Source: Gemmobacter serpentinus (GTDB taxonomy: Bacteria > Pseudomonadota > Alphaproteobacteria > Rhodobacterales > Rhodobacteraceae). Taken from it: a DNA stretch of 64,000 nt. The stretch lies in the NCBI RefSeq assembly GCF_008973825.1, contig NZ_WCHR01000018.1, positions 124,001-188,000 on the forward strand. Reading direction: 5' to 3'. The translations under genes and the position numbers were made by a program. The notes beneath the pieces are model-generated. The model saw only the letters and a list, made by a program, of their open reading frames with translations. It had not been told where the DNA came from and made no database searches. Shown in pieces: positions 1 to 64,000 of this stretch. The first letter of the stretch is position 1. Each line of letters opens with the position of its first letter.

Positions 1-2
1 CG

Positions 3-3000
3 CTGCGCACGGTGGAGACGGCGGAATATCTGGCGGTCATGTCCGAGGCAGGCCAGATCGCCTTTCCGCCGGAAACCGTGCTGGCGCGGGGCCGGATCGA
101 GGCGGGTGGGATGCTGTGCTATGATCACAGGGCCCGGCGCAGCTTTGGCACCACCGAGGCACTGGAGATGCTGGCCGCGCGGCGCGACTATCCGGCGCTC
201 TTGTCGCAGGCGCGGCTGCGTCTGGCCGATCTGCCGCAGGTGCCGGAGGATCGTCAGGGCAGCCCCTTGCGCTATTCCGGCGATCTGGGGCGCGCGGCGC
301 GCTATGTCGCCTATAGCCACAATCAGGAAAGTTTCCGCTTTCTGATGGACCCTATGCTGGCGACCGGGGCCGAAAAGGTTTCGGCGATGGGCTATGGCAA
401 TGCGATCAACGCCCTGTCGGACAATGAGGGTGGTGTCGCCAAGTATTTCAGTCAGCGTTTCGCGCAGGTGACCAACCCGCCGCTCGACAGTATCCGTGAG
501 GCGGATGGCATGACGCTGCGGGTGGCGCTTGGGGCCAAGCCCAATCTCGGCGCGCAGCCCGCGCCGCAGATCGTTGTCGACAGCCCGATCCTGAGCCATC
601 TGGACATGCTGAAGATCCGCGAGCAGACGGCAACGCCGGTGCGCCGTTTCGAGATGCTTTATTCCCCGGTCTTCGGCGTCCCTGCCGCGAATGAGGCGGC
701 GCTGACCGCCGCGATTGACGCCATCGCGGCCGATGTCGCGGGCTTTGCGGCCGAAGCCGGAGGTATTGCCACGATCTCGGATCGCCACGTCAGCACGGAT
801 CGGGCCGCGATCCCGATGACGCTGATGGTGTCGGCCATCAACCAGAAACTGATCGAGGAAGGCCTGCGGCTACGCGTGTCGCTGATCGTGGAATCCGGCC
901 AGATTTCCTCCAGCCATCACATCGCTTGCGCCTTGGGCTTTGGGGCGGCGGCGGTCTATCCGCTGGGCGTGCAATTGCGCGCCGAAGAGAAATACGGGGC
1001 AGATGCCGACAAGGCCTTCCAGAAATTCGCCAAGGCCGCCGAGAAGGCCCTGATGAAGACCATGGGCAAGGTCGGACTTTGCACCGTCGAAAGCTATTCG
1101 GGCGGCGAGTTCTTTGAACCGAACTTCCTGGATACCAATGATGCAGTGTTCCGCCGTTACTTCCCGAATGTGAAAACGCCGGTGGGCGGCGTGACCTTTG
1201 AGGTTGTGGCGCAGGCAGTGGCCGACTGGCACCAGCACGCGCTGCGGGTCACGCGTGAGGACGAGATCCCCCTGCTGGGTCTGTTCAAGGAACGGGCCGA
1301 AGGCGCGGGCCACAGTTTTGGCACCACCGCCGTGCGCGGCTTTGTCGATATGACGGAAGAGGCGATCAGCTTCCCGCAGGGCGACGAAGATTCCGATCCG
1401 CTGCGCCTGATGACGCTGAACCGGCTGGAAGATGCCTTTGGCATTTCCGATGACGGCTATGCCAATACGAGCTTTGATCGCCTGACGCCGGAGCGGATCG
1501 ATGCCTTCCGCATCACGCCGGGTTATCGCGCCTTCTCGCGCATGATGGTCGAGGAACGCACCCGCCGTCCGGCCGCGCTGCGCGACGTGCTGGCCTTCCC
1601 CGCCGATGTGACGCGGGCGCAGGCCCCGGACGAGCTCCGCCGCGAGATGAAGAAGTTCGACCGCAAGGGTAACAACAGTTTTCTGGTGCGCGGCCTTGCC
1701 TGCGACGATCTGGGGGCAGGCCAGTTCCGGCTGGTTCTGACTGGGCCGTTGAAGGCCGATCTGGGCCGTCTGGATGCGCTGTCGCAAAGCCTGATCGCGC
1801 GCTTTGGCACAGATATCACCGGCCATTGGATCGAGGGGCTGGCGCTGCGCGTCGAGGCTGCGGGACAGGCCCGTGCCTGGCTGGCGCGTCTGCGTCCGGC
1901 ACCCGAGGGCTTGGATCTGGATGCGGTGCAACCCGCGCATCAGATCACGCCGCTTCTGGCCTCCGGCGCAATGTCGCATGGCGCGCTGGTTGCCACCGCG
2001 CATGAGGCGGTGGCGCATGGCACTAATATGGTCGGCGGCATGTCGAATTGCGGCGAGGGCGGCGAACACCTTAGCCGCTATGGCACCATTCGCGGCAGCA
2101 AGATCAAGCAATTCGCGAGCGGTCGTTTCGGGGTCTGGGCGGGCTATCTGGCCGATCCGCAACTGGAAGAGATCGAGATCAAGATCGGTCAGGGTGCCAA
2201 GCCCGGCGAGGGTGGCCAGCTGCCCGCGCCCAAGGTGACGGTGGAAATCGCGGCGGCCCGTGGGGGCACGCCGGGGGTCGAACTCGTCTCGCCACCGCCG
2301 CATCATGACACCTATTCGATCGAGGATCTGGCGCAACTGATCCATGATGCGAAATCCGCCCGGGTGCGGGTTGTGGTGAAACTGGTATCATCAGAGGGCA
2401 TCGGCACGATTGCGGTGGGCGTGGCCAAGGCGGGTGCTGATGTGATCAACGTGGCCGGCAATACCGGCGGCACGGGGGCGGCCTCGGTCACCTCGCTGAA
2501 ATATACCGGGCGCGCGGCCGAGATCGGCATCGCCGAGGTGCATCAGGCGCTGTCGGCCAACGGCTTGCGCGATCTGGTCACGCTGCGCTGTTCAGGGGCG
2601 CATCAGACCGGGTCGGATGTGGTGAAATCGGCGCTGCTGGGCGGCGACAGTTTTGAGTTCGGCACCACCGCGCTGATGATGCTGAAATGCGTGATGGCGA
2701 AGAACTGCAATATCAAATGCCCGGCGGGTCTGACCACCAACCCCGAGGCGTTTGACGGTGATCCGCGTGCGCTTGCGCAATATCTGCTGAACATCGCGCA
2801 TGAGGTGCGCGAAATTCTGGCGACGCTTGGCCTGCCGTCCTTGCAGGCGGCGCGGGGCCGGGCGGAACTGCTGCATCTGCTGGATCATCCCTCCAGCGTC
2901 GGGCAGCTGGATCTGCGCGCCATGCTGACCGAGGTGCCGGTCCTGCAAGTCGCAGATCCGGTTCGGATGCCGCGCGATTTTGCGGTGGATGATGCCTTTA

Positions 3001-4397
3001 TCGACCTGCTGCGCCCTGCGCTGGAAGGCGGCGCGATGCAGGTCGATCTGGGGGGCAACCTGCATCTGAACAACCGCCACAAATCGGTCGGCGGGCAGCT
3101 GGCCGTCGATCTGGAACGGATGTTGAACCATGAGGGCTTTGCACCCGCCGCAAGCCTTGTCGATGACCGTGGCCGTCGCTTCCTGCGGCCCGGAACGGTG
3201 CAGATCGCGACGCAAGGCGCGGCCGGGCAAAGCTATGGCGCGTTTTGCAATGACGGCATGGTGCTGACCCATACCGGCACCTGCAATGACGGCGTGGGCA
3301 AGGGCCAATGCGGTGGCGAGATCATCCTGCGCAGCCCCGGCGGCGGCTCGGATGCGGCGGGCGGCAATGTGCTGGTTGGCAACTTCGCGCTGTTCGGTGC
3401 GACAGGCGGGCGGCTGTTTGTTGAAGGTCAGGCGGGCGACCGCTTTGCCGTGCGCAACTCCGGTGCCAGTGCCGTGGTTGAGGGAGTGGGGGATTTCTGC
3501 GTCGAATACATGACCAATGGCGCGGTGCTGAACCTGGGTGCCTTTGGCAAGGGCTTTGCCAATGGCATGTCCGGCGGGTTTGCCTACCAGTATGACCCCT
3601 ATGACCAGCTTTCGGCCAAGGTCAGCCAGGATTCTGTTCGCCTCGGGCGGTTTGATGGTGGCGAAGAAAGTCTGGTCCATGTGCAGGCCGTGCGGCACTT
3701 GCTGGAATGGCACCATGCCGCCACCGGATCGGCCAAGGCCGCGTTCCTGCTGGCGAACTGGACGCAGGAGCAGGGGCATTTCGCCTTCGCCCTGCCGCGT
3801 GCCCTGCTGCGATATCAGGACGCGGACGAGATCCTGCGCACCAAACCCCGCAAGGATCTGCTGGAGGAACTGTCGCAGGCGCTGGTCAGCTTTCAGATCC
3901 GCAAGCTGAAAAAGGCATGGCGGGGTGGTATTCCGGTGCTGCGCGGGCAGGTGCCGGGTTATGGTGAGACCGATACCGAGGCGATGTTCGCGCTGCTGAA
4001 CCAGTGGACGGTGCTGGAGGTCGCGCAAGCGATGGCCCGCACCCGCGTTAAGGCGGCGGATGACAGCCCTGCGGCCCGCAAGGCCGCGCGCAACCTGATC
4101 CTGACCGAAGATTACGGGCTGATGACGCGGCTCGCCAAACACGCGCGTCAGGCGGTAGCCGATCATTCTGACGCCGAACTGGCGGCGCTGGTCGCCGACA
4201 AGCGGCTGTCGGATTACAAGGAGGCGCTGTCGTTGCGCAACATCCTGTCGATGGACAGCCCCGGCACCTATGGCTGGATCCTGGATCAAAGCCGCAAGAA
4301 CCGCCGCATTCTGGGAAAGATTCCCTCTTTCGAGGCGCTGTTCGCGCGCCAATCCCTGTCTGACCTGCCCCCCCTTACCGACCTGACCGGAGCCTGA
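3..4397 (+). CDS. GltB-like glutamate synthase large chain, 5' end outside window
   Basis: The frame is open from the window edge, so the N-terminus with the catalytic Cys of the class II glutaminase domain is missing; the first visible residues are the tail of that domain. Then come the glutamate-synthase central domain (about 75-340, with QVTNPPLDSIRE), the FMN/glutamate-synthase barrel (about 640-1000, with GQGAKPGEGG) and the GXGXG beta-helix (about 1060-1200, with GAAGQSYGAF). A 3Fe-4S cysteine cluster near residue 893 reads CVMAKNCNIKC, i.e. CX5CX3C; the classical enzyme has CX5CX4C as I recall it. After the GXGXG domain there are about 240 more residues, much longer than usual GltB tails. 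Family role: transfer of glutamine amide N to 2-oxoglutarate. No GltD is visible; the gene 4 bp downstream is a diflavin reductase that could supply electrons (inference). Confidence 0.9.
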   Translation: MRTVETAEYLAVMSEAGQIAFPPETVLARGRIEAGGMLCYDHRARRSFGTTEALEMLAARRDYPALLSQARLRLADLPQVPEDRQGSPLRYSGDLGRAARYVAYSHNQESFRFLMDPMLATGAEKVSAMGYGNAINALSDNEGGVAKYFSQRFAQVTNPPLDSIREADGMTLRVALGAKPNLGAQPAPQIVVDSPILSHLDMLKIREQTATPVRRFEMLYSPVFGVPAANEAALTAAIDAIAADVAGFAAEAGGIATISDRHVSTDRAAIPMTLMVSAINQKLIEEGLRLRVSLIVESGQISSSHHIACALGFGAAAVYPLGVQLRAEEKYGADADKAFQKFAKAAEKALMKTMGKVGLCTVESYSGGEFFEPNFLDTNDAVFRRYFPNVKTPVGGVTFEVVAQAVADWHQHALRVTREDEIPLLGLFKERAEGAGHSFGTTAVRGFVDMTEEAISFPQGDEDSDPLRLMTLNRLEDAFGISDDGYANTSFDRLTPERIDAFRITPGYRAFSRMMVEERTRRPAALRDVLAFPADVTRAQAPDELRREMKKFDRKGNNSFLVRGLACDDLGAGQFRLVLTGPLKADLGRLDALSQSLIARFGTDITGHWIEGLALRVEAAGQARAWLARLRPAPEGLDLDAVQPAHQITPLLASGAMSHGALVATAHEAVAHGTNMVGGMSNCGEGGEHLSRYGTIRGSKIKQFASGRFGVWAGYLADPQLEEIEIKIGQGAKPGEGGQLPAPKVTVEIAAARGGTPGVELVSPPPHHDTYSIEDLAQLIHDAKSARVRVVVKLVSSEGIGTIAVGVAKAGADVINVAGNTGGTGAASVTSLKYTGRAAEIGIAEVHQALSANGLRDLVTLRCSGAHQTGSDVVKSALLGGDSFEFGTTALMMLKCVMAKNCNIKCPAGLTTNPEAFDGDPRALAQYLLNIAHEVREILATLGLPSLQAARGRAELLHLLDHPSSVGQLDLRAMLTEVPVLQVADPVRMPRDFAVDDAFIDLLRPALEGGAMQVDLGGNLHLNNRHKSVGGQLAVDLERMLNHEGFAPAASLVDDRGRRFLRPGTVQIATQGAAGQSYGAFCNDGMVLTHTGTCNDGVGKGQCGGEIILRSPGGGSDAAGGNVLVGNFALFGATGGRLFVEGQAGDRFAVRNSGASAVVEGVGDFCVEYMTNGAVLNLGAFGKGFANGMSGGFAYQYDPYDQLSAKVSQDSVRLGRFDGGEESLVHVQAVRHLLEWHHAATGSAKAAFLLANWTQEQGHFAFALPRALLRYQDADEILRTKPRKDLLEELSQALVSFQIRKLKKAWRGGIPVLRGQVPGYGETDTEAMFALLNQWTVLEVAQAMARTRVKAADDSPAARKAARNLILTEDYGLMTRLAKHARQAVADHSDAELAALVADKRLSDYKEALSLRNILSMDSPGTYGWILDQSRKNRRILGKIPSFEALFARQSLSDLPPLTDLTGA

Positions 4398-4401
4398 TCC
4401 G

Positions 4402-6147
4402 ATGCGCATCCCCTATATCCCCGAGGACGCCCCCTTTAGCGGCGATCAGCGCGCCTGGCTTTCGGGCTTTCTGGCCGGGCTGCATTCGCGGCAGGCCATG
4501 GGGCTGGTGGAACCCGTCGCCGCTGTCGCCTCGGACGCGAAATCCGCCACGGTGCTGCATGTGCTTTATGGCACCCAGACCGGCAATTCGGAAATGCTGT
4601 CGGAAGATATTGCGACCCGCGCCCGTGGCATGGGGTTCGAGGCCCGCGTGCAGGCCATGGACGATGTGACGCCCGAGGCGCTGGCGGCGATGCGGCGCGC
4701 GGTGCTGGTCTGTTCGACCTATGGCGAGGGCGAGATGCCCGATAATGCCCAGCTGTTCTGGGAGGCCCTGCAAGCCTCCACCGCGCCCCGGTTGGAGGGG
4801 CTGAAATATGCGGTGCTGGCGCTTGGCGATACAGGCTATGACGGTTTCTGTCAGGCAGGCAAACTGCTGGATACGCAGATGGAACAGCTGGGTGCCACGC
4901 GGCTTGCCGCGCGCATCGATTGCGATGTGGATTATGAGGCAGCGGCTTTGGCCTGGGTCGATGCCACCTTGCCATTGGCCGGGGAAAGCCTTCAGGCGGT
5001 CGACACGACAACCGACGCTGCCGCCCCCGCGAAATCGGCGTGGAGCCGCAAGAGCCCCTATCCGTCGCGCCTTGCGGTGAACCGGCTGCTGTCGGGTGCG
5101 GCCTCCGCCAAGGAAATCCGGCATTATGAATTTGATCTGGGCACATCCGGCCTCAGCTATGAGGCGGGCGATGCGCTGGGCGTCACGCCGGTCAACGATC
5201 CGGCGCTGGTGGCAAGCCTGCTGGAACAACTGGGCGCTTCGGCCGATCAGGCAGTGGCAGGCCATGATCGCCCGCTGGGGGATCTGTTGACCCATGCCTT
5301 CGAGATCATGACCCCTTCGCGTGAGATGCTGGCCGAGATCGGCACCCGCGCCAGGGATGACACGCTGTCGCATGTGCTGGCGGGCGATGATCGCGCGGCA
5401 ATCGACGCCTGGCTTTGGGGGCGCGATCTGCTGGATCTGCTGCGCATGTTGCCAAAGGGCGCGATGCCGGCGAGCACCCTGCTGGGCCTGTTGAAGCCTT
5501 TGCAACACCGGGCCTATTCAATCTCCTCCAGCCCCCATGCCGCGCCGGGATCGGTGCATCTGACGGTCGCCTCGGTGCGCTGGATGCGTGAAGGGCGCAG
5601 CCATGGCGGGGTATGTTCCACCTTTCTTGCCGACCGCGCCGGGGCAGAATCCGGGATTTTCGTGCAGCCGAACAAGGCGTTCCGGGTGCCAACGGACGAC
5701 AATCTGCCGCTCATCATGGTGGGGCCGGGCACAGGCATCGCGCCGTTCCGTGCCTTTTTGCAGGAACGGCAGGCGCGGGGGGCCAAGGGGCCGAACTGGC
5801 TGTTCTTCGGCGATCAGCGCCGAGAAAGCGACTTCATCTATGAGGGCGAATTGTCCGAGATGGCAGCGCAGGGCGTGTTGACGCGGCTGGATCTGGCCTT
5901 TTCGCGCGATCAGTTCGAAAAGGTCTATGTCCAGACGCGGATGCGCGAGAATGGCAGGGCGCTGTTCGCCTGGCTCGAGGAGGGCGGCACCTTCTGTGTC
6001 TGCGGCGATGCAACCCGCATGGCGCGTGACGTGGATACCGCGCTGCACGACATCATCGCCACGCATGGGGGGCTGAGCCCTGAGGCCGCAGCCGAATATG
6101 TCAATGGCCTGAAGCGGGCGAAACGCTATCTGCGGGACGTTTATTGA
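4402..6147 (+). CDS. CysJ-like NADPH-dependent diflavin reductase
   Basis: 581-residue cytosolic flavoprotein with the CysJ/cytochrome-P450-reductase layout. The flavodoxin (FMN) domain is at about 52-195 (GTQTGNSEML), the FAD domain follows with the FAD signature YSISSSP near 369, and the NADPH-binding part has VGPGTGIAPFRAF near 440 and CVCGDATRMARDV near 530. It ends in an aromatic residue (RYLRDVY), as these reductases do. The family moves electrons from NADPH through FAD and FMN to a partner such as sulfite reductase. Only 4 bp separate it from the GltB-like gene, and no CysI hemoprotein is nearby, so the likely partner is the GltB-like chain (inference). The N-terminal 50 residues are specific to this type. 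The alternative, a sulfite-reductase subunit with a distant partner, cannot be excluded. Confidence 0.88.
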   Translation: MRIPYIPEDAPFSGDQRAWLSGFLAGLHSRQAMGLVEPVAAVASDAKSATVLHVLYGTQTGNSEMLSEDIATRARGMGFEARVQAMDDVTPEALAAMRRAVLVCSTYGEGEMPDNAQLFWEALQASTAPRLEGLKYAVLALGDTGYDGFCQAGKLLDTQMEQLGATRLAARIDCDVDYEAAALAWVDATLPLAGESLQAVDTTTDAAAPAKSAWSRKSPYPSRLAVNRLLSGAASAKEIRHYEFDLGTSGLSYEAGDALGVTPVNDPALVASLLEQLGASADQAVAGHDRPLGDLLTHAFEIMTPSREMLAEIGTRARDDTLSHVLAGDDRAAIDAWLWGRDLLDLLRMLPKGAMPASTLLGLLKPLQHRAYSISSSPHAAPGSVHLTVASVRWMREGRSHGGVCSTFLADRAGAESGIFVQPNKAFRVPTDDNLPLIMVGPGTGIAPFRAFLQERQARGAKGPNWLFFGDQRRESDFIYEGELSEMAAQGVLTRLDLAFSRDQFEKVYVQTRMRENGRALFAWLEEGGTFCVCGDATRMARDVDTALHDIIATHGGLSPEAAAEYVNGLKRAKRYLRDVY

Positions 6148-6358
6148 GGCCGATGCGCCGGAAGTGCCTTATGGTGGCGGCTGGCTGGCCAGACTGATGG
6201 CCGGGATCTGAACCGGAGTTGAACCGGCACGGGGCTTGACGCCTGTCCCCCGGCGGGCTAGCCCCGCAGGCACCCCAGCCTTTAGTCCGCGATCCGGACC
6301 TTTGTCCGCGCTCTGGCCAGGTATCCCGCCAATTTACCTTGCCGCAAAGGACAGCCTC

Positions 6359-7327
6359 ATGTCGCGCCTGCTTTGCCTTCTTATCCTCACGCTGATCGCG
6401 GCGCTGCCGGCAAGGGCCGAAGAGATCACCCTGCGCCACGGTCTGGGCGAGACCACCTTTGATCCGGCCAAGGTGCAGCGCATTGTCTCGGTCGGCTATC
6501 ATGAGCAGGATTTTCTCTATGGTCTCGGGCTTGCGCCGGTGGGCGTGCATGAATGGTTCGGCGACCGCCCCTATGCGACCTGGTCCTGGGCGGAAGGTGC
6601 GCGCGCGGCCCTGAATGCCACGCCCGAGGTGCAGAACGGCATGGAGATTGACGTGGAATGGGTCTGGTCGATGGAGCCCGATCTGATCATCGCGACCTTC
6701 GCGCCGCTGGATCCGCAGACCTATGCGCAGCTGTCGCAGATTGCGCCTGTGATCGGTCAGCCCGAAGGATATCCGCGTTGGGGTGCCCCCTGGGATGTGG
6801 AACTGCGCCTGATCGCGCAGGCCACCGCGCGCGAGGCCGAGGCCGATGCGATGATTGCCCGCATTCAGGCCCAGATCAATGCGGCCGCCAAGGCCTATCC
6901 GCAGTTCAAAGGCCATAGCGGCACGGCGGCCAGCTTTACCGATGGCCAGATCATCGGCTATCCGGTGCGCGATGGCGGAAACCGCCTGCTGGGGGCGCTT
7001 GGCCTGCAAAGCCCGGCTGAGTTTGACACGCTGTCGGGGGATCGCGGCAATTTCATGGTCAGCCCGGAACGGCTGGACATGTTCGATCTGGATGTCGTGC
7101 TGTGGCAGGTCGATGCGCCGTCGCGCGCGGTGATCGAGACGCTGCCATCGTGGCAGGCTACGCGCATGGCGCGTGAGGGGCGTGCGATCTGGACCGATGA
7201 GGAAATGATCGGCGCGATGAGCTTTCAGTCGCCCCTGTCGATCAGTTGGGCGCTGGATCGGTTGATTCTGCAACTGGATGCGGCCTTGGATGGCGATCCG
7301 GCGACCGGAACCGACCTGCCGCAATAG
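6359..7327 (+). CDS. Periplasmic iron-siderophore binding protein (FecB/FepB type)
   Basis: 322 residues with a Sec signal peptide of about 20 residues (MSRLLCLLILTL, cleavage after ARA). An in-frame ATG-less extension runs upstream, but the start at 6359 puts the signal peptide at the N-terminus. The mature protein fits the helical-backbone type III binding fold: an N-terminal lobe with KVQRIVSVGYHEQD, a long linking helix around DAMIARIQAQINAA and a C-terminal lobe. It would deliver a ferric chelate to the FecCD/FecE importer encoded at 11850-14611. It lies alone upstream of the sigma/anti-sigma/receptor genes, all on the plus strand. The ligand cannot be read from the sequence. Confidence 0.88.
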   Translation: MSRLLCLLILTLIAALPARAEEITLRHGLGETTFDPAKVQRIVSVGYHEQDFLYGLGLAPVGVHEWFGDRPYATWSWAEGARAALNATPEVQNGMEIDVEWVWSMEPDLIIATFAPLDPQTYAQLSQIAPVIGQPEGYPRWGAPWDVELRLIAQATAREAEADAMIARIQAQINAAAKAYPQFKGHSGTAASFTDGQIIGYPVRDGGNRLLGALGLQSPAEFDTLSGDRGNFMVSPERLDMFDLDVVLWQVDAPSRAVIETLPSWQATRMAREGRAIWTDEEMIGAMSFQSPLSISWALDRLILQLDAALDGDPATGTDLPQ

Positions 7328-7454
7328 GCGCTGTGTCTGCGGCGCAATTGCAACAGTGATCTGAAATTGCGGGTGCGTTGCCCGAATGGGTCATCCCCGC
7401 GGTTTGGTCGGGACGCGGGCTAGCTCGCTGCAAATCCTGACTTTTTCACTATGA

Positions 7455-7489
7455 TTTCACGGAGGCGGTCTCGGACAGATCCCGTGAAA
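7455..7489 (+). promoter_or_regulatory. Inverted repeat in the fecI-like leader
   Basis: TTTCACGG (7455-7462) pairs with CCGTGAAA (7482-7489) across a 19-base spacer, about 100 bases before the sigma-factor ATG. Related TTTTCAC sequences occur at about 7444 and 7516. It could be a leader hairpin or an operator for an iron regulator; no consensus was recognised. Confidence 0.3.
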
Positions 7490-7588
7490 GCTAAATTGCT
7501 GCGCTTGCACGGGAATTTTCACGCGCCTATCGAATGGCAAAGCGCCCTTCCCATCCGCTGGCGGGGCGAGGGTGAGCCTAATCGAGCG

Positions 7589-8092
7589 ATGACCGCGAAG
7601 GGTGAGAAAATAGCCGCGCTTTACATGGCGGAGCAGGGGCGGCTGCAACGCCAGATCACCCGCCGCGTCGGCTGTTCCAGCACGGCGGGCGATCTGGTGC
7701 AGGATATCTTTCTGCGGCTGTGGGAACGCGCGACCGACTGGACGGGCGAGCCTGCGGCCTATCTGAACCGCTGTGCCCGTAATGCCGCCATCGATCATCT
7801 GCGGGCAGAGACCCGTCGCAGCACCTTCTTTGCGGGCATTATGCCCGAGCAATATGCGGCAGCCCCCGCGACACCCGAGGCGATCTTGGCCGCGCGGCAG
7901 GATGTGCAGCGTGTCGATGATCTGCTGGCGCTGCTGCCGCAGCGGACCCGTCATATCTTCATCCTGAACCGTATCCATGGCCGCAGTTTCTCGGAGATTG
8001 CGATGGTGATGAATATTTCCAAACGCGCGGTGGAAAAGCATATGGCCAAGGCGGTCGCCGCCTGTGCGGGTGTGGCGGCGGGCGGCGACTGA
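7589..8092 (+). CDS. FecI-like ECF sigma factor
   Basis: 167 residues from ATG 7589. The frame is open further upstream, but this start gives the normal FecI length and places region 2 (DLVQDIFLRLWERA) where expected. Region 4 with its helix-turn-helix is at the C-terminus (RSFSEIAMVMNISKRAVEKH). The family directs RNA polymerase to iron-transport promoters when a loaded TonB receptor signals through FecR. The FecR gene follows 95 bp downstream and the STN-containing receptor after that, the standard order for this signalling cascade. Likely targets are the receptor promoter and possibly its own operon. Confidence 0.9.
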   Translation: MTAKGEKIAALYMAEQGRLQRQITRRVGCSSTAGDLVQDIFLRLWERATDWTGEPAAYLNRCARNAAIDHLRAETRRSTFFAGIMPEQYAAAPATPEAILAARQDVQRVDDLLALLPQRTRHIFILNRIHGRSFSEIAMVMNISKRAVEKHMAKAVAACAGVAAGGD

Positions 8093-8187
8093 GCGCGCCC
8101 GCGCCCAAGAAATATCTGTGCAAGCCGCCGATCCGTCCCTATGTCACCCGCAATGCCGTTTCAGCCAGCCCGGACCATGACCCCCGC

Positions 8188-9177
8188 ATGACTCCCGACG
8201 CCATCCCCCCATCACAGCCCGAGGCTCGGACCGATCCGTTGCAAGCCGCGGCGCAGGCGCATTTTCTGTCGCTGCTGGATGGGCCGGATGCGCAGACCCG
8301 CGCGGCGGTGGCGGCATGGCGGAAGGCCGATCCGGCGCATGAACAGGCGTTCCGCAAGATCGAGGCAGGCTGGCAGGTGGCGGGTGGACCTGCGGCGCGC
8401 ATGGCTGCGCAGGACGAGGCGCAGATTGCGGCCTATCTGGCCCGGATAGATCGCGCCAAGACCCGAAAGCGGGTGGCGGTCGCCCTTTGTGCGCTGTTGG
8501 CGCTTGGGGCGGGTGGCGGTGTCTGGCTGGAGCGTCCGCATCTGATTGCGGATCTGGCGGCGGATTACGTCTCACCGCGTGGTGCGCGAGAACAGGTTAC
8601 GCTGGCCGATGGCACGAAGGTTTTGCTGGATGCTGACAGCGCGCTGATCGAGGATTTCTCCGCGTCTGAACGTCGTGTCCGACTGCTGAGGGGCGCGGCC
8701 TTCTTTGATGTGACGCCGGGCGCGATCCCCTTTATCGTGAGCGCAGCCGAGGGCGAGGTGCGGGTGATGGGCACGGGGTTTGACGTGCGCCTGCAAGACA
8801 CCGGCGCAGACGTCACGCTGGAACATGGCAGCGTCGCACTGACGGCGGGCGGGCAGCCGCTGTTGCTGGAACCCGGGCAGAAGGCCAGCTTTGACCGGGC
8901 AGGCATCGGGCCGGTGCAAACGGTCGATCTGGGCGATGCGCTGGCCTGGCGCGGCGGGCGCTACACCTTTTATCGTGCCCGTTTGAGCGATGTGCTGAAC
9001 GAGATCGGTCGCTATCGCGCGGGTAGGATTGTCGTGACCTCGGCCAGTTTGGCCGAGGCACGGGTCACCGGCAGTTTCGTGCTGGATGACAGCGACACGG
9101 CGCTTGCGGCCCTGCAGGCAAGCCTTGGATTCCGGCAGCGCGTGCTGGCCGGGCGACTGACCATCATTTCGCCCTGA
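8188..9177 (+). CDS. FecR-like transmembrane anti-sigma/sensor
   Basis: 329 residues. The cytoplasmic N-terminal FecR-N region (about 15-75, with WRKADPAHEQAF) would bind the sigma factor. One membrane helix spans about 92-110. The periplasmic FecR domain starts near 130 (REQVTLADGTKVLLDADS). The C-terminal part (RLSDVLNEIGRYRAGRIVV) resembles an STN-like fold that docks with the receptor signalling domain. It carries the signal from the outer-membrane receptor at 9321-11747 to the FecI-like factor at 7589-8092. Confidence 0.9.
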   Translation: MTPDAIPPSQPEARTDPLQAAAQAHFLSLLDGPDAQTRAAVAAWRKADPAHEQAFRKIEAGWQVAGGPAARMAAQDEAQIAAYLARIDRAKTRKRVAVALCALLALGAGGGVWLERPHLIADLAADYVSPRGAREQVTLADGTKVLLDADSALIEDFSASERRVRLLRGAAFFDVTPGAIPFIVSAAEGEVRVMGTGFDVRLQDTGADVTLEHGSVALTAGGQPLLLEPGQKASFDRAGIGPVQTVDLGDALAWRGGRYTFYRARLSDVLNEIGRYRAGRIVVTSASLAEARVTGSFVLDDSDTALAALQASLGFRQRVLAGRLTIISP

Positions 9178-9320
9178 TCGCGGGCACCGGGCAGGCCGCT
9201 GCTCGCGCGTGAGAATTTTTCAAGACTCCAGTTCGGCGATCGGCCCTTTCAGGCGTGAACCCTGTAACGAGCACCAAGGCATAGGCGTCTGACCTGCAAC
9301 CCGGGCTCAAGGATCAGGAT

Positions 9321-11747
9321 ATGAGAGGGGTCTTACCGATGCGTGGAATGAGCGCAAGCAGGGCTGGATATGTGCTGATGGCGGCTTTGCTGGCCAGCAC
9401 GACGATCACGCCGGTCACCATGGCGCAGGCGCAGCAGGCATCAAGCCAGTTCAGCTTTGACATCCCGGCGAAATCGGTGACCCGCGCGGTCAATGATATC
9501 GGCCGCGTTGCCGGGCTTTCGGTCGTATTCCGCGAAAGCGCGCCGATGACTGCCATGGGCCACCCGGTGCAGGGCATGATGAGCGCGGAAGACGCGCTGT
9601 CGACGCTGCTGTCGGGCACCGGCCTCAGCTACCGCTTCAGCAACCCGACCACGGTGCAGATCTATGATCCCAATCTGGTGGCGCAGGGCGATCTGTCGCC
9701 GGATACCGGGGACGCGGTCCTGCTCGGCACGGTCATCATTCAAAGCAAATTGGCCTATTCCGGCGCGATCAGCGGCTATTTGGCCCCCTCGACCGAAACC
9801 GGCGTGAAGGCGGGTGCACCGCTGTCGGAGGTGCCGCAGTCGATTTCCGTGGTGACGACGACCGAACTTGAGGCGCGCCAGCCCCGTCAGGTGGAAGACG
9901 CGATCAAATATACCGCCGGGATCAATGCCTCGACCTGGGGAACCGATGACCGCTTTGATCAATTCGCGATCCGCGGTTTCGATCTGGGCACGCAGGCCAT
10001 GTATCGCGACGGGCTGCCGCAGAAATCCATCAGCTTCACCGCTTTTACCACCGACCCCTATATGATCGAGCGGATCGACGTGCTGCGCGGCCCGGCCGGG
10101 GTGTTGTATGGTTCCAACGATGCGGGTGGCATGATCAACCTTGTCACGAAACGCCCGACCTTTGACCGTCTGGCTGAGGGCAAGTTGGGCTATGACAGCA
10201 ATGGCACCGCGAAGGCCGGGATCGATTGGTCGAATACCGTCAATGCCGGTGGCACGGTGGCCGCACGCCTGACCGGGCTGTTCCGCCAGGGTGAAACCGA
10301 TATCGAGGACAGCGCCAATGACCGGGCTTTCCTGGCCGGTGGCCTGACCTGGTCGCCCAGTGATTACACCGCCCTGACCTTCCTGGGCCATATCCAGCGC
10401 GACTCGCTGACGCCGCTGATCATGTATTCGCAGCCGGGCGTCGATTACGACACCGCATGGGGCACCATGCCGAAGGACTGGGCCTACAAGCAGTCGGATT
10501 ACAACCACTTCAAGACGCGGCAGGAATCCTTTGGCTGGGAGCTGACGCATGAGTTCTCGACCGAGCTGACCTTCAATCAGCGCGCCCGCTTTGCGCATCA
10601 GACCACTGATTACACGCAATTCGACATCTCTTATGCCGACAAGGACGGGCTGTATTACTACCCGTTCCGCATGGATGAAGAGGCCCGCAGCCTGGGCTTC
10701 GACAACTTCCTCGAATGGAAGCGTGGCTTTGATGGTGGCGAAAACAGCCTGATCATTGGGGCCGAATATCAGCGCCGGTCGCTGCGCGAATATGTCTATA
10801 TGGACGGCGTGACGACCTTGGTGCCCTATGGCAGCACTGATCTTGATATGCCCGTGACCGAGCCGCCGCTTTCGGCAAAGGATCGCAAGACCTATACCGA
10901 GCGTGGCATCTATCTGCAGGATCACCTGAAACTTGATACCGGAACCTCGCTGACCTTCGGTCTGCGTCGCGCCTGGCTGGAAGACGAGGCGGTCGATCTG
11001 CTTGCAGGCGGTGTCAGCCGCCAGAAGAACAGCGCGACCACTGGCATGATCGGGCTGACACATGAATTTGCCAATGGCTTGACGCCCTATCTCAGCTACA
11101 CGCAGGGCTTCATCCAGAATGTCGGCACCACCATTGCCGGCAAGGTGCTGGATCCGTCGGAAAGCAAGCAATGGGAGGCCGGTCTGCGCTATGCCCCGAC
11201 CGAGGCGCTGTTGCTGAGCGGGGCGATCTTCGATCTGCGCAAGACCAATGTGAAGGATTATGACCTGAACGATCCGACCTGGGGCAGCTTCACCCAGGCC
11301 GGTGAGATCCGCTCGCGCGGGATCGAACTGGAGGCGCGCGGTCAGCTGACCGAGACGTTGCAAGGCATGATCAGCTATACCTATCTGGATACCGAGATCA
11401 CCAAGAGCACCGACGCATCCCTGATCGGCAACCAGAACGCGATGGCACCCAGGCGCCAGGCCTCGCTCTGGCTGGATTACGATGCGGCGGCGCTGCTGCC
11501 GGGCCTGACCATCGGTGGCGGCATCCGCTATGTCTCGGATTCCTACGCAACCCAGGCCAATCTGCGCAAGACGCCGGGCTATACGCTCGCAGACCTGTCC
11601 CTGCGCTATGATGCCGAGGCCTATGCGCTGGATTTCGGGGTGACCAACCTGTTTGACCGTGATTACAACGGCGTCTGCTATGATGGCTATGCCTGCGCCA
11701 AGGGAGAGGGTCGCATCGTCACGCTGACCCTGAACAAGTCGTTCTGA
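9321..11747 (+). CDS. TonB-dependent siderophore receptor with STN signalling domain
   Basis: 808 residues. Signal peptide at about 1-36 (cleavage near AQAQQA), STN domain at about 44-105 (FDIPAKSVTRAVNDIGRVAG), then a plug domain (SEVPQSISVVTTTELEARQ) and a 22-strand barrel ending in a terminal Phe (TLNKSF). The STN domain marks it as a transducing receptor of the FecA/FpvA class that signals through FecR. An alternative start at ATG 9339 has a good GAGGGG site 8 bases upstream. Hydroxamate, catecholate or citrate specificity cannot be read directly; the adjacent esterase argues for an ester-containing ligand. Confidence 0.93.
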   Translation: MRGVLPMRGMSASRAGYVLMAALLASTTITPVTMAQAQQASSQFSFDIPAKSVTRAVNDIGRVAGLSVVFRESAPMTAMGHPVQGMMSAEDALSTLLSGTGLSYRFSNPTTVQIYDPNLVAQGDLSPDTGDAVLLGTVIIQSKLAYSGAISGYLAPSTETGVKAGAPLSEVPQSISVVTTTELEARQPRQVEDAIKYTAGINASTWGTDDRFDQFAIRGFDLGTQAMYRDGLPQKSISFTAFTTDPYMIERIDVLRGPAGVLYGSNDAGGMINLVTKRPTFDRLAEGKLGYDSNGTAKAGIDWSNTVNAGGTVAARLTGLFRQGETDIEDSANDRAFLAGGLTWSPSDYTALTFLGHIQRDSLTPLIMYSQPGVDYDTAWGTMPKDWAYKQSDYNHFKTRQESFGWELTHEFSTELTFNQRARFAHQTTDYTQFDISYADKDGLYYYPFRMDEEARSLGFDNFLEWKRGFDGGENSLIIGAEYQRRSLREYVYMDGVTTLVPYGSTDLDMPVTEPPLSAKDRKTYTERGIYLQDHLKLDTGTSLTFGLRRAWLEDEAVDLLAGGVSRQKNSATTGMIGLTHEFANGLTPYLSYTQGFIQNVGTTIAGKVLDPSESKQWEAGLRYAPTEALLLSGAIFDLRKTNVKDYDLNDPTWGSFTQAGEIRSRGIELEARGQLTETLQGMISYTYLDTEITKSTDASLIGNQNAMAPRRQASLWLDYDAAALLPGLTIGGGIRYVSDSYATQANLRKTPGYTLADLSLRYDAEAYALDFGVTNLFDRDYNGVCYDGYACAKGEGRIVTLTLNKSF

Positions 11748-11849
11748 TCGCAGAGCGAAGGAAGCGGGCGGCGGCGCACCAAGCGGGCTGCGCCGCCGCC
11801 CTTTGACACTCGGGCGCGGTCTATGCTGCGCAGCGAAAGCTGACACCAC

Positions 11850-12875
11850 TTGGACAATTCCTTCTCCTTTCTGCATTTCGGGGGCCTGCGTCTCGGGGGC
11901 CTGCGTCTCGGGGGGCTGTGGCTGGTCACATTGCTGGCCTTTGGTGGCGCGCTTTGCCTGGGGGCGCAGGATTATCCGCCCGCGCTGATCTGGCAGGCTT
12001 TACGCGATTTCGATCCCGGCAATGCGGCGCAGGCCATCGTCATGGGGATGCGGCTGCCGCGCGCGCTGGCCGCCATGCTGGTGGGGGCATCGCTTGCGGT
12101 ATCTGGGCTGGTGATGCAGGCGATCGTGCGCAATCCGCTGGCCGATCCGGGGTTGACCGGGGTGAATGCCGGGGCGGCGCTGGCGGTTGTGGCCGGGCTC
12201 TGGGTGCTGGGGCCGCTGCCGCAAATGGCGACAGCAGGCCTTGCGCTGCTGGGGGCCGGGGCGGCGGCCATGCTGGTGCGGCTGCTGGCGGGCGGCGGAG
12301 ACAACAGCCTGCGCCTGCCGCTTGCGGGGGCGGCATTCGCCAGCCTTTGCATGGCCATCGTCTCGCTTGTGGTGCTGCTGAACCCCGAGGCACGCAATAT
12401 CTATCGCTTCTGGATGGTCGGATCGCTTGCCCTCGCGGATCGGAACGGTCTGCTGATGCTTGCCCCGGTCGCCTTGGTCGGGATCGGGATTGCCCTTCTG
12501 GTCGCCCGCCAGATCGAGACGCTGATGCTGGGCGGCGAGATGGGGGCGGCGCTTGGCATCCATCCTGGGCGGGTTCTGAGCCTTGGCTTTCTGGCAATCA
12601 CCCTGACGGCAGGCGCGACGGTGGCGCTGGCCGGGCCGGTCGGCTTCATCGGGCTGATCGCGCCGCATCTGGCGCGCCGCATCGCACCGCAATCGGGCCT
12701 TGCGATGACCGTCTTGCTGGCCTGTCCGATGGGGGCAAGCCTTGCGCTGCTGGCCGATACGGCGGGCCGCAGGCTGGTGCGTCCGGCCGAGCTGCCGCTG
12801 GGCATCGTGCTGGCGATGATCGGTGCGCCCGCCTTCATGTTGCTGGTGCGGCGGATGCTGCGGGGCACGGAATGA
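11850..12875 (+). CDS. FecCD-family iron-chelate ABC permease
   Basis: 341 residues, about nine or ten membrane helices, with the FecCD landmarks LRLPRALAAMLVGASLAVSG and the coupling region GFIGLIAPHLARRI. The start is a TTG; an in-frame ATG at 11823 is cut off by a TGA before it, so no ATG start is available. It overlaps the next permease by ATGA (12872-12875), which suggests translational coupling. Together with that permease it forms the inner-membrane channel for the chelate bound by the FecB-type protein. Confidence 0.9.
   Translation: MDNSFSFLHFGGLRLGGLRLGGLWLVTLLAFGGALCLGAQDYPPALIWQALRDFDPGNAAQAIVMGMRLPRALAAMLVGASLAVSGLVMQAIVRNPLADPGLTGVNAGAALAVVAGLWVLGPLPQMATAGLALLGAGAAAMLVRLLAGGGDNSLRLPLAGAAFASLCMAIVSLVVLLNPEARNIYRFWMVGSLALADRNGLLMLAPVALVGIGIALLVARQIETLMLGGEMGAALGIHPGRVLSLGFLAITLTAGATVALAGPVGFIGLIAPHLARRIAPQSGLAMTVLLACPMGASLALLADTAGRRLVRPAELPLGIVLAMIGAPAFMLLVRRMLRGTE
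11879..11923 (+). repeat. 15-bp in-frame tandem repeat in the permease N-terminus
   Basis: The unit CGGGGGCCTGCGTCT occurs at 11879-11893 and 11894-11908, followed by a degenerate third copy to 11923. It encodes GLRLG GLRLG GLWLV at the cytoplasmic N-terminus just before the first membrane helix. The frame is preserved, so it looks like a recent slippage duplication. Confidence 0.8.
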
Positions 12876-13825
12876 GGATTGCGGCCCTCGCCCTGTTGAC
12901 GCTGTTCCTGGCCGCCTTGGGCCTTGCCGCCGGGCGCAACTGGCTGACCCTGTCTGAACTGGCACAGGCGCTGTTTGGGAGCGGGGCCGATGCAAGGATG
13001 GTCTGGAACCTGCGTGTGCCGCGCTTGCTGACCGGGGTGATCGCGGGCGGCTGTTTCGGCCTGTCGGGCCTTGTCTTCCAAAGCCTGCTGCGCAACCCGC
13101 TGGCCTCGCCCGATGTGGTGGGCCTGTCGCAATCTGCGGCGCTTGGCGCGGTGCTGGCGCTGCTGGCGGGGCTGCCGGTTACCCTTGGCGCATGGGCGGG
13201 TGGTGGCGCGGCGGTTCTGATCCTTGCCTGGCTTGCCGCCCATCCCCGCCACGGGATCGAGCCGCGCGCGGTGGTCCTGCAAGGCCTTGGTCTGGCCATT
13301 CTGGCGGGTGCCGCGACCGAGGCGCTGATCCTGCGCGCGAGCGACGGCGATGCCGGGATGGTCATGACCTGGCTGGGCGGCACGTTGAACGGCGTCGGCT
13401 GGCCGGAACTTGCCCGCGCGCTTTGGCTGTTGCCACTGATGCTGCCGCTTTTGCTGGCAGGGCGGGCGCTGGATCGGCTGGAACTGGGTGATGATCTGGC
13501 CCACGCCCTTGGCTTGCGGGTCGGGGCCTTGCGCGCGGGGCTTGGCGCATTGGCCGCGCTTCTGGCCGCTGGTGCCGTGTCGCTTTGCGGGCCGATGGCC
13601 TTTGTGGCACTGGCCGCCGGACCCGTCGCGCGGCTGGCCGCATATGGCCGCCCCAGCCCGGTCACCGCCGCCCTTGCCGGGGCCGCATTCATCACGCTGG
13701 CCGATCTGCTGGCGCGGTCTTTCGCGCCCGCGGCCCTGTTGCCCACCGGGCTTTACACCGCGCTGATCGGCGCGCCGGTGCTGATCCTTGCGGTCTGGCG
13801 GCAAACCCGCCGCGATGCGCCCTGA
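12872..13825 (+). CDS. FecCD-family iron-chelate ABC permease, second subunit
   Basis: 317 residues starting at the ATG that overlaps the previous stop. FecCD features: LRVPRLLTGVIAGGCFGLSG near the N-terminus, GLVFQSLLRNPLASPDVVG, and a C-terminal half with about eight or nine helices in all. It is the partner half-channel of the 11850-12875 permease. The ATPase gene follows 15 bp later. Confidence 0.9.
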   Translation: MRIAALALLTLFLAALGLAAGRNWLTLSELAQALFGSGADARMVWNLRVPRLLTGVIAGGCFGLSGLVFQSLLRNPLASPDVVGLSQSAALGAVLALLAGLPVTLGAWAGGGAAVLILAWLAAHPRHGIEPRAVVLQGLGLAILAGAATEALILRASDGDAGMVMTWLGGTLNGVGWPELARALWLLPLMLPLLLAGRALDRLELGDDLAHALGLRVGALRAGLGALAALLAAGAVSLCGPMAFVALAAGPVARLAAYGRPSPVTAALAGAAFITLADLLARSFAPAALLPTGLYTALIGAPVLILAVWRQTRRDAP

Positions 13826-13840
13826 TCTGAGGGAGGTTTC

Positions 13841-14611
13841 ATGTCTTTCACCGTTCGGGATCTGAGCGTGCGCCTTGGCGGCGTGCCGGTGCTGCAGGGC
13901 CTTGATTTCACCCTGCCGCCGCAGGGCATCACCGGGACTATCGGTGCCAATGGGTGCGGCAAGACCACGCTGCTGCGCGCGCTGGCCGGTGTGCTGCCGC
14001 TGGATGCTGGATCGGTTCAGCATGAGGGGCAGGATATCGCGGCCCTGTCCGCGAAGGCGCGGGCGCGGCGGATCGCGCTTTTGCCGCAAAGCGGGCACGC
14101 GCCCCCCGGTTTGACGGTGCGGCAGCTGGTGGCGAGTGGTCGCACCCCGTGGCTGCGCCCCTTCCTGCCGATGGCGGCGGCCGATCATGCGGCGGTTGCC
14201 CGCGCCATGGCGGCGGTGGGGCTGGAGGATCTGGCAGATCGCGCGGTGGAAAGCCTGTCGGGCGGCCAGCGTCAGCGGGCCTGGATCGCGCTGGTTCTGG
14301 CGCAGGAAAGCGGCACGATCCTGCTGGATGAACCGCTGAACCATCTGGATCTGCCGCATCAGGCGGGTCTGGTGCAGCTGCTGCGCGATCTGAAACAGGC
14401 CCGCAGTATCGTGATGATCCTGCATGATCTGACAGTGGCGGCGCGCAGCTGTGACCATATCCTTGCGCTGCGTGACGGGCGGCTGGTGGCATCCGGCCCG
14501 CCGGATATGGTGCTGGCGGAAAGGCCGCTGGCCCAGACTTTCGGCATCGAATTCGAAGTCAGCACGATGCCTTCCAGCGGCAAGCGTGTGGTGCTACCGG
14601 AAGGGTTCTGA
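13841..14611 (+). CDS. FecE-type ABC ATPase for iron chelates
   Basis: 256 residues: Walker A GANGCGKTT near 35-43, Q-loop region LLPQSGHAPPG, signature LSGGQRQRAW near 138, Walker B TILLDEPLNHLD and H-loop ILHDLTVAAR. It powers the two FecCD permeases just upstream and completes a binding protein/permease/ATPase set with the 6359 protein. A good GGGAGG site lies about 8 bases before the ATG. It is convergent with the esterase gene, leaving only about 20 bp between the stop codons. Confidence 0.93.
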   Translation: MSFTVRDLSVRLGGVPVLQGLDFTLPPQGITGTIGANGCGKTTLLRALAGVLPLDAGSVQHEGQDIAALSAKARARRIALLPQSGHAPPGLTVRQLVASGRTPWLRPFLPMAAADHAAVARAMAAVGLEDLADRAVESLSGGQRQRAWIALVLAQESGTILLDEPLNHLDLPHQAGLVQLLRDLKQARSIVMILHDLTVAARSCDHILALRDGRLVASGPPDMVLAERPLAQTFGIEFEVSTMPSSGKRVVLPEGF

Positions 14612-14632
14612 ACTCCGGGTCAGAATGCAGTT

Positions 14633-15535
14633 TCAGCGCAGCGCAAAGACACAATGCAAGGCGCGGTTCACCGCAACCGGCAGAACCGACATATGGGTTT
14701 CGCCAGCATAGGTCTCATAACGGGCGGTGATCCCGGGGATTTGCGAAAGGTAGTCTGCCATTTCCATCGCAGCGGCGATGGTGCGGGTCTTCACCTTGTC
14801 GGCCAGCCGTTTCTGCGCATCTTCGGCACCCACTTGGAACGGGGCGAGGTCATCGCCCTCCCATTCGCCCGCCGACAGCAACACCGTCAGCGCGCGCCCC
14901 TCAGGCCGGAATGTATCACGCGATGCCAGCAGAAAGCTGTCCTCCCAGGTGATCGCCGGGCTGGCCGGGATCCAGTGGGTAAAGGCATCGGGCCGGTTGA
15001 ACATCAGCCAGAGCGCGAAAAGACCGCCAAAGGAATGGCCGAACAGCCCCTGTCGCGCCGGATCAAGTTTTATGTAACCGCCAAGAAATTCGCGCATATC
15101 CTCCAGCATGAAACGGGCCATCTCTGCCCCGCCGCCAGTGCGGACCTCAGGCGTATCGGGCCAAAATGGTGGATATGTGCTGCCGGGCGGCGGCCCCAGA
15201 TCCCAGCTGCGCCGGAACGGATCATAGGCATCATCGGTCGGATAGCCGACCGCGATCAGCACGCCGGGGCCAAGGTTGGTTGCGGTGGGATAGGGCGATT
15301 GCGCCCGCATCACATCGACCGCCGTGGCGATCACCGCATTGCCGTCGGTCATGGTCAGGGAAGGCCAACCCGCCTCCGGCGCATCGCCCGGCGGCACCCA
15401 GAGAAAGACCCGGCGGATCGCGCCGCTTGCGCGGTCTTCCAGATCGAACCAGCGGGCACCGCCCGCCGTCGCCATCCCCTCGGCCTTCAGCATCTGCTGT
15501 CCTGTTCTGCTTTGCGCGGGCCGAATTTGCGCCAT
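14633..15535 (-). CDS. IroE/Fes-like siderophore esterase (alpha/beta hydrolase)
   Basis: 300 residues of the esterase-D/IroE-type alpha/beta hydrolase family. The nucleophile is Ser168 in GLFGHSFGG and the likely catalytic His is His281 (GETHMSV). No signal peptide is visible, so it should act in the cytosol. An internal ATG at 15493 gives a shorter form. The family hydrolyses ester bonds of enterobactin- or salmochelin-like siderophores, or general acyl esters. Its place at the end of the iron-chelate transport genes suggests it opens the imported chelate to release iron. Convergent with the FecE-type gene. Confidence 0.8.
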   Translation of the reverse strand: MAQIRPAQSRTGQQMLKAEGMATAGGARWFDLEDRASGAIRRVFLWVPPGDAPEAGWPSLTMTDGNAVIATAVDVMRAQSPYPTATNLGPGVLIAVGYPTDDAYDPFRRSWDLGPPPGSTYPPFWPDTPEVRTGGGAEMARFMLEDMREFLGGYIKLDPARQGLFGHSFGGLFALWLMFNRPDAFTHWIPASPAITWEDSFLLASRDTFRPEGRALTVLLSAGEWEGDDLAPFQVGAEDAQKRLADKVKTRTIAAAMEMADYLSQIPGITARYETYAGETHMSVLPVAVNRALHCVFALR

Positions 15536-15606
15536 ACATGGGGTATTGCAAGCCCTGTTTCGGCTTGGGCCAAAGGTTACTGGGAACGGCAGGTCATAAG
15601 CCGGCG

Positions 15607-16914
15607 TCAGTCGTCGTCCAGATGCGACAGAAGCGTATTCCCGCGATAGGATTTGCGGAACAATCCGGCCTCGCTGAGACGCGGGATCAGCTGTTCCAGC
15701 GTCAGGTCCAGCGAGTGGGGCGCGCCGCCCGGCACCGCGATGAATCCATCAATCGCGCCCGCCTCGAACCAGCGGGTGATCTCGGCAAAGGCATCATCGA
15801 CTGTGCCGATGATCTGCCAATGGACCGAGGTCAGGATCTCGGGCCGGGCCAGCAATTCGGCGGCGGTCGGCTTGGTGTCCCGGATGATCTGGCGCAACAG
15901 GTCGCGGTGATGCGCGCTTTGGCCGGGGCCAAGATCGGCGGGCAGGTCGGTGACGGCGACGCGCCGGTCATCGGGCCAGTTGGACAGGTCCAGCCCGGTC
16001 GCATCGCGCAGCCGCGCGACCCGTTGGCCGCGATTGACCCGGCGATGCGTTGCCTCAAACAGCGCCCGCGCCTCTTCGCGGGTATCGCCCAGATAGAGAC
16101 TGAGCCCCGGCAACATGCGGATATCGCGCGGCTGGCGGCGATGGGCGATGGCGCGCGTGGACAGTTCGGCACGCATCTGGCTGGCAGATGCCAGATCGGG
16201 CGCCATGGCAAAGACCATATCGGCGACCTGACCAGCAAAATCGATGCCGAATTTCGACCCCCCCGCCTGCATCAAGGGCAGGCGCGGCCCGGGCCATGCG
16301 GGCAGATTCAACGGGCCCTGGACCGAAAAATGCGCGCCGCGATGATGGATCGGCAGGATCAAATCGGTATCGGCGTAACGTCCGGAATCGCGATCGACCA
16401 GCAGCGCCTCGGACGGGAAGCTGGCCCAGAGGCGTTGCACCACTTCGGTGAATTCCACGGCACGGGCATAGCGCGCCTCGGAGGATGGCATATCTGCCTG
16501 GCCGAAATTCTCGTTGCCTTGCAAGGCGGTCACGACGTTCCACCCTGCGCGGCCATGGCTGAGCCAATGCAGCGACATCAACTGGCGTGCCGTCAGATAG
16601 GGATGCCCGAAGGTGGTGGAGATGGTGGTGATCAGCCCGATCTTTTCGGTTTCCCGTGCGATCGAGGTCATCAAAAGCGTGGGGTCCAGACTGGAAAACC
16701 CGAAAGAGTGTTCCATGATCGGCAGCGGCAGAAAGCTCGCATCGGGGCGGAAGACAAAATCGAGATGCGCGGCCTCGGCCCGTTTGGCGACATCCAGCGC
16801 GAAGTCGCTGGAGTAAAGCCCCTCAATGTTGCTGTCGGGCAGTCGCCAACCTTCGAGGCTGAGCCAGGTGGGGGCCAGCGACATGCCGATGCAGAGTTTC
16901 GGTCGGAGCTTCAT
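15607..16914 (-). CDS. NtaA/SnaA/DszA-family flavin-dependent monooxygenase
   Basis: 435 residues; start placed at ATG 16914 (KLRPKLCIGMS). It is a bacterial-luciferase-like barrel of the NtaA/EmoA/DszA group, showing the group motif STTFGHPYLTARQLMSLH and GRAGWNVVTA. These enzymes use reduced flavin from a separate reductase to oxidise chelators (nitrilotriacetate, EDTA) or sulfones. It lies between the siderophore esterase and a TonB receptor on the same strand, an unusual place for such an enzyme. The siderophore-interacting protein at 21073 is a possible flavoprotein partner. Substrate unknown; a role in breaking down an imported metal chelator is an inference. Confidence 0.85.
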   Translation of the reverse strand: MKLRPKLCIGMSLAPTWLSLEGWRLPDSNIEGLYSSDFALDVAKRAEAAHLDFVFRPDASFLPLPIMEHSFGFSSLDPTLLMTSIARETEKIGLITTISTTFGHPYLTARQLMSLHWLSHGRAGWNVVTALQGNENFGQADMPSSEARYARAVEFTEVVQRLWASFPSEALLVDRDSGRYADTDLILPIHHRGAHFSVQGPLNLPAWPGPRLPLMQAGGSKFGIDFAGQVADMVFAMAPDLASASQMRAELSTRAIAHRRQPRDIRMLPGLSLYLGDTREEARALFEATHRRVNRGQRVARLRDATGLDLSNWPDDRRVAVTDLPADLGPGQSAHHRDLLRQIIRDTKPTAAELLARPEILTSVHWQIIGTVDDAFAEITRWFEAGAIDGFIAVPGGAPHSLDLTLEQLIPRLSEAGLFRKSYRGNTLLSHLDDD

Positions 16915-16986
16915 GGTCCTGCCTGTCTGATGCAAGAGGCCGGTCCGGGCGAACGCCGGGCCGGCGGATGGTCATTTGCGGACGCC

Positions 16987-19086
16987 TTAGAAGGTGCCGC
17001 GGATGCCGATGCCCACCATGCGCGGGGCGGTCATGCTGCCTTGCAGGAAGGGCACGGTGCCGCGGGCCTGTTCCAGCAGAACCGGCGCGCGCTCGTCCAG
17101 CAGGTTGTTGACATAGCCATAGAGCTCCATGCTGTCACTGAACTTGTAGCTGGCATGGATATCGACCAGGGCGTAGTTGTCGACGGCAAAGGTCGGCGTA
17201 TTGGCGGTGTTGGAATAATAGCCATCCACAAAGCGCAGCTGGCCGCCCAGATTGATCCGGTCGGTTGCATCCCAGCTTGCGCCGAGCGAGATGGTGCGGC
17301 CGGGGGCACGGGCGAATTCATTGCCCTCCCAAACCGGATAGGCCGAGATCTTGTCGATCTTGGTCTTCAACAGGCCGGCGCTGGCGCGCAGGGTCAGCGT
17401 ATCGGTCGGCTGATATTCGGCACCCAGTTCCAGGCCATAGGAATGCGATTCCTCTGCGTTGAAGGTCTGGGTGTAGAAGCTGGTTCCGATCAGCTGCGAG
17501 ACGCTGTGCTGGGCGTTCTTGTAATCCATGTAGAACAGGTTGCCGGTCAGGAACAGCTTGTCTTCCATCAGGCTGGCACGGGTGAACAGCTCGTAGTTCC
17601 AGACGGTTTCCTTCTTGAAATTCGTCCAGGTCTTGGTGCCGCCGAAGTCAAGTGAGACGCCGCCGGGATTATAGCCCTTGGAGATCATCGCGCCGATGGT
17701 CAGGTCATCCGATGCCTCATAAGAGAGGGCAAGTTTCGGCAGGACCTCATCGAACACCTCGTCATAGGCGACATCGGTCTTGGCGAAGAAGGGCGACACG
17801 TCACCATGGCGGCGGATGTGGTCACGCTGGTAGCGCAGGCCACCCGACAGGGTCCAGCGGTCATCGATCTTCCAGCTCATCTCGCCATAGATGCCGAGGT
17901 TGTTCTTGCGGTCGCGGAAGGTCGAAGGGCCGCCCTGATCCAGCCATTCGTCCTGATCGGTATAGGCGATGTAGACGCCCGCCACCGCGCTGATCCTGTC
18001 ATCGGGGGTGCCAAAGGTCAGCTTGGTCTCGTTGGAGTAATTGTCCTGATCGACATCGGCATCGCCCATGCCGACAGTGCCGATCCGGCGCGCCACATCC
18101 GAGGTGGAATATTGCAGCTTGTTGGACAGCTGCAGACCATTGCCGAAATCATAATCGATATCGAGGATCGCGGTGTCGGTGGTTTGGTCCCAGCCCGGCA
18201 TCCAGATCGCGACAGAGCGCAGATCGTCAAATTCCGGGTCCTCTGCCGCGCCCTCTGCGCTTGGGCGGATCATGTTCGACTTGCTATAGGTCAACTTCAC
18301 CTCAAGCCCGTCGATATCGGTCGGCCGCCACAGCAGCTTGGCGCGGCCAGTCACGGTGCGAAAGTCCTGGCCGATCTCGTTCTGGACAAAGGCCGGGTTC
18401 ACATAGTCGATAAATGTGTCGCGGGCCGAGTAATCCAGCGCGATCCGGGCAGCCAACTGATCATTGATCGGGCCGGACCAGGCCAGAGAGGCGCGGCGCT
18501 GGTTGTAATTGCCGAATTCCAGCCGGTAGGAGCCTTCGGGTTCCCAGCTCGGGTCATTGGTGTTGACAATGATCGCGCCGCCAATGGCATTCGCCCCCTG
18601 CGCCGTGGTTTGCGGGCCACGGAACACCTCGATGCTGGCAACATCCCAGGTGGCGGTGCCGCCGAAATACAGCTCATTATAGCTCAGGTAATGGCCATCG
18701 ATATTGATGGTCGCGCGCGGCACGGCACCGGCGAAAAAGGCATTGGCGCCGGTATGCGGGCCTTCGGCATTCTGGCCACGGATCACCGGGGTCGAGACGC
18801 TGTCAGTATAGATCACGTTCGGCACGCCCACGAGGGCCGTGCGCACATCATCCTTGCCGGTGGCGTCCTTCTGCAATTCTGCGCCGGTGACAAGCGTCAC
18901 CGATGAGGGGGTTCCGCGCAGATCGCGCAGGATCTTCTCGCCGGTCAGATAGACCGGGGCGAGGGTGACGATATCGCCATCTGCTGCGCCCGGATCCTGT
19001 GCAAGCGCAGGATGGGCGATGAGAACGGCGAGGATGCTGAGCAGGCTGGCGCGATGCGTCAACCGGGCACGCTGGGTGTTTGGCAT
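16987..19086 (-). CDS. TonB-dependent outer-membrane receptor, second system
   Basis: 699 residues from ATG 19086 (PNTQRARLTHRASLL, signal peptide ending ALAQ). A plug domain with VYLTGEKILRDLRGTPSSV and IEVFRGPQTTAQGANAIGG is followed by a beta-barrel ending in Phe (GIGIRGTF). Unlike the receptor at 9321 it has no STN domain, so it should not signal through FecR. It is divergent from the IclR gene and runs toward the monooxygenase gene, with which it may share a transcript (gap 72 bp). It probably imports a metal chelate for the binding protein at 22048. Confidence 0.92.
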   Translation of the reverse strand: MPNTQRARLTHRASLLSILAVLIAHPALAQDPGAADGDIVTLAPVYLTGEKILRDLRGTPSSVTLVTGAELQKDATGKDDVRTALVGVPNVIYTDSVSTPVIRGQNAEGPHTGANAFFAGAVPRATINIDGHYLSYNELYFGGTATWDVASIEVFRGPQTTAQGANAIGGAIIVNTNDPSWEPEGSYRLEFGNYNQRRASLAWSGPINDQLAARIALDYSARDTFIDYVNPAFVQNEIGQDFRTVTGRAKLLWRPTDIDGLEVKLTYSKSNMIRPSAEGAAEDPEFDDLRSVAIWMPGWDQTTDTAILDIDYDFGNGLQLSNKLQYSTSDVARRIGTVGMGDADVDQDNYSNETKLTFGTPDDRISAVAGVYIAYTDQDEWLDQGGPSTFRDRKNNLGIYGEMSWKIDDRWTLSGGLRYQRDHIRRHGDVSPFFAKTDVAYDEVFDEVLPKLALSYEASDDLTIGAMISKGYNPGGVSLDFGGTKTWTNFKKETVWNYELFTRASLMEDKLFLTGNLFYMDYKNAQHSVSQLIGTSFYTQTFNAEESHSYGLELGAEYQPTDTLTLRASAGLLKTKIDKISAYPVWEGNEFARAPGRTISLGASWDATDRINLGGQLRFVDGYYSNTANTPTFAVDNYALVDIHASYKFSDSMELYGYVNNLLDERAPVLLEQARGTVPFLQGSMTAPRMVGIGIRGTF

Positions 19087-19154
19087 GGTGTTCCCCGAAA
19101 AAGCTGGTGAGCACATGCGGAAGCGGGCGGTCAGGCTGGCGGCATATGACGATG

Positions 19155-19195
19155 TTCCGAATTGCATAACGCATTCCGCATGTCAATTTACGGAA
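19155..19195. promoter_or_regulatory. Divergent promoter region with repeated TTCCG elements
   Basis: The receptor/IclR intergenic region contains TTCCGAA (19155-19161) and an inverted pair TTCCG (19174-19178) and CGGAA (19191-19195), 12 bases apart. TTCCGCA recurs on the minus strand at 20939-20945, between the divergent ATPase and ferric-reductase genes. This is a candidate operator set for the IclR protein encoded between the two regions. No -35/-10 pair is assigned with confidence. Confidence 0.3.
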
Positions 19196-19307
19196 AGCCT
19201 TTCCCCTTTACCGCTGGCAGGGTGGGGCGGTAATGTCACGCGATGCGGGGCCGCGCCCATATGTCTGGGGTCGGTTCCTGCGGGCCAAGGCAAAGGGATA
19301 CCAAGGC

Positions 19308-20105
19308 ATGATGGAGTTCGAGCTTTTTCCCGACGAGGATGCGAATGCGTCCGGGCAGAAGCGATCCACCACGATCCAGTCGATCTCTGTCGCGATGCGG
19401 TTCCTCAGCATTCTGGCAGAATCGGGCCGGGCGCTGCCGCTGGCCGAGCTTGCCCGCCTGTCGCGCACCGGGCGTTCCACCGCGCATCGCTATATGCAAA
19501 GCCTGGTGAAAGAGGGGCTGGCGATGCAGGACCCGGTTTCCAGCCATTATGATCTGGGGGCGGCCGCGCTTTCCATTGGGATTGCCGCGTTGCGCCGGGT
19601 CGATGCGGTGGAAATGGCCGGGGTTCAAATGAAGCAACTGGCCGAAAATCACGCGATGAGCGGCGGTGTCGCGATCTGGACGGATCGCGGGCCGACACTT
19701 GTGCGCTGGTATCGCAGCGCGCATTTCGCGATCACGCCGCTTGGGCTGGGCGATGTGCTGCCGATCGACAACACGGCCTGCGGCTATGTCTTCCAGTCCT
19801 TCCTGCAACGCGCGCAGATCGAGGCCGCGCGCCGGGTGCAGCCCGCGCATTTCCGCGGCACCGCCCCCGGCAAGGCGGTGACGGACCGCATTCGCCGTGA
19901 AGGCTGGGCGGAATTGACCAGCCATCTGCTGTCGAATGTTACCGGGCAAGCGGCCCCGATCCTGGATGCGCAGGGGGAGCTGAGTTGTGTGGTCACTACG
20001 GTGACAGATCTGGGAAAGCTGAACGCGCCCGAAGACCGGCTGGCCTTGCAAGATGTTGCACGACTGATAAACCGCGCAACAGGCGGGCAAGGCAGCTTCG
20101 GTTAA
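19308..20105 (+). CDS. IclR-family transcriptional regulator
   Basis: 265 residues from ATG 19308; the frame is open further upstream but without family similarity. The N-terminal winged helix-turn-helix is at about 20-85 (SGRALPLAELARLSRTGRST) and the IclR effector domain follows (GVAIWTDRGPTLVRWY, DNTACGYVFQSF). IclR proteins usually bind small organic catabolites and control degradation operons. Here it sits between two halves of a metal-chelate transport cluster, so it probably senses the chelator or a breakdown product rather than iron (inference). Confidence 0.9.
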   Translation: MMEFELFPDEDANASGQKRSTTIQSISVAMRFLSILAESGRALPLAELARLSRTGRSTAHRYMQSLVKEGLAMQDPVSSHYDLGAAALSIGIAALRRVDAVEMAGVQMKQLAENHAMSGGVAIWTDRGPTLVRWYRSAHFAITPLGLGDVLPIDNTACGYVFQSFLQRAQIEAARRVQPAHFRGTAPGKAVTDRIRREGWAELTSHLLSNVTGQAAPILDAQGELSCVVTTVTDLGKLNAPEDRLALQDVARLINRATGGQGSFG

Positions 20106-20890
20106 GTCGCTGTTCTTGCGCGCGGAATGATCATTGGTCGCCCGGTCAGCGGGTCATCCATCACCAGCGCAGACAGGCCGAAAACCTGATGGATCAGCTC
20201 TGCGGTCACGATCTCGGGCGGTGCGCCTTCGGCGATCACCGCGCCATCACGCATCGCAATCAGATGCGTGGCGTAGCGAAAGGCAAGGTTCAGCTCGTGC
20301 AGCACCGCGACGATGGTGCGCCCTTCGCGGTTCAGTCGTGCCAGCAGGTCCAGCAGCTCCACCTGATGCACGATGTCAAGGAAGGTCGTGGGTTCATCCA
20401 GTAACAGGATCGGCGTTTCCTGCGCCAAGGCAGTGGCGATCCAGACGCGCTGGCGCTGCCCGCCGGACAGTTCGGCCACCATGCGCCCGGCCAGATCGGC
20501 GGTGCCGGTGGCCTCCAGCGCGGCAAGGGTTGCGCGCGCATCCTCGGGCGACCATTGCCGCAAAAAACTTTGATGCGGGAAGCGCCCGCGCGCCACCAGA
20601 TCAGCCACGGTGATGCCATCGGGGGCATTGGGCGATTGTGGCAGCAGGCCAAGGCGGCGCGCCACTTCGCGCGAGGGCAGCGCAGTAATCGCCTTGCCGT
20701 CCAGCACAACTTGCCCCTTTTCTGGCGGCAGCAGCCGTGACAGGGCGCGTAGCAGGGTGGATTTGCCGCAGGCATTCGGCCCGACAATCGCGGTGAAAGA
20801 GCCATCCGGGATGGCGAGCGAAAGATCGCGCGAGATGACACGCGCCTGATAACGCAGCGTCACGGCATCCGCATGGAGGCGATGCGACAT
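20102..20890 (-). CDS. FecE-type ABC ATPase, second system
   Basis: 262 residues; start chosen at ATG 20890 (SHRLHADAVTLRY), because the longer reading adds 50 residues without similarity. Walker A GPNACGKST, Q-loop LLPQSPNAPDG, signature LSGGQRQRVW, Walker B ILLLDEPTTFLD and H-loop VLHELNLAFRYA are all intact. Its stop codon overlaps the convergent IclR stop region by 4 bases. It should power the permeases at 22989-25075, although it is on the opposite strand and divergent from them. Confidence 0.93.
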   Translation of the reverse strand: MSHRLHADAVTLRYQARVISRDLSLAIPDGSFTAIVGPNACGKSTLLRALSRLLPPEKGQVVLDGKAITALPSREVARRLGLLPQSPNAPDGITVADLVARGRFPHQSFLRQWSPEDARATLAALEATGTADLAGRMVAELSGGQRQRVWIATALAQETPILLLDEPTTFLDIVHQVELLDLLARLNREGRTIVAVLHELNLAFRYATHLIAMRDGAVIAEGAPPEIVTAELIHQVFGLSALVMDDPLTGRPMIIPRARTAT

Positions 20891-21072
20891 GGCGGGTTCC
20901 TCATCATGAGGGAATATCGATGACTGATCGTATTGCATTGCGGAAAGCTGTCTGCAATATGGAATCAGCCAAAACGCGACCGGCCCGGGCAACCGCCCCA
21001 TGCCGTGCCAGTAGCCATCCCGGACAGACCCCATAGACAAGGGCCTGCGGCGCGCCCGCAGGATGAGATGCC

Positions 21073-21948
21073 ATGGCCAGCATGATGGACAAATCCGCCG
21101 CCGAATCCGTCGAGGACCGCACCGGCCTGTTGGAGCAGGACGATCACATGCGCGGGATGGAGCGTCTGGAGATGGAGGTTCTGGGCATCACCCATCCCTT
21201 CGCTTCGGTCGCGCGGGTGGCAGGGCGGATCGCGCCGCTGGACCCGGCCCCTTGGATGCCGCCCAATCAGGCGGTGCGTATCGCGGTGGAAAACCCCGAA
21301 GGGCTGCGCCCGGTGGTGCGGGTCTACACGATCCGCTCCTATGATCCGGCGGAGAGCATCATCGAGATCGATTTTGTCATTCACGCGGATGACAGCCCCG
21401 CCATGCGCTGGCTGAAGGCCGCCGTGCCGGGCACGAAACTGGGCATGATCGGCCCGCGCCAGCATTTCGTTCCGGCGGTCCAGGGCGGCAAACCCGCAGC
21501 GATCTTTGCCGATGAGACCGCGATCCCGGCGGTCTGGTCGATCCTGACGGCATGGCCCGCAGGTGCCCGCGCCTCGGTCTGGGTTGAGACCGCCGATCCG
21601 GCAGCCTTTGCCGAGCTGCCCGCGCCGGAAGGGGTGGAGTTGCACCTGTTGCGCCGTGCCGCATCCGAGCCACCGGGCAGCACGGGCCGTTTGCTGGCCA
21701 CCGCGCAGTCGCTGGAAAACCCCGGCAGCTGGACGGTCTGGGCTGCGGGGGAGCGGCAAGAGATGCGCGATCTGCGCAATCATTTCCGTGTCGCGGGCGT
21801 GGCGCGCGACGCGATGCAGGTGTTGGGTTATTGGCGCAAAGGCATGAGCAGCTCTGACCTCGATCGGGTGCGGCTGGCCGAATACGAGGCGCTGGTGGCC
21901 GCAGGAAAGCGTCTGGAAGACGTGCCCGATATCGATCTGCCCGTCTGA
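21073..21948 (+). CDS. Siderophore-interacting protein (FAD ferric-chelate reductase)
   Basis: 291 residues. The N-terminal FAD-binding domain contains RVYTIRSYD and EIDFVIHADDSPAMRW; the C-terminal SIP domain contains ADETAIPAVWSIL and a terminal YWRKGMSSSDLDRVRLAEYE. The family (ViuB/YqjH/FscN type) reduces Fe(III) in siderophores in the cytosol using NAD(P)H or ferredoxin. It is the first gene of the plus-strand half of the second chelate cluster, about 100 bp ahead of the binding protein. A second, fused member of the family is at 45996-47042. Confidence 0.9.
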   Translation: MASMMDKSAAESVEDRTGLLEQDDHMRGMERLEMEVLGITHPFASVARVAGRIAPLDPAPWMPPNQAVRIAVENPEGLRPVVRVYTIRSYDPAESIIEIDFVIHADDSPAMRWLKAAVPGTKLGMIGPRQHFVPAVQGGKPAAIFADETAIPAVWSILTAWPAGARASVWVETADPAAFAELPAPEGVELHLLRRAASEPPGSTGRLLATAQSLENPGSWTVWAAGERQEMRDLRNHFRVAGVARDAMQVLGYWRKGMSSSDLDRVRLAEYEALVAAGKRLEDVPDIDLPV

Positions 21949-22047
21949 GCAATTCGTCAGTCCGATCGATGTGCCGGTCTGGCAGGCCCAGCAATCTGAT
22001 CGATCCGCCGGTATAGGCGCAGCCCCAAGGCCCAAGGAGTATTTCCC

Positions 22048-22992
22048 ATGTTCCGGCACTTCGTCATCGGCTGTCTGGCCGCCCTGCTGCCGCTGTCTGC
22101 ACTGGCCGAGACTGACGGTTGGCCACGCACGATCCCGCATGTCGCAGGGGATCTTGTGCTGGAGGCCGCGCCGCAGCGCATCGTCTCCACCGCGCCCAGT
22201 CTGACCGGCATCCTGCTGGCCATCGAGGCGCCGGTGGTGGCCAGCTCCAGCGCTTTGGTCGGGCCGTTGACCGATGAGAACGGGTTTTTCCTGCAATGGG
22301 CCGAACCCGCGCGATCGCGCGGGGTCGAGGTGCTTTATCGCAACCTGACCTTCGATATCGAGGCGCTGATCGTCGCGGACCCCGATCTGGTGATCGCCTC
22401 GGCCACGGGGGGCGATTCCATCCTGCCCTATGTCGGTGAATTGCAGGCGCAGGGCATTCCGGTGATGGTCCTGGATTACTCCGTCACCAGCTGGGAGGAA
22501 CTGGCGCGCCAATTGGGCCGTGCGACCGGGCATGAGGCCGGCGCGGACAAGGTGATCGCCGATTTCGCTGCACGGGCAGCGGCAGAGAAGGCCGCGCTGA
22601 TCCTCCCCCAAGGCACGGTCAGCATCGTCTCTTACAATTTTTCGGGCACCTATGCGGTGGCGAAGCCGACCAGCCCGCAGGCCAAGGTTCTGGCGGGCCT
22701 TGGCTTTACAGTGACCGGCCTGCCGGAGGCGATGAAAGCCGAAGTGGCGCGGTCGTCGGATTTCGACTTCATCTCGCATGAAAACCTTGCCGCCGCGATT
22801 TCCGGTGACGGGGTGTTCCTGCTGAGCGCGGGGCCGGAGGATGTGCGCGCCTTTGTCGAGGATCCGGTTCTGGCCAATCTTCCGGCGGTGAAAGAGGGCC
22901 GGGTCTGGCCATTGGGGCCGACCTCGTTCCGGGTCGATTACTATTCGGGCCTGCAGATCATCGACACCGTGGCACCCTATTTCCGTAAATGA
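22048..22992 (+). CDS. Periplasmic iron-siderophore binding protein, second system (FepB type)
   Basis: 314 residues with a signal peptide ending ALAE near residue 22 and an AAGGAG site 8 bases before the ATG. The mature part shows type III binding-protein features: PQRIVSTAPSLTGILLAI in the N-lobe, DPDLVIASATGGDSILPY, and a C-lobe ending QIIDTVAPYFRK. Its stop codon overlaps the start of the following permease by ATGA. Ligand unknown. Confidence 0.9.
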   Translation: MFRHFVIGCLAALLPLSALAETDGWPRTIPHVAGDLVLEAAPQRIVSTAPSLTGILLAIEAPVVASSSALVGPLTDENGFFLQWAEPARSRGVEVLYRNLTFDIEALIVADPDLVIASATGGDSILPYVGELQAQGIPVMVLDYSVTSWEELARQLGRATGHEAGADKVIADFAARAAAEKAALILPQGTVSIVSYNFSGTYAVAKPTSPQAKVLAGLGFTVTGLPEAMKAEVARSSDFDFISHENLAAAISGDGVFLLSAGPEDVRAFVEDPVLANLPAVKEGRVWPLGPTSFRVDYYSGLQIIDTVAPYFRK

Positions 22993-24032
22993 GCCTGCCC
23001 CCGCCCGCAGATCCCGCCGGGCGGTCGCGTCCGCGCACCTTATGCCGGCCGGTCTGTCTGACCGGACTGCCGGTTCTGGTGCTGCTGGTGCTGGCAAGCC
23101 TTGCCATCGGCTCGCGCCCGGTGCCGCTGATCGAGGTGTTGCGGGCGCTGACCGCTTTTGACCCCGGCAATGACCTGCATCTTGTCGTGCGGGAATTGCG
23201 GGTGCCGCGCAGCCTGCTGGCCACGACCGCAGGCGCGGCGCTTGGACTTGCGGGCGCGGTGATGCAGGCTGTTACCCGCAATGCGCTGGCAGAGCCGGGG
23301 CTTCTGGGCGTCAATGCGGGTGCCGCGATGGCGGTGGTTCTGGGTGCCTCTGCCTTCGGACTGACATCCATGCTGCATTACGTCTGGTTCGGGTTTCTGG
23401 GTGCAGGTGTTGCGGGCGTTGCTGTCTTCCTGCTGGGCCGGGCGCAGACCAGCGGCACCGATCCCGTCCGGCTGGTTCTGGCCGGTGCGGGCCTGTCGGT
23501 GCTGATGGGGGCGGCCACCGCCTTTGTCATCCTGAATGCGGCGTTGGAGGTGCTGGACATGTTCCGCAACTGGGGCTCCGGCGCGCTGGAAGGGCGGGGG
23601 CTTCCTGTCGCGCTGATCATGAGCATGGCGCTGGTTCTTGGCGGTGGTCTCGCGCTGGCGCTGGCGCGGGATCTGAACGCGCTGGCCTTGGGCGATGAGG
23701 CTGGGCGCGCGCTTGGGGTAAAGCCTGCACGGATCTGGGCGCTGTCCTGCCTTGCCGTGATGCTTCTGGCAGGGGCGGCGACCGCCGCCGCCGGACCGAT
23801 CGGCTTTGTCGGCCTTGTCGCGCCGCATCTGGCACGGGCGGTGACTGGGCCGGACAATCGTGGCGTGCTGCCGCTTTCGGCGCTGCTGGGGGCATCGGTC
23901 CTGCTGGCCGCCGATATCATCGGCCGCGTGGTAGCCCCGCCGGATGAGGTTGCGGCGGGTGTGGTCGCGGTCATTCTGGGCGGGCCGTTCTTCATCTGGG
24001 TTGTGCGTCGCTTCAGGCTGGCGCGGCTATGA
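22989..24032 (+). CDS. FecCD-family ABC permease, second system
   Basis: 347 residues, about nine or ten helices. Landmarks: LRVPRSLLATTAGAALGLAG, GAVMQAVTRNALAEPGLLG and GFVGLVAPHLARAV. Translationally coupled at both ends by ATGA overlaps with the binding protein and the next permease. Works with the 24029-25075 permease and the ATPase at 20102-20890. Confidence 0.92.
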   Translation: MSLPPPADPAGRSRPRTLCRPVCLTGLPVLVLLVLASLAIGSRPVPLIEVLRALTAFDPGNDLHLVVRELRVPRSLLATTAGAALGLAGAVMQAVTRNALAEPGLLGVNAGAAMAVVLGASAFGLTSMLHYVWFGFLGAGVAGVAVFLLGRAQTSGTDPVRLVLAGAGLSVLMGAATAFVILNAALEVLDMFRNWGSGALEGRGLPVALIMSMALVLGGGLALALARDLNALALGDEAGRALGVKPARIWALSCLAVMLLAGAATAAAGPIGFVGLVAPHLARAVTGPDNRGVLPLSALLGASVLLAADIIGRVVAPPDEVAAGVVAVILGGPFFIWVVRRFRLARL

Positions 24033-25075
24033 CGGGGCTGGCGGGGCAAAGGGTGATCCGACTTGCGGGGCGTAGCCTGATCTGGCAGCCGCGTGTGGTG
24101 CTGGTCTGCCTCGGGCTGCTGCTCGCCTGCGCCGGGGCCGGGGTATTGCTGCTGGGCAGCGGCACCATCCGCATCGCGCCGGGCCAAGTCTTGGCGGCGC
24201 TGACCGGCAACGCGCCGGATGAGACGGTGAACCGCCTGATCGGGCGCATCCGTCTGCCCCGGATGCTGACGGCGGCGCTGGTCGGTGCGGCGCTTGGCAT
24301 GGCGGGGGCGGTGTTCCAGTCGCTGTCGCGCAATCCCTTGGGGTCACCCGATGTGATCGGCTTCACCACGGGCGCGGCCAGCGGTGCGATCTTGCAGATT
24401 GTCCTGATAGGCGGCGGGCCTGCGCAGATCACGCTGTCGGCGATGGCCAGTGGCATCGCCACCGCCGTGGCGGTGCTGGCCCTGGCCTATCGGCGTGGCG
24501 CAGGGCCCGGCGGCGGCTATCGCCTGATCCTTGTCGGCATCGGCATGGGCGCGCTGCTGTCGGGGATCAACACGCTGTTGCTGGTGAAAGGCGATCTGGA
24601 ACGGGTGATGTCGGCGCAGCTTTGGCTGGCCGGGTCGCTGACCGCCCGCAGCTGGAGCCATGTCTGGATTGCGGCCAGCGGGCTTTTGCTTTTGGTGCCG
24701 ATTGTCCTGTGGAACGCACGCAGCCTGGCCTTGATGGAGATGGGCGAGGATATGGCTCGCCAGCTTGGGTTGCGGGTGGTGCGCACGCGGATGGTATTGG
24801 TTCTGGCGGCGGTCGGGCTGACCTCGGTCGCCACGGCCTGCACCGGGCCGATTGCCTTCATTGCCCTTGGCGGGCCTCAGATCGCGCGGCGGTTGACCGG
24901 ATCATCCGGCGTGCCGCTGGTGTCGGGGGCGATCACCGGCGCGCTATTGCTGCTCTGCGCCGACCTTCTGGGTCAGAACGCGCCGCTTGGCCTTACCATG
25001 CCGGTCGGCCTGACCACGGGCTTTCTGGGTGGGCTATACCTGCTGGTGCTGCTGGGCTTTTCCGACAGGCGCTAA
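24029..25075 (+). CDS. FecCD-family ABC permease, second system, second subunit
   Basis: 348 residues, multi-pass. Landmarks: IRLPRMLTAALVGAALGMAG, AVFQSLSRNPLGSPDVIGF and AFIALGGPQIARRL. It ends the plus-strand uptake operon; no obvious terminator hairpin follows directly. It is the second half of the inner-membrane channel. Confidence 0.92.
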   Translation: MTGLAGQRVIRLAGRSLIWQPRVVLVCLGLLLACAGAGVLLLGSGTIRIAPGQVLAALTGNAPDETVNRLIGRIRLPRMLTAALVGAALGMAGAVFQSLSRNPLGSPDVIGFTTGAASGAILQIVLIGGGPAQITLSAMASGIATAVAVLALAYRRGAGPGGGYRLILVGIGMGALLSGINTLLLVKGDLERVMSAQLWLAGSLTARSWSHVWIAASGLLLLVPIVLWNARSLALMEMGEDMARQLGLRVVRTRMVLVLAAVGLTSVATACTGPIAFIALGGPQIARRLTGSSGVPLVSGAITGALLLLCADLLGQNAPLGLTMPVGLTTGFLGGLYLLVLLGFSDRR

Positions 25076-25556
25076 GGCGATGTGGTTGGGGATCGCAAGC
25101 CCGGCGCTGTGTCATGGCGCGCGGGAATCGTCGTGGCACATCGCGGGCAATATCATGCGTGCAAGGGCTGAGGGCGCGGCGGCGCAAGCCTCCTTTGGTG
25201 TTGGTCTGAAATGGGCTGGCACAGACGGATTTGGTTCGATTTGCAGAGATCGCGCGGCGAAGCAGGCTTGGGGGAAGCGCGGCGCAGCGAGGATGAATAT
25301 CGATATAAGTATTTGAATATATAAAATAAATAGCATTCTCTTTCAGCGTTTTTCAGACCCCTGTGACACAGGTTTTTTGAGTGTGGCCCTCCAAAAACGC
25401 GATCTGCGATCACAGATCATTGACAGCTCGAAATGCGCCATGCTACGCCTTGATGCAAGAAAAGGGCGTGCCGTCACGACGAGGCGGCCCCGATCTTCGG
25501 CGGCGCGGCCATGCGCCTGCCGACATAGTTCTGATGTTCCTTGGGAGGAGAAACTG
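25076..25556. other. 481-bp gene-free region upstream of the aldehyde dehydrogenase operon
   Basis: No convincing coding potential. The segment 25290-25340 is clearly AT-rich against a GC-rich background and probably carries the promoter of the operon that starts at 25557. A 13-bp perfect palindrome lies at 25360-25372. The dehydrogenase frame is open upstream to 25377, but the first good ribosome-binding site is at 25543-25550. Confidence 0.6.
25360..25378. promoter_or_regulatory. Palindrome CCTGTGACACAGG followed by T6
   Basis: CCTGTG-A-CACAGG is a perfect odd palindrome (25360-25372) followed by six T. It sits just downstream of the AT-rich promoter-like stretch and about 185 bp before the dehydrogenase start. 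The size and symmetry suit a dimeric regulator such as the GntR protein at 35040, or a short leader terminator (4-bp stem CCTG/CAGG with a 5-base loop). Confidence 0.4.
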
Positions 25557-27053
25557 ATGAATATCGCTGTGCCGCCCGGTCTTCTGGGCGCGGAGGCTGC
25601 TGCCTTCCTGCAAAGCAAGCACCAGATGCTGATTGGTGGAAAATGGGTCGATGGCCAATCCGGCAAGACCTTCGACGTGTTCGATCCGGCGAATGGCCGC
25701 AAGATCACCAGTGTTCCAGAAGCCGATAAATCCGATGTCGACCGTGCCGTGGCCGCAGCACGGCAGGCCTTTGACCATGGGCCATGGACGAAAATGACGC
25801 CGACCGAACGGTCGGTGCTGATCTGGCGTCTGGCGGACCTTCTCGACAAATATGGCGACGAACTTGCGCAGATCGAAAGTGTCGATAACGGCAAGCCGGT
25901 GCGCGATGCGCGGGCGGTTGATGTGGGCTTTGGCATCGACCTGCTGCGCTACATGGCGGGTTGGTGCACCAAGATCACCGGCGATGTCATCCCTATGTCG
26001 GTGCCGGGCGAATGGCACGCCTATACCCTGCGCGAGCCGGTCGGCGTTTGCGCCCAGATCGTGCCGTGGAACTTTCCGCTGCTGATGTCGATCTGGAAGA
26101 TCGCGCCTGCCTTTGCGGCTGGTTGCACGGTGGTGCTGAAGCCTGCGGAACAGACCCCGCTGACCGCGCTGCGCCTGGGGCAGATCATTCAGGAGGCGGG
26201 CTTCCCGGATGGCGTCTTCAACGTGGTCACCGGCGATGGACGCACCGGGGCTGCCCTGGTCGAACATCCCGATGTCGACAAGGTGGCCTTCACCGGATCG
26301 ACCGAAGTGGGCAAGCTGATCGTCAAGGGATCGGCCGGAAATCTGAAAAAGGTTTCGGTGGAACTGGGCGGCAAGTCGCCGCAGATCGTCTTTCCCGATG
26401 CCGATATGGATCACACCATCGCGGGCACCGCCTCGGGCATCTTCTTCAATGCCGGTCAGTGCTGCACCGCAGGCTCGCGCATCTATGCCCACAAGTCGAT
26501 CTTCGACAAACTCATGGCGGGTCTGGCCGATGAGGCGTCAAAGCTGAAGATCGGGCGCGGTCTGCTGCCCGATACCAATATCGGTCCGGTCATCTCGCAA
26601 GAGCAGTTCGACAAGATCAACGGCTATCTCGAGGCTGGCAAGCGCGACGGGGCCGAGGTTGTGACGGGCGGCGAGCGTTGGGGCAGCGAGGGGTATTTCA
26701 TCAAGCCGACGGTCTTTGCCCATACCAACCCGCAAATGTCGGTGGTGCGCGAAGAGATCTTCGGGCCGGTGGTCTGCGCCATGCCCTATGACGATGACGA
26801 TCTGGACAAGATCGCGCTGGAGGCCAACAACACCCAATTCGGTCTGGGGGCCAGCATCTGGACCCGTGACATGAGCGTGGCACACAAGTTGGCACGCAAG
26901 ATCAAGGCCGGGACGGTCTGGGTCAATTCCCACCTGACCAATGATGTGGCGCTGCCCTTCGGCGGCTTCAAGCAGTCGGGCTGGGGCCGCGAGATGGGCC
27001 GTGAGGCCATCGAACTTTACACCCAGGTGAAATCGGTCGCCATCCGGCTCTGA
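25557..27053 (+). CDS. NAD(P)-dependent aldehyde dehydrogenase
   Basis: 498 residues from ATG 25557, which has a strong GGGAGGAG site 7 bases upstream. Classical ALDH superfamily: cofactor motif PWNFPLLM, FTGSTEVG near 245, general base Glu269 in VELGGKSP and nucleophile Cys303 in NAGQCCTAGS; Glu-to-Cys spacing of 34 matches the family. Oxidises an aldehyde to its acid in the cytosol. First gene of a run with a zinc alcohol dehydrogenase, a sugar-type ABC importer, a 3-hydroxyacid dehydrogenase and a BKACE, so its substrate is probably the aldehyde or aldose made from the imported compound (inference). Confidence 0.93.
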   Translation: MNIAVPPGLLGAEAAAFLQSKHQMLIGGKWVDGQSGKTFDVFDPANGRKITSVPEADKSDVDRAVAAARQAFDHGPWTKMTPTERSVLIWRLADLLDKYGDELAQIESVDNGKPVRDARAVDVGFGIDLLRYMAGWCTKITGDVIPMSVPGEWHAYTLREPVGVCAQIVPWNFPLLMSIWKIAPAFAAGCTVVLKPAEQTPLTALRLGQIIQEAGFPDGVFNVVTGDGRTGAALVEHPDVDKVAFTGSTEVGKLIVKGSAGNLKKVSVELGGKSPQIVFPDADMDHTIAGTASGIFFNAGQCCTAGSRIYAHKSIFDKLMAGLADEASKLKIGRGLLPDTNIGPVISQEQFDKINGYLEAGKRDGAEVVTGGERWGSEGYFIKPTVFAHTNPQMSVVREEIFGPVVCAMPYDDDDLDKIALEANNTQFGLGASIWTRDMSVAHKLARKIKAGTVWVNSHLTNDVALPFGGFKQSGWGREMGREAIELYTQVKSVAIRL

Positions 27054-27086
27054 CCCGCGCCTTTTCCTGAAAAGAACTGCACATTC

Positions 27087-27110
27087 CGGGCCGGCCTATA
27101 TGTCGGCCCG
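27087..27110 (+). other. Intercistronic hairpin between the two dehydrogenases
   Basis: CGGGCCG (27087-27093) pairs with CGGCCCG (27104-27110) across a 10-base loop, with no T tract. A smaller one (CTTTTC-CT-GAAAAG, 27061-27074) precedes it. Probably an mRNA stabilising or processing element rather than a terminator. Confidence 0.5.
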
Positions 27111-27144
27111 ACAGGAACACATGTCCCATTTACAGGAGGACGAG

Positions 27145-28221
27145 ATGGGAATGATGAATGCATCGGTGCTGAGCGGCGTGCGGTCGCTGGCCCGTGTGGA
27201 ACAGGTCGAAATCCCGGAAATCGGCGCCGAGGATGCGTTGATCAAGGTTGTGGCCTCGGGCATCTGCCGCAGCGACTGGCATCTGTGGAATGGCGACTGG
27301 GCCTGGTTTGACCAGAAACTCTTCCCGACCCTTGGCCATGAAATCGGTGGCATCGTCGAGGCGGTCGGGGCCAATGTGAAGAACATCAAGCCGGGGATGC
27401 GGGTCACGATCCCCTTCAACCTTGCCTGCGGCAGCTGCCCCTATTGCCGCAAGGGCCGTCAGAACCTTTGCGACAACCAGATGGTGCCGCATTCGCTGCC
27501 GGGTTCGGGGGGCTGGGCCGAGTATATGCGCGCGCCCAATGCCGATATGAACTGCATCCCGCTGCCGGAAGGCGTGGACGAGATGGCAGCCGCAGCCCTC
27601 GGTTGCCGCTTCATGACCGCCTGGCGCGCGGTGCAGTCGCAAGGCGCGGTGCGCGGTGGTGAGACGGTCGCGATCTTCGGTTGCGGCGGCGTGGGTCAGG
27701 CTGCGGTGGAAATCGCCTCGGTTCTGGGCGCACGCGTGATCGCGGTCGATGTTGATGACCGCAAGCTGGCCAAGATGAAGGAACTGGGTGCTGATGCGGT
27801 GGTGAATTCCGGCGGAATGTCCGGCGAGGAAGCGGCGCAGAAAGTCAAGGCAATCACCGATGGCAATTGCGGTGTCGATCTGGCGGTCGATGCGCTCGGC
27901 ATTCGCAACACCATGATCGGCGCGCTGATGAGCCTTCGCAAAGGCGGGCGGCTGTCGCAGGTCGGCCTGACCTCGCAGGCAGAACAGGGCAAGGTGTCGT
28001 TGCCGACCGACCTGATCGTGGTCAACGAATGGGAGATCCGCGGCAGCCTTGGCAACCCGCAAAGCGGCTATCACGATCTGCTGGCCATGGTGGCGCGCGG
28101 CAAGCTGAACCCGACCAGGCTGGTCTCGGAAGAGGTGAAGCTGTCGGATGTGTCCCGCGTGCTGGATGACATGGATAACTTCCGCACCAATGGCTATGTG
28201 ATCATCACCGACTTCACCTGA
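27145..28221 (+). CDS. Zinc-dependent medium-chain alcohol dehydrogenase
   Basis: 358 residues; ATG 27145 chosen because AGGAGG sits 6 bases upstream, although the frame is open to 27100. Catalytic zinc site Cys41 (GICRSDWH), His65-Glu66 (GHEIGG); structural zinc cysteines 95, 98, 101 and 109 (CGSCPYCRKGRQNLC). Rossmann motif GCGGVGQAAVE. Oxidises an alcohol or polyol with NAD(P)+. With the preceding aldehyde dehydrogenase it can take an alcohol to the acid in two steps. Substrate not determinable from sequence. Confidence 0.92.
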   Translation: MGMMNASVLSGVRSLARVEQVEIPEIGAEDALIKVVASGICRSDWHLWNGDWAWFDQKLFPTLGHEIGGIVEAVGANVKNIKPGMRVTIPFNLACGSCPYCRKGRQNLCDNQMVPHSLPGSGGWAEYMRAPNADMNCIPLPEGVDEMAAAALGCRFMTAWRAVQSQGAVRGGETVAIFGCGGVGQAAVEIASVLGARVIAVDVDDRKLAKMKELGADAVVNSGGMSGEEAAQKVKAITDGNCGVDLAVDALGIRNTMIGALMSLRKGGRLSQVGLTSQAEQGKVSLPTDLIVVNEWEIRGSLGNPQSGYHDLLAMVARGKLNPTRLVSEEVKLSDVSRVLDDMDNFRTNGYVIITDFT

Positions 28222-28280
28222 TCGGGCATGGCCTGATCCGTCCGACGTTCCCGGCGCACCCGCGTCCGGCATGTGACTGA

Positions 28281-28306
28281 CCGGCCCGCCGCATCTTGCG
28301 GGCCGG
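28281..28306 (+). other. Hairpin before the binding-protein gene
   Basis: CCGGCCCGC (28281-28289) and GCGGGCCGG (28298-28306) form a 9-bp perfect stem with an 8-base loop and no T tract. It lies in the 186-bp gap between alcohol dehydrogenase and binding protein. Confidence 0.55.
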
Positions 28307-28407
28307 ATCCAAGAAGGCTTGCCGCGGGGAGGCGGCAGGCGATCCCGCCCCATCATCAGCAGAAAACAGGTCCGGCCCTTGCGCGCCGGGCAAGGGAGGA
28401 GAACATC

Positions 28408-29502
28408 ATGACGAACGAGAACACCCCGCAACACGACAGTCATCAGCCCGCCTCGGTCACCGAAGCCCGGCTGGCGCTGTCGCGTCGCGGCTTCATGACC
28501 GCCGCCGCCACGGCGGCCGCGGCCAGCACGCTGGCGCTTGGCGCGGTGACCATGGGTGGCATGTCGACCCCGGCCCGTGCGCAGGCCAAGGACCCGAAGG
28601 CGCTCAAGTTCGGCGCGGCGCTTGGCTGGACCGCATTCGATTCCGGCACCCATATGCTGAACGGCTACAAGGATGCCGTGGCAGAGATGGGGGGCGAGCT
28701 GACCATTTCGGATGCGGGCTTTGACCCCAACAAGCAAAGCCAGCAGATCGATGCCCATATCGCCAACCGCCCCGATGCGCTGTTCATCACCCCGGCGGAT
28801 GTGGTGGCGATCACCCCGGCGATCAAGCGCGCCACCGACGCCGGCATCCCGGTCTTCATCGGTGACAGCCTGTCGATCGGTCCGGCCTTCACCAATACCG
28901 TGATGTCGAACCAGTTCGGCATGGGCGAATACACCATGAACTTCATCGCCGAAAAACTTGGCGGCAAGGGCAAGGTGGCCACCGTCCGTCTGCCCGCGAA
29001 TGAAACCTGGGACCTGCGCTCGCACGGGATGCGCGCGGCGCTGGCCCGCCATCCGGGGCTGGAGCATGTGGCCGACTGGGCCTATGCCTTCAACGGCAGC
29101 ACCACGCCGCGTCAGGCGGTCGACAATATCCTGACCGCGAACCCCGATATCGATGCGATCTGGTGCGCCTGGGATGGCGCGGCGGTCGAGGGCGCGCTGG
29201 CGATCCGGGCTGCGGGCAAGCAGGATCAGGTCATCATCACCGGCATCGATGGCGGCAAGCAGGCCTTTGAATATATCAAGGCGGGCACCTCGCTGAAGAT
29301 CACCATGGGGCAATCGCTCTATGAGGTGTCCTGGCTCAATGTCTTCTACGCCCACCAGTTCCTCGCCGGGAACCCGGTGCCACGCATCGTCATCAGCCCG
29401 GTCTATCCGGTGACCTATGACCAGCTGAAGGACATCGATATCCCCGACGATTTCGACAAGCCGGGCCGCGCGCAGGAACTCGGCTGGGTTCGCGCGCTCT
29501 GA
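28408..29502 (+). CDS. Tat-exported sugar-type ABC binding protein (RbsB-like)
   Basis: 364 residues from ATG 28408, which has GGGAGGAG 7 bases upstream. The long N-terminus has a twin-arginine signal (LSRRGFM, near 27-33, followed by an Ala-rich hydrophobic stretch and PARAQA), so export is probably Tat-dependent. The mature protein is a type I periplasmic binding protein: two Rossmann lobes, with NRPDALFITPADVVAI and a late VIITGIDGGKQAFEYI typical of RbsB-like proteins. Binds a sugar, polyol or related small compound for the ATPase and permeases that follow. Confidence 0.9.
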   Translation: MTNENTPQHDSHQPASVTEARLALSRRGFMTAAATAAAASTLALGAVTMGGMSTPARAQAKDPKALKFGAALGWTAFDSGTHMLNGYKDAVAEMGGELTISDAGFDPNKQSQQIDAHIANRPDALFITPADVVAITPAIKRATDAGIPVFIGDSLSIGPAFTNTVMSNQFGMGEYTMNFIAEKLGGKGKVATVRLPANETWDLRSHGMRAALARHPGLEHVADWAYAFNGSTTPRQAVDNILTANPDIDAIWCAWDGAAVEGALAIRAAGKQDQVIITGIDGGKQAFEYIKAGTSLKITMGQSLYEVSWLNVFYAHQFLAGNPVPRIVISPVYPVTYDQLKDIDIPDDFDKPGRAQELGWVRAL

Positions 29503-29517
29503 TCCGCAAGCGATGGG

Positions 29518-29542
29518 GCCGGGGGCGCATCGCGTCCCCGGC
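29518..29542 (+). other. Intercistronic hairpin after the binding-protein gene
   Basis: GCCGGGG (29518-29524) pairs with CCCCGGC (29536-29542), with partial pairing inside the loop. There is no T run; it ends shortly before the GGAGGGGAGG ribosome site of the ATPase gene. Such hairpins usually protect the binding-protein message and raise its level above that of the membrane parts. Confidence 0.55.
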
Positions 29543-29562
29543 TGACAGGAGGGGAGGAAGAC

Positions 29563-31080
29563 ATGACAAATCCCGTGCTGCGGATGCGTGGCATCCAGAA
29601 GCGCTTCGGGCCGGTGAAGGCGCTGGACGGAGTGGATTTCACCTTGGCTCAGGGCGAGATCCACGCCCTGCTCGGCACCAATGGGGCCGGAAAATCGACG
29701 CTGGTGAAGATTATCTCGGGGCTTTACCAGAAGGATGACGGCACGATCGAAATTGCGGGGCAGGAGGTGGAGATCGCCTCGCCCGCCGATGCGATGGCCA
29801 AGGGCATCGCCGCCGTCCAGCAACACCCCGAGCTGATCGACGATCTGACCGGGGTCGAGAACATCTTTTTCGGGCATGAAGGGGCCAATCCCGGCCTGTT
29901 CCGCCGCATCCGCACCAATGACATGCGAAAGCGCGCGCAGGATCTGCTGAAGCGTTTTCCGATCGATATCGATCTGGATCGTCCCGTGGCCGAAATGGGC
30001 GCGGTGGACCGCGAGATCGTGGCGGTGCTGCAGGCGCTGACCGGCGATCATATCCGCGTGCTGATCCTGGACGAGCCGACCTCGACCCTGACCGAACGCG
30101 AAAAGGCCAGCCTTTACCAACTGATGCGCGCGTTGAAGGAAGGTGGTATCTCGATCATCTATATCACGCACCGTCTGGAAGAGGTGTTCGAAATTGCCGA
30201 CCGCCTGACGGTGTTCCGGGGCGGGCGCAATGTGGTGTCGATGAGTTCCACCGAGGCGCGCGATGGCGCAACCTCGCTGGTCGAACACCTGCTGGGCGAG
30301 GCACCGGGGGATCTTTACCCCGCGCTGGCAGATACCCCGCCGGGTGAGGTCTTGCTGGATGTGCAGCATCTGACCGCGCAGGGCGCGTTTCGCGACATCA
30401 CCCTGCAGGCGCGGCGCGGCGAGATCCTTGGCGTTTATGGCCTTGTCGGCTCTGGCCTTGATGAGCTGTCAAAGGCGTTGTTCGGCACCTTTGATGTCGA
30501 TAGCGGCCGCGTGACCTTCAAGGGCCGCGAGGGGCTGTTTGCCTCACCGACCGAGGCCTTGAAGGCGGGCATCTTCCTTGTGCCGGGCGACCGGCGCACC
30601 GAGGGCCTCGCGATGAGCGATGATGTGGTGTTCAACACCGTTCTCGCCAATCTGGGCCGGGCCTCGCGCCCCGGCGGGCTGATGCGTTGGGCGCGCCCGC
30701 GCCGGGCCACGGCGGAGCTGGCCGAGCGGCTGGCGCTGCAACCGCCGATCCTGTCAAAGCGCGCGCGGGAATTCAGCGGCGGCAATCAGCAGAAGATCGT
30801 GATCGCCAAGGGGCTTTACGCCCAGGCCGACCTTTACATCTTCGTTGAACCCACCGTGGGCGTCGATATCGGGGCCAAGGCCAAGCTTTACGCAGTGATG
30901 CGCGAGCTTGCGGCAGAGGCGGCGGTGATCGTCATGTCCTCGGACGGGGACGAGGTCCATGGCCTCGCCGACCGGCTGATCGGGCTGTATCGCGGCGCGG
31001 TCGTCTATGACGCGCCAAACGGGCCGGGCGCGCGCGACCGGCTGCTGGCATCGGGCATGATGGGGAAACTGGCAGCATGA
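29563..31080 (+). CDS. RbsA-like double ABC ATPase, asymmetric
   Basis: 505 residues with two nucleotide-binding domains, as in RbsA/XylG/MglA. Domain 1 (about 1-240) has Walker A GTNGAGKST and Walker B VLILDEPTS, but its signature region reads EMGAVDREIV instead of an LSGGQ-like motif. Domain 2 has a good signature (FSGGNQQKIVIAKG) but no P-loop (GLVGSGLDELS), and its Walker B is LYIFVEPT, with Val where Asp is expected. So only one complete composite ATP site can form (Walker A/B of domain 1 with the signature of domain 2). Powers the two RbsC-like permeases that follow; the first overlaps it by ATGA. Confidence 0.92.
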   Translation: MTNPVLRMRGIQKRFGPVKALDGVDFTLAQGEIHALLGTNGAGKSTLVKIISGLYQKDDGTIEIAGQEVEIASPADAMAKGIAAVQQHPELIDDLTGVENIFFGHEGANPGLFRRIRTNDMRKRAQDLLKRFPIDIDLDRPVAEMGAVDREIVAVLQALTGDHIRVLILDEPTSTLTEREKASLYQLMRALKEGGISIIYITHRLEEVFEIADRLTVFRGGRNVVSMSSTEARDGATSLVEHLLGEAPGDLYPALADTPPGEVLLDVQHLTAQGAFRDITLQARRGEILGVYGLVGSGLDELSKALFGTFDVDSGRVTFKGREGLFASPTEALKAGIFLVPGDRRTEGLAMSDDVVFNTVLANLGRASRPGGLMRWARPRRATAELAERLALQPPILSKRAREFSGGNQQKIVIAKGLYAQADLYIFVEPTVGVDIGAKAKLYAVMRELAAEAAVIVMSSDGDEVHGLADRLIGLYRGAVVYDAPNGPGARDRLLASGMMGKLAA

Positions 31081-32075
31081 CACAGCTATCGCTTCGCAAT
31101 CCGCTGACGATCCGCATTGCGGCCTTCGTGGCGCTGGTGGTGCTGGTGGCGGTGATCTTTCACGCCACCGCGCCGAATTTCCTCAGCATGACCAACATCA
31201 CCGCAATCTTCCGGCACATGTCGGCCTCGGGCGTGGCGGCATTGGGTCTGACCTTCGTAATCGTGGTCAGCCGGTTCGACCTGTCCTTTCCGGGCATCGC
31301 GAGTTTTGGGGCCATGACCATGGGCATGTTGATCGTGCTGGGCTATCCGCTCTGGCTCGCGATCTTTCTGGCCGTTGCCGCAGGCACGGTGCTGGGGCTG
31401 ATCAACGGGGTCGCCATCGGCTATTTCAACCTGCCCGATATCGTCACCACCATCGCGGTGGGTTCGGTCGCCCTTGGCCTGTCCTTCCTTTACAGCGGCG
31501 GCATGACGCTGTCGGACAATTTCATGATGTCCGGCATTCTGGATGTGAATGACGCCAAGATCCTTGGGATTTCCGGCCCGGTCTTCATCATGGTCATGCT
31601 CTATCTTGCCGCAGGGATCGTGCTGCACGCCTCGCGCTTTGGCCGCGGGCTTTATGCCACCGGCGAGAATGCGGTCTCGGCGCATTATTCCGGCATCCGG
31701 GTCAAGGCGCTGATGGCCTTTGCTTTCGTGATGTGCGGCGCGCTTGCCTGCTGGGCGGCGGTGATGCTGTCGGCACAATCGGGGCGCTCGGACGTCACGG
31801 CGGGCAATGGGTTCCTGATGCCGGCCTATGCCTCGGTCTTCCTTGGTGCTGCGCTGTTCGGGCGGCCTTCGGCCCCTGCGACCTTCGCCGGGGCGCTGCT
31901 GATCTCGATCATCCTGAACGGCTGCACGCTGCTGGCCATTCCCTACTACTACAGCGACGCCATCATCAGCGCGATCCTGATCACAGCCATCGCCATCTTC
32001 GATCCCCGCATCGTGGCGGCCCTGCGCCGGGTCTTTGCCGGGCGCGGCACCCCTCGCCACAGCAAGGAGGCCTGA
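31077..32075 (+). CDS. RbsC-like sugar ABC permease, first subunit
   Basis: 332 residues with about eight to ten membrane helices. BPD_transp_2 features: FVIVVSRFDLSFPGIASFGA, GLINGVAIGYFNLPDIVTTI and GRGLYATGENAVSAHYSGIR (the EAA-like loop of this family). Coupled to the ATPase gene by overlap, with the next permease only 3 bp away. Two different permease genes imply a heterodimeric channel, unlike the single RbsC of the ribose system. Confidence 0.92.
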   Translation: MTQLSLRNPLTIRIAAFVALVVLVAVIFHATAPNFLSMTNITAIFRHMSASGVAALGLTFVIVVSRFDLSFPGIASFGAMTMGMLIVLGYPLWLAIFLAVAAGTVLGLINGVAIGYFNLPDIVTTIAVGSVALGLSFLYSGGMTLSDNFMMSGILDVNDAKILGISGPVFIMVMLYLAAGIVLHASRFGRGLYATGENAVSAHYSGIRVKALMAFAFVMCGALACWAAVMLSAQSGRSDVTAGNGFLMPAYASVFLGAALFGRPSAPATFAGALLISIILNGCTLLAIPYYYSDAIISAILITAIAIFDPRIVAALRRVFAGRGTPRHSKEA

Positions 32076-32078
32076 TCC

Positions 32079-33077
32079 ATGTCCGATACCATGCTTGTTT
32101 CCCGACAGCCCGCGCGCGGCCTCGATCTGGGTGGATTTCTCGCCCGCTATGGGTTCCTGCTGCTGCTGGTTCTGGCCATCATCGGGCTGTCCATCGCGAT
32201 GCCCAACTTCCTTGACGGAAACAATGTGCAGCTGATGCTGCGCGGCATCGGCATCTCGGCGCTGATGTTTCTGGGCCTGACCTGGGTCATCGCCTCCGGC
32301 AAGATCGACGTGAGTTTCATGGACTGCGCGGCGCTGACCACCATGGTTTGCGCAAGCGTGGTCGCGGCAGGCCATGGCTGGCTGGCCGGAAGCCTGGCCG
32401 GTCTGGCGACCGGGGCGGTGCTGGGGGCGCTGAACGGGTTTCTGGTGGGCTATGCCGGCCTGCCGCCGCTGATCACCACCATCGCGACCGGCAGCCTGGC
32501 CAAATCGCTGGCCTGGGTGCTGGGGGCGGGGGCCTCGCTGCCGCTGGGCGGGCAGGGCGGCTTCGTTCACAGCTTCCTTGCGACCAGCGTGGGCGTCGTG
32601 CCGTTGCTGACCATCGTTACCGTCGCAATCTATGCCCTAGCCTGGTATGCGCAGGATCGCCTGACCTTCGGCCGCTACCTTTATGCGTTGGAACGCAATG
32701 AGCGCGCGGTGGTCGAGGCTGGCCTTTCGGCCCGCAAGATGACCCTGCAACTGTTCATCTTCTCCGGGCTTTGCGCCAGCGTTGCCGGTATCCTGCTGAC
32801 CGCCAACCTCAATTCCGGGCAGCCTGCGCTTGGCGGCTCCTACTTCCTGGACGGGCTGACCGCCGTGCTGCTGGGGGCCATCGTGGTGAAGGTCGGCAAG
32901 ACCAATGTCATCGGCACCTTTACCGGCGTCGCCTTCCTTGCGGTGCTGGTCAGTGCAGGTGCGATGCTGGGTTGGCAGAACTATGTCCGCGAGATCATCA
33001 AGGGCACGGCGCTGCTGCTCGGGGTGATCGTCATCTTCTCGCTGAAAAGGAGGGGCGGTCATGGCAAAACCCACTGA
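32079..33077 (+). CDS. RbsC-like sugar ABC permease, second subunit
   Basis: 332 residues, about eight to ten helices. Family features: MFLGLTWVIASGKIDVSFMD, NGFLVGYAGLPPLITTIATG and GRYLYALERNERAVVEAGLS. It pairs with the 31077-32075 subunit. Its last 17 bases overlap the 3-hydroxyacid dehydrogenase gene, tying transport and catabolism into one transcript. Confidence 0.92.
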   Translation: MSDTMLVSRQPARGLDLGGFLARYGFLLLLVLAIIGLSIAMPNFLDGNNVQLMLRGIGISALMFLGLTWVIASGKIDVSFMDCAALTTMVCASVVAAGHGWLAGSLAGLATGAVLGALNGFLVGYAGLPPLITTIATGSLAKSLAWVLGAGASLPLGGQGGFVHSFLATSVGVVPLLTIVTVAIYALAWYAQDRLTFGRYLYALERNERAVVEAGLSARKMTLQLFIFSGLCASVAGILLTANLNSGQPALGGSYFLDGLTAVLLGAIVVKVGKTNVIGTFTGVAFLAVLVSAGAMLGWQNYVREIIKGTALLLGVIVIFSLKRRGGHGKTH

Positions 33078-34044
33078 TCCCGCCACGCAAGCCACACGGC
33101 CAAGCGGCACCGTTGCCATCATCGGAACCGGCTTCATCGGCCAATCCTGGGCCATCGTCTTTGCCCGTGCGGGGCTTGATGTGCGCCTTTACGACGCCGA
33201 TGCCGCCCAGACCGCCAAGGCGCAGGACTATATCGCCCGCATGTTGCCCGAACTGGCACAGGCAGGGCTTCTGGGGACGGCCACGGCTGCTGAGGTGGGA
33301 CAGCGGATCAGCGGTGCCACGACTTTGGCCGCAGTCCTGGACGGTGTGTTCTACGTCCAGGAAAACGCGCCGGAGCGGTTGGACATCAAGCGCAAGGTCT
33401 TTGCCGAACTTGATGCCGTGGCGGCACCGGACACGATCCTTGCCAGCTCAACCTCGGCGCTGCTGCCCTCCAGCTTTACCGCCGATCTGCCGGGTGCCGC
33501 GCGTTGCGTGGTGGCCCATCCGATCAACCCGCCGCATCTGGTGCCTGCGGTCGAGGTGGTTCCCGGCAGCGGCACGTCCGAGGACACCGTGGCGCGCACC
33601 GCCGATCTGATGCGCGCGGTCGGTCAGGCCACGGTCGTCATGCACAAGGAAATCGACGGTTTCATCGTGAACCGCCTGCAAGGGGCGCTGCTGCACGAGG
33701 CCTTCCGTCTGTTTGCCGATGGCTATGCCGATACGGAATCCATTGATGTCTGTGTGCGCGATGGTCTGGGGCTGCGCTGGTCCTTCATGGGACCATTCGA
33801 GACCATCGACCTGAACGCGCCCGGCGGCGTCACCGATTACATCGACCGCTATGGCCCGTTCTACCACCGGCTCTGGCCGGGGGCGGGCAATCTGCCGGAC
33901 TGGCAGGCGGTCGGCGCTCAGGTGGAGCTGGAGCGCACCGCGCTGCTGCCCCGCAATGAGATGCCCGCTCGCCAGATCTGGCGCGACAGCAAACTGATCG
34001 AATTGGCTGCCGCAAGGTTGAAGCCGCAACAGGACGCAAAGTGA
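33061..34044 (+). CDS. 3-hydroxyacid dehydrogenase of the lambda-crystallin / L-gulonate type
   Basis: 327 residues. N-terminal Rossmann NAD site VAIIGTGFIGQSWA (about 18-31), catalytic His153 in VVAHPINPPH and conserved Asn204 in DGFIVNRLQGALL; C-terminal helical domain with LGLRWSFMGPFETIDLNAPG, close to L-gulonate 3-dehydrogenase and carnitine dehydrogenase. No CoA-type context is apparent; free 3-hydroxy acids are the likely substrates. The BKACE gene 12 bp downstream would take the 3-keto acid product (inference from pairing and family chemistry). Confidence 0.9.
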   Translation: MAKPTDPATQATRPSGTVAIIGTGFIGQSWAIVFARAGLDVRLYDADAAQTAKAQDYIARMLPELAQAGLLGTATAAEVGQRISGATTLAAVLDGVFYVQENAPERLDIKRKVFAELDAVAAPDTILASSTSALLPSSFTADLPGAARCVVAHPINPPHLVPAVEVVPGSGTSEDTVARTADLMRAVGQATVVMHKEIDGFIVNRLQGALLHEAFRLFADGYADTESIDVCVRDGLGLRWSFMGPFETIDLNAPGGVTDYIDRYGPFYHRLWPGAGNLPDWQAVGAQVELERTALLPRNEMPARQIWRDSKLIELAAARLKPQQDAK

Positions 34045-34056
34045 AGGCCTGAGAAA

Positions 34057-34989
34057 ATGGCAAAAACGCCGAAAACCATCATCACCTGCGCCGTCACCGG
34101 CGCGATCCATACCCCTTCGATGTCGCCCTATCTGCCGGTCACGGCGGAAGAGATCGCCGCAGCCGCGATCGAGGCGGCGGAGGCCGGGGCGGCGATCGTC
34201 CACCTTCATGCCCGCGATCCCGAAACCGGCAAGCCCGATCAGACGCCCGAGGCCTTTGCCCCCTTCCTGCCGCGCATCAAGCAGGCAACGGACGCGGTCA
34301 TCAATCTGACCAGCGGCGGCAGCCCCTTCATGAAGATCGAAGAGCGTATCCGCCCGGTGACCGAATTCAAGCCCGAGGTCGCCTCGATCAACATGGGGTC
34401 GATGAACTTTGCCTTCTTCCCGATGCTGGACCGTTTCAAGGAGTTCAAACATTCCTGGGAGGCCGAGCATCTGGAAGGCAGCCGCGATCTGGTCTTTCGC
34501 AACAGCTTCAAGGATATCGAATACGGGCTGCGCGAGATGGGCGATTGCGGCACGCGGTTCGAGTTCGAATGCTACGATATCAGCCATCTCTATAATCTTG
34601 CGCATTTCGCGGATCGCGGATTGGCAAAACCGCCCTTCTTCATCCAGAGCGTGTTTGGCCTGATGGGCGGGATCGGGGCGCATCCGGAAGACGTGGCGCA
34701 TATGCGGCGCACGGCGGATCGGCTGTTTGGTGACGCCTATCAATGGTCGGTGCTGGGCGCCGGGCGCAACCAGATCCGTGTCGCCACCATGGCCGCGACC
34801 ATGGGCGCGCATGTGCGGGTCGGGCTGGAGGACAGCCTGTGGATTTCGGCGGGCAAGCTGGCCGAAAGCAATGCCGAACAGGTGCGCAAGATCCGCGCCA
34901 TCGTCGAAGAATTGGGCGGTTCCATCGCCACCCCGGCAGAGGCACGCGAGATCCTTGGCCTCAAGGGTGGCCACGACGTGAACTTCTGA
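34057..34989 (+). CDS. Beta-keto acid cleavage enzyme (BKACE, DUF849)
   Basis: 310 residues, TIM barrel. Zinc ligands His49 and His51 (VHLHARDP) and Glu258, with the conserved Arg254 and Asp259 (RVGLEDSLW); this Arg/Glu/Asp spacing matches the founding enzyme Kce as I recall it. The family condenses a beta-keto acid with acetyl-CoA to give acetoacetate and a shortened acyl-CoA. Known examples act on 3-keto-5-aminohexanoate, dehydrocarnitine and 2-deoxy-3-ketoribonate. Here the sugar-type importer and the two alcohol/aldehyde oxidases favour a sugar-acid or polyol-derived keto acid (inference). Confidence 0.92.
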   Translation: MAKTPKTIITCAVTGAIHTPSMSPYLPVTAEEIAAAAIEAAEAGAAIVHLHARDPETGKPDQTPEAFAPFLPRIKQATDAVINLTSGGSPFMKIEERIRPVTEFKPEVASINMGSMNFAFFPMLDRFKEFKHSWEAEHLEGSRDLVFRNSFKDIEYGLREMGDCGTRFEFECYDISHLYNLAHFADRGLAKPPFFIQSVFGLMGGIGAHPEDVAHMRRTADRLFGDAYQWSVLGAGRNQIRVATMAATMGAHVRVGLEDSLWISAGKLAESNAEQVRKIRAIVEELGGSIATPAEAREILGLKGGHDVNF

Positions 34990-35039
34990 AATCGCGCGCA
35001 AGGTGAAATTCTGGCAATCGAAGCGGAACCGACATAATC

Positions 35040-35798
35040 ATGGAAGACAAGCCTCGTCCTCAGGTCAATATTTCTTCTTCAAACGAGTTGCATAGCTCCA
35101 TGACGTCACGCTTTGCCGCACAGATCCGTCCTGCTTCCGGCCTTTCGGTGGTCGATTCCCGCAGTGTGCATGAACGCATTTACGACGAAGTTCGCATCGG
35201 CCTGTCACAAGGCCTGTTCACGCCGGGCCAGACCCTGACCACAAGGGGGCTGGCCGCCACCTTCGGCACCAGCGAAATGCCGGTGCGCGAGGCAATCCGC
35301 CGTCTTGTGGCCGAGAAATACATCGTCCAGATGTCAAACCGCAGCTATCAGGTGCCGACCATGGATGCGGATGCCTTCCGCGACGTGATCTCGGTCCGGA
35401 TGGTGATGGAACGCTTCGCCGCGGCCGTTGCAGCCAGCAAGGCCAAGGCAGAGGATGTCGCAAGGCTGCGTGCCTTGAATGACAAGATGCGATTGGCCAT
35501 CGAGGCGCATGACGGGCAGGAGACGCTGCGCCTGAACGAAGAGTTCCACTTCGCGGTCTATGCCGTGACGGGATCGGAGACGCTGCTTGACACCATCGAG
35601 ACGCTTTGGAGCAGGTCCGGCCCCTATCTGGCGTCTGTTGTGATCCTTGATGGCGAGTTGAGCGTCTTTCACAAAGCCTTCGACATGCATAGCCGGCTGA
35701 TCTCCGCGATTGAAAGCGGCGATCAGGGCGCGGCGGAAGAGGCTTTGGCCGCCGATGTGCGGTTCGCCGTCGAATGGTATCTTGAACGACGGAGTTGA
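35040..35798 (+). CDS. GntR-family regulator, FadR/FCD subgroup
   Basis: 252 residues from ATG 35040; ATG 35100 is an alternative that removes 20 poorly conserved residues. Winged helix-turn-helix at about 45-105 (QTLTTRGLAATFGTSEMPVR, REAIRRLVAEKYIV), then an FCD helical effector domain (LRLNEEFHFAVYAVTGSE, HSRLISAIESGD). FCD regulators usually respond to organic acids. Last gene of the plus-strand operon, so it likely controls the operon and senses one of its acid intermediates. The palindrome at 25360 is a candidate site. Confidence 0.9.
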   Translation: MEDKPRPQVNISSSNELHSSMTSRFAAQIRPASGLSVVDSRSVHERIYDEVRIGLSQGLFTPGQTLTTRGLAATFGTSEMPVREAIRRLVAEKYIVQMSNRSYQVPTMDADAFRDVISVRMVMERFAAAVAASKAKAEDVARLRALNDKMRLAIEAHDGQETLRLNEEFHFAVYAVTGSETLLDTIETLWSRSGPYLASVVILDGELSVFHKAFDMHSRLISAIESGDQGAAEEALAADVRFAVEWYLERRS

Positions 35799-35900
35799 CG
35801 GGCTAAAGCGCGGCCCGCACCAATCGGGCCGGGCGCTGCATTGCGTGCATGGCGCATCGCCTGGCGCAAATGCGGAGAAAGGTCTGGGCCGGTCAAGCGA

Positions 35901-35933
35901 AGGCAGGGGCGGGGAGACCCCTGCCTTTGTTTT
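35901..35933 (+). terminator. Rho-independent terminator of the BKACE/GntR operon
   Basis: AGGCAGGGG (35901-35909) and CCCCTGCCT (35918-35926) form a 9-bp perfect stem with an 8-base loop, followed by a T-rich run (TTGTTTT). It lies between the convergent GntR and GatZ-like genes and points along the plus strand. Confidence 0.85.
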
Positions 35934-35942
35934 ATGCGTGGC

Positions 35943-37223
35943 TTACGGCTGGAAGGGTTTGCAGGCCGCCGCATAGCTTTCAAGGCGACAGGTGACGCGC
36001 CAGATCAGCAGCGCCTCCGGCTCCAGCGGTTGATCGGCAAAGTCTTCGGCCCCCGGCAGGTGCTGCCAGATCAGCGGCAAGGGCAAGGTCTTGCCGCGCA
36101 GCGCGGTCAGAAGATTGGCCACCGCCGTCTCGGCTTGCGGATGGGTCCAGTAATAGCGGATCCGATCCGATAGCGAATAATGCCGCAGCAGGCGCTGCGC
36201 CGCGGTATCGCCCGGATAGTGGCGCAGCCAATGGCCCGGCTCTGCCAGCATCAGATCCTCCATCGCCTGCCAGAGCGGGCGCTGGCCATAGCCCGGCACC
36301 AGATCGGAGGCGATGAGATCCAGCGCATAAAGCGCCTCGCGCAGCACGAAGGTCAGCTCTGGCCCGACCTTGAGAATGGCAAAACCGTCCAGCACCAATG
36401 CGGCCAAGGGCGGCGTGCCCTGATAATCGGTCGAATGGGCCTCGAAGATCAGGCCGGGCTCATCGGCCAGCACCGCGACCAGATCGCGGGCGCGTTCGGG
36501 GGCATAGGTGATGACATTGTGATTGCCGAACTCGACGCCGGGCTGCACCACGACACCGATGGCGCGGTCCAGCATCGCGGCCAGCCCCGCATCGCTGAAG
36601 ATGCGGCGATGCACGGCGATGGTCTGACGGGCCGCCGATGCAGCGGTCGGCTCGATCACGGTCAGGGCATGATCGGCACCACCGGGCGGCGGCACCTCCG
36701 TGCCGATGATATAGACCGGCATATCGCCGCTACCTGCGCGGGCGGCGTCTTCGGCGACCTGCGCCAGACGGGCCGCGCGATGCGCGGTGGTGGTGTCATC
36801 CAGCGCCTCGGGTTCGCCCGCGCAGCCCATCGAGGCATCGAGATGGATCTTGCGGAAACCGGCCGCGACGAAGGCCTGCATCATCTTGCAGGCCTCTTCC
36901 ATCGCCTGTTCGGCGGGCAGATGGCGCCAGGGATTGGGACCAAGATGATCGCCACCAAGGATCACCTGATCCATCGGGCAGCCCTCTTGCAAGGCGATAT
37001 CCGCGACCATACGGACGAAATCGGCGGGCTGCATTCCGGTATAGCCGCCCTGATGGTTCACCTGATTGCAGGTTGCCTCGATCAGCACCGGATCGCCGCT
37101 GGCTGCGCCACGGCGAAGGGCTGCGCGCAGCACAAGCGGATGCGCCGAACAGACCGAGGTGATGCCCCATGTGCGGCCCGCGTGATAGTCGCGGACCAGA
37201 TCCAGCAGCACGCGCCCCATCAC
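35943..37223 (-). CDS. gatZ: GatZ/KbaZ-like D-tagatose-1,6-bisphosphate aldolase subunit
   Basis: 426 residues, the normal length of GatZ/KbaZ. Family motifs: TSVCSAHPLVLRAALRRG near the N-terminus, EATCNQVNHQGGYTGM, GGDHLGPNPW, KIHLDASMGC and GVEFGNHNVI. In enteric bacteria this subunit stabilises the class II aldolase GatY/KbaY, but no GatY-like gene is seen here, so it may pair with a distant aldolase or act differently. Overlaps the PfkB kinase gene by ATGA. Last gene of the minus-strand operon epimerase-ROK-kinase-GatZ. Confidence 0.9.
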   Translation of the reverse strand: MMGRVLLDLVRDYHAGRTWGITSVCSAHPLVLRAALRRGAASGDPVLIEATCNQVNHQGGYTGMQPADFVRMVADIALQEGCPMDQVILGGDHLGPNPWRHLPAEQAMEEACKMMQAFVAAGFRKIHLDASMGCAGEPEALDDTTTAHRAARLAQVAEDAARAGSGDMPVYIIGTEVPPPGGADHALTVIEPTAASAARQTIAVHRRIFSDAGLAAMLDRAIGVVVQPGVEFGNHNVITYAPERARDLVAVLADEPGLIFEAHSTDYQGTPPLAALVLDGFAILKVGPELTFVLREALYALDLIASDLVPGYGQRPLWQAMEDLMLAEPGHWLRHYPGDTAAQRLLRHYSLSDRIRYYWTHPQAETAVANLLTALRGKTLPLPLIWQHLPGAEDFADQPLEPEALLIWRVTCRLESYAAACKPFQP

Positions 37224-38203
37224 GCGACCTTCGGGGTTTCGATCATGAAACGGTCAAGCTCCGCCCGCGTGCCCGCCCCCTCCATCGGGCCAAGCCGCGT
37301 TACATTGCGCGCGCCTGCGGCGCAGCCATAGGCCAAGGCGGCCTCGATCCCAAGGCCAAGACGGCGCGCAGTCAGATAGGCCGCGCCAAAGCAATCGCCC
37401 GCCCCGGTCGGATCCACCTCGGTCACCTGAAAGGCCGGGTGATGGACCGATGCGCCATCGCGGGTGAAAACGGTCGCGCCGCGCGCGCCCTCCTTGAAGG
37501 CGATCTCTTTCACGCCGCGCGCGAACAGGCGGGCAATCGCGGCCTCATGGCCGGTGATGCCTGCCGCGCGTTCCACCTCATCGCCCGAGGGCAGCAGCAG
37601 GTCGGACAGTTCGACCAGCCGGGCAAAGCGCGCCTCGGTCTCGTCACTGTAGCGGATTTCCTTGCGCAGATTGGGGTCAAGCGACAGGGTACCGCCCTTT
37701 TCCTTGATCCGCAGCGCCGCGCGTTCGATCATTTCCGACACCTTCGGCATCGACAGCGCCAGACCCATGATATGGATATGGCCCGCGCGCTCCACCACTG
37801 CCTCGACCGCATCATTCCATTCGATGCGCGCGGCGGCCGAAGTGCCGGCATTATAGATAAAATCGCGATTGCCATCGGCGCGGTAGCGCACGAAGGCGCT
37901 GCCGGTCGGATAGACCGGATCGATATGGATGCCGGTGATATCGACGCCATCGGCGCGCAGCCGGTCGGTGTTCACCCGCCCGAAGTCATCATCACCCACG
38001 CCGCCGACCATCGCGGCCTGCCCGCCGAAGCGCCCGCATTGGTCGATGAATATCGCGGGGGCACCGCTGGGGAAAGGGCCGGTCAGCGGCTGGGCCTCAA
38101 GAAAGCCATTGCCGATAGTGGTGGCCATGATCTCCACAAGGATCTCGCCGATGCAGATCGTCGGGCCATTGGCATCGGGGGCAAGGATAGGTGTTTCGGA
38201 CAT
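37220..38203 (-). CDS. PfkB-family carbohydrate kinase
   Basis: 327 residues; ATG 38203 chosen because the longer reading runs into the ROK gene and lacks similarity. N-terminal ICIGEILVEIMA, GGVGDDDFGRVNTDRLRADG (PfkB signature 1 area) and C-terminal DPTGAGDCFGAAYL (signature 2 with the catalytic Asp). Phosphorylates a sugar, probably a ketose or ketose phosphate, given the neighbouring tagatose/psicose-type epimerase and GatZ-like protein. Could instead be a 2-keto-sugar-acid kinase. Confidence 0.9.
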   Translation of the reverse strand: MSETPILAPDANGPTICIGEILVEIMATTIGNGFLEAQPLTGPFPSGAPAIFIDQCGRFGGQAAMVGGVGDDDFGRVNTDRLRADGVDITGIHIDPVYPTGSAFVRYRADGNRDFIYNAGTSAAARIEWNDAVEAVVERAGHIHIMGLALSMPKVSEMIERAALRIKEKGGTLSLDPNLRKEIRYSDETEARFARLVELSDLLLPSGDEVERAAGITGHEAAIARLFARGVKEIAFKEGARGATVFTRDGASVHHPAFQVTEVDPTGAGDCFGAAYLTARRLGLGIEAALAYGCAAGARNVTRLGPMEGAGTRAELDRFMIETPKVA

Positions 38204-38219
38204 GGGATGGGGCCTGAAT

Positions 38220-39434
38220 TCAGGGTTGAGGGTCAGCCGGGCCTTTGTTAAGGCGCTGGTTTTCAAGCGAAAGAAAGCGGCGATGCAACATGCAGGCCGC
38301 GCCATAAGCCGCCCCACCGGACTGGTTCGGGTCCAGCTCGATACTGGGGCGCGGGAATTGCGGGGCCTGGGCCTCGGCCAAGAAGCGGTCGATCCGCGCC
38401 GCGATCAGCGGGTAAAGTGCGGCGACCGATCCCCCCAGCACGATGCGGTTCGGGTCCAGAACGCGCGCGACCTGCGTCAATAGGCTGGCAAGGCTACGGC
38501 CCCATTCATCGGCGACAGTCATTGCATGGGGGGCGTGGTCGGCCAGGTCGCGCAACAGATCGGAGAGGCTGCCTGCCGCATTGCCGGGCCGGGCACGATA
38601 GCGGGCCAGCAGGGTGTCGCGGCCGATCTCGCGTTCCACCGCGCGGCCATTCGTGCCGGGCAGCAGCATATGGCCGATCTCGCCCGCAAGGCCATGGCCG
38701 CCCCGGAACAGCTTGCCGTCGATGACGATGCCGCCGCCGACCCCGCTTTCCATCAGCAGAAACACCGTGACGCCGGAGCGTGAGGCCCCCGCCTTGTAGC
38801 CCTCACCAAAGGCAAAGGCATTGGCGTCGTTTTCCACCGCAATCGGAAGATCGGCGGGAAGGTGCGGCTGCGCCAGATCGGCGAGCGACACCTGACCCCA
38901 GCCCAGCAGCGGCGCGATCAGCAGGCGGCCCGCATTGTCGATCTGCGCTGGCGCAGAAAGGCCAAAGCCCCCGCAACGTGCCAGATCTTCGGGCGCGACA
39001 TCCGACAGGGCTTGCCGAACGGCCCGTTCGACTGCCGCCTCCACCGGCGTTGCCGGGCCGTCAAACTCGGTCCGGCGGCTGCAAACCACATCGGCGGCCA
39101 GATCGATCATGGTCGTGGTGATATGCTCCACCCCGATCTCGGCCCCCAGAAAGCAGGTGGCATCGGGCACGAGTTCAAGCTGGATGCCGGGGCGGCCCGC
39201 GCGCAGGCGCTTGCCGTCATCGCCAAGACTGTCGACCGCCTCGACCTCGCGCAACAGACCCGCGGCCTGCAGTTCGGCGGCGATATCGCCGAGGGATGAG
39301 CGGTTCAACTGCATCCGCCGCGCCAGTTGCGCCTTGCTCAGCCGTCGCTCACGAAACAACAGATCCAGCACCGTCACAGCATTGCTGAACCGGATCCGGT
39401 GCGGCGAGGCGGGAAGGGGCGCGATATCGTCCAT
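38220..39434 (-). CDS. ROK-family transcriptional regulator (NagC/XylR type)
   Basis: 404 residues. N-terminal winged helix-turn-helix (about 20-75, SKAQLARRMQLNRSSLGDIA) followed by a ROK sugar-kinase-like domain (AENDANAFAFGEG-like segment, GGGIVIDGKLFRG, GLAGEIGHMLLPG). The usual ROK zinc motif (CxCGxxGC) is absent; the corresponding stretch reads PGTNGRAVEREIG. Sits inside the operon between epimerase and kinase genes; presumably represses it in the absence of a sugar or sugar phosphate. Confidence 0.9.
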   Translation of the reverse strand: MDDIAPLPASPHRIRFSNAVTVLDLLFRERRLSKAQLARRMQLNRSSLGDIAAELQAAGLLREVEAVDSLGDDGKRLRAGRPGIQLELVPDATCFLGAEIGVEHITTTMIDLAADVVCSRRTEFDGPATPVEAAVERAVRQALSDVAPEDLARCGGFGLSAPAQIDNAGRLLIAPLLGWGQVSLADLAQPHLPADLPIAVENDANAFAFGEGYKAGASRSGVTVFLLMESGVGGGIVIDGKLFRGGHGLAGEIGHMLLPGTNGRAVEREIGRDTLLARYRARPGNAAGSLSDLLRDLADHAPHAMTVADEWGRSLASLLTQVARVLDPNRIVLGGSVAALYPLIAARIDRFLAEAQAPQFPRPSIELDPNQSGGAAYGAACMLHRRFLSLENQRLNKGPADPQP

Positions 39435-39490
39435 ATATCCAATCCGTCGGCAGCAGGTGGGGGCGTGACACCCCCGTCTGTGCGGTGTCG

Positions 39491-40375
39491 TCAGGCGGTG
39501 CGGTTGGTCTGGCGTCGACGCTTGGCCTCGGCATATTTCAATTCGATAAACTGCTTCGCATGGGCTGCAAGCGGGTCGTTTTCGGTCCAGGTGTCCCGCC
39601 AGATGCCGCAGACCAGCGAAAGCCCCTCATCCACCACAGCGGTGGAGAAGCTTTCGAATACCACATCGCGGCTGTAATCGATCTCGACCAGCGCATCGAA
39701 GGTGCGGTCGAAATTGATCACGCCATCCCCCAGATAGCCGCGATTGCTTTCCCCGATATGGAAATAGCCGATCTTGTCGCCCGCCAGGCGGATCGCTGCG
39801 GCCGGATCGGCCTCTTCGATGTTCATGTGGAAGGTATCAAGGTGCAGGCGGACATGATCCGAGCCGGTATCGGCGATGAATTTCAGCCCCTGCGCGGTGG
39901 TGTTCAGCAGGTTGCTTTCAAAGCGGTTCACCACCTCCAGCACCAGATCGACGCCTGCGGCCCTGGCGATCTCGCCCGCCTCGGCAATCGCCTCGACCGA
40001 GTTTTTCCAACCATCGACCGAGGGCAGTGTGCCGTACTTGGTATGGGCGGAATACAGGATGCCGCCAAGCTTGTTGCCGCCGATATCACGCACGGCCTTG
40101 ATTGCATCGGCCAGCGTCTGCTTGCCGCGCGCCACGATGTCCTTGTCGGTCGAGGACACGTCGTTTTGCAGGCCGAGGCCCATGGTCACGCCGATTTCCA
40201 CGTCAAGGCTGCGCACCTTGGCCGATAGGCGGTCCAGGTCGAACAGTTCGGGGCGCAGATAGGCGAATTCGATGGTGCGGTAGCCGTGTTCGGCGGTCTT
40301 TTCCAGCGCCATCTCCAGGCCTTCCTGGGTCTGCCCGCCGGTCCAGACGAATGAATGGATGCCAAGTCTGCGCAT
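39491..40375 (-). CDS. D-tagatose/D-psicose 3-epimerase-family sugar isomerase
   Basis: 294-residue TIM barrel. The four metal/catalytic residues are Glu147 (LEVVNRFE), Asp180 (HLDTFHMNIEE), His206 (YFHIGESN) and Glu241 (VFESF), each exactly five residues before those I recall for Pseudomonas cichorii D-tagatose 3-epimerase (152, 185, 211, 246). Interconverts C3 epimers of free ketoses using Mn2+ or Co2+. First gene of its operon, ahead of ROK regulator, PfkB kinase and GatZ-like protein. Its start codon is preceded by 14 G residues and AAC. Confidence 0.9.
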   Translation of the reverse strand: MRRLGIHSFVWTGGQTQEGLEMALEKTAEHGYRTIEFAYLRPELFDLDRLSAKVRSLDVEIGVTMGLGLQNDVSSTDKDIVARGKQTLADAIKAVRDIGGNKLGGILYSAHTKYGTLPSVDGWKNSVEAIAEAGEIARAAGVDLVLEVVNRFESNLLNTTAQGLKFIADTGSDHVRLHLDTFHMNIEEADPAAAIRLAGDKIGYFHIGESNRGYLGDGVINFDRTFDALVEIDYSRDVVFESFSTAVVDEGLSLVCGIWRDTWTENDPLAAHAKQFIELKYAEAKRRRQTNRTA

Positions 40376-40378
40376 GTT

Positions 40379-40392
40379 CCCCCCCCCCCCCC
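40379..40392 (-). repeat. G14 homopolymer at the ribosome-binding position
   Basis: The plus strand shows 14 consecutive C (40379-40392). On the coding strand of the epimerase this is G14 followed by AAC and the ATG at 40375. It replaces a normal Shine-Dalgarno sequence. A tract of this length is expected to change in copy number by slippage. Confidence 0.9.
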
Positions 40393-40429
40393 TTGAATGG
40401 ATTCGATCTTATGTATTGTGTCTAATAAA

Positions 40430-40444
40430 GTTGTGACAAGCAAC
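40430..40444. promoter_or_regulatory. Candidate operator upstream of the epimerase operon
   Basis: GTTG-TGACAAG-CAAC is an inverted repeat and contains the perfect palindrome TTGTGACAA (40431-40439). It lies in a locally AT-rich stretch (40400-40460) about 55 bp upstream of the epimerase start. Possible site for the ROK regulator of the same operon. Confidence 0.35.
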
Positions 40445-40543
40445 AAATCAATTCAACGCAAGATCAATCGCGCCGCAAGGGGGGCTGCGGTGGCCGGGGG
40501 GGCCGCCGGATCAATCTGCGGCATCTCTCGTTGGGACTGGTTC

Positions 40544-41467
40544 TTATGCGACTGCCCGGCGGCGACGGGGCAACAAATGGAGGGGCAGGGTGATCACGAC
40601 GAGGCAGAGTGTGACAAGCACCACCCCCACCCAGCCGAGAATGGGCAGGCGTTCGCCCACGATCAGCACAGCAAAGACGGCGGCAACCACCGGCTCCAGC
40701 AGGGTCAGTGTGGTCGCCATGCTGACCGGCACCCGCGCCAGACCATAGCCAAAGCAGATGTAGCCCAGAAACATCGGCACCACGGCCATATAGATGCCGA
40801 CCGCCGCATTGCCCCAGGAGGCCAGAAGCGGCCCGCCGCTCATCACCAGCACCGGCATCAGCAGCAGGCCACCAAGTCCGAAGGTTGCCCCCATCGCCAC
40901 GCCTGATGGTGTGCCGCGCAGCATCATGCCCCGCGCGGTCCAGGAATACACCGCATAGGTCAGCCCGCCCAGCAGGCCAAGCCCCACGCCGATCATCACG
41001 GTCAGCGTGTCGCCGCCGCCCTGATGCCCCGCGCCTTCTGCGATGCAGATCAGCGCCATGCCGGTCAGCCCCATTGCGGCCCCTGCCATCCAGCGCCCGC
41101 TAAGGCCAGTGCGGTCGGCCAGATACTCGATCAACGCCGATAAAAGCGGTGCCGAGCCGATGGTGATGACGGTGCCAATGGTGACACCGGCCATCCGCAT
41201 CGATCCGTAAAAGGCCAGCGGATAGATCATGACCGATACCCCGCCCAGCAAGAGCAAGCCTTTCTGCTGCCAAAGCTGTGCGGTGGCCCCGGCAATGCGG
41301 CGCGCCGCCAGCAATGCCTGCAACAGCCCGCCAACTCCCATGGCCGCCGCACCAATGGCGGCGGCGCTGACATCGGGTGCGAATGTTGCTGCGGTGCCCG
41401 TGGTGCCCCAGACCACCGAGGCAAAGAGAATGGCCAGAATACCGGCCGTCTGGTTCTGAGCGGTCAT
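40544..41467 (-). CDS. EamA/DMT-superfamily transporter
   Basis: 307 residues from ATG 41467, one base after the TetR stop codon. Ten hydrophobic helices in two EamA repeats (ILFASVVWGTTGTAATF in the first; GLGLLGGLTYAVYSW starting the second) and a basic cytoplasmic tail (LPRRRRAVA). The family mostly exports metabolites or amino acids. Tight coupling to a TetR gene suggests regulated efflux of a small molecule; substrate unknown. Confidence 0.9.
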   Translation of the reverse strand: MTAQNQTAGILAILFASVVWGTTGTAATFAPDVSAAAIGAAAMGVGGLLQALLAARRIAGATAQLWQQKGLLLLGGVSVMIYPLAFYGSMRMAGVTIGTVITIGSAPLLSALIEYLADRTGLSGRWMAGAAMGLTGMALICIAEGAGHQGGGDTLTVMIGVGLGLLGGLTYAVYSWTARGMMLRGTPSGVAMGATFGLGGLLLMPVLVMSGGPLLASWGNAAVGIYMAVVPMFLGYICFGYGLARVPVSMATTLTLLEPVVAAVFAVLIVGERLPILGWVGVVLVTLCLVVITLPLHLLPRRRRAVA

Positions 41468-41468
41468 G

Positions 41469-42056
41469 TCAAAGCGGATCCAGCATATCGGTGACGATTT
41501 TGCGCGCAGCTTCCAGGCGGGTGCTGTCACCTTCCAATCCCGCGCGCACCATGGCCCCTTCCAAGAGAAAGGTCAGATGCGCGGCCATCTGGGCAAGGCG
41601 CGCGGGGTCATCGGCGATCAGCGCCGCCAGATGGGCAGTGACGATGGCCTCGACCTCTTCCTTGTGGCGGCGCACGGCGGCGCGGCCTTCGGTGCCTACC
41701 TCCAGCTCGGCTGCTGCATTCAGCAGGCCGCAGCCGCGAAAGCCATGTTCATAGGCTGCTTCGGCGTGATCCTGATAGGCGTCAAACACCGCAAGGATGC
41801 CCTGTTTCGGCCCCTTGGCCTGATCTCGTCTTGTGGCATAGAGGGCAAGCCATTCGGCGTGGCGCGCCTCGATATATTGCGCGATCAGATCGGCCTTGGA
41901 GCTGAAATTGTTGTAAAGGCTTTTGCGCGCCACCCCGGCGCGCTCGATCACGGCATCGATGCCGGTGCCGTTGATGCCATGGTCATAGAACAATGCCGCT
42001 GCCGCGCGCAAAAGCCGGTCGCGTGCGCTGTCTTTCGGTTGCGCGGGTATGGGCAT
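41469..42056 (-). CDS. TetR-family regulator of the EamA exporter
   Basis: 195 residues from ATG 42056. N-terminal helix-turn-helix (about 14-60: GTGIDAVIERAGVARKSLYN, then NFSSKADLI) and a C-terminal ligand domain ending LEAARKIVTDMLDPL. Cotranscribed with the exporter. An inverted repeat, ATAGGTA-N8-TACCTAT, sits 14 bp before its start and is the likely operator for autorepression. Confidence 0.9.
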   Translation of the reverse strand: MPIPAQPKDSARDRLLRAAAALFYDHGINGTGIDAVIERAGVARKSLYNNFSSKADLIAQYIEARHAEWLALYATRRDQAKGPKQGILAVFDAYQDHAEAAYEHGFRGCGLLNAAAELEVGTEGRAAVRRHKEEVEAIVTAHLAALIADDPARLAQMAAHLTFLLEGAMVRAGLEGDSTRLEAARKIVTDMLDPL

Positions 42057-42069
42057 GATGGCTCCAGAT

Positions 42070-42091
42070 ATAGGTAGATCGGTATACCTAT
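42070..42091. promoter_or_regulatory. TetR operator: ATAGGTA-N8-TACCTAT
   Basis: Perfect 7-bp arms at 42070-42076 and 42085-42091, centred about 25 bp upstream of the TetR start codon. Size and position fit a TetR dimer site. Confidence 0.6.
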
Positions 42092-42383
42092 GGCGCGCCC
42101 ATCCCGCAAGATGCATCTGGCTATGACGGGTCGCCCTTCCGGGCGACCCAGATCGGGGTGTCTGGCCATGGCGCATTGATCTGGTTCAAGGACCGGGGGA
42201 CACCACGGCCCCGCGTGATCGCGGCCGGCCTGCCGCCACTGTGCTGGCCTGAAGTGCTGGCTAGAGGTGGAAAGGAAGCTTTTCTGTAGTTGCGAATTAT
42301 TCGCACTTGCGTTCCTGTAGCGGGCTGTTATCCCTTATTGCAAGTGAATCGCATCTGAGAGCGGAAACCGGAGGAAGCAGCCC
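42092..42383. other. Gene-free region between the TetR operon and sitA
   Basis: No coding potential seen. It should hold the divergent promoters of the TetR/EamA operon and sitABCD. The sitA-proximal part contains a perfect palindrome (42291-42305) and a degenerate second copy (42339-42353). The GC-rich middle shows nothing recognisable. Confidence 0.55.
42291..42305. promoter_or_regulatory. Fur-family (Mur/Zur-like) operator upstream of sitA
   Basis: TGCGAAT-T-ATTCGCA is a perfect 15-bp palindrome 79 bp before the sitA start. A second, imperfect copy (TGCAAGTGAATCGCA, 11 of 15 matching) is at 42339-42353. Alphaproteobacterial sit operons are typically controlled by the manganese regulator Mur at AT-rich TGC...GCA palindromes; the assignment to Mur is inference. 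Confidence 0.55.
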
Positions 42384-43289
42384 ATGTCGGCACGGAACAC
42401 GCGCATTCTGGGGGCCGTCGCGGGGCTGGCACTGATGGCCGGGGCGGCGGATGCGCAGGAAGACCGCATGAAGGTGGTGACCACCTTCACCGTTCTGGCC
42501 GATATGGCGGCGCATGTGGCGGGGGATGCGGCCGATGTCGTCTCCATCACCAAGCCGGGGGCAGAGATCCATGGCTATGAGCCGACCCCGCAAGACATTG
42601 TTCGCGCGCAGGATGCCGACCTGATCCTGTGGAACGGCATGAATCTGGAACTGTGGTTCCAGCAATTCCTTGGCAATCTGCGCGATGTGCCCGCGGCCAC
42701 GCTGACGGACGGGATCGAGCCGATCTCCATCGCCTCCGGCAGCTATCAGGGCAAGCCCAATCCACATGCCTGGATGGCTCTCGACAATGCCTTGATCTAT
42801 ATCGACAATATCGAACGGGCCTTTGCGGCGCAGGACCCGGCCAATGCCGCGACCTATGCCGCCAATGCGGCCGCTTACAAGGATCAGTTGCGCGCCACGC
42901 TGGAGCCTTTGCGCGCCGAAATCGCGCAGATCCCCGAAGCGGAGCGTTGGCTGGTGACCTGTGAAGGCGCGTTTTCCTACCTTGCCCGTGATTTCGGCCT
43001 GAAAGAGCTGTATCTCTGGCCGATGAACGCCGATCAGATGGGCACGCCGAAACAGGTGCGCGCGGTGATCGATGGCGTGCGCGAGAACAGTATTCCGGTG
43101 GTGTTCTGTGAAAGCACGGTGAACACGGCCCCCGCTGAACAGGTGGCGCGCGAAACCGGGGCGGCCTATGGTGGCGTGCTGTATGTCGACAGCCTGTCCG
43201 AGCCGGGTGGCCCGGTGCCCTCTTATCTGGATCTGCTGCGCGTCACCTCGGAAACTGTGGTGCGCGGGCTGACCGGTAAGACCGAATAA
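42384..43289 (+). CDS. sitA: SitA: periplasmic Mn2+/Fe2+-binding protein
   Basis: 301 residues with a signal peptide ending ADAQ near residue 25. Cluster 9 metal-binding protein; likely ligands His63 (EIHGYEPTP), His128 ([11 protein letters not shown]), Glu194 ([12 protein letters not shown]) and Asp269 (YVDSLSE). The third ligand is Glu rather than His, and there is no His-rich loop; both point to manganese/iron (SitA/PsaA) rather than zinc (ZnuA). First gene of a complete sitABCD operon. A GC-rich hairpin just after its stop separates it from sitB. Confidence 0.93.
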
Positions 43290-43308
43290 GCCGCTTGCAA
43301 GACCTGAG

Positions 43309-43333
43309 GCCCCCACCCGCCCGGGGTGGGGGC
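43309..43333 (+). other. Strong intercistronic hairpin sitA-sitB
   Basis: GCCCCCACC (43309-43317) pairs with GGTGGGGGC (43325-43333) across a 7-base loop, with no T tract. It probably stabilises sitA mRNA and lowers read-through to sitB. It would occlude a ribosome site for an ATG at 43340, favouring ATG 43376 as the sitB start. Confidence 0.65.
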
Positions 43334-43375
43334 ACCAGCATGGGGGCCGTCCCGTTCCGGCAGAAAGCGAAGATC

Positions 43376-44284
43376 ATGACGACCAGTGAACCGAGTTTGC
43401 CGGAGATCGGCAAGGGCGATCCCGCAGGCGGCATCATGGCCCGCGATGTGACGGTCACCTATCGCAATGGCATGACCGCGCTGCGCAATGCCAGTTTCCA
43501 GATCCCCAAGGGCACGGTGACCGCACTGGTCGGCGTGAACGGCGCGGGGAAATCCACCTTGTTCAAGGCGATCATGGGTTTTGTGCCGGTCGCCCGGGGC
43601 GAGATCCGCCTGCTGGGCCTGACCGTGCGCGAGGCGTTGAAGCAGAACCTTGTCGCCTATGTCCCGCAGGCCGAGGAGGTCGACTGGTCCTTCCCGGTGC
43701 TGGTGGAAGACGTGGTGATGATGGGGCGCTATGGTCATATGGGTTTCCTGCGCCGCCCCGCGCCCACCGATCATGCGGCCGTGGATAGGGCACTGGCCCG
43801 CGTGAATATGCAGGATTACCGCCATCGCCAGATCGGTGAACTGTCAGGTGGTCAGAAAAAGCGGGTCTTTCTGGCGCGCGCGCTTGCACAGGACGGGCGG
43901 GTGATCCTGCTGGACGAGCCTTTCACCGGCGTCGATGTAAAGACCGAGGAACAGATCATCGCCCTGCTGCGCGAGTTGCGCGACGAGGGGCGGGTGATGC
44001 TGGTCTCCACCCACAACCTTGGCTCGGTGCCGGAGTTCTGCGACCGGGTGGTGCTGGTCAAGGGCACGGTTCTGGGCTTCGGCCCAACCGAAACCACCTT
44101 CACCCGCGACAATCTTGAGGCGGCCTTTGGCGGTGTGCTGCGCCATTTCACCCTTGGCGGCGATGCCCTGCATGATGATGACGATCCGCGCCATGTGACG
44201 ATCCTGACCGATGATGAACGCCCGCTGGTCCATTACGATGGCCGCACCCGCACCCGCGACAGCGGGGGGGAGGGGGCGGCATGA
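43376..44284 (+). CDS. sitB: SitB: Mn/Fe ABC transporter ATPase
   Basis: 302 residues from ATG 43376 (alternatives at 43340 and TTG 43295). Walker [11 protein letters not shown]-loop [13 protein letters not shown] (typical of the Mn/Zn family), signature [15 protein letters not shown], Walker [14 protein letters not shown]-loop STHN. A C-terminal extension with [12 protein letters not shown] may be an extra metal- or partner-binding tail. Overlaps sitC by ATGA. Confidence 0.93.
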
Positions 44285-45144
44285 GCGTTCTGCTGGAGCC
44301 GTTCTCTTACGGCTATATGACCAATGCGATGTGGGTTTCGGCCCTTGTCGGCGGCGTCTGTGCCTTTCTGTCCAGCTATCTGATGCTCAAGGGCTGGTCG
44401 CTGATCGGCGACGCGCTTTCGCATTCCGTGGTGCCCGGTGTCGCCGGGGCCTATATGCTGGGCCTGCCCTTCGCGCTTGGTGCCTTTCTGTCCGGGGGGC
44501 TCGCGGCGGCGGCAATGCTGTTCCTGTCGGATCGCTCGGGGCTGAAGGTTGATGTGGTGATCGGGCTGATCTTCACCAGCTTCTTCGGGCTGGGTCTGTT
44601 CATGGTCTCGATCAACCCCATGGCGATCTCGGTCCAGACCATCACCATGGGCAATATCCTTGCCATCACCCCCGGCGATACGCTGCAACTGGCCATCATC
44701 GGCTTTGTGTCTCTGGCGGTGCTGCTGCTGAAGTGGAAGGATCTGATGGTGGTGTTCTTCGATGAAAACCACGCGCGCTCCATCGGGTTGCGGCCCGGGG
44801 TGCTGAAGGGCGTGTTCTTCGTGCTGCTGTCGGCCTGCGTGGTGGCGGCGATGCAGACGGTCGGCGCTTTCCTCGTCATTGCCATGGTGGTGACACCGGG
44901 GGCGACCGCCTATCTGCTGTGCGACCGCTTCCCGCGCCTCATTGCGCTTTCGGTCGCCATCGGCACCGTGACCAGCTTTGTCGGTGCCTATCTCAGCTAC
45001 TTTCTGGATGGCGCGACCGGCGGCATCATCGTCTGCCTGCAAACGCTGATTTTCCTCGCCGTCTTCACCTTCGCCCCGAAACATGGGCTTCTTGCCGCCC
45101 GTGCCAAGGCGCGCGCCGCCTTGCGCGAAGGGGATCTGGCATGA
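44281..45144 (+). CDS. sitC: SitC: Mn/Fe ABC transporter permease
   Basis: 287 residues, ABC-3 family, about eight or nine helices. Motifs: [32 protein letters not shown] and [20 protein letters not shown]. Coupled by overlap with sitB upstream and sitD downstream. Forms the channel together with SitD. Confidence 0.93.
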
Positions 45145-45977
45145 TCGACCAGCTTTTGCTGCCCTTCCAGTTCGGCTTCATGCAGAACGCCTTTCTGATT
45201 GCCATCATGGTCGCGGTGCCGACCGCGCTGCTGTCATGCTTTCTGGTGTTGAAGGGCTGGGCCTTGATGGGCGATGCGGTCAGCCATGCGGTGCTGCCGG
45301 GCGTGGTGCTGGCCTATATCCTTGGCTTTCCGCTGATCCTTGGCGCGTTTATTGCGGGGATGATCACTGCGCTGATGGCCGGCTGGCTGGCCGAGAACAG
45401 CCGGGTGAAACAGGATACCGTGATGGGCGTCGTGTTCTCCGGCATGTTCGGGCTGGGGATCGTGCTTTACACCTCGATCACTTCGGACGCGCATCTCGAT
45501 CACATCCTGTTCGGCAATATGCTGGGCGTGGGGGCGGATGATCTGTGGACGGCGGGCCTGATCGGGCTGGGGGTCACGCTGGCGCTGCTGCTGAAATGGA
45601 AGGACCTGATGCTGCACGCCTTTGACCCTGCGCAGGCGCGGACATCGGGTTTGGCCGTCGGGCTGCTGCATTATGGGCTTTTGACCGTGCTGTCGCTGAC
45701 CATCGTTGCCACCATGTCGGCGACCGGGCTGATTTTGGCGGTGGGGCTGCTGATTGCGCCGGGGGCGATTGCCTTCCTGCTGACGCGGCGCTTCGGCCGG
45801 ATGCTGGTTGTGGCGGTTGCGGTCTGCCTGATTGCCATGCTGGGCGGGGTCTATGCGAGCTTTTATCTGGATAGTGCGCCCGCGCCGACCGTGGTGCTCA
45901 TCCTGACCGCGATGTTCCTGCTGGCCTTCCTGCGCCGCATTCGCTTGCAGGCGCGGGCCGAGGCGGCGGCGGAGTAA
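45141..45977 (+). CDS. sitD: SitD: Mn/Fe ABC transporter permease
   Basis: 278 residues from the ATG overlapping the sitC stop. ABC-3 family motifs parallel SitC: LSCFLVLKGWALMGDAVSHA, VLPGVVLAYILG and GLILAVGLLIAPGAIAFLL, with eight or nine helices. Last gene of the operon; its stop codon lies in the loop of a hairpin (45965-45986). Confidence 0.93.
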   Translation: MIDQLLLPFQFGFMQNAFLIAIMVAVPTALLSCFLVLKGWALMGDAVSHAVLPGVVLAYILGFPLILGAFIAGMITALMAGWLAENSRVKQDTVMGVVFSGMFGLGIVLYTSITSDAHLDHILFGNMLGVGADDLWTAGLIGLGVTLALLLKWKDLMLHAFDPAQARTSGLAVGLLHYGLLTVLSLTIVATMSATGLILAVGLLIAPGAIAFLLTRRFGRMLVVAVAVCLIAMLGGVYASFYLDSAPAPTVVLILTAMFLLAFLRRIRLQARAEAAAE

Positions 45978-45986
45978 TCCGCCGCC
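45965..45986. terminator. GC hairpin over the sitD stop codon
   Basis: GGCGGCGGA (45965-45973), GTAA loop, TCCGCCGCC (45978-45986): a 9-bp perfect stem with the TAA stop in the loop. No T tract follows, so it is a weak terminator at best. It lies between the convergent sitD and ferric-reductase genes. Confidence 0.4.
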
Positions 45987-45995
45987 CGGCCGGGC

Positions 45996-47042
45996 TTATT
46001 CCGCGAGCACCTTGCGCCCGCGCGACTGGCGCTGCGTCAGGGGCGGCACCATACCTTCGGTCCAATAGGCGGCGGCATGGACCTCTGTAGATGCAAGGCC
46101 AAGCGCCGTGGCTTTCTGCCGGGCCATCTCGGCCTCGGCGCGGCCCCCGGCAAAGAACAGGAAGCGGTCTTCGCCGGGCAGGGTCAGCCCGTCCATCAGA
46201 TCGACCAGGGCCTTGCCGCTGCTGCGCGGGACCCATGACACCACAAGCCCGGCAGGTGCCCTCACGTCTTGCGCATCGGCAGGGTCGGTGATCAACAGAC
46301 GCGCCTCGCCGCGCGTCTCGGGCGCTGCCGCCTCGATGGCGCGCAGGATCACCGGCAGCGCCGTCTCGTCCCCGATCAGGCCAAGCCAGCCCGCCTGCTT
46401 CACGCCGCGCCCGCCGGGGCCAGTCAGCATCACCCTTGCTCCGGGCTGCACCTCTTCGCACCATTCTGTCACGCGCCCGCCATCATGCAGGAAAATGTCG
46501 AAGTCGATCCAGTCCGCATCCGGGCTGATCCTGCGCACCGTATAGGGCGGGCGGTGCCAGGCATCGATCCCGCCGGGCCAGTCTACCCCATGTTCGGTGG
46601 CGGTCGGCCAGGGCGCGCCCTCGGGGCCAAGCAACAGGCGGAAATGCAGCCCGCCCTTGGCGAAAGCGTCGAAATCCCCCGCCAGCCGCACGCGCTGGAA
46701 CGAAGGCGAGATGCGGGTGGACGACACCAGTTTCGTGTCGATCAGCCGGGTCTTTCCGGCACCCGGTGCGGCCCCTTCCCAGATCAGCGGGGCAGAACCA
46801 GCGGCGGTGGCCAATGCGTCAATTGCCTCGCGCAGACCCTGTAGGGCCTCGGGGGTATCGGCGCTGACATGCAGATGCAGGCTGGCGTCGTCGAGATGTG
46901 CCTCGATCCGGCCATATTCGAGGATGACCGTGGCCGCGCCGCTGCTGCGCTGGACAGTTGCGCCGACGCTTTCGGCGGTCTTGCAGAAGCTGTCCAGCGT
47001 CGGTTCGGGTGGAAGGTGGATATGGGTGGTGATCTGAGCCAT
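45996..47042 (-). CDS. DUF2218-siderophore-interacting protein fusion (ferric reductase)
   Basis: 348 residues from ATG 47042 (AQITTHIHLPPEP). The N-terminal 90 residues form a DUF2218-like domain (ATVILEYGRIEAHLDDASLH). The rest is a FAD-binding siderophore-interacting reductase: YTVRRISPDADWIDFDIFLH, GDETALPVILRAIE and the C-terminal AAYWTEGM. It should reduce ferric chelates in the cytosol. Convergent with sitD; no transporter is directly attached, so it may serve several uptake systems, including those at 6-25 kb. Confidence 0.88.
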   Translation of the reverse strand: MAQITTHIHLPPEPTLDSFCKTAESVGATVQRSSGAATVILEYGRIEAHLDDASLHLHVSADTPEALQGLREAIDALATAAGSAPLIWEGAAPGAGKTRLIDTKLVSSTRISPSFQRVRLAGDFDAFAKGGLHFRLLLGPEGAPWPTATEHGVDWPGGIDAWHRPPYTVRRISPDADWIDFDIFLHDGGRVTEWCEEVQPGARVMLTGPGGRGVKQAGWLGLIGDETALPVILRAIEAAAPETRGEARLLITDPADAQDVRAPAGLVVSWVPRSSGKALVDLMDGLTLPGEDRFLFFAGGRAEAEMARQKATALGLASTEVHAAAYWTEGMVPPLTQRQSRGRKVLAE

Positions 47043-47234
47043 CGGATTTGCCTGTTCAAGATGCGAACATGTCCAATGGCTAACGGATCGGGGCGGGTAG
47101 CACGCAAAAGGCCGGTCGCCCCTTTGGCGTTTGGCGTCATGCTTGCGCTGCGGGTCGGCGGCGATCTTAGCCGGAATACCAGGGGATGCCACCGCAAAGC
47201 GCAAGGAGGTATGATCACGAGTTGCGGCGCACCT

Positions 47235-47987
47235 TCAGGCCGGATCAGGGCCAAGCGGCACGCCCTCAGCCTTGAACTGCGCGCGGATGCGGCTGGCTAT
47301 GGCCACCGCACCGGGGCTGTCACCATGGACACAGATCGATTGCGCCTCAAGCGCGATCAGGCTGCCGTCACGGGCCTCGATCACCCCTTCACGCGCAAGG
47401 CGCAGCATACGGGCCGCGATCAGATCGGGGTCATGCAGCACCGCACCGGGCAGGTTGCGCGGCACCAATTGCCCATCAGGCAGATAGGCGCGATCGGCAA
47501 AGGCCTCGGCAATCACCGGCAGCCCCGCCACGCGGGCCTGTGCCAGCAGGGGCGATCCCGCCAGCATCATCAGCGGCAGCCGGGGCGTATGTGCCAGCAG
47601 GGCCGTGATCACCGCATCGCCTTGCGCGCCGCCCTGTGCCGCCGTGTTGTAAAGCGCGCCATGGGGTTTCACATAGGCGACCCTGCCGCCGGCCAGCCGC
47701 GCCAAAGCCTCCAGCGCGCCGATCTGGTAGACCAGCCCGGCGATCAGATCGGGGGAGGCCATATCCATCGCCCTCCGCCCGAATCCGGCCAGATCGGGAT
47801 AGCCCGGATGCGCCCCAATGCGGATGCCGCGTGCCACCGCCTGCCGCAATGTGGCAAGGATCCCCGCCGGGTCACCGGCATGAAAGCCGCAGGCGATATT
47901 GGCCGAGCTGACGATATCCAGCATCGCCGCATCCTCGCCCATGCGCCACGCGCCGAAGCTTTCGCCCATATCGCAGTTCAGATCCAA
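47235..47987 (-). CDS. pxpA: PxpA (LamB/YcsF family), 5-oxoprolinase subunit A
   Basis: 250 residues starting at TTG 47987 (read as [10 protein letters not shown]). The TTG is supported by AGGAGG at 47994-47999 on the coding strand with 6-base spacing; the frame is open to 48305 but that part lacks similarity. Family motifs: [38 protein letters not shown] and VHGD near the C-terminus. In other bacteria PxpA works with PxpB and PxpC to hydrolyse 5-oxoproline with ATP. Neither partner is in the window. Confidence 0.9.
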
Positions 47988-48295
47988 ACCACCCCTCCTG
48001 AACAGGTCATGACGTTGAGGTGTCGCGATCGGCCACGCAAAGTAAAGCCCAAGATGGGCGGGCATACCGGGCAATAGCGCGGTCTGCATCCAATCATGCC
48101 CGCCTGAGCCATCACGCGAACATGTCTCGCACAGCGGCGCGCAAACATGCCTGCAGGCGGCAGCGCGCAAATATGCCCGCGTGCGGGGGCACGCAAATAT
48201 GACTGTCACAATTCTCTGGTTTTCTGCGCGCGCAAAGTGGTCGGTTTCGCCAGACTGTGGCGGCCCGGCCCGGATCTTGAGACGGGAAGCGGCAG
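47988..48295. other. 308-bp divergent intergenic region, pxpA / lipid operon
   Basis: Contains the pxpA ribosome site, a five-copy phased repeat array (48091-48203) and, overlapping its end, CTGTCAC (48203-48209), which matches one half of a PhoB box; the second half (CTCTGGT after 4 bases) fits poorly. Promoters for both directions should be here. Confidence 0.55.
48091..48203. repeat. Five-copy about 26-bp phased direct repeat
   Basis: Core sequences: CAATCATGCC (48091), CGAACATGTC (48117), CAAACATGCC (48142), CAAATATGCC (48168) and CAAATATGAC (48194). Start-to-start distances are 26, 25, 26 and 26. The last three copies are also preceded by CGCG or CACG. The 16-base spacers differ and are GC-rich. 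The period is not a multiple of three, so it is not coding; it is about 2.5 helical turns. Looks like an iteron-type protein-binding array. Confidence 0.75.
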
Positions 48296-49174
48296 ATGAC
48301 AGCATTTACGCATCCGGGGCATTTCTCCAGGGCAAGCCATGTCTCGGGCGAGGTGGATCCGCCCATGCCGCGTCAGCACCGGACGCTGTTCCTGTCGGAC
48401 CTGCATCTGGGTGCCATCGGCGCGCGGGCGGATCTGATCCTCAGTTTCCTGCAGCACAATCAGGCGCAGCACTATGTGCTGGTCGGCGACATTCTTGACC
48501 TCTGGCACCCGGTGATCCCGCATTGGGGGCCAGAGACGCAGGCGGTGATCGACCATCTGGAGGCGCGGCGCGCGGCGGGGGCAGAACTGGTCTATCTGCG
48601 TGGCAATCATGACCCCGATCCCGCCACCGCCCCGCCGGGGCGGCGCATCCCGGTGCCCGCTCTGGCACATGCCGAACATGTCGGGGCCGATGGCCGCCGC
48701 TATCTGGTGATCCATGGGGATTGTCAGGATGTGCGCGTGCTGCGATCCCTGCTGCTGCGCCGCATCGGCAGCCGGATTGACGAACATCTGCGCCGGCTTG
48801 ATCGCCGCCTGCGGCGGCGTTCCCGCGCGGCCCGCCCAGATCAGGCCAGCTGGGCAGAGCGGTTGATCGCGGGCTTCAATGGCTGGATCTATCGCAGCCG
48901 GGGATATGAGCGCCGCCTTGTCGCCCTTGCCCGGGCACGGGGCCTTGATGGTGTGATCTGCGGCCATTTCCACATCCCGGCGCTGCATGGCGATCATGGT
49001 CTGGTCTATGCCAATTGCGGCGACTGGGTCGATAGCCGCACGGCCATCACCGAGGATTTCAATGGCAGTCTGAAACTGGTCGCCTGGGCCGAGGCGCAGG
49101 CACAGGTCCGCGAAGGCACCGATCTTCGTCCCGGCTTCGCATCCGGGCTTCAGCCGCAAACGGGGGCGATGTGA
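48296..49174 (+). CDS. plcP: PlcP-like metallophosphoesterase (phospholipase C type)
   Basis: 292 residues (269 if the alternative ATG 48365 is used). Calcineurin-like motifs: [35 protein letters not shown] and the metal-binding CGHFHIP, followed by [14 protein letters not shown], typical of PlcP. It resembles LpxH-like phosphatases, but this C-terminal motif and the adjacent glycosyltransferase favour PlcP, which removes phospholipid head groups to give diacylglycerol in phosphate-starved alphaproteobacteria. First gene of an overlapping four-gene operon. Confidence 0.8.
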
Positions 49175-50310
49175 CCATGCTGGATGAGACGCTTGTGGTG
49201 ATCGCGGGGCTGTTCCTGCTGGCCCATGCGGTGACCGTGGGGCTGTGCCTGCGCCGCATCCGGGTAGCGGCTGAGCCCGCGCCGGTCTCGGTCATCGGCC
49301 AGCCGCGTCTGACGCTGCTGCGCCCTGTCTGCGGGCTGGATCCGTATGATCCCGAAACACTGGAATCCTCGTTCCTGCAGGATTACCCGGATTACGAGAT
49401 CATCTTCTGCGCGCCGTCCGAGGATGATCCGGCCGTCGCGCTGCTGCGGGGTCTGGCCGCGCGCTATCCGCATGTCCCTGCGCGCATCCTGACAGGGCAG
49501 GTGCCGCGCACCGGCAACCCCAAGCTCGACAATCTGTGGAAAGGCTGGGCGGCCGCAGATGCCGAATGGGTCTGCATGGCGGATGCCAATTTGCTGCTGC
49601 CGCGCGACTATCTGGCACGTGTCGTGGGCAGCTGGCGCGAGGGCACGGGGCTGGTCTCTTCGCCCGCATGGGGATCGGTGCCTGAGGGTTTTGCCGCAAG
49701 GTTGGAGGCTGCGTTTATGAACAGCAATCAGGCACGGCTTTTGCTTGCGGGGGATAGTCTGGATATGGGTTTTACCCAGGGCAAGACCATGTTCTGGAAC
49801 CGGGCCATGCTGAACACGGCAGGCGGCCTTGCCGTGCTGGGCGAGCGTCTGGCCGAGGATGTGACCGCAACACAGGTTGTGCGCCGTCTGGGCCTGAAGG
49901 TGCGGCTGACGCCGATGCCCTTCGCCCAGCCTTTGGGGCGGCGTGATCTGCAACAGGTCTGGAACCGGCAATTGCGCTGGAGCCGGGTGCGCCGCGACGG
50001 CTTTGCCGGGCTGTTCCTGCTGGAGCCGGCCAATGGCGCGGTGCTGCCCCTGCTGCTTTTGCTGTTGGCCGGGGCCGGGCTGCCGCTGATCCTGACGGCG
50101 CTTGCGATCTGGTATGCTGCGGAATGGCTGTTGATGCGGCGCGCGGGCTGGCGCGCGGGCTGGCGCGATCTGGCGGTGCTGCCACTGCGCGATCTGGCGC
50201 TGCCGGTGCTATGGGCCGCGACCTTCCTGCGCAAAGGGATCACCTGGCGCGGCAAGGCGATGGAGCCGCCCGCGACCACCACGGCCATCGTGGAAGAAGC
50301 GCGCACATGA
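49171..50310 (+). CDS. Ceramide-glucosyltransferase-like membrane glycosyltransferase
   Basis: 379 residues from GTG 49171 (ATG at 49177 is possible), overlapping plcP. One N-terminal helix, then a GT21/GT2 catalytic domain: LRPVCGLDPYDPETLESSFL, CMADANLLLPRDY (acceptor/metal Asp), a TGNPKLDNLWKG stretch and the QxxRW motif QLRWSRVRRD, followed by C-terminal helices. The family attaches glucose or galactose to ceramide or diacylglycerol. Behind PlcP it would glycosylate the diacylglycerol released from phospholipids, replacing phosphate in the membrane (inference). Confidence 0.85.
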   Translation: MTMLDETLVVIAGLFLLAHAVTVGLCLRRIRVAAEPAPVSVIGQPRLTLLRPVCGLDPYDPETLESSFLQDYPDYEIIFCAPSEDDPAVALLRGLAARYPHVPARILTGQVPRTGNPKLDNLWKGWAAADAEWVCMADANLLLPRDYLARVVGSWREGTGLVSSPAWGSVPEGFAARLEAAFMNSNQARLLLAGDSLDMGFTQGKTMFWNRAMLNTAGGLAVLGERLAEDVTATQVVRRLGLKVRLTPMPFAQPLGRRDLQQVWNRQLRWSRVRRDGFAGLFLLEPANGAVLPLLLLLLAGAGLPLILTALAIWYAAEWLLMRRAGWRAGWRDLAVLPLRDLALPVLWAATFLRKGITWRGKAMEPPATTTAIVEEART

Positions 50311-50873
50311 CAGGCGCGGAAATATCGGCCATCGCCGCGCATTGGGGGCTGTGGGCGCTGATCCCGCTTGCGATCCTTGAAGGGCCGGTGATCAGCCTTG
50401 TCACCGGATGGCTGGTCAGCCTTGGCCTGGTCGGGCTGATGACGGGATTTACCCTGATCGTCATCGGCGATGTGCTGGGCGATTGCGTGCTGTACCTGAT
50501 CGGGCGCGGCGGGGCACAGGGCATGGCCCGCTGGTTGCCCGCGCGGCTTTGCCCGCCGCGCAGTCGCGTGGTGCCTCTGATCCGGGGCTTCCGGCGCAAC
50601 GGGGTGCGGCTGCTGGTCATGGGCAAGCTGACCCATGCCGCAGGCGCGCCGCTGCTGCTGGCGGCGGGCATGGCGCGGATGCCGCTGGGGCCGTTCCTTC
50701 TGGCCAATCTGCTGGCGGCGCTGCCCAAGGCCGCGCTGCTGATCGGGCTTGGCTATGCCTTTGGCGAGGCAGCTGAATCGATGCTGGATTGGGTGCTGGC
50801 GGGTGGGGCCGTGATCCTTGCACTGGCCGGTCTGGTCTGGCTGACCCGCCGCAGCACCCTGGTGCGGGCATGA
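50307..50873 (+). CDS. DedA/VTT-like small integral membrane protein
   Basis: 188 residues starting in the ATGA overlap with the glycosyltransferase. Four or five hydrophobic stretches with DedA-type features: an N-terminal LILEGPVISLVTGW-like re-entrant segment, GDVLGDCVLYLIGR, and GKLTHAAGAPLLLAAGMARM in place of the usual RF(I)P-type arm. DedA proteins act in membrane homeostasis and lipid-carrier recycling. Within this operon it may move lipid or lipid-linked intermediates (inference). Confidence 0.75.
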   Translation: MTGAEISAIAAHWGLWALIPLAILEGPVISLVTGWLVSLGLVGLMTGFTLIVIGDVLGDCVLYLIGRGGAQGMARWLPARLCPPRSRVVPLIRGFRRNGVRLLVMGKLTHAAGAPLLLAAGMARMPLGPFLLANLLAALPKAALLIGLGYAFGEAAESMLDWVLAGGAVILALAGLVWLTRRSTLVRA

Positions 50874-51622
50874 GCGCGCCCGGCGTCACATGCCTGATCC
50901 CCGCCTGGAATGAGCGCGCGCGGATCGGCAATGTGCTGGCGGCGGTGAAGGATCACCCGCTGATCGCGCGGGTGCTGGTGGTGGATGACGGATCGACCGA
51001 TGGCACCGCCGATCTGGTGCGCGGGCTGGGCGTCGATCTGCTGCAAAGCCAAAGTGTTCCGGGAAAAGCGGGCAATCTGGGTAAGACCGGCGCGCTGGCG
51101 CTTGGGCTGCGGGCGGTCGATACGCCGCTGGTCCTGCTGCTGGATGCCGATCTGATCGGGATCGATGCCGATGCGGTGACGCGGCTGATTGCGCCGGTGC
51201 AGACGGGCGCGGCCTCTGCCACCATCTCGCTGCGCGGCAACAGCCCGCTTCTCTGGCGGCTGATCGGGCTTGATTACATCTCGGGCGAGCGGGTCTTGCC
51301 GATGGCGCTGCTGCAACCCCGGCTGGAGGCTTTGACCCGCCTGCCGCGCTTCGGGTTCGAGGTGTTTTTGAACCGGATGCTGATTGCCGAAGGGCTGCGC
51401 GTGGCGGTGGTGCGCTGGCCGGATGTGGCCAGCCCCTCCAAGGCGGGCAAGCACGGGCTGTGGCGCGGCATCAAGGGCGATCTGGGCATGATGCGCGATA
51501 TCTTTCGGACCATCCCGCCGCTGCAATGCCTGATGCAGATCGGACGCCTGCGCAGGTTGGCACGCTTAAGGCCGGAAGGCTGCCATGCTGCGGGTGTTGC
51601 GATTGGTCGAGGCCGCCTTTAG
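50870..51622 (+). CDS. GT2-family glycosyltransferase
   Basis: 250 residues from the ATGA overlap with the DedA-like gene. GT-A fold: TCLIPAWNERARIGNVL, VLVVDDGSTDGT (nucleotide site) and LLLDADLIG (the DXD-type metal site). There is no large membrane domain; a C-terminal basic stretch (GRLRRLARLRPEG) could bind membranes. Last gene of the plcP operon, perhaps adding a second sugar to the glycolipid or transferring sugar to a lipid carrier. Confidence 0.85.
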   Translation: MSAPGVTCLIPAWNERARIGNVLAAVKDHPLIARVLVVDDGSTDGTADLVRGLGVDLLQSQSVPGKAGNLGKTGALALGLRAVDTPLVLLLDADLIGIDADAVTRLIAPVQTGAASATISLRGNSPLLWRLIGLDYISGERVLPMALLQPRLEALTRLPRFGFEVFLNRMLIAEGLRVAVVRWPDVASPSKAGKHGLWRGIKGDLGMMRDIFRTIPPLQCLMQIGRLRRLARLRPEGCHAAGVAIGRGRL

Positions 51623-51746
51623 TCGGCACATCCTCGCGGCTGGCCAGCAACTGCGCGCGTGTGTCAGGGTGATCCACTCCGCGCAAGGCTGGCCCCATAT
51701 TGGTGCCGCGCCTTGGGGGTGCATCGTGCCGGGCATCCCATCATGA
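51585..51746 (+). CDS. Possible 53-residue small ORF at the end of the plcP operon
   Basis: Starts inside the last codons of the GT2 gene with GGAAGG 6 bases before its ATG, and ends at TGA 51746. No recognisable domain or signal peptide; codon use is not clearly gene-like. Listed only because of the ribosome site and the coupled position; may be spurious. Confidence 0.15.
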   Translation: MLRVLRLVEAAFSRHILAAGQQLRACVRVIHSAQGWPHIGAAPWGCIVPGIPS

Positions 51747-51920
51747 AGCCGTGCTTGCACCTGTGCAGGCGCAGGTTCGGGCTGCAAACTTGGCGTGTTC
51801 CGTCCCCGTCATGGCTCAGGGCAATGTTCTGCCGAAATGACATGAAACCGATACAGCGGCGTTACGGCGCTGTCGCACGCCTTCCCTAAGGAATCGCGCA
51901 GACAGATTTCAGGAGATCCC

Positions 51921-54083
51921 ATGACCGCCCGTCTGCTTTCCGCCGCCTCGGTGCTTGCGCTGCTGGCCAGCCCGGCCCTCGCCGACAGCTTCAACCGCAT
52001 CGCTTCCTTCCCGGTCATCGCCAATATGGCGGCGGGCGAGGATACGGCCCGTGAATCCTCGGCCGAGATCATCTCGGTTTCCCAGGATGGCAATACGCTG
52101 ATCTATACCGACAGCCCGCTGGGTGTGGTCGGCCTGATCGACATCACCGATGCGAAAGCCCCGAAACCGCTGGGCAATGTGGCGCTGAACGGTGAACCCA
52201 CCACCGCCCATATCATCGGGGCCAAGGCCTTTGTCGGCGTCAATACCTCGGAAAGCTACACTGCGCCCTCGGGCCGGATTGCCGTGATCGATCTGAAAGA
52301 GGCCAGGGAAACCGCGTCTTGCGATCTGGGTGGCCAGCCGGATTCGGTGGCGATTGCCCCCGATGGCAGCTTTCTGGCCGTGGCCATCGAGAATGAGCGT
52401 GACGAGGAAGCCGGTGACGGTGGCCTGCCGCAAATGCCTGCGGGCTTTGTCGTGAAGCTGCCGCTGACAGGGGGCGAGGTCGATTGCGCCCAACTGCAAA
52501 AGATCGATCTGACCGGGCTTGCCACTGTCGGTGCTGAAGACCCGGAGCCGGAATTCGTTGATATCAACGAGGCTGGCGAGATCGTCGTGACCCTGCAGGA
52601 AAACAACCACATCGTCATCATCGGCGCGGATGGTAAGGTTGCCGCGCATTTCGAGGCCGGTTCGGTCGCGCTGGAAGGCGTCGATACCAAGACCGATGGA
52701 AAACTGGACTTCACCACCACCACCGATCCGATCGCCCGTGAACCCGATGGCGTGAAATGGATCGATGCCGATCACTTCGCCACCGCCAATGAAGGCGACT
52801 GGAAGGGCGGCAGCCGTGGTTTCACCATCTTCAAGAAAGATGGCACCGTGGTCTACGACTCTGGCGCCTCGCTGGAACATGCCATTGCCGAGATCGGCCA
52901 CTATCCCGAGAAGCGTTCGCGCGCCAAGGGCGTGGAGATCGAAAGCATCGAATTCGCCCGTTTCGGTGAAACCCCGTATCTCTTTGTGGTGTCGGAGCGG
53001 TCCTCGGTCGTGGCCGTCTATGACGTGACCGATCTGGCCGCGCCGAAGCTGACCCAGATCCTGCCCTCGGGCATCAGCCCGGAAGGCACTGTGGCCATCC
53101 CCGCCCGCAACCTGTTGGTCACCGCCAACGAGGCCGATCTTGGCGAAGATGGTGCCGCACGCGCGCATGTCATGATCTATGAACTGTCTGACGCGGCCCC
53201 GGCCTATCCGATGCTGACCTCGGCCGGCAACGACCCGCTGATCGGCTGGGGCGCGCTTGGCGCGCTGGCTTCGGTGGAAGGGGTCGAGGGGCGTCTGTTT
53301 GCTGCCTCTGACAGCGTCTATTCGGCGATGCCCTCGATCTATGAGATCGACATCACCGCAAGCCCGGCCAGGATCGTCAAGCAGACCGTGGTCACCCGTG
53401 GTGGCAACCCGGCGCAACTGATGGATATCGAAGGGCTGACCTCGGATGGTGCGGGCGGCTTCTGGCTTGCCAATGAGGGCAATGCGGCCAAGCTGGTGCC
53501 CCATGCCATCCTCAATGTGAACGACAAGGGCGAGATCAAGAAAGAAATTGCCCTGCCGGAAGAGATCCTGCCGCATCAGACCCGCTTTGGCGCCGAAGGC
53601 ATCGCCCGTGTCGGCAATGTGCTCTGGGTCGCGATGCAGCGCGAATGGGGCGATGATCCGAAGGGTCAGGTCAAGCTGCTGGCCTATGATCTGGACGCCG
53701 AGGAATGGAGCGCGGTGCGCTACCCGCTGGAGCCGAAAGGCGAAGGCTGGATGGGCCTGTCGGAAATCACCGTGCAGGGCGACCACGCCTATATCATCGA
53801 GCGGGACAACCTGATCGGCGACAAGGCGGTGGTGAAGAAGATCTTCCGCGTCAAGCTGGCCGATCTGAAGCCCGCCAAGCTGGGTGGCGAGCTGCCGGTC
53901 ATCGCCAAGGAAGAGGTCCGTGACCTGATCCCGGACCTGAAGGCGCTGACCAATGGCTATGTCGTGGACAAGGTCGAAGGTCTGGCCTTTGACGCCGCTG
54001 GCAATGCCTGGGTGGTGACCGACAATGACGGCGTCGATGACAGCTCGGGCGAGACGCTGTTCTGGAACCTGGGCAAGCTCTGA
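51921..54083 (+). CDS. Secreted phytase-like esterase / beta-propeller protein
   Basis: 720 residues with a signal peptide (cleavage near ALADS, residue 22). N-terminal half: propeller-like repeats (DITDAKAPKPLGNVALNG, RIAVIDLKEARETASC, QPDSVAIAPDGSFLAVAIEN). C-terminal half: esterase-like phytase domain (IEGLTSDGAGGFWLANEGN, GFGAEGIARVGN-like segment, KVEGLAFDAAGNAWVVTDND, repeated Asp-rich calcium-like sites). Probably a periplasmic phosphatase or phosphodiesterase; the neighbouring phospholipid operon supports a phosphate-scavenging role, but the activity is inferred. Single-gene unit with its own terminator. Confidence 0.8.
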   Translation: MTARLLSAASVLALLASPALADSFNRIASFPVIANMAAGEDTARESSAEIISVSQDGNTLIYTDSPLGVVGLIDITDAKAPKPLGNVALNGEPTTAHIIGAKAFVGVNTSESYTAPSGRIAVIDLKEARETASCDLGGQPDSVAIAPDGSFLAVAIENERDEEAGDGGLPQMPAGFVVKLPLTGGEVDCAQLQKIDLTGLATVGAEDPEPEFVDINEAGEIVVTLQENNHIVIIGADGKVAAHFEAGSVALEGVDTKTDGKLDFTTTTDPIAREPDGVKWIDADHFATANEGDWKGGSRGFTIFKKDGTVVYDSGASLEHAIAEIGHYPEKRSRAKGVEIESIEFARFGETPYLFVVSERSSVVAVYDVTDLAAPKLTQILPSGISPEGTVAIPARNLLVTANEADLGEDGAARAHVMIYELSDAAPAYPMLTSAGNDPLIGWGALGALASVEGVEGRLFAASDSVYSAMPSIYEIDITASPARIVKQTVVTRGGNPAQLMDIEGLTSDGAGGFWLANEGNAAKLVPHAILNVNDKGEIKKEIALPEEILPHQTRFGAEGIARVGNVLWVAMQREWGDDPKGQVKLLAYDLDAEEWSAVRYPLEPKGEGWMGLSEITVQGDHAYIIERDNLIGDKAVVKKIFRVKLADLKPAKLGGELPVIAKEEVRDLIPDLKALTNGYVVDKVEGLAFDAAGNAWVVTDNDGVDDSSGETLFWNLGKL

Positions 54084-54095
54084 TCCAACCTCTTT

Positions 54096-54138
54096 ACAGA
54101 ATGTGCAGGGCCGCCTTCGGGCGGCCCTGTTCTGTTTG
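54096..54138 (+). terminator. Terminator with UUCG tetraloop
   Basis: CAGGGCCGCC (54106-54115), loop TTCG, GGCGGCCCTG (54120-54129): a 10-bp stem closed by the stable cUUCGg loop. Outer arms ACAGAA (54096-54101) and TTCTGT (54130-54135) also pair, and a T-rich tail follows. Terminates the phytase-like gene. Confidence 0.85.
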
Positions 54139-54316
54139 CGGGCCGCTGGAGGCGGGGCAGGGGAAGGAAATTCTCCGGGCATAAGGGCGCGGGAAATGCC
54201 GCCATCACCGGCGGCTGATCTACAGAATGGCCGCACAGGCAAATCTCGGTCAGGTTAGTCGTGAATGAGGCGGCAGCTTGCGGCCTTGCCCGATACAGTT
54301 TGAGAGAGCCAAAGCC

Positions 54317-55303
54317 ATGACACTTCGCCGCCTTCCCGTCACTCTGACCCTTGCCGCGCTGCTGGCCGGTGTCTCGTTGCCCGCCTTCGCCGAGACGCTG
54401 CGCATCGGCTGGCAACAGATTGTTGAGCCCTCGCGCGTGCCGCAGGCCGACAAGACCTATGAGGGTGCGACCGGCGCCGAGGTCGAATGGCACCTGTTCG
54501 GCGGCGGTGCTGATGTGATTGCGGCGGTCGCCGCAGGCTCCATCGATATCGGCTATGTCGGTTCTTCGCCGTTGACCGCCGCCGCCTCGCAGGGGCTGCC
54601 GGTCGAGGCGATCTATATCGTCGGCAATATCGCCGAGGCCGAGGCGCTGGCGGTGAAGGGGATCGACAAGCCCGAAGACCTGAAGGGCAAGAAGATCGCA
54701 ACGCCCTTCGTGTCGACCGCGCATTATTCGCTGCTGACGGCGCTGAAGCATTGGGGCGTGGCCCCGTCAGATGTCAGCCTGCTGAACCTGCGTCCGCAAG
54801 AAATTGCCGCCGCATGGGAGCGTGGCGATATCGACGGCGCCTATATCTGGGATCCGGTGCTGAACCAGATCAAGACCGCCGGCGGCACGGTTCTGGCCGA
54901 CAGCTCCGCTGTGGCGGAATGGGGCGGGCCGACCTTTGACGCCTGGATCGTGCGCAAGGATTACGCCGAAAAGCATCCTGATATCGTGACGGCTTTCGTC
55001 AAGGTCACGGGCGACGCGACAGATGCCTATCTGGCGAACCCCGCCGCATGGGGCGCGGACAGCGCGCAGGCCGCCAAGATCGCAGAACTGACCGGCGCAC
55101 CTGCCGCCGACGTGCCCGCGCTGCTGAAGGGCTATGTCTTCGCCGGTCTGAAGGATCAGACCTCTGACAAGTTCCTGGGCGGTGCCACGGCGCAGGCCAT
55201 CAAGGCCACCGCCGCCTTCCTGCAAGAGCAGGGTGCCGCCACCGCGCTGGAGGATTATGCGGGCAATGTGAACGCCTCCTTCGCCGCAGCGGCACAGAAG
55301 TGA
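54317..55303 (+). CDS. TauA/SsuA-like periplasmic binding protein
   Basis: 328 residues from ATG 54317, with a signal peptide ending PAFAE near residue 25. NMT1/TauA-type fold: RIGWQQIVEPSRVPQADKTY, HLFGGGADVIAAVAAGSIDI (the loop that contacts the ligand), GYVGSSPLTAAASQGLP and GAYIWDPVLNQI. Closest in pattern to taurine-binding proteins. The downstream convergent genes are aminopeptidases rather than a taurine dioxygenase, so the ligand may be another small amino or sulfonate compound. Confidence 0.88.
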   Translation: MTLRRLPVTLTLAALLAGVSLPAFAETLRIGWQQIVEPSRVPQADKTYEGATGAEVEWHLFGGGADVIAAVAAGSIDIGYVGSSPLTAAASQGLPVEAIYIVGNIAEAEALAVKGIDKPEDLKGKKIATPFVSTAHYSLLTALKHWGVAPSDVSLLNLRPQEIAAAWERGDIDGAYIWDPVLNQIKTAGGTVLADSSAVAEWGGPTFDAWIVRKDYAEKHPDIVTAFVKVTGDATDAYLANPAAWGADSAQAAKIAELTGAPAADVPALLKGYVFAGLKDQTSDKFLGGATAQAIKATAAFLQEQGAATALEDYAGNVNASFAAAAQK

Positions 55304-55307
55304 GGGG

Positions 55308-55349
55308 GACCGGGCTGGCATCCCTCCTCATGCCAGCCCGGTCATTTTG
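55308..55349 (+). terminator. 14-bp perfect hairpin between binding protein and ATPase genes
   Basis: GACCGGGCTGGCAT (55308-55321) pairs perfectly with ATGCCAGCCCGGTC (55330-55343), loop of 8, followed by ATTTTGAT. Very stable, with a short T tract: likely a partial terminator or stabiliser that keeps binding-protein mRNA above ATPase/permease mRNA. Confidence 0.65.
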
Positions 55350-55372
55350 ATCGCCATGCCATATTGAACGCC

Positions 55373-56182
55373 ATGTCTGTTCTCAGTCTTTCACGGGTGT
55401 CGCTGCATTACGGCACCTCTTCCGCCCCGGTCCTGCAGGATCTGTCGCTGGATCTGCGGCGGGGCGAATTTGTCTCGGTGATCGGGCGGTCAGGCTCGGG
55501 CAAGACCTCGTTGCTCAATCTGGCGGCGGGGTTCGTGTCGCCCAGCACCGGCACGGTGCGCGTGGATGGCCGGGCGGTGACCGGGCCGGGGCCGGACCGC
55601 GCCGTGGTGTTTCAGGATGACGCGCTTTATCCGTGGCGGCGGGTCGAGGACAATGTGGCGCTGCCGCTGAAACTTGCGGGTGTCGGGCGCGATGAACGCC
55701 TGGCGCGTGCCCGCGACTGGCTGGCCGCGGTTGGCCTGGAAGGGCAGGGCGCCAAGCATGTCTGGCAGCTTTCCGGTGGTCAGCGCCAGCGGGTGGGCAT
55801 CGCCCGTGCCCTCGCGTCTGAGCCCGAGTTTCTGCTGATGGACGAGCCGCTGGGCGCGCTGGATGCGATGACCCGCGATTTGATGCACGAGCTGTTGCTG
55901 AAACTGTGGCAGCGCAGCCATGCCGGGGCGATGCTGATCACCCATAGCGTCGAAGAGGCGCTGTTCCTTTCGACCTCGGTCCTTGTGCTGGCGCCCGATC
56001 CGGGCCGCGTGGTGCTGCAGGAGAGGTTCAGTTTTGGCCGCCGGTTTCTGGCCGGCGAAGACCCGCGCGCCTTGAAATCCGAACCTGCCTTTATCGCCGC
56101 GCGCGAGCGGCTTCTGGCGGCAATCTACATGAAGGAGGCCAGCAGGATGAAGAAGCAGGGCCATATGAAGGAGGTTGGCTGA
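55373..56182 (+). CDS. TauB/SsuB-like ABC ATPase
   Basis: 269 residues from ATG 55373 (a TTG at 55364 is possible). Walker A GRSGSGKTS, Q-loop VFQDDALYPWRRVEDNVALP, signature LSGGQRQRVGIARAL, Walker B FLLMDEPLGALD, H-loop ITHSVEEALFL. Nitrate/sulfonate/taurine subfamily. Overlaps the permease by TGATG. Confidence 0.92.
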   Translation: MSVLSLSRVSLHYGTSSAPVLQDLSLDLRRGEFVSVIGRSGSGKTSLLNLAAGFVSPSTGTVRVDGRAVTGPGPDRAVVFQDDALYPWRRVEDNVALPLKLAGVGRDERLARARDWLAAVGLEGQGAKHVWQLSGGQRQRVGIARALASEPEFLLMDEPLGALDAMTRDLMHELLLKLWQRSHAGAMLITHSVEEALFLSTSVLVLAPDPGRVVLQERFSFGRRFLAGEDPRALKSEPAFIAARERLLAAIYMKEASRMKKQGHMKEVG

Positions 56183-57015
56183 TGGTCGATCTTTCCGCCC
56201 CCGCCGCGCTGTCGGTCCCCGCCGCTGCATCCCGGCCCGGTCTGCGGCGTCTGCCGCTTGGGCTGGTGCTGGGGCTTGGCACGTTCGTGGCAGTCCTTTG
56301 CCTCTGGGTTCTGGCGTCGGCGCAGGGCTGGGCCTCGCCGGTGTTTCTGCCTGCGCCCGCCCGGGTCTGGGCGGCTTTGGTGCGGGTTGCGACCGAAGGC
56401 TATGCCAATGCGACGCTTTGGGGCCATATGGGCGCAAGCCTGTGGCGGGTATTTGCGGCACTGGTCTTCACCATGCTGATCGGCGTGCCGGTCGGGCTGA
56501 TTATCGCCACATCGCGCATCGGGCGCGGCATCCTTGATCCGCTGGTCGAGTTCATCCGCCCCCTGCCGCCGCTGGCCTATCTGCCCCTCATCATCATCTG
56601 GTGCGGCATTGGCGAGCCCTCCAAGGTGCTGGTGATCGGCATCGCGATGCTGGCACCCATCGTGATTTCCACGGTCTCCGGTGCAAGGGCGGCATCGGAA
56701 AGCCAGATCCGCGCGGCGCAGGCCTTTGGCGCGACAAGGGTGCAACTGGTGCGCGAGGTGATGTTGCCTGCCGCGCTTCCCTCGATCTTCACCGGGATGC
56801 GGATCGCGCTTGGCGCGGGCTGGACCACGCTTGTCGCGGCAGAGTTGGTCGCCGCCACGCGGGGCCTGGGCTATATGATCCAGTCGGCGGCGCAGTTTCT
56901 GGTCACCGATATGGTGATCGCAGGGATCCTTGTCATTTCGGCGCTTGCCACGCTGTCGGAACTGGCGCTGCGCCTGACCGAACGGCGCTTCCTACCATGG
57001 ATCGGCAAAAGCTGA
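56182..57015 (+). CDS. TauC/SsuC-like ABC permease
   Basis: 277 residues with about six helices. The BPD_transp_1 EAA-loop region is ESQIRAAQAFGATRVQLVRE, with WTTLVAAELVAATRGLGYMI near the C-terminus as in TauC/SsuC. The stop codon lies inside a bidirectional terminator shared with the convergent peptidase gene. Confidence 0.92.
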   Translation: MVDLSAPAALSVPAAASRPGLRRLPLGLVLGLGTFVAVLCLWVLASAQGWASPVFLPAPARVWAALVRVATEGYANATLWGHMGASLWRVFAALVFTMLIGVPVGLIIATSRIGRGILDPLVEFIRPLPPLAYLPLIIIWCGIGEPSKVLVIGIAMLAPIVISTVSGARAASESQIRAAQAFGATRVQLVREVMLPAALPSIFTGMRIALGAGWTTLVAAELVAATRGLGYMIQSAAQFLVTDMVIAGILVISALATLSELALRLTERRFLPWIGKS

Positions 57016-57029
57016 GGAGCTCAGCCTTT
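57007..57029. terminator. Bidirectional terminator between convergent genes
   Basis: GCTGAG-GAG-CTCAGC (57011-57025), with CCTTTCTG after it on the plus strand and TTTTGCC after it on the minus strand. Both stop codons (permease and P1 peptidase) fall within the stem. Confidence 0.65.
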
Positions 57030-58091
57030 CTGTGACGGGTTTGCCGCCAGCCAGTCGGCCAGCGCGGGGAAGTGCCTGCGCGGCCGCCCCTCGACCCGAC
57101 GCCCATCGGTGGCGGGGGCCATGCACAGGGCGTTCAGCACTGCCTCTTGTGTGGTCTCTGCCGCAGCGCGGAAGGGCAGGTCGATCAGGTCATCGGACAG
57201 GCGGCGTTGGGTGGAAATGGCCTGTATGGGGGCGTGTTCCAGCGGATCTGCCGTGGTCAGGCACAGCGCGATATCACCCGAGCCATGGCCCCAGAATGCC
57301 CCGAGGCGCGCCAGCCCCGCCCCCGCCCGCCGCGCCACGCGCTGCAATTGCCGCGCATCCAGTGGCAGGTCGGTGGCAAGGATCACGATGACCGATCCGC
57401 GTTCGGGCAGGGCGGGGCCGCGTGGATCGGGGCGGCGGCCATCGGGCAGGATCAGATCGCCGCGCGCGCCGAAATTGGCCAGAACCAGCGCGCCAAGGGT
57501 GAACTCGGTATCGCCAATCGACATCCGGCGTGAGGCGCTGCCGATCCCGGCCTTGAAGCCAAAGGCGGTCATGCCGGTGCCCGCACCGACCGCGCCCTGT
57601 TGCACCGGGTCACCTGTCGCGTTGGCGATCGCGGTCATGGCATCTGCGGTGGTCACCGCCAGCGCCTGAATGTCGCTGATCGCCCCGTCGTTGCATTCCA
57701 TCACCACCGGGTTCACCGTCGATGTTGCACGCCCGATTTCGGGATTGGCCGCAATGGCCCGCCGGATCAGCGCCTCGGAACAGGCCGCGATGCCAAAGGT
57801 ATTGGTCAGCAGGATCGGAGTTTCCAAGGTGCCAAGCTCGGCCACCTGCATCAGCCCCGCCGATTTGCCAAAGCCATTGATCACCTCCACCCCCGCACGG
57901 GGTTTCAGGCGGAACAGATCCTCCGAATGGGGCAGGATCGCGGTCACCCCGGTTGCCAGATCGCCGCGCCGGATCGTGCAATGGCCCACATGCAGGCCCG
58001 GCACATCGCAGATGTCATTCTGCGGGCCAGTGATCTGCGGGCCAGTGATTGCGCCCGGCGGCATCAGACCCAGTTCACGGGCAGTCGGCAT
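57021..58091 (-). CDS. P1-family (S58) aminopeptidase, DmpA/BapA-like
   Basis: 356 residues. P1-family landmarks: NDICDVPGLHVGHCTI, STVNPVVMECNDGAISDI, LGALVLANFGARGDL and ERGSVIVILATDLPL. The family matures by self-cleavage before a Ser that becomes the nucleophile: here Gly232/Ser233. Members are L-aminopeptidase/D-Ala-esterase (DmpA) or beta-peptidases (BapA). No signal peptide. Shares its strand with a D-aminopeptidase gene immediately upstream, and both converge on the Tau-type importer. Confidence 0.9.
   Translation of the reverse strand: MPTARELGLMPPGAITGPQITGPQNDICDVPGLHVGHCTIRRGDLATGVTAILPHSEDLFRLKPRAGVEVINGFGKSAGLMQVAELGTLETPILLTNTFGIAACSEALIRRAIAANPEIGRATSTVNPVVMECNDGAISDIQALAVTTADAMTAIANATGDPVQQGAVGAGTGMTAFGFKAGIGSASRRMSIGDTEFTLGALVLANFGARGDLILPDGRRPDPRGPALPERGSVIVILATDLPLDARQLQRVARRAGAGLARLGAFWGHGSGDIALCLTTADPLEHAPIQAISTQRRLSDDLIDLPFRAAAETTQEAVLNALCMAPATDGRRVEGRPRRHFPALADWLAANPSQKG
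58020..58049. repeat. 15-bp in-frame tandem duplication in the P1 peptidase N-terminus
   Basis: The unit CTGCGGGCCAGTGAT is present twice (58020-58034 and 58035-58049), encoding ITGPQ ITGPQ ahead of the conserved NDICDVPGL. Frame kept; looks like recent slippage. Confidence 0.85.
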
Positions 58092-58150
58092 GGCGGTTCC
58101 TTTCCCGGCGCGGGATAACGTGGCGCAAAGGCTCAGAGCATCTCAGTGGC

Positions 58151-59716
58151 TCAGGGCTGCTTGTCATAGCGGATGCCGCGCGCCAGCCAGCAGCCAAGCG
58201 TCGCCCCGCTGACCGCGCCAGTTGCATCGCGATGCAACTGCAAGGTCCAGTCGCCGGGCGCCGGCGCATCCATCGACCGGCGGGTCACGATCAGCCACAG
58301 ATCGGGCGCGGCGGGGCGCATGAGTTCCACCCGCCCCTCGCCAAGTGCGCCGCGGAACCAGACATAGCCCGCACCATCGCGCGCTTCGATCCGCATCTCA
58401 GCCCCGCCAAGCTCATCCGAAGTATAGCATCCGGCCAGCGGTGCCGGATCGGCAAAGGGTTCGGCCGTGACCGGCAGCAGGCGTTCGGTCAGGTTTTCCT
58501 GCGGGCGCTGCATGACCAGCGCGTCCCCGTCGCGGGTGATACGGGCAAGTGTGGAGACGAGCGTTGCACCCTCTGCCCGCAGGCCTTCGCTGCCGGTGCC
58601 GAAATGCAGCGTCGCGCCTTGTCGGGTCGGCTCGATCCGGGTGAACAGCCCGGTTTCCGCACCGATCCATTGCCCGGCCCAATCATCGGCGATCTGAGTG
58701 GCTGTCGGCTCTGTCTCGCCAAGGCCTGCACGCATCAGTCTTAGTGCTGCGCCATGCGCATCCCCATGATGGTTGAACATCACCACGACCGAAAGCCGCG
58801 CGTCCCGGCTGTTCATCCGGTGGCAGCGGAAGCCGCGCAGCGCACCACCATGGCTGGTCACCGCAAGGCCCGCGATCGTGCTGTGGCGCAGGCCAAAGCC
58901 ATATTCGGCGGGCGTGCCATCGCGGAAGGTCTGCGGTGCCGCGATCCGACGATAGAGACTGTCCGCATCCGCGCGGGTCGTATCAATCCAGCCCTCATAG
59001 GCCAGCATATCATCCAGCGAGGCCGAGATCCCGGCATCGCCGGTCCAGGTGATGCCGTTCAGGGCGGGGAAATAGCCGCTGGCATCATTGCCCTCATAGC
59101 CGGTGACCCCATCTTCGGGGCGGCGGGTATCAGCGGTCAGCGTGGCGGTCTTCATGCCGGCCGGATCAAAGATATGGCGGCGATAGAGCTGGTCCAGCGG
59201 GATGCCGGTCGCCTCTTCGATCAGGTCGCTGAGCAGGCGGTAATTGACGTTGCAATAGGAATAGCGGGTGCCGGGGGCGAAATGGCCGCTGCGCATCGGG
59301 GCCATGATGCGGGCGGCATCGTCGCGCAGGAAGGCACCTTCTGCCTTGCCGCCATGCAGCACGGTCAGCGCCCAGTAATCGCGCAGGCCAGACTGGTTGT
59401 GGCACAGATCGAGGACGCCGGGCAGCTCGCCGGTGAAATTGGGCAGGGCGGCGCGGATGCCGGGTTCCAGAACTGACAGATCGGGACAGGCGGCCAGCAT
59501 GGCAGCGCAGGTGAATTGCTTGCTGATCGAACAGATCGGCAGCCGGGTTTCTGCCGTCATCGGGTCACGGCTGTCGAGATCGGCATAGCCCCATGCCGCG
59601 CGCGCCACGATCCGGCCATCGACCATGACGCCCGCCACGCCCCCCGGGCCGGGGTAATGCTGTGGCAGGCGGGCAAAGACCTGTTCAATGGCGGCAAGAT
59701 CGACCTTGGGCGTCAT
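58151..59716 (-). CDS. D-aminopeptidase (class C beta-lactamase-like, DAP family)
   Basis: 521 residues from ATG 59716, almost exactly the length of Ochrobactrum anthropi DAP. Penicillin-binding fold: nucleophile Ser63 with Lys66 (CSISK, an SxxK motif), the YCN motif in YSYCNVNY, and HGG in VTSHGGALRG. Two C-terminal beta-barrel domains follow, including a gamma-loop-type segment that excludes large substrates in DAP. Releases N-terminal D-amino acids from amides or short peptides. No clear signal peptide. Pairs with the P1 peptidase gene downstream (gap about 60 bp). Confidence 0.88.
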   Translation of the reverse strand: MTPKVDLAAIEQVFARLPQHYPGPGGVAGVMVDGRIVARAAWGYADLDSRDPMTAETRLPICSISKQFTCAAMLAACPDLSVLEPGIRAALPNFTGELPGVLDLCHNQSGLRDYWALTVLHGGKAEGAFLRDDAARIMAPMRSGHFAPGTRYSYCNVNYRLLSDLIEEATGIPLDQLYRRHIFDPAGMKTATLTADTRRPEDGVTGYEGNDASGYFPALNGITWTGDAGISASLDDMLAYEGWIDTTRADADSLYRRIAAPQTFRDGTPAEYGFGLRHSTIAGLAVTSHGGALRGFRCHRMNSRDARLSVVVMFNHHGDAHGAALRLMRAGLGETEPTATQIADDWAGQWIGAETGLFTRIEPTRQGATLHFGTGSEGLRAEGATLVSTLARITRDGDALVMQRPQENLTERLLPVTAEPFADPAPLAGCYTSDELGGAEMRIEARDGAGYVWFRGALGEGRVELMRPAAPDLWLIVTRRSMDAPAPGDWTLQLHRDATGAVSGATLGCWLARGIRYDKQP

Positions 59717-59894
59717 GGCTTCCCTCTGTTCGGCGCATGGATCGCCCAAGGCATAATCGTTGCCCGCGCCGGGGGGAAGCATCTGACGCGCCAAAGCCCG
59801 CCGCCAGATGCATCACATCATCGGCGGCGAGGGCGCGGGCTAGGTCTGGGGCGTGCATGGACAGGCCCGCCCGTCATACACGCGCTCTGGCCGG

Positions 59895-60842
59895 TCATGC
59901 GACCGGATCGATGCCGGGCAGGTCGGGGCCGACCGGCACGATGCCGGTGGGGTTCAGCTTTTTGATCGAGTAATAGCCGCGCTTGATATGGTCGATGCTG
60001 ACCGTCTCGCGGATGCCCGGCAGGTTCAGCACCCGCAATTGATAGGCTTGCAAGGCCGGGTAATCCGAGATGCGGCGCAGGTTTGTCTTGAACAGCCCGT
60101 GATAGGCGGCATCAAACCGGATCAGCGTGACGAACAGCCGGATATCGGCCTCGGTAAAGGTCTCGCCCATCAGCCATGGCCCGCCCGATGCCAGATGTGC
60201 CTCAAGCGTGTCCAGTTCGTCAAAGACGTCGCGGAACGCCTCTTCATCGGCGACCTGGGTGGTGGCAAAGCCCGCGCGGTAAACGCCGTTGTTCAGACGT
60301 GGATAGATGCGGTCGTTCAGCGCATCGATCCCGGCCCGCAGCGCCTGCGGGTAAAGGTCGGGGCCGGAGGCCAACGCGCCGAAGCCGCTGTTGAAGATGC
60401 GCAGGATATCGGCGGATTCGTTGTTCACGATGGTGCCGGTCTTCTTGTCCCACAGCACCGGCACCGTAGCCCGGCCCGAGACCTGCGGATCGGCCTTGGT
60501 ATAGATCTGATGCATCCATTCCGCGCCATTTACCGGGTCGGGTGTGGCAAAGCGCCAGCCCTGATCGCCCAGTTCGGGCTCCACGATGGAAAGAGAGATG
60601 ACATCCTCCAACCCCTTCAGCTTGCGCGCGATCAGCGTGCGCGAGGCCCAGGGGCAGATCAGCGCGACGTAAAGGTGATAGCGCCCGGCCTCGGCCGCAA
60701 AGCCCGCAGCCCCTGTCGGACCTGCCGCGCCATCCGGGGTGATCCAGTTGCGGAAACTGGAGGTCTGGCGCACGAAACCGCCCTTGGCATCGGTGGCCTG
60801 CACCGGCTGCCAGTCCTCTGTCCATTGACCATTCACAAGCAT
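59895..60842 (-). CDS. Glutathionyl-hydroquinone reductase (Xi-class GST)
   Basis: 315 residues from ATG 60842 (LVNGQWTEDW). The catalytic cysteine is Cys63 in YVALICPWASRTL. Other Xi-class features: SIVEPELGDQGW, TVPVLWDKKTGTIVNNESAD, a C-terminal helical domain and IKRGYYSIKKLNPTGIVPVG at the end. Reduces glutathionyl-hydroquinones with glutathione in the cytosol, a quinone-detoxification step. Single gene; neighbours do not define a specific substrate. Confidence 0.93.
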   Translation of the reverse strand: MLVNGQWTEDWQPVQATDAKGGFVRQTSSFRNWITPDGAAGPTGAAGFAAEAGRYHLYVALICPWASRTLIARKLKGLEDVISLSIVEPELGDQGWRFATPDPVNGAEWMHQIYTKADPQVSGRATVPVLWDKKTGTIVNNESADILRIFNSGFGALASGPDLYPQALRAGIDALNDRIYPRLNNGVYRAGFATTQVADEEAFRDVFDELDTLEAHLASGGPWLMGETFTEADIRLFVTLIRFDAAYHGLFKTNLRRISDYPALQAYQLRVLNLPGIRETVSIDHIKRGYYSIKKLNPTGIVPVGPDLPGIDPVA

Positions 60843-60962
60843 CGCAACCTCCGGGATGCAGAAAAAGGGGCGTGGTGCAAGACGCACGCCCCTGCCGATA
60901 TCGGGTAAAGTGGCGCGACAGGTCAATCGCGCGTGGCGCACCGAAGCTGTGCGCGGCAGCCC

Positions 60963-62642
60963 TCAGGCGGCAAGGTGGCGGGCGATACGCCAGCCCATGA
61001 CCATTGCCGGGCCGATGGTGGTGCCCGGCCCCGGATAGGTGCCCCGGAACATCGATGTCGCATCATTGCCGCAGGCAAAAAGCCCGGGGATCGGTGCCCC
61101 GGCCTGATCCAGCACCGCGCCATCCGGGGTGATCGACAGGCCGCCGCTGCCTGCCAGATCGACCGGCACGACCTTCAGCGCGTAGAACGGGGCCTTGTTC
61201 AACGGTCCAAGGCAGGGGTTGCCCTGAATACCGGGATCGCCGTTGAATCGGTTCATCACCGATGTGCCGCGTCCGAAATCGGCATCCACCCCGCTGGCGG
61301 CAAAGCGGTTATTGGCCGCCACGCTTTCGGCAAGGCCCGTCGCATCGACGCCGATGCGCTGCGCAAGTTCGGCCAATGTCGCGGCCTTGGTCAGATAGCC
61401 CTTGCGCAAAAGCGATCCCAATCCGCGCCCGCCCGGCAGCACCAGCCCCAGCCCATAAGTGCGGATGAAGGGATCATCGACCACCAGCCAGGCTTCGGAC
61501 AGGCCCGCGCGCAGCATCCCCATACAGAAATCGTGATAGCTGTCGGATTCATTGACAAAGCGCCGCCCATCGGCCCCAACCGCGATCAGCCCGGGCTTGG
61601 CCCGATCCAGCAGGATATGCGGCCAGATCCCTGTGCTGCCATCGCTCCGTTTCAGCATGGAACAGGGCATCCACAGGCCGGCACTGTCGCAGCCATTGTC
61701 GACCGCAGCCCCCAGCCTGGCCTCGGCCATGCTGACGCCATCGCCGGTATCCCCCGGCGCGGCCTGACTGACCTTGGCGATTTGCGAAGGGAACAGCCGC
61801 GCGCGCAGATCCTTGTTCCAGCCGATGCCGCCGGTGGCCAGCACCACGCCCCGGCGGGCCCTCACCCGGCGCGGGCCATTGGCGGTGGTGACGACGGCAC
61901 CGATCACACCGCCTGTCTCATCGCGGATGAAATCCGACAGCGGGCTGTCAAACCAGATCGGCACGCCGCGCTTGCGCAGGCTATAGAACAGCCGCCCCAC
62001 AAGCGCATTGCCCATCAGCAGACGCGTTCCGCGCTTGTGTCGTAGCCGGTCGCGGAAATAGGGCAGCACCACGCGCATCGTGGTCTTGAAATTGGCAAGG
62101 CTGGCAAAGGGCTTCAGCAAGGCGCCAAGTTCGGCCCGGCCAACCATCATGCCACCCAGCCCCATGAAGACGGCATGGGGCGGGCGGACACGCGCGAAAT
62201 CATTGCCAAGCAGGCGGCCGTCGAATTCCACCGGCGACAGCGCCCGCCCGCCATAGCCCGAACCGGGTCCATCCAGGTAATCGGGATGGGCGGCGGCGGG
62301 GGCAAAGCGCACCTCGGAATGTGCCACCAGATCCGAAATCGCGGCATCGCCCGAGGCCAGGAACGCGGCCCTGACCGTATCGCCACCGCGATTGCCGACG
62401 ACATGCTGCAGAAAGCGCGCGGCATCCTCGGCACTGTCATCCAGGCCGGCGGCGCGGGCAAGGCTGGTGCCCGGCACCCATGTCGTGCCGCCCGAGGTGG
62501 AGGTGGTGCCGCCAACCATATCGGTCTTCTCGCAAAGCAGCACCTTCAGCCCCGCGATCGCGCCGGAGAGTGCCGCGGTCATGCCGCCCGCGCCCGCGCC
62601 GAAGACCAGAAGGTCCACCTCTTCGTCGAATGCTGCGCCCAT
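60963..62642 (-). CDS. KstD/fumarate-reductase-like FAD-dependent oxidoreductase
   Basis: 559 residues. N-terminal FAD-binding GAGAGGMTAALSGAIAG (near 15), then CEKTDMVGGTTSTSGG, a central cap domain, and a C-terminal LFACGNDATSMFRGTYPGPG, then TTIGPAMVMGWRIARHL as in 3-ketosteroid delta-1-dehydrogenases. These enzymes add or remove hydrogens next to a carbonyl in cyclic ketones, steroids or unsaturated acids. The neighbours (short-chain epimerase, QuiC/HPPD-like end) suggest a cyclic or aromatic-acid substrate rather than a steroid (inference). Confidence 0.85.
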   Translation of the reverse strand: MGAAFDEEVDLLVFGAGAGGMTAALSGAIAGLKVLLCEKTDMVGGTTSTSGGTTWVPGTSLARAAGLDDSAEDAARFLQHVVGNRGGDTVRAAFLASGDAAISDLVAHSEVRFAPAAAHPDYLDGPGSGYGGRALSPVEFDGRLLGNDFARVRPPHAVFMGLGGMMVGRAELGALLKPFASLANFKTTMRVVLPYFRDRLRHKRGTRLLMGNALVGRLFYSLRKRGVPIWFDSPLSDFIRDETGGVIGAVVTTANGPRRVRARRGVVLATGGIGWNKDLRARLFPSQIAKVSQAAPGDTGDGVSMAEARLGAAVDNGCDSAGLWMPCSMLKRSDGSTGIWPHILLDRAKPGLIAVGADGRRFVNESDSYHDFCMGMLRAGLSEAWLVVDDPFIRTYGLGLVLPGGRGLGSLLRKGYLTKAATLAELAQRIGVDATGLAESVAANNRFAASGVDADFGRGTSVMNRFNGDPGIQGNPCLGPLNKAPFYALKVVPVDLAGSGGLSITPDGAVLDQAGAPIPGLFACGNDATSMFRGTYPGPGTTIGPAMVMGWRIARHLAA

Positions 62643-62763
62643 GGCCTGCCCATCCCCTGCTGCCTGTCTGGATTCTGCGCGGAAACTTGCACAGAATGCA
62701 GATAAATGGAAGATGTTTTGAAAGTTGAATGATATTCAGCATAATGTGGCAAAGGGGGATGAC

Positions 62764-63639
62764 ATGGCGACGATTCTGGTTGTGGGGGGCACGGGATTCA
62801 TCGGGCGCCGCGTGGTGGTGCAACTGATCGCGGCGGGCGCGGTGCCGCGCGTCTTCGATCTGCCGCAGGCGATTGCGCGCTATCAGGCCCCTGCGGGTTG
62901 CGACGTGGTCTTGGGCGACGCGGTGCAGGCTGATGACATTGCCCGGGCCGCAGAAGGCTGCGCCGGGATCGTGCATCTTGCCGGGATCATGACCGTCGAT
63001 TGCGCCGCCAATCCGGCGCGGGCCATCGATGTGAACCTTGTGACCAGCCTGAACGTCTTGCAGGCGGCGGCAAGGTGGAAGATCCCCGTGGCCTATCTGG
63101 GCACTGCCGGTGTCTTTGGTCCTGACAGTGCGACGCATCCCAAACCGATGACGGTCTATGGCGTGACCAAGCTTGCCGTCGAAGGGCTGGCGCGGGTCTT
63201 TGCCGCCGATCATGGCGTCAGCAGTCTGGGGTTGCGGCCCTATATCGTCTACGGCCCCGGCATCAGCAGCGGCATTGCCGCTGGGCCGTCGATCGCACTT
63301 GCGGCCTCGGTCACGCGTGAAGCGGCGATGATCCGGTTTTCGGGCCGGGTGGGCTTTGTCCACGTTGATGATGTGGCGCGCTTGCTGGTTGCGGGGGCCT
63401 TGCATCCAGCCCCCGGCGCGCATGTGCTGACCATGGCGGGCGATACGCAGGAGATGACGGATTTCGTGGCGGAACTTGCCCGTCAAAGCGGCTGGGATGG
63501 CATCGGCATCGAGGGGCCGCCGCTGCGCATCCCCGCTGATCTGGCCAGCGACCCGGTGCCCGCAGATTATGGCTCGCAGCCGGTGACCCGGCTGGCAGAG
63601 GGGATCGCCGCGACGCTGGCCGAGTTGCGGGCCAAGTAG
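62764..63639 (+). CDS. NAD-dependent epimerase/dehydratase (extended SDR)
   Basis: 291 residues from ATG 62764, preceded by AAAGGGGG; a TTG at 62725 would be less likely. Rossmann motif VVGGTGFIGRRVV, catalytic Tyr/Lys in YGVTKLAVEG and substrate-loop LRPYIVYGPG. Acts on a nucleotide sugar or a hydroxy/keto acid; substrate not recognisable. Divergent from the KstD-like flavoprotein, convergent with the QuiC-like gene. Confidence 0.88.
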   Translation: MATILVVGGTGFIGRRVVVQLIAAGAVPRVFDLPQAIARYQAPAGCDVVLGDAVQADDIARAAEGCAGIVHLAGIMTVDCAANPARAIDVNLVTSLNVLQAAARWKIPVAYLGTAGVFGPDSATHPKPMTVYGVTKLAVEGLARVFAADHGVSSLGLRPYIVYGPGISSGIAAGPSIALAASVTREAAMIRFSGRVGFVHVDDVARLLVAGALHPAPGAHVLTMAGDTQEMTDFVAELARQSGWDGIGIEGPPLRIPADLASDPVPADYGSQPVTRLAEGIAATLAELRAK

Positions 63640-63705
63640 CCAGGGCGCCCGCAATCATGGGCTTCCAGTCATCGGCCCGGAGATCAAGGGCCAGTCACTG
63701 ACGCA

Positions 63706-64000
63706 TCAGTAGCTCGGCATTCCGGCAGGGCGGGCATCGCGCTTTTGCGCGGCAATGCGGAAGGGCGCATTGGGGGCACCATAACCCGCATAGCGGCCCT
63801 GCCGCTGCACCACCTCCAGAAACAGCCCGCCCGGCTGGGCCTGACAGTAGAATTGCAGAAAGCCGCCAGTCGCATCCTCGTCATACATGATGTTGCGGGC
63901 GCGCAGGGCAGCGGTCAGGTCGGGATCAAGGCCAAAGCGCGCCTCCATATCGGCATAGTAATTCGCGCCGATCTGCAACAAGGGGAAGCCGCGCGCCGCC
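63706..64000 (-). CDS. C-terminal end of a QuiC/4-hydroxyphenylpyruvate dioxygenase-like enzyme, cut by window edge
   Basis: The frame is open to the window end; about 98 residues are visible. They match the C-terminal metal-binding half of HPPD-type dioxygenases: FPLLQIGANYYADMEARFGL, a late Glu in GGLFLEVVQRQGRYAGYGAP, then NAPFRIAAQKRDARP. The same end occurs in the two-domain 3-dehydroshikimate dehydratase QuiC. The larger part lies outside the window, so the choice between the two cannot be made. Confidence 0.8.
   Translation of the reverse strand, partial: AARGFPLLQIGANYYADMEARFGLDPDLTAALRARNIMYDEDATGGFLQFYCQAQPGGLFLEVVQRQGRYAGYGAPNAPFRIAAQKRDARPAGMPSY

What the first reader, a model, noticed from the sequence alone, without database searches (positions are those of the whole stretch)
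3..6147. GltB-like glutamate synthase chain paired with a CysJ-like diflavin reductase instead of GltD
The two genes are 4 bp apart on one strand. Bacterial GltB normally takes electrons from GltD (an FAD/4Fe-4S NADPH oxidoreductase). Here the adjacent reductase is an FMN/FAD protein of the CysJ type with all its flavin and NADPH motifs, and no sulfite-reductase hemoprotein is visible. This suggests a hybrid enzyme in which a diflavin reductase feeds a glutamate-synthase-like catalytic chain, possibly with a different acceptor.
Basis: partly seen in the sequence, partly recalled or inferred. Interest (0 to 1): 0.7.

Follow-up and report, generated by a model that had tools for sequence, protein, structure and literature searches.

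The report
Glutamate synthase with a CysJ-like reductase
Some bacteria appear to make glutamate with an uncharacterised form of glutamate synthase that takes its electrons from a CysJ-like flavin reductase instead of the usual iron-sulfur partner GltD, and in some of them it seems to be the only glutamate synthase present.

Summary
The window cuts the first gene; its full product (1,823 aa, here GltB2) has all four glutamate-synthase domains. A complete CysJ-like diflavin reductase (CysJ2) starts 4 bp downstream.

The pairing is not accidental. 80 of 80 fetched relatives and 13 of 13 loci from other searches (some the same) have CysJ2 directly downstream; they span alpha- and gammaproteobacteria and Actinomycetota.

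In 57 distinct genomes, all 37 with a canonical GltB have a Fer4_20 (GltD-type) protein, in 36 next to that gltB. Of the 20 where GltB2 is the only GltB found, none has a recognisable GltD. In 17 of 18 gammaproteobacterial loci hemE follows the pair, with aroK-aroB upstream wherever the contig reaches, the neighbourhood of gltB-gltD in Acinetobacter and Pseudomonas. Tested active-site residues are conserved.

Best reading: NADPH -> FAD -> FMN (CysJ2) -> [3Fe-4S] -> FMN (GltB2) -> glutamate, a class distinct from GltB-GltD and ferredoxin-GOGAT. My open-access searches listed no paper describing it. Electron transfer and product are inferred, not shown.

The parts
3..4397 (+). gltB2: glutamate-synthase-like large chain, 3' 1,464 codons plus stop; the gene starts about 1.07 kb before the window (full length 1,823 aa with a GATase_2 glutaminase domain)
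303..1118 (+). central domain (PF04898)
   Evidence: residues 101-372 of the window fragment
1566..1958 (+). fragment holding the roughly 100-aa region inserted in GltB2 before the FMN domain, with short conserved ends; modelled as beta-beta-alpha-beta-beta-alpha; no Pfam family
   Evidence: alignment; model (mean pLDDT 81.8)
1914..2831 (+). FMN/synthase domain (PF01645, best stretch)
2688..2720 (+). three cysteines, C-x5-C-x3-C, predicted [3Fe-4S] ligands (canonical GltB: C-x5-C-x4-C)
   Evidence: 88 of 88 GltB2 rows; 8 of 8 canonical rows have the longer spacing
3171..3650 (+). GXGXG domain (PF01493)
3846..4394 (+). GltB2-specific helical C-terminal extension (about 180 aa), no Pfam family above cut-off
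4402..6147 (+). cysJ2: CysJ-like diflavin reductase, 581 aa
4561..4950 (+). flavodoxin-like FMN domain of CysJ2 (PF00258)
5044..5625 (+). FAD-binding domain of CysJ2 (PF00667)
5716..6036 (+). NAD(P)-binding domain of CysJ2 (PF00175)
   Evidence: NADPH-motif residues (roles recalled) invariant in rows that reach them

Best explanation
gltB2-cysJ2 encodes a two-component NADPH-dependent glutamate synthase. NADPH reduces FAD on CysJ2 and electrons pass to the CysJ2 FMN domain. That flavodoxin-like domain docks on GltB2 and passes single electrons to its [3Fe-4S] cluster and on to the FMN of the synthase site, where 2-iminoglutarate, made from 2-oxoglutarate and ammonia released by the N-terminal glutaminase domain, is reduced to glutamate. 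CysJ2 thus replaces the FAD/2x[4Fe-4S] subunit GltD. Shown by sequence and comparative genomics: domain and motif conservation, pairing in every locus examined, no recognisable GltD where GltB2 is the only GltB found, and occupation of a gltBD neighbourhood. Inferred: physical complex, electron path, product, and docking through the GltB2-specific additions.
For: Adjacency: 80 of 80 loci fetched (the best 80 of 446 matching stretches) and 13 of 13 loci from other searches (at least two repeat loci of the 80), down to 52-54% identity. Co-inheritance: Mantel r 0.934 over 88 pairs, 0 of 999 permutations as high. Phylogenetic profile over 57 distinct genomes: 37 of 37 with canonical GltB have a Fer4_20 protein, 36 of them beside that gltB (the other, G170, has gltB at a contig edge); of 20 genomes with GltB2 only, 19 have no Fer4_20 and the one match (G180) is below the GltD cut-offs shown. 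Four of the 20 are rated 100% complete, one of them a single contig (G398). Gene order: hemE directly downstream of cysJ2 in 17 of 18 gammaproteobacterial loci and aroK-aroB upstream in the 15 whose contig reaches that far; A. baumannii has pilMNOPQ-aroK-aroB-hyp-gltB-gltD. G264 carries gltB-gltD-gltB2-cysJ2 in a row. Residues: glutaminase Asn and Gly, tested FMN-domain residues, the Met aligned by eye with the reported Met479, and three Cys in 88 of 88; nucleophile Cys in 85 of 88 with 3 gaps; CysJ2 FMN, FAD and NADPH motif residues invariant in all rows that reach them (82-88 of 88). Not a general sulfite-reductase subunit: 6 of 15 GltB2-only genomes tested have no NIR_SIR domain, and the 5 SAR92/Porticoccaceae genomes with a second CysJ have it next to the NIR_SIR gene.
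Against: No biochemistry, expression or interaction data. The co-inheritance value would also arise for any two genes always inherited together, so it adds little beyond adjacency. The 15 GltB2-only genomes reached through loci have no stated completeness and many are MAGs; one first counted as such (G153) carries a contig-edge gltB end plus gltD. The 80 loci are the best matches (88% identity or more in the search segment), so unpaired relatives could be missed. Four GltB2-only genomes (G156, G161, G162, G174) have a NIR_SIR gene but no CysJ-like protein other than CysJ2. In Xanthomonas sacchari aroK-aroB and hemE are about 9 kb apart with no gltB between, so the gltBD neighbourhood is not universal. 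The AF2 model of residues 624-1823 is weak (mean pLDDT 66) and no complex was modelled. In the CysJ tree three long-branch CysJ-like proteins fall among CysJ2 without resolved support, and the most distant CysJ2 (G264, G398) are only 47-48% identical. The window's own genome has canonical gltBD.
Confidence: 0.85

Rival explanations
1. CysJ2 is the flavoprotein of assimilatory sulfite reductase working in trans with a distant CysI, and its place beside gltB2 is incidental.
For: CysJ2 passes the cut-off of one 'sulfite reductase subunit alpha' model (NF004859, 459 vs 432 bits). It is the only CysJ match in the window's genome, which has a NIR_SIR gene on another contig. Four GltB2-only genomes (G156, G161, G162, G174) also have a NIR_SIR gene and only CysJ2.
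Against: It misses the cut-offs of two CysJ equivalog models (TIGR01931 584 vs 668; NF008197 476 vs 838). It is paired with GltB2 in every locus examined. 6 of 15 GltB2-only genomes tested have no NIR_SIR domain. In the 5 SAR92/Porticoccaceae genomes with a second CysJ, that one sits beside the NIR_SIR gene, and the two put in a tree group with E. coli CysJ.
Confidence: 0.06
2. GltB2 is a ferredoxin- or flavodoxin-dependent GOGAT; CysJ2 only recycles that carrier or does something else.
For: Ferredoxin-GOGAT also works without GltD (PMC8097209). GltB2 keeps the [3Fe-4S] cysteines.
Against: The stretch between GEGGE and KQFASGRFG, where the ferredoxin-GOGAT loop lies (position recalled, not from a call), is 13 aa in 83 of 88 rows (5 did not match the pattern), as short as in E. 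coli GltB. The adjacent reductase has its own FMN domain and needs no carrier.
Confidence: 0.06
3. GltB2-CysJ2 aminates a 2-oxo acid other than 2-oxoglutarate, or uses another amide donor, so it is an amidotransferase-reductase with a different product.
For: 34-35% identity to canonical GltB; a deep separate clade; extra regions; co-existence with canonical GltB in 37 of 57 distinct genomes.
Against: Conserved catalytic motifs; the only GltB found in 20 of 57 genomes, 13 of which have no PF00208 (glutamate dehydrogenase family) match above 100 bits (8 of the 13 have partial matches of 23-43 bits); it occupies a gltBD neighbourhood in the SAR92 group.
Confidence: 0.08

Closest known systems
Bacterial NADPH glutamate synthase GltB-GltD (e.g. 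Azospirillum 6S6S/2VDC, 7MFM)
   Same: GltB2 has the glutaminase, central, FMN and GXGXG domains, catalytic motifs and three cluster cysteines
   Different: Reductase is CysJ-like diflavin, not GltD; cluster spacing C-x5-C-x3-C; inserted region before the FMN domain; about 180-aa C-terminal extension; misses the equivalog cut-off (788 vs 1047 bits for the window fragment)
Ferredoxin-dependent glutamate synthase (Synechocystis 1OFD/1LLW)
   Same: Large chain works without GltD; [3Fe-4S] and FMN (PMC8097209)
   Different: GltB2 has an adjacent diflavin reductase gene and no insertion at the ferredoxin-loop position (position recalled; length)
CysJ, flavoprotein of NADPH sulfite reductase (6EFV, 1DDG)
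   Same: Same three-domain architecture and cofactor motifs, 40% identity to E. coli CysJ
   Different: Beside GltB2, not CysI; below TIGR01931 and NF008197 cut-offs; some host genomes have no NIR_SIR gene
Diflavin-containing nitrate reductase (Tan et al. 2020, seen only as a reference-list entry in PMC10704036)
   Same: Precedent for a diflavin module feeding another acceptor; proteins annotated 'bifunctional nitrate reductase/sulfite reductase flavoprotein' are among the CysJ2 matches; that these are the same kind is recalled
   Different: Acceptor is a nitrate reductase and the module is part of one chain

Membership tests
NADPH glutamate synthase (GltB-GltD) | Large chain with GATase_2, central, FMN and GXGXG domains | tested here: met
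NADPH glutamate synthase (GltB-GltD) | Partner subunit GltD (FAD plus two [4Fe-4S]) | tested here: not met
   No gltD hit in any of the 80 loci; no recognisable GltD in 20 of 20 GltB2-only genomes. Where canonical gltBD coexists, use of that GltD by GltB2 is not excluded
NADPH glutamate synthase (GltB-GltD) | NCBIfam GltB equivalog score (NF008730) | tested here: not met
   788 bits against cut-off 1047, but for the window fragment (1,464 of 1,823 aa) only
NADPH glutamate synthase (GltB-GltD) | NADPH-, glutamine- and 2-oxoglutarate-dependent glutamate formation | not testable with these tools
   needs enzyme assay
Ferredoxin-GOGAT | Insertion (ferredoxin loop) in the FMN domain; position recalled | tested here: not met
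   13-aa stretch in 83 of 88 rows, 5 unmatched by the pattern
Ferredoxin-GOGAT | Ferredoxin as electron donor | not testable with these tools
   needs assay
CysJ sulfite reductase flavoprotein | Flavodoxin, FAD and NAD(P) domains with CysJ motifs | tested here: met
CysJ sulfite reductase flavoprotein | Score above the CysJ equivalog cut-off (TIGR01931) | tested here: not met
   584 vs 668 bits; NF004859, a 'sulfite reductase subunit alpha' model, is passed
CysJ sulfite reductase flavoprotein | A sulfite reductase hemoprotein in the same genome | tested here: inconclusive
   NIR_SIR domain in 43 of 50 CysJ2 genomes and in the window's genome, on another contig; none in 7 of 50

The most novel reading that the evidence does not exclude
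A further class of glutamate synthase: a diflavin (CysJ-type) GOGAT that has spread across phyla and has replaced gltBD in place in a marine gammaproteobacterial group (SAR92/Porticoccaceae). It would be an iron-sparing version of a central enzyme, with 3 Fe per protomer predicted instead of 11, comparable to flavodoxin replacing ferredoxin. The iron-sparing role is speculative: siderophore-uptake genes neighbour the pair in the window and in Ketogulonicigenium but such genes were found in a minority of loci.
Probability: 0.4. Interest if true: 0.82.

Novelty: new variant of a known kind. Interest (0 to 1): 0.7.

Why it matters
GS-GOGAT is a central route of ammonia assimilation, and the review section read here names only GltD-type (separate or fused) and ferredoxin electron supply for glutamate synthase (PMC8097209 section 6.1). 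A form with a CysJ-type donor that is the only GOGAT in whole lineages would change annotation ('glutamate synthase-related protein' and 'sulfite reductase subunit alpha' would be two halves of one enzyme), metabolic models of those bacteria, and the view of how freely this enzyme exchanges its redox module. It is directly testable with two genes.

Tried and rejected
Considered and rejected: a CysI or other redox partner upstream (next upstream gene is RgpF-like); chance adjacency (80 of 80); CysJ2 as sulfite reductase flavoprotein (see rivals); split-domain N-methylglutamate synthase (recalled; here all four GOGAT domains are in one chain).

Led nowhere or only weak: the fold search of the inserted region gave no match with E <= 0.001; the top matches include glucose-type EIIB domains (E 0.027-0.18), a lead only. 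The 1,200-aa model matched known GltB chains but with low TM (0.27-0.36) and mean pLDDT 66, too weak to place the additions around the cluster. Flank clustering showed no neighbour shared by more than 22 of 80 loci. Window iron-uptake proteins in the flanks: TonB-like in 6 of 90 loci, FecCD-like in 4 of 90, the other three queries in none. No sigma-70-type promoter match. Literature (open-access PMC only): 20 of 504 listed; 15 of 35; 15 of 33; 15 of 143; 12 of 87; 3 of 3; 4 of 4; 12 of 67; no listed paper describes the pair by title or start of abstract. Unlisted papers were not seen.

Corrections made: G153 was first counted as GltB2-only by PF04898, but its contig C71 starts with the end of a canonical gltB followed by gltD. 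G078 and G170 show identical match coordinates and are counted once, so 58 handles give 57 distinct genomes. In the co-inheritance test 3 of 91 were dropped (L070 split hit; L020 and L024 with a stop inside the hit). In the structure alignment 53 of 78 usable loci were given, and 52.
Full report
The observation. Window frame 3-4397 (+) runs off the window's 5' edge and encodes a glutamate-synthase-like chain; 4402-6147 (+) encodes a 581-aa diflavin reductase 4 bp later. The window lies in G000, contig C12. The complete first gene is 1,823 aa from an ATG preceded by AGGGAAGGG, or 1,873 aa from an upstream ATG. It has GATase_2, Glu_syn_central, Glu_synthase and GXGXG domains, and the glutaminase N-terminus reads SSCGVGF. 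I call it GltB2. The second protein has Flavodoxin_1, FAD_binding_1 and NAD_binding_1; its residues 52-581 align with CysJ of 6EFV (E 5e-122). I call it CysJ2. NCBIfam equivalog cut-offs are missed for GltB (NF008730, 788 vs 1047 bits, window fragment only) and for CysJ (TIGR01931, 584 vs 668; NF008197, 476 vs 838); the 'sulfite reductase subunit alpha' model NF004859 is passed (459 vs 432).

The same genome holds a canonical gltB (1,512 aa) and a gltD (478 aa, TIGR01318 542 vs 483 bits) on contig C58, and one NIR_SIR gene on contig C11. CysJ2 is the only match to itself at E <= 0.001.

Conserved pairing. tblastn of GltB2 against plasmids gave nine records at 60-80% identity (Sinorhizobium, Shinella x2, Neorhizobium, Ketogulonicigenium x4, Tsukamurella), and all nine carry CysJ2 directly downstream (positions; annotation). 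A scan of a collection of 84,980 species genomes with a 98-aa GltB2 segment gave 446 stretches that encode a relative; the best 80 loci were kept. They come from Rhodobacterales, Hyphomicrobiales, SAR92/Porticoccaceae/Cellvibrionales and Mycobacteriaceae by title, plus one Planctomycetaceae MAG. In 80 of 80 a CysJ2-like sequence lies downstream on the same strand; in 79 the gap between the hits is 8-101 nt, and in L070 the GltB2 hit is split. Thirteen loci from other searches, down to 52-54% identity, also have it (13 of 13; L013 and L015 appear to repeat L048 and L089). GltB2 is otherwise uncommon: 4 of 149 genomes drawn from the family (own included, E <= 1e-200) and 6 of 398 drawn from the phylum (own included, E <= 1e-170). 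Distance matrices of the two proteins correlate at r 0.934 over 88 pairs, 0 of 999 permutations reaching it, maximum 0.18; this shows joint inheritance, not contact. In a tree of 21 GltB2 and eight canonical GltB (Proteobacteria, Actinomycetota, Bacillota, Bacteroidota, Deinococcota and a haloarchaeon) GltB2 is one side of a branch with SH-aLRT 100. In the CysJ tree the GltB2-linked proteins cluster (0 of 500 shuffles as low), but three long-branch CysJ-like proteins fall among them unresolved.

Who needs which partner. Fer4_20, the GltD N-terminal domain, was found in 36 of 50: in 34 of the 34 and in 2 of the 16. In 33 of the 34 it lies on the same contig within 5 kb of the canonical gltB match; in G170 gltB is at a contig edge and the only Fer4_20 is elsewhere, so it may not be GltD. 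Of the two others, G153 in fact has a contig-edge gltB end followed by a real gltD (TIGR01317, 711 vs 448 bits) and so is not GltB2-only; G180 has a 590-aa protein below all the GltD-type cut-offs shown. Eight more genomes from the unbiased draws (one, G078, the same as G170) gave five GltB2-only genomes, none with Fer4_20, four of them rated 100% complete and one of those (G398) a single contig; the three with both GltB types have Fer4_20. Together: 57 distinct genomes; 37 with canonical GltB, all 37 with a Fer4_20 protein and 36 with it beside that gltB; 20 GltB2-only, none with a recognisable GltD. In 13 of the 20 no PF00208 match exceeds 100 bits, though 8 of the 13 have partial matches of 23-43 bits over the Pfam cut-off. 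The large GDH family PF05088 was not tested, and many of these genomes are MAGs.

Replacement in place. In 17 of 18 gammaproteobacterial loci (SAR92/Porticoccaceae/Cellvibrionales by title) hemE lies directly downstream of cysJ2, and aroK-aroB lies upstream in the 15 whose contig reaches that far, many with pil genes before them (Pfam identities for L046). In A. baumannii the annotated order is PilM-PilN-hyp-PilP-PilQ-aroK-aroB-hyp-gltB-gltD. In P. aeruginosa the tags PA5034 hemE, PA5036 gltB, PA5038 aroB and PA5039 aroK give the same neighbourhood (passages of PMC3579789 and PMC13380032). In X. sacchari aroK-aroB and hemE are about 9 kb apart with no gltB between, so the order is not universal. 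The exception among the 18, L026, belongs to G153. In G264 gltB-gltD-gltB2-cysJ2 lie in a row on one strand.

Not a general sulfite-reductase subunit. No NIR_SIR domain was found in 7 of 50 CysJ2 genomes, including 6 of 15 GltB2-only ones. In the 5 SAR92/Porticoccaceae genomes that have a second CysJ-like protein (37-39% identical to CysJ2), that protein lies beside the NIR_SIR gene; the two put in a tree group with E. coli CysJ. Against this, four GltB2-only genomes have a NIR_SIR gene and only CysJ2 (G156, G161, G162, G174), so a shared use there is not excluded.

Mechanism. In 88 aligned GltB2 the HNG Asn and Gly, the tested Lys and His of the FMN-domain motifs, the Met aligned by eye with the Met479 that the review names as a possible mediator between cluster and FMN, and three cysteines are invariant; the nucleophile Cys is present in 85, with 3 gaps. 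The cysteines are spaced C-x5-C-x3-C in 88 of 88, against C-x5-C-x4-C in 8 of 8 canonical chains. CysJ2 FMN, FAD and NADPH motif residues (motif roles recalled) are invariant in every row that reaches them (82-88 of 88). The simplest path is NADPH -> FAD -> FMN (CysJ2) -> [3Fe-4S] -> FMN (GltB2). GltB2 differs from canonical GltB by added sequence before the FMN domain and a C-terminal helical extension, neither with a Pfam family above cut-off. They are candidates for the CysJ2 docking site; this is inference. The predicted enzyme needs 3 Fe rather than 11 per protomer (GltBD cofactors).

Known or new. The review section read here (PMC8097209, section 6.1 in full; 'CysJ' and 'diflavin' do not occur in the paper) names GltD-linked, GltD-fused and ferredoxin-linked glutamate synthases, and archaeal separate domains. 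My open-access searches listed no paper describing this pair. A precedent for recruitment of a diflavin module is a nitrate reductase (Tan et al. 2020, reference-list entry only). I rate it a new variant of a known kind: it works like NADPH-GOGAT, but is not filed as GltB-GltD because the GltD feature was tested and not met.

Noticed in passing
window 6236-13825: Directly downstream of the pair lies what looks by eye like a siderophore-uptake cluster (periplasmic binding protein, ECF sigma, FecR, TonB-dependent receptor, FecCD-type permeases; no family search was run). Ketogulonicigenium vulgare also has an annotated siderophore-uptake cluster near the pair, but it is not general.
   Followed up: partly
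L005:10712-10734: Inverted repeat TTATGTC-N9-GACATAA about 190 bp before the gltB2 start codon (seen by eye), possibly an operator.
   Followed up: no
L125 (Paracoccus sp. TOH plasmid p2): A stand-alone CysJ-like diflavin reductase (about 50% identical to CysJ2) near two glutamine synthetase-like genes, an aldehyde dehydrogenase and glyA; its acceptor is unknown.
   Followed up: no
L110 (G150, mycobacterial genome) and L109 (G157): Further stand-alone CysJ-like diflavin reductases of about 555 aa that fall near CysJ2 in the tree without resolved support; partners unknown.
   Followed up: no
G150, G155, G176, G179, G184, G188: These Actinomycetota genomes carry three GltB-type chains each: two canonical in length plus GltB2.
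   Followed up: no
L024: The GltB2 reading frame of this uncultured Rhodobacteraceae contig has a stop inside the matched region: decay or assembly error.
   Followed up: no
window 1566-1958: The inserted region is predicted as beta-beta-alpha-beta-beta-alpha; weak, non-significant resemblance to glucose-type PTS EIIB domains.
   Followed up: partly
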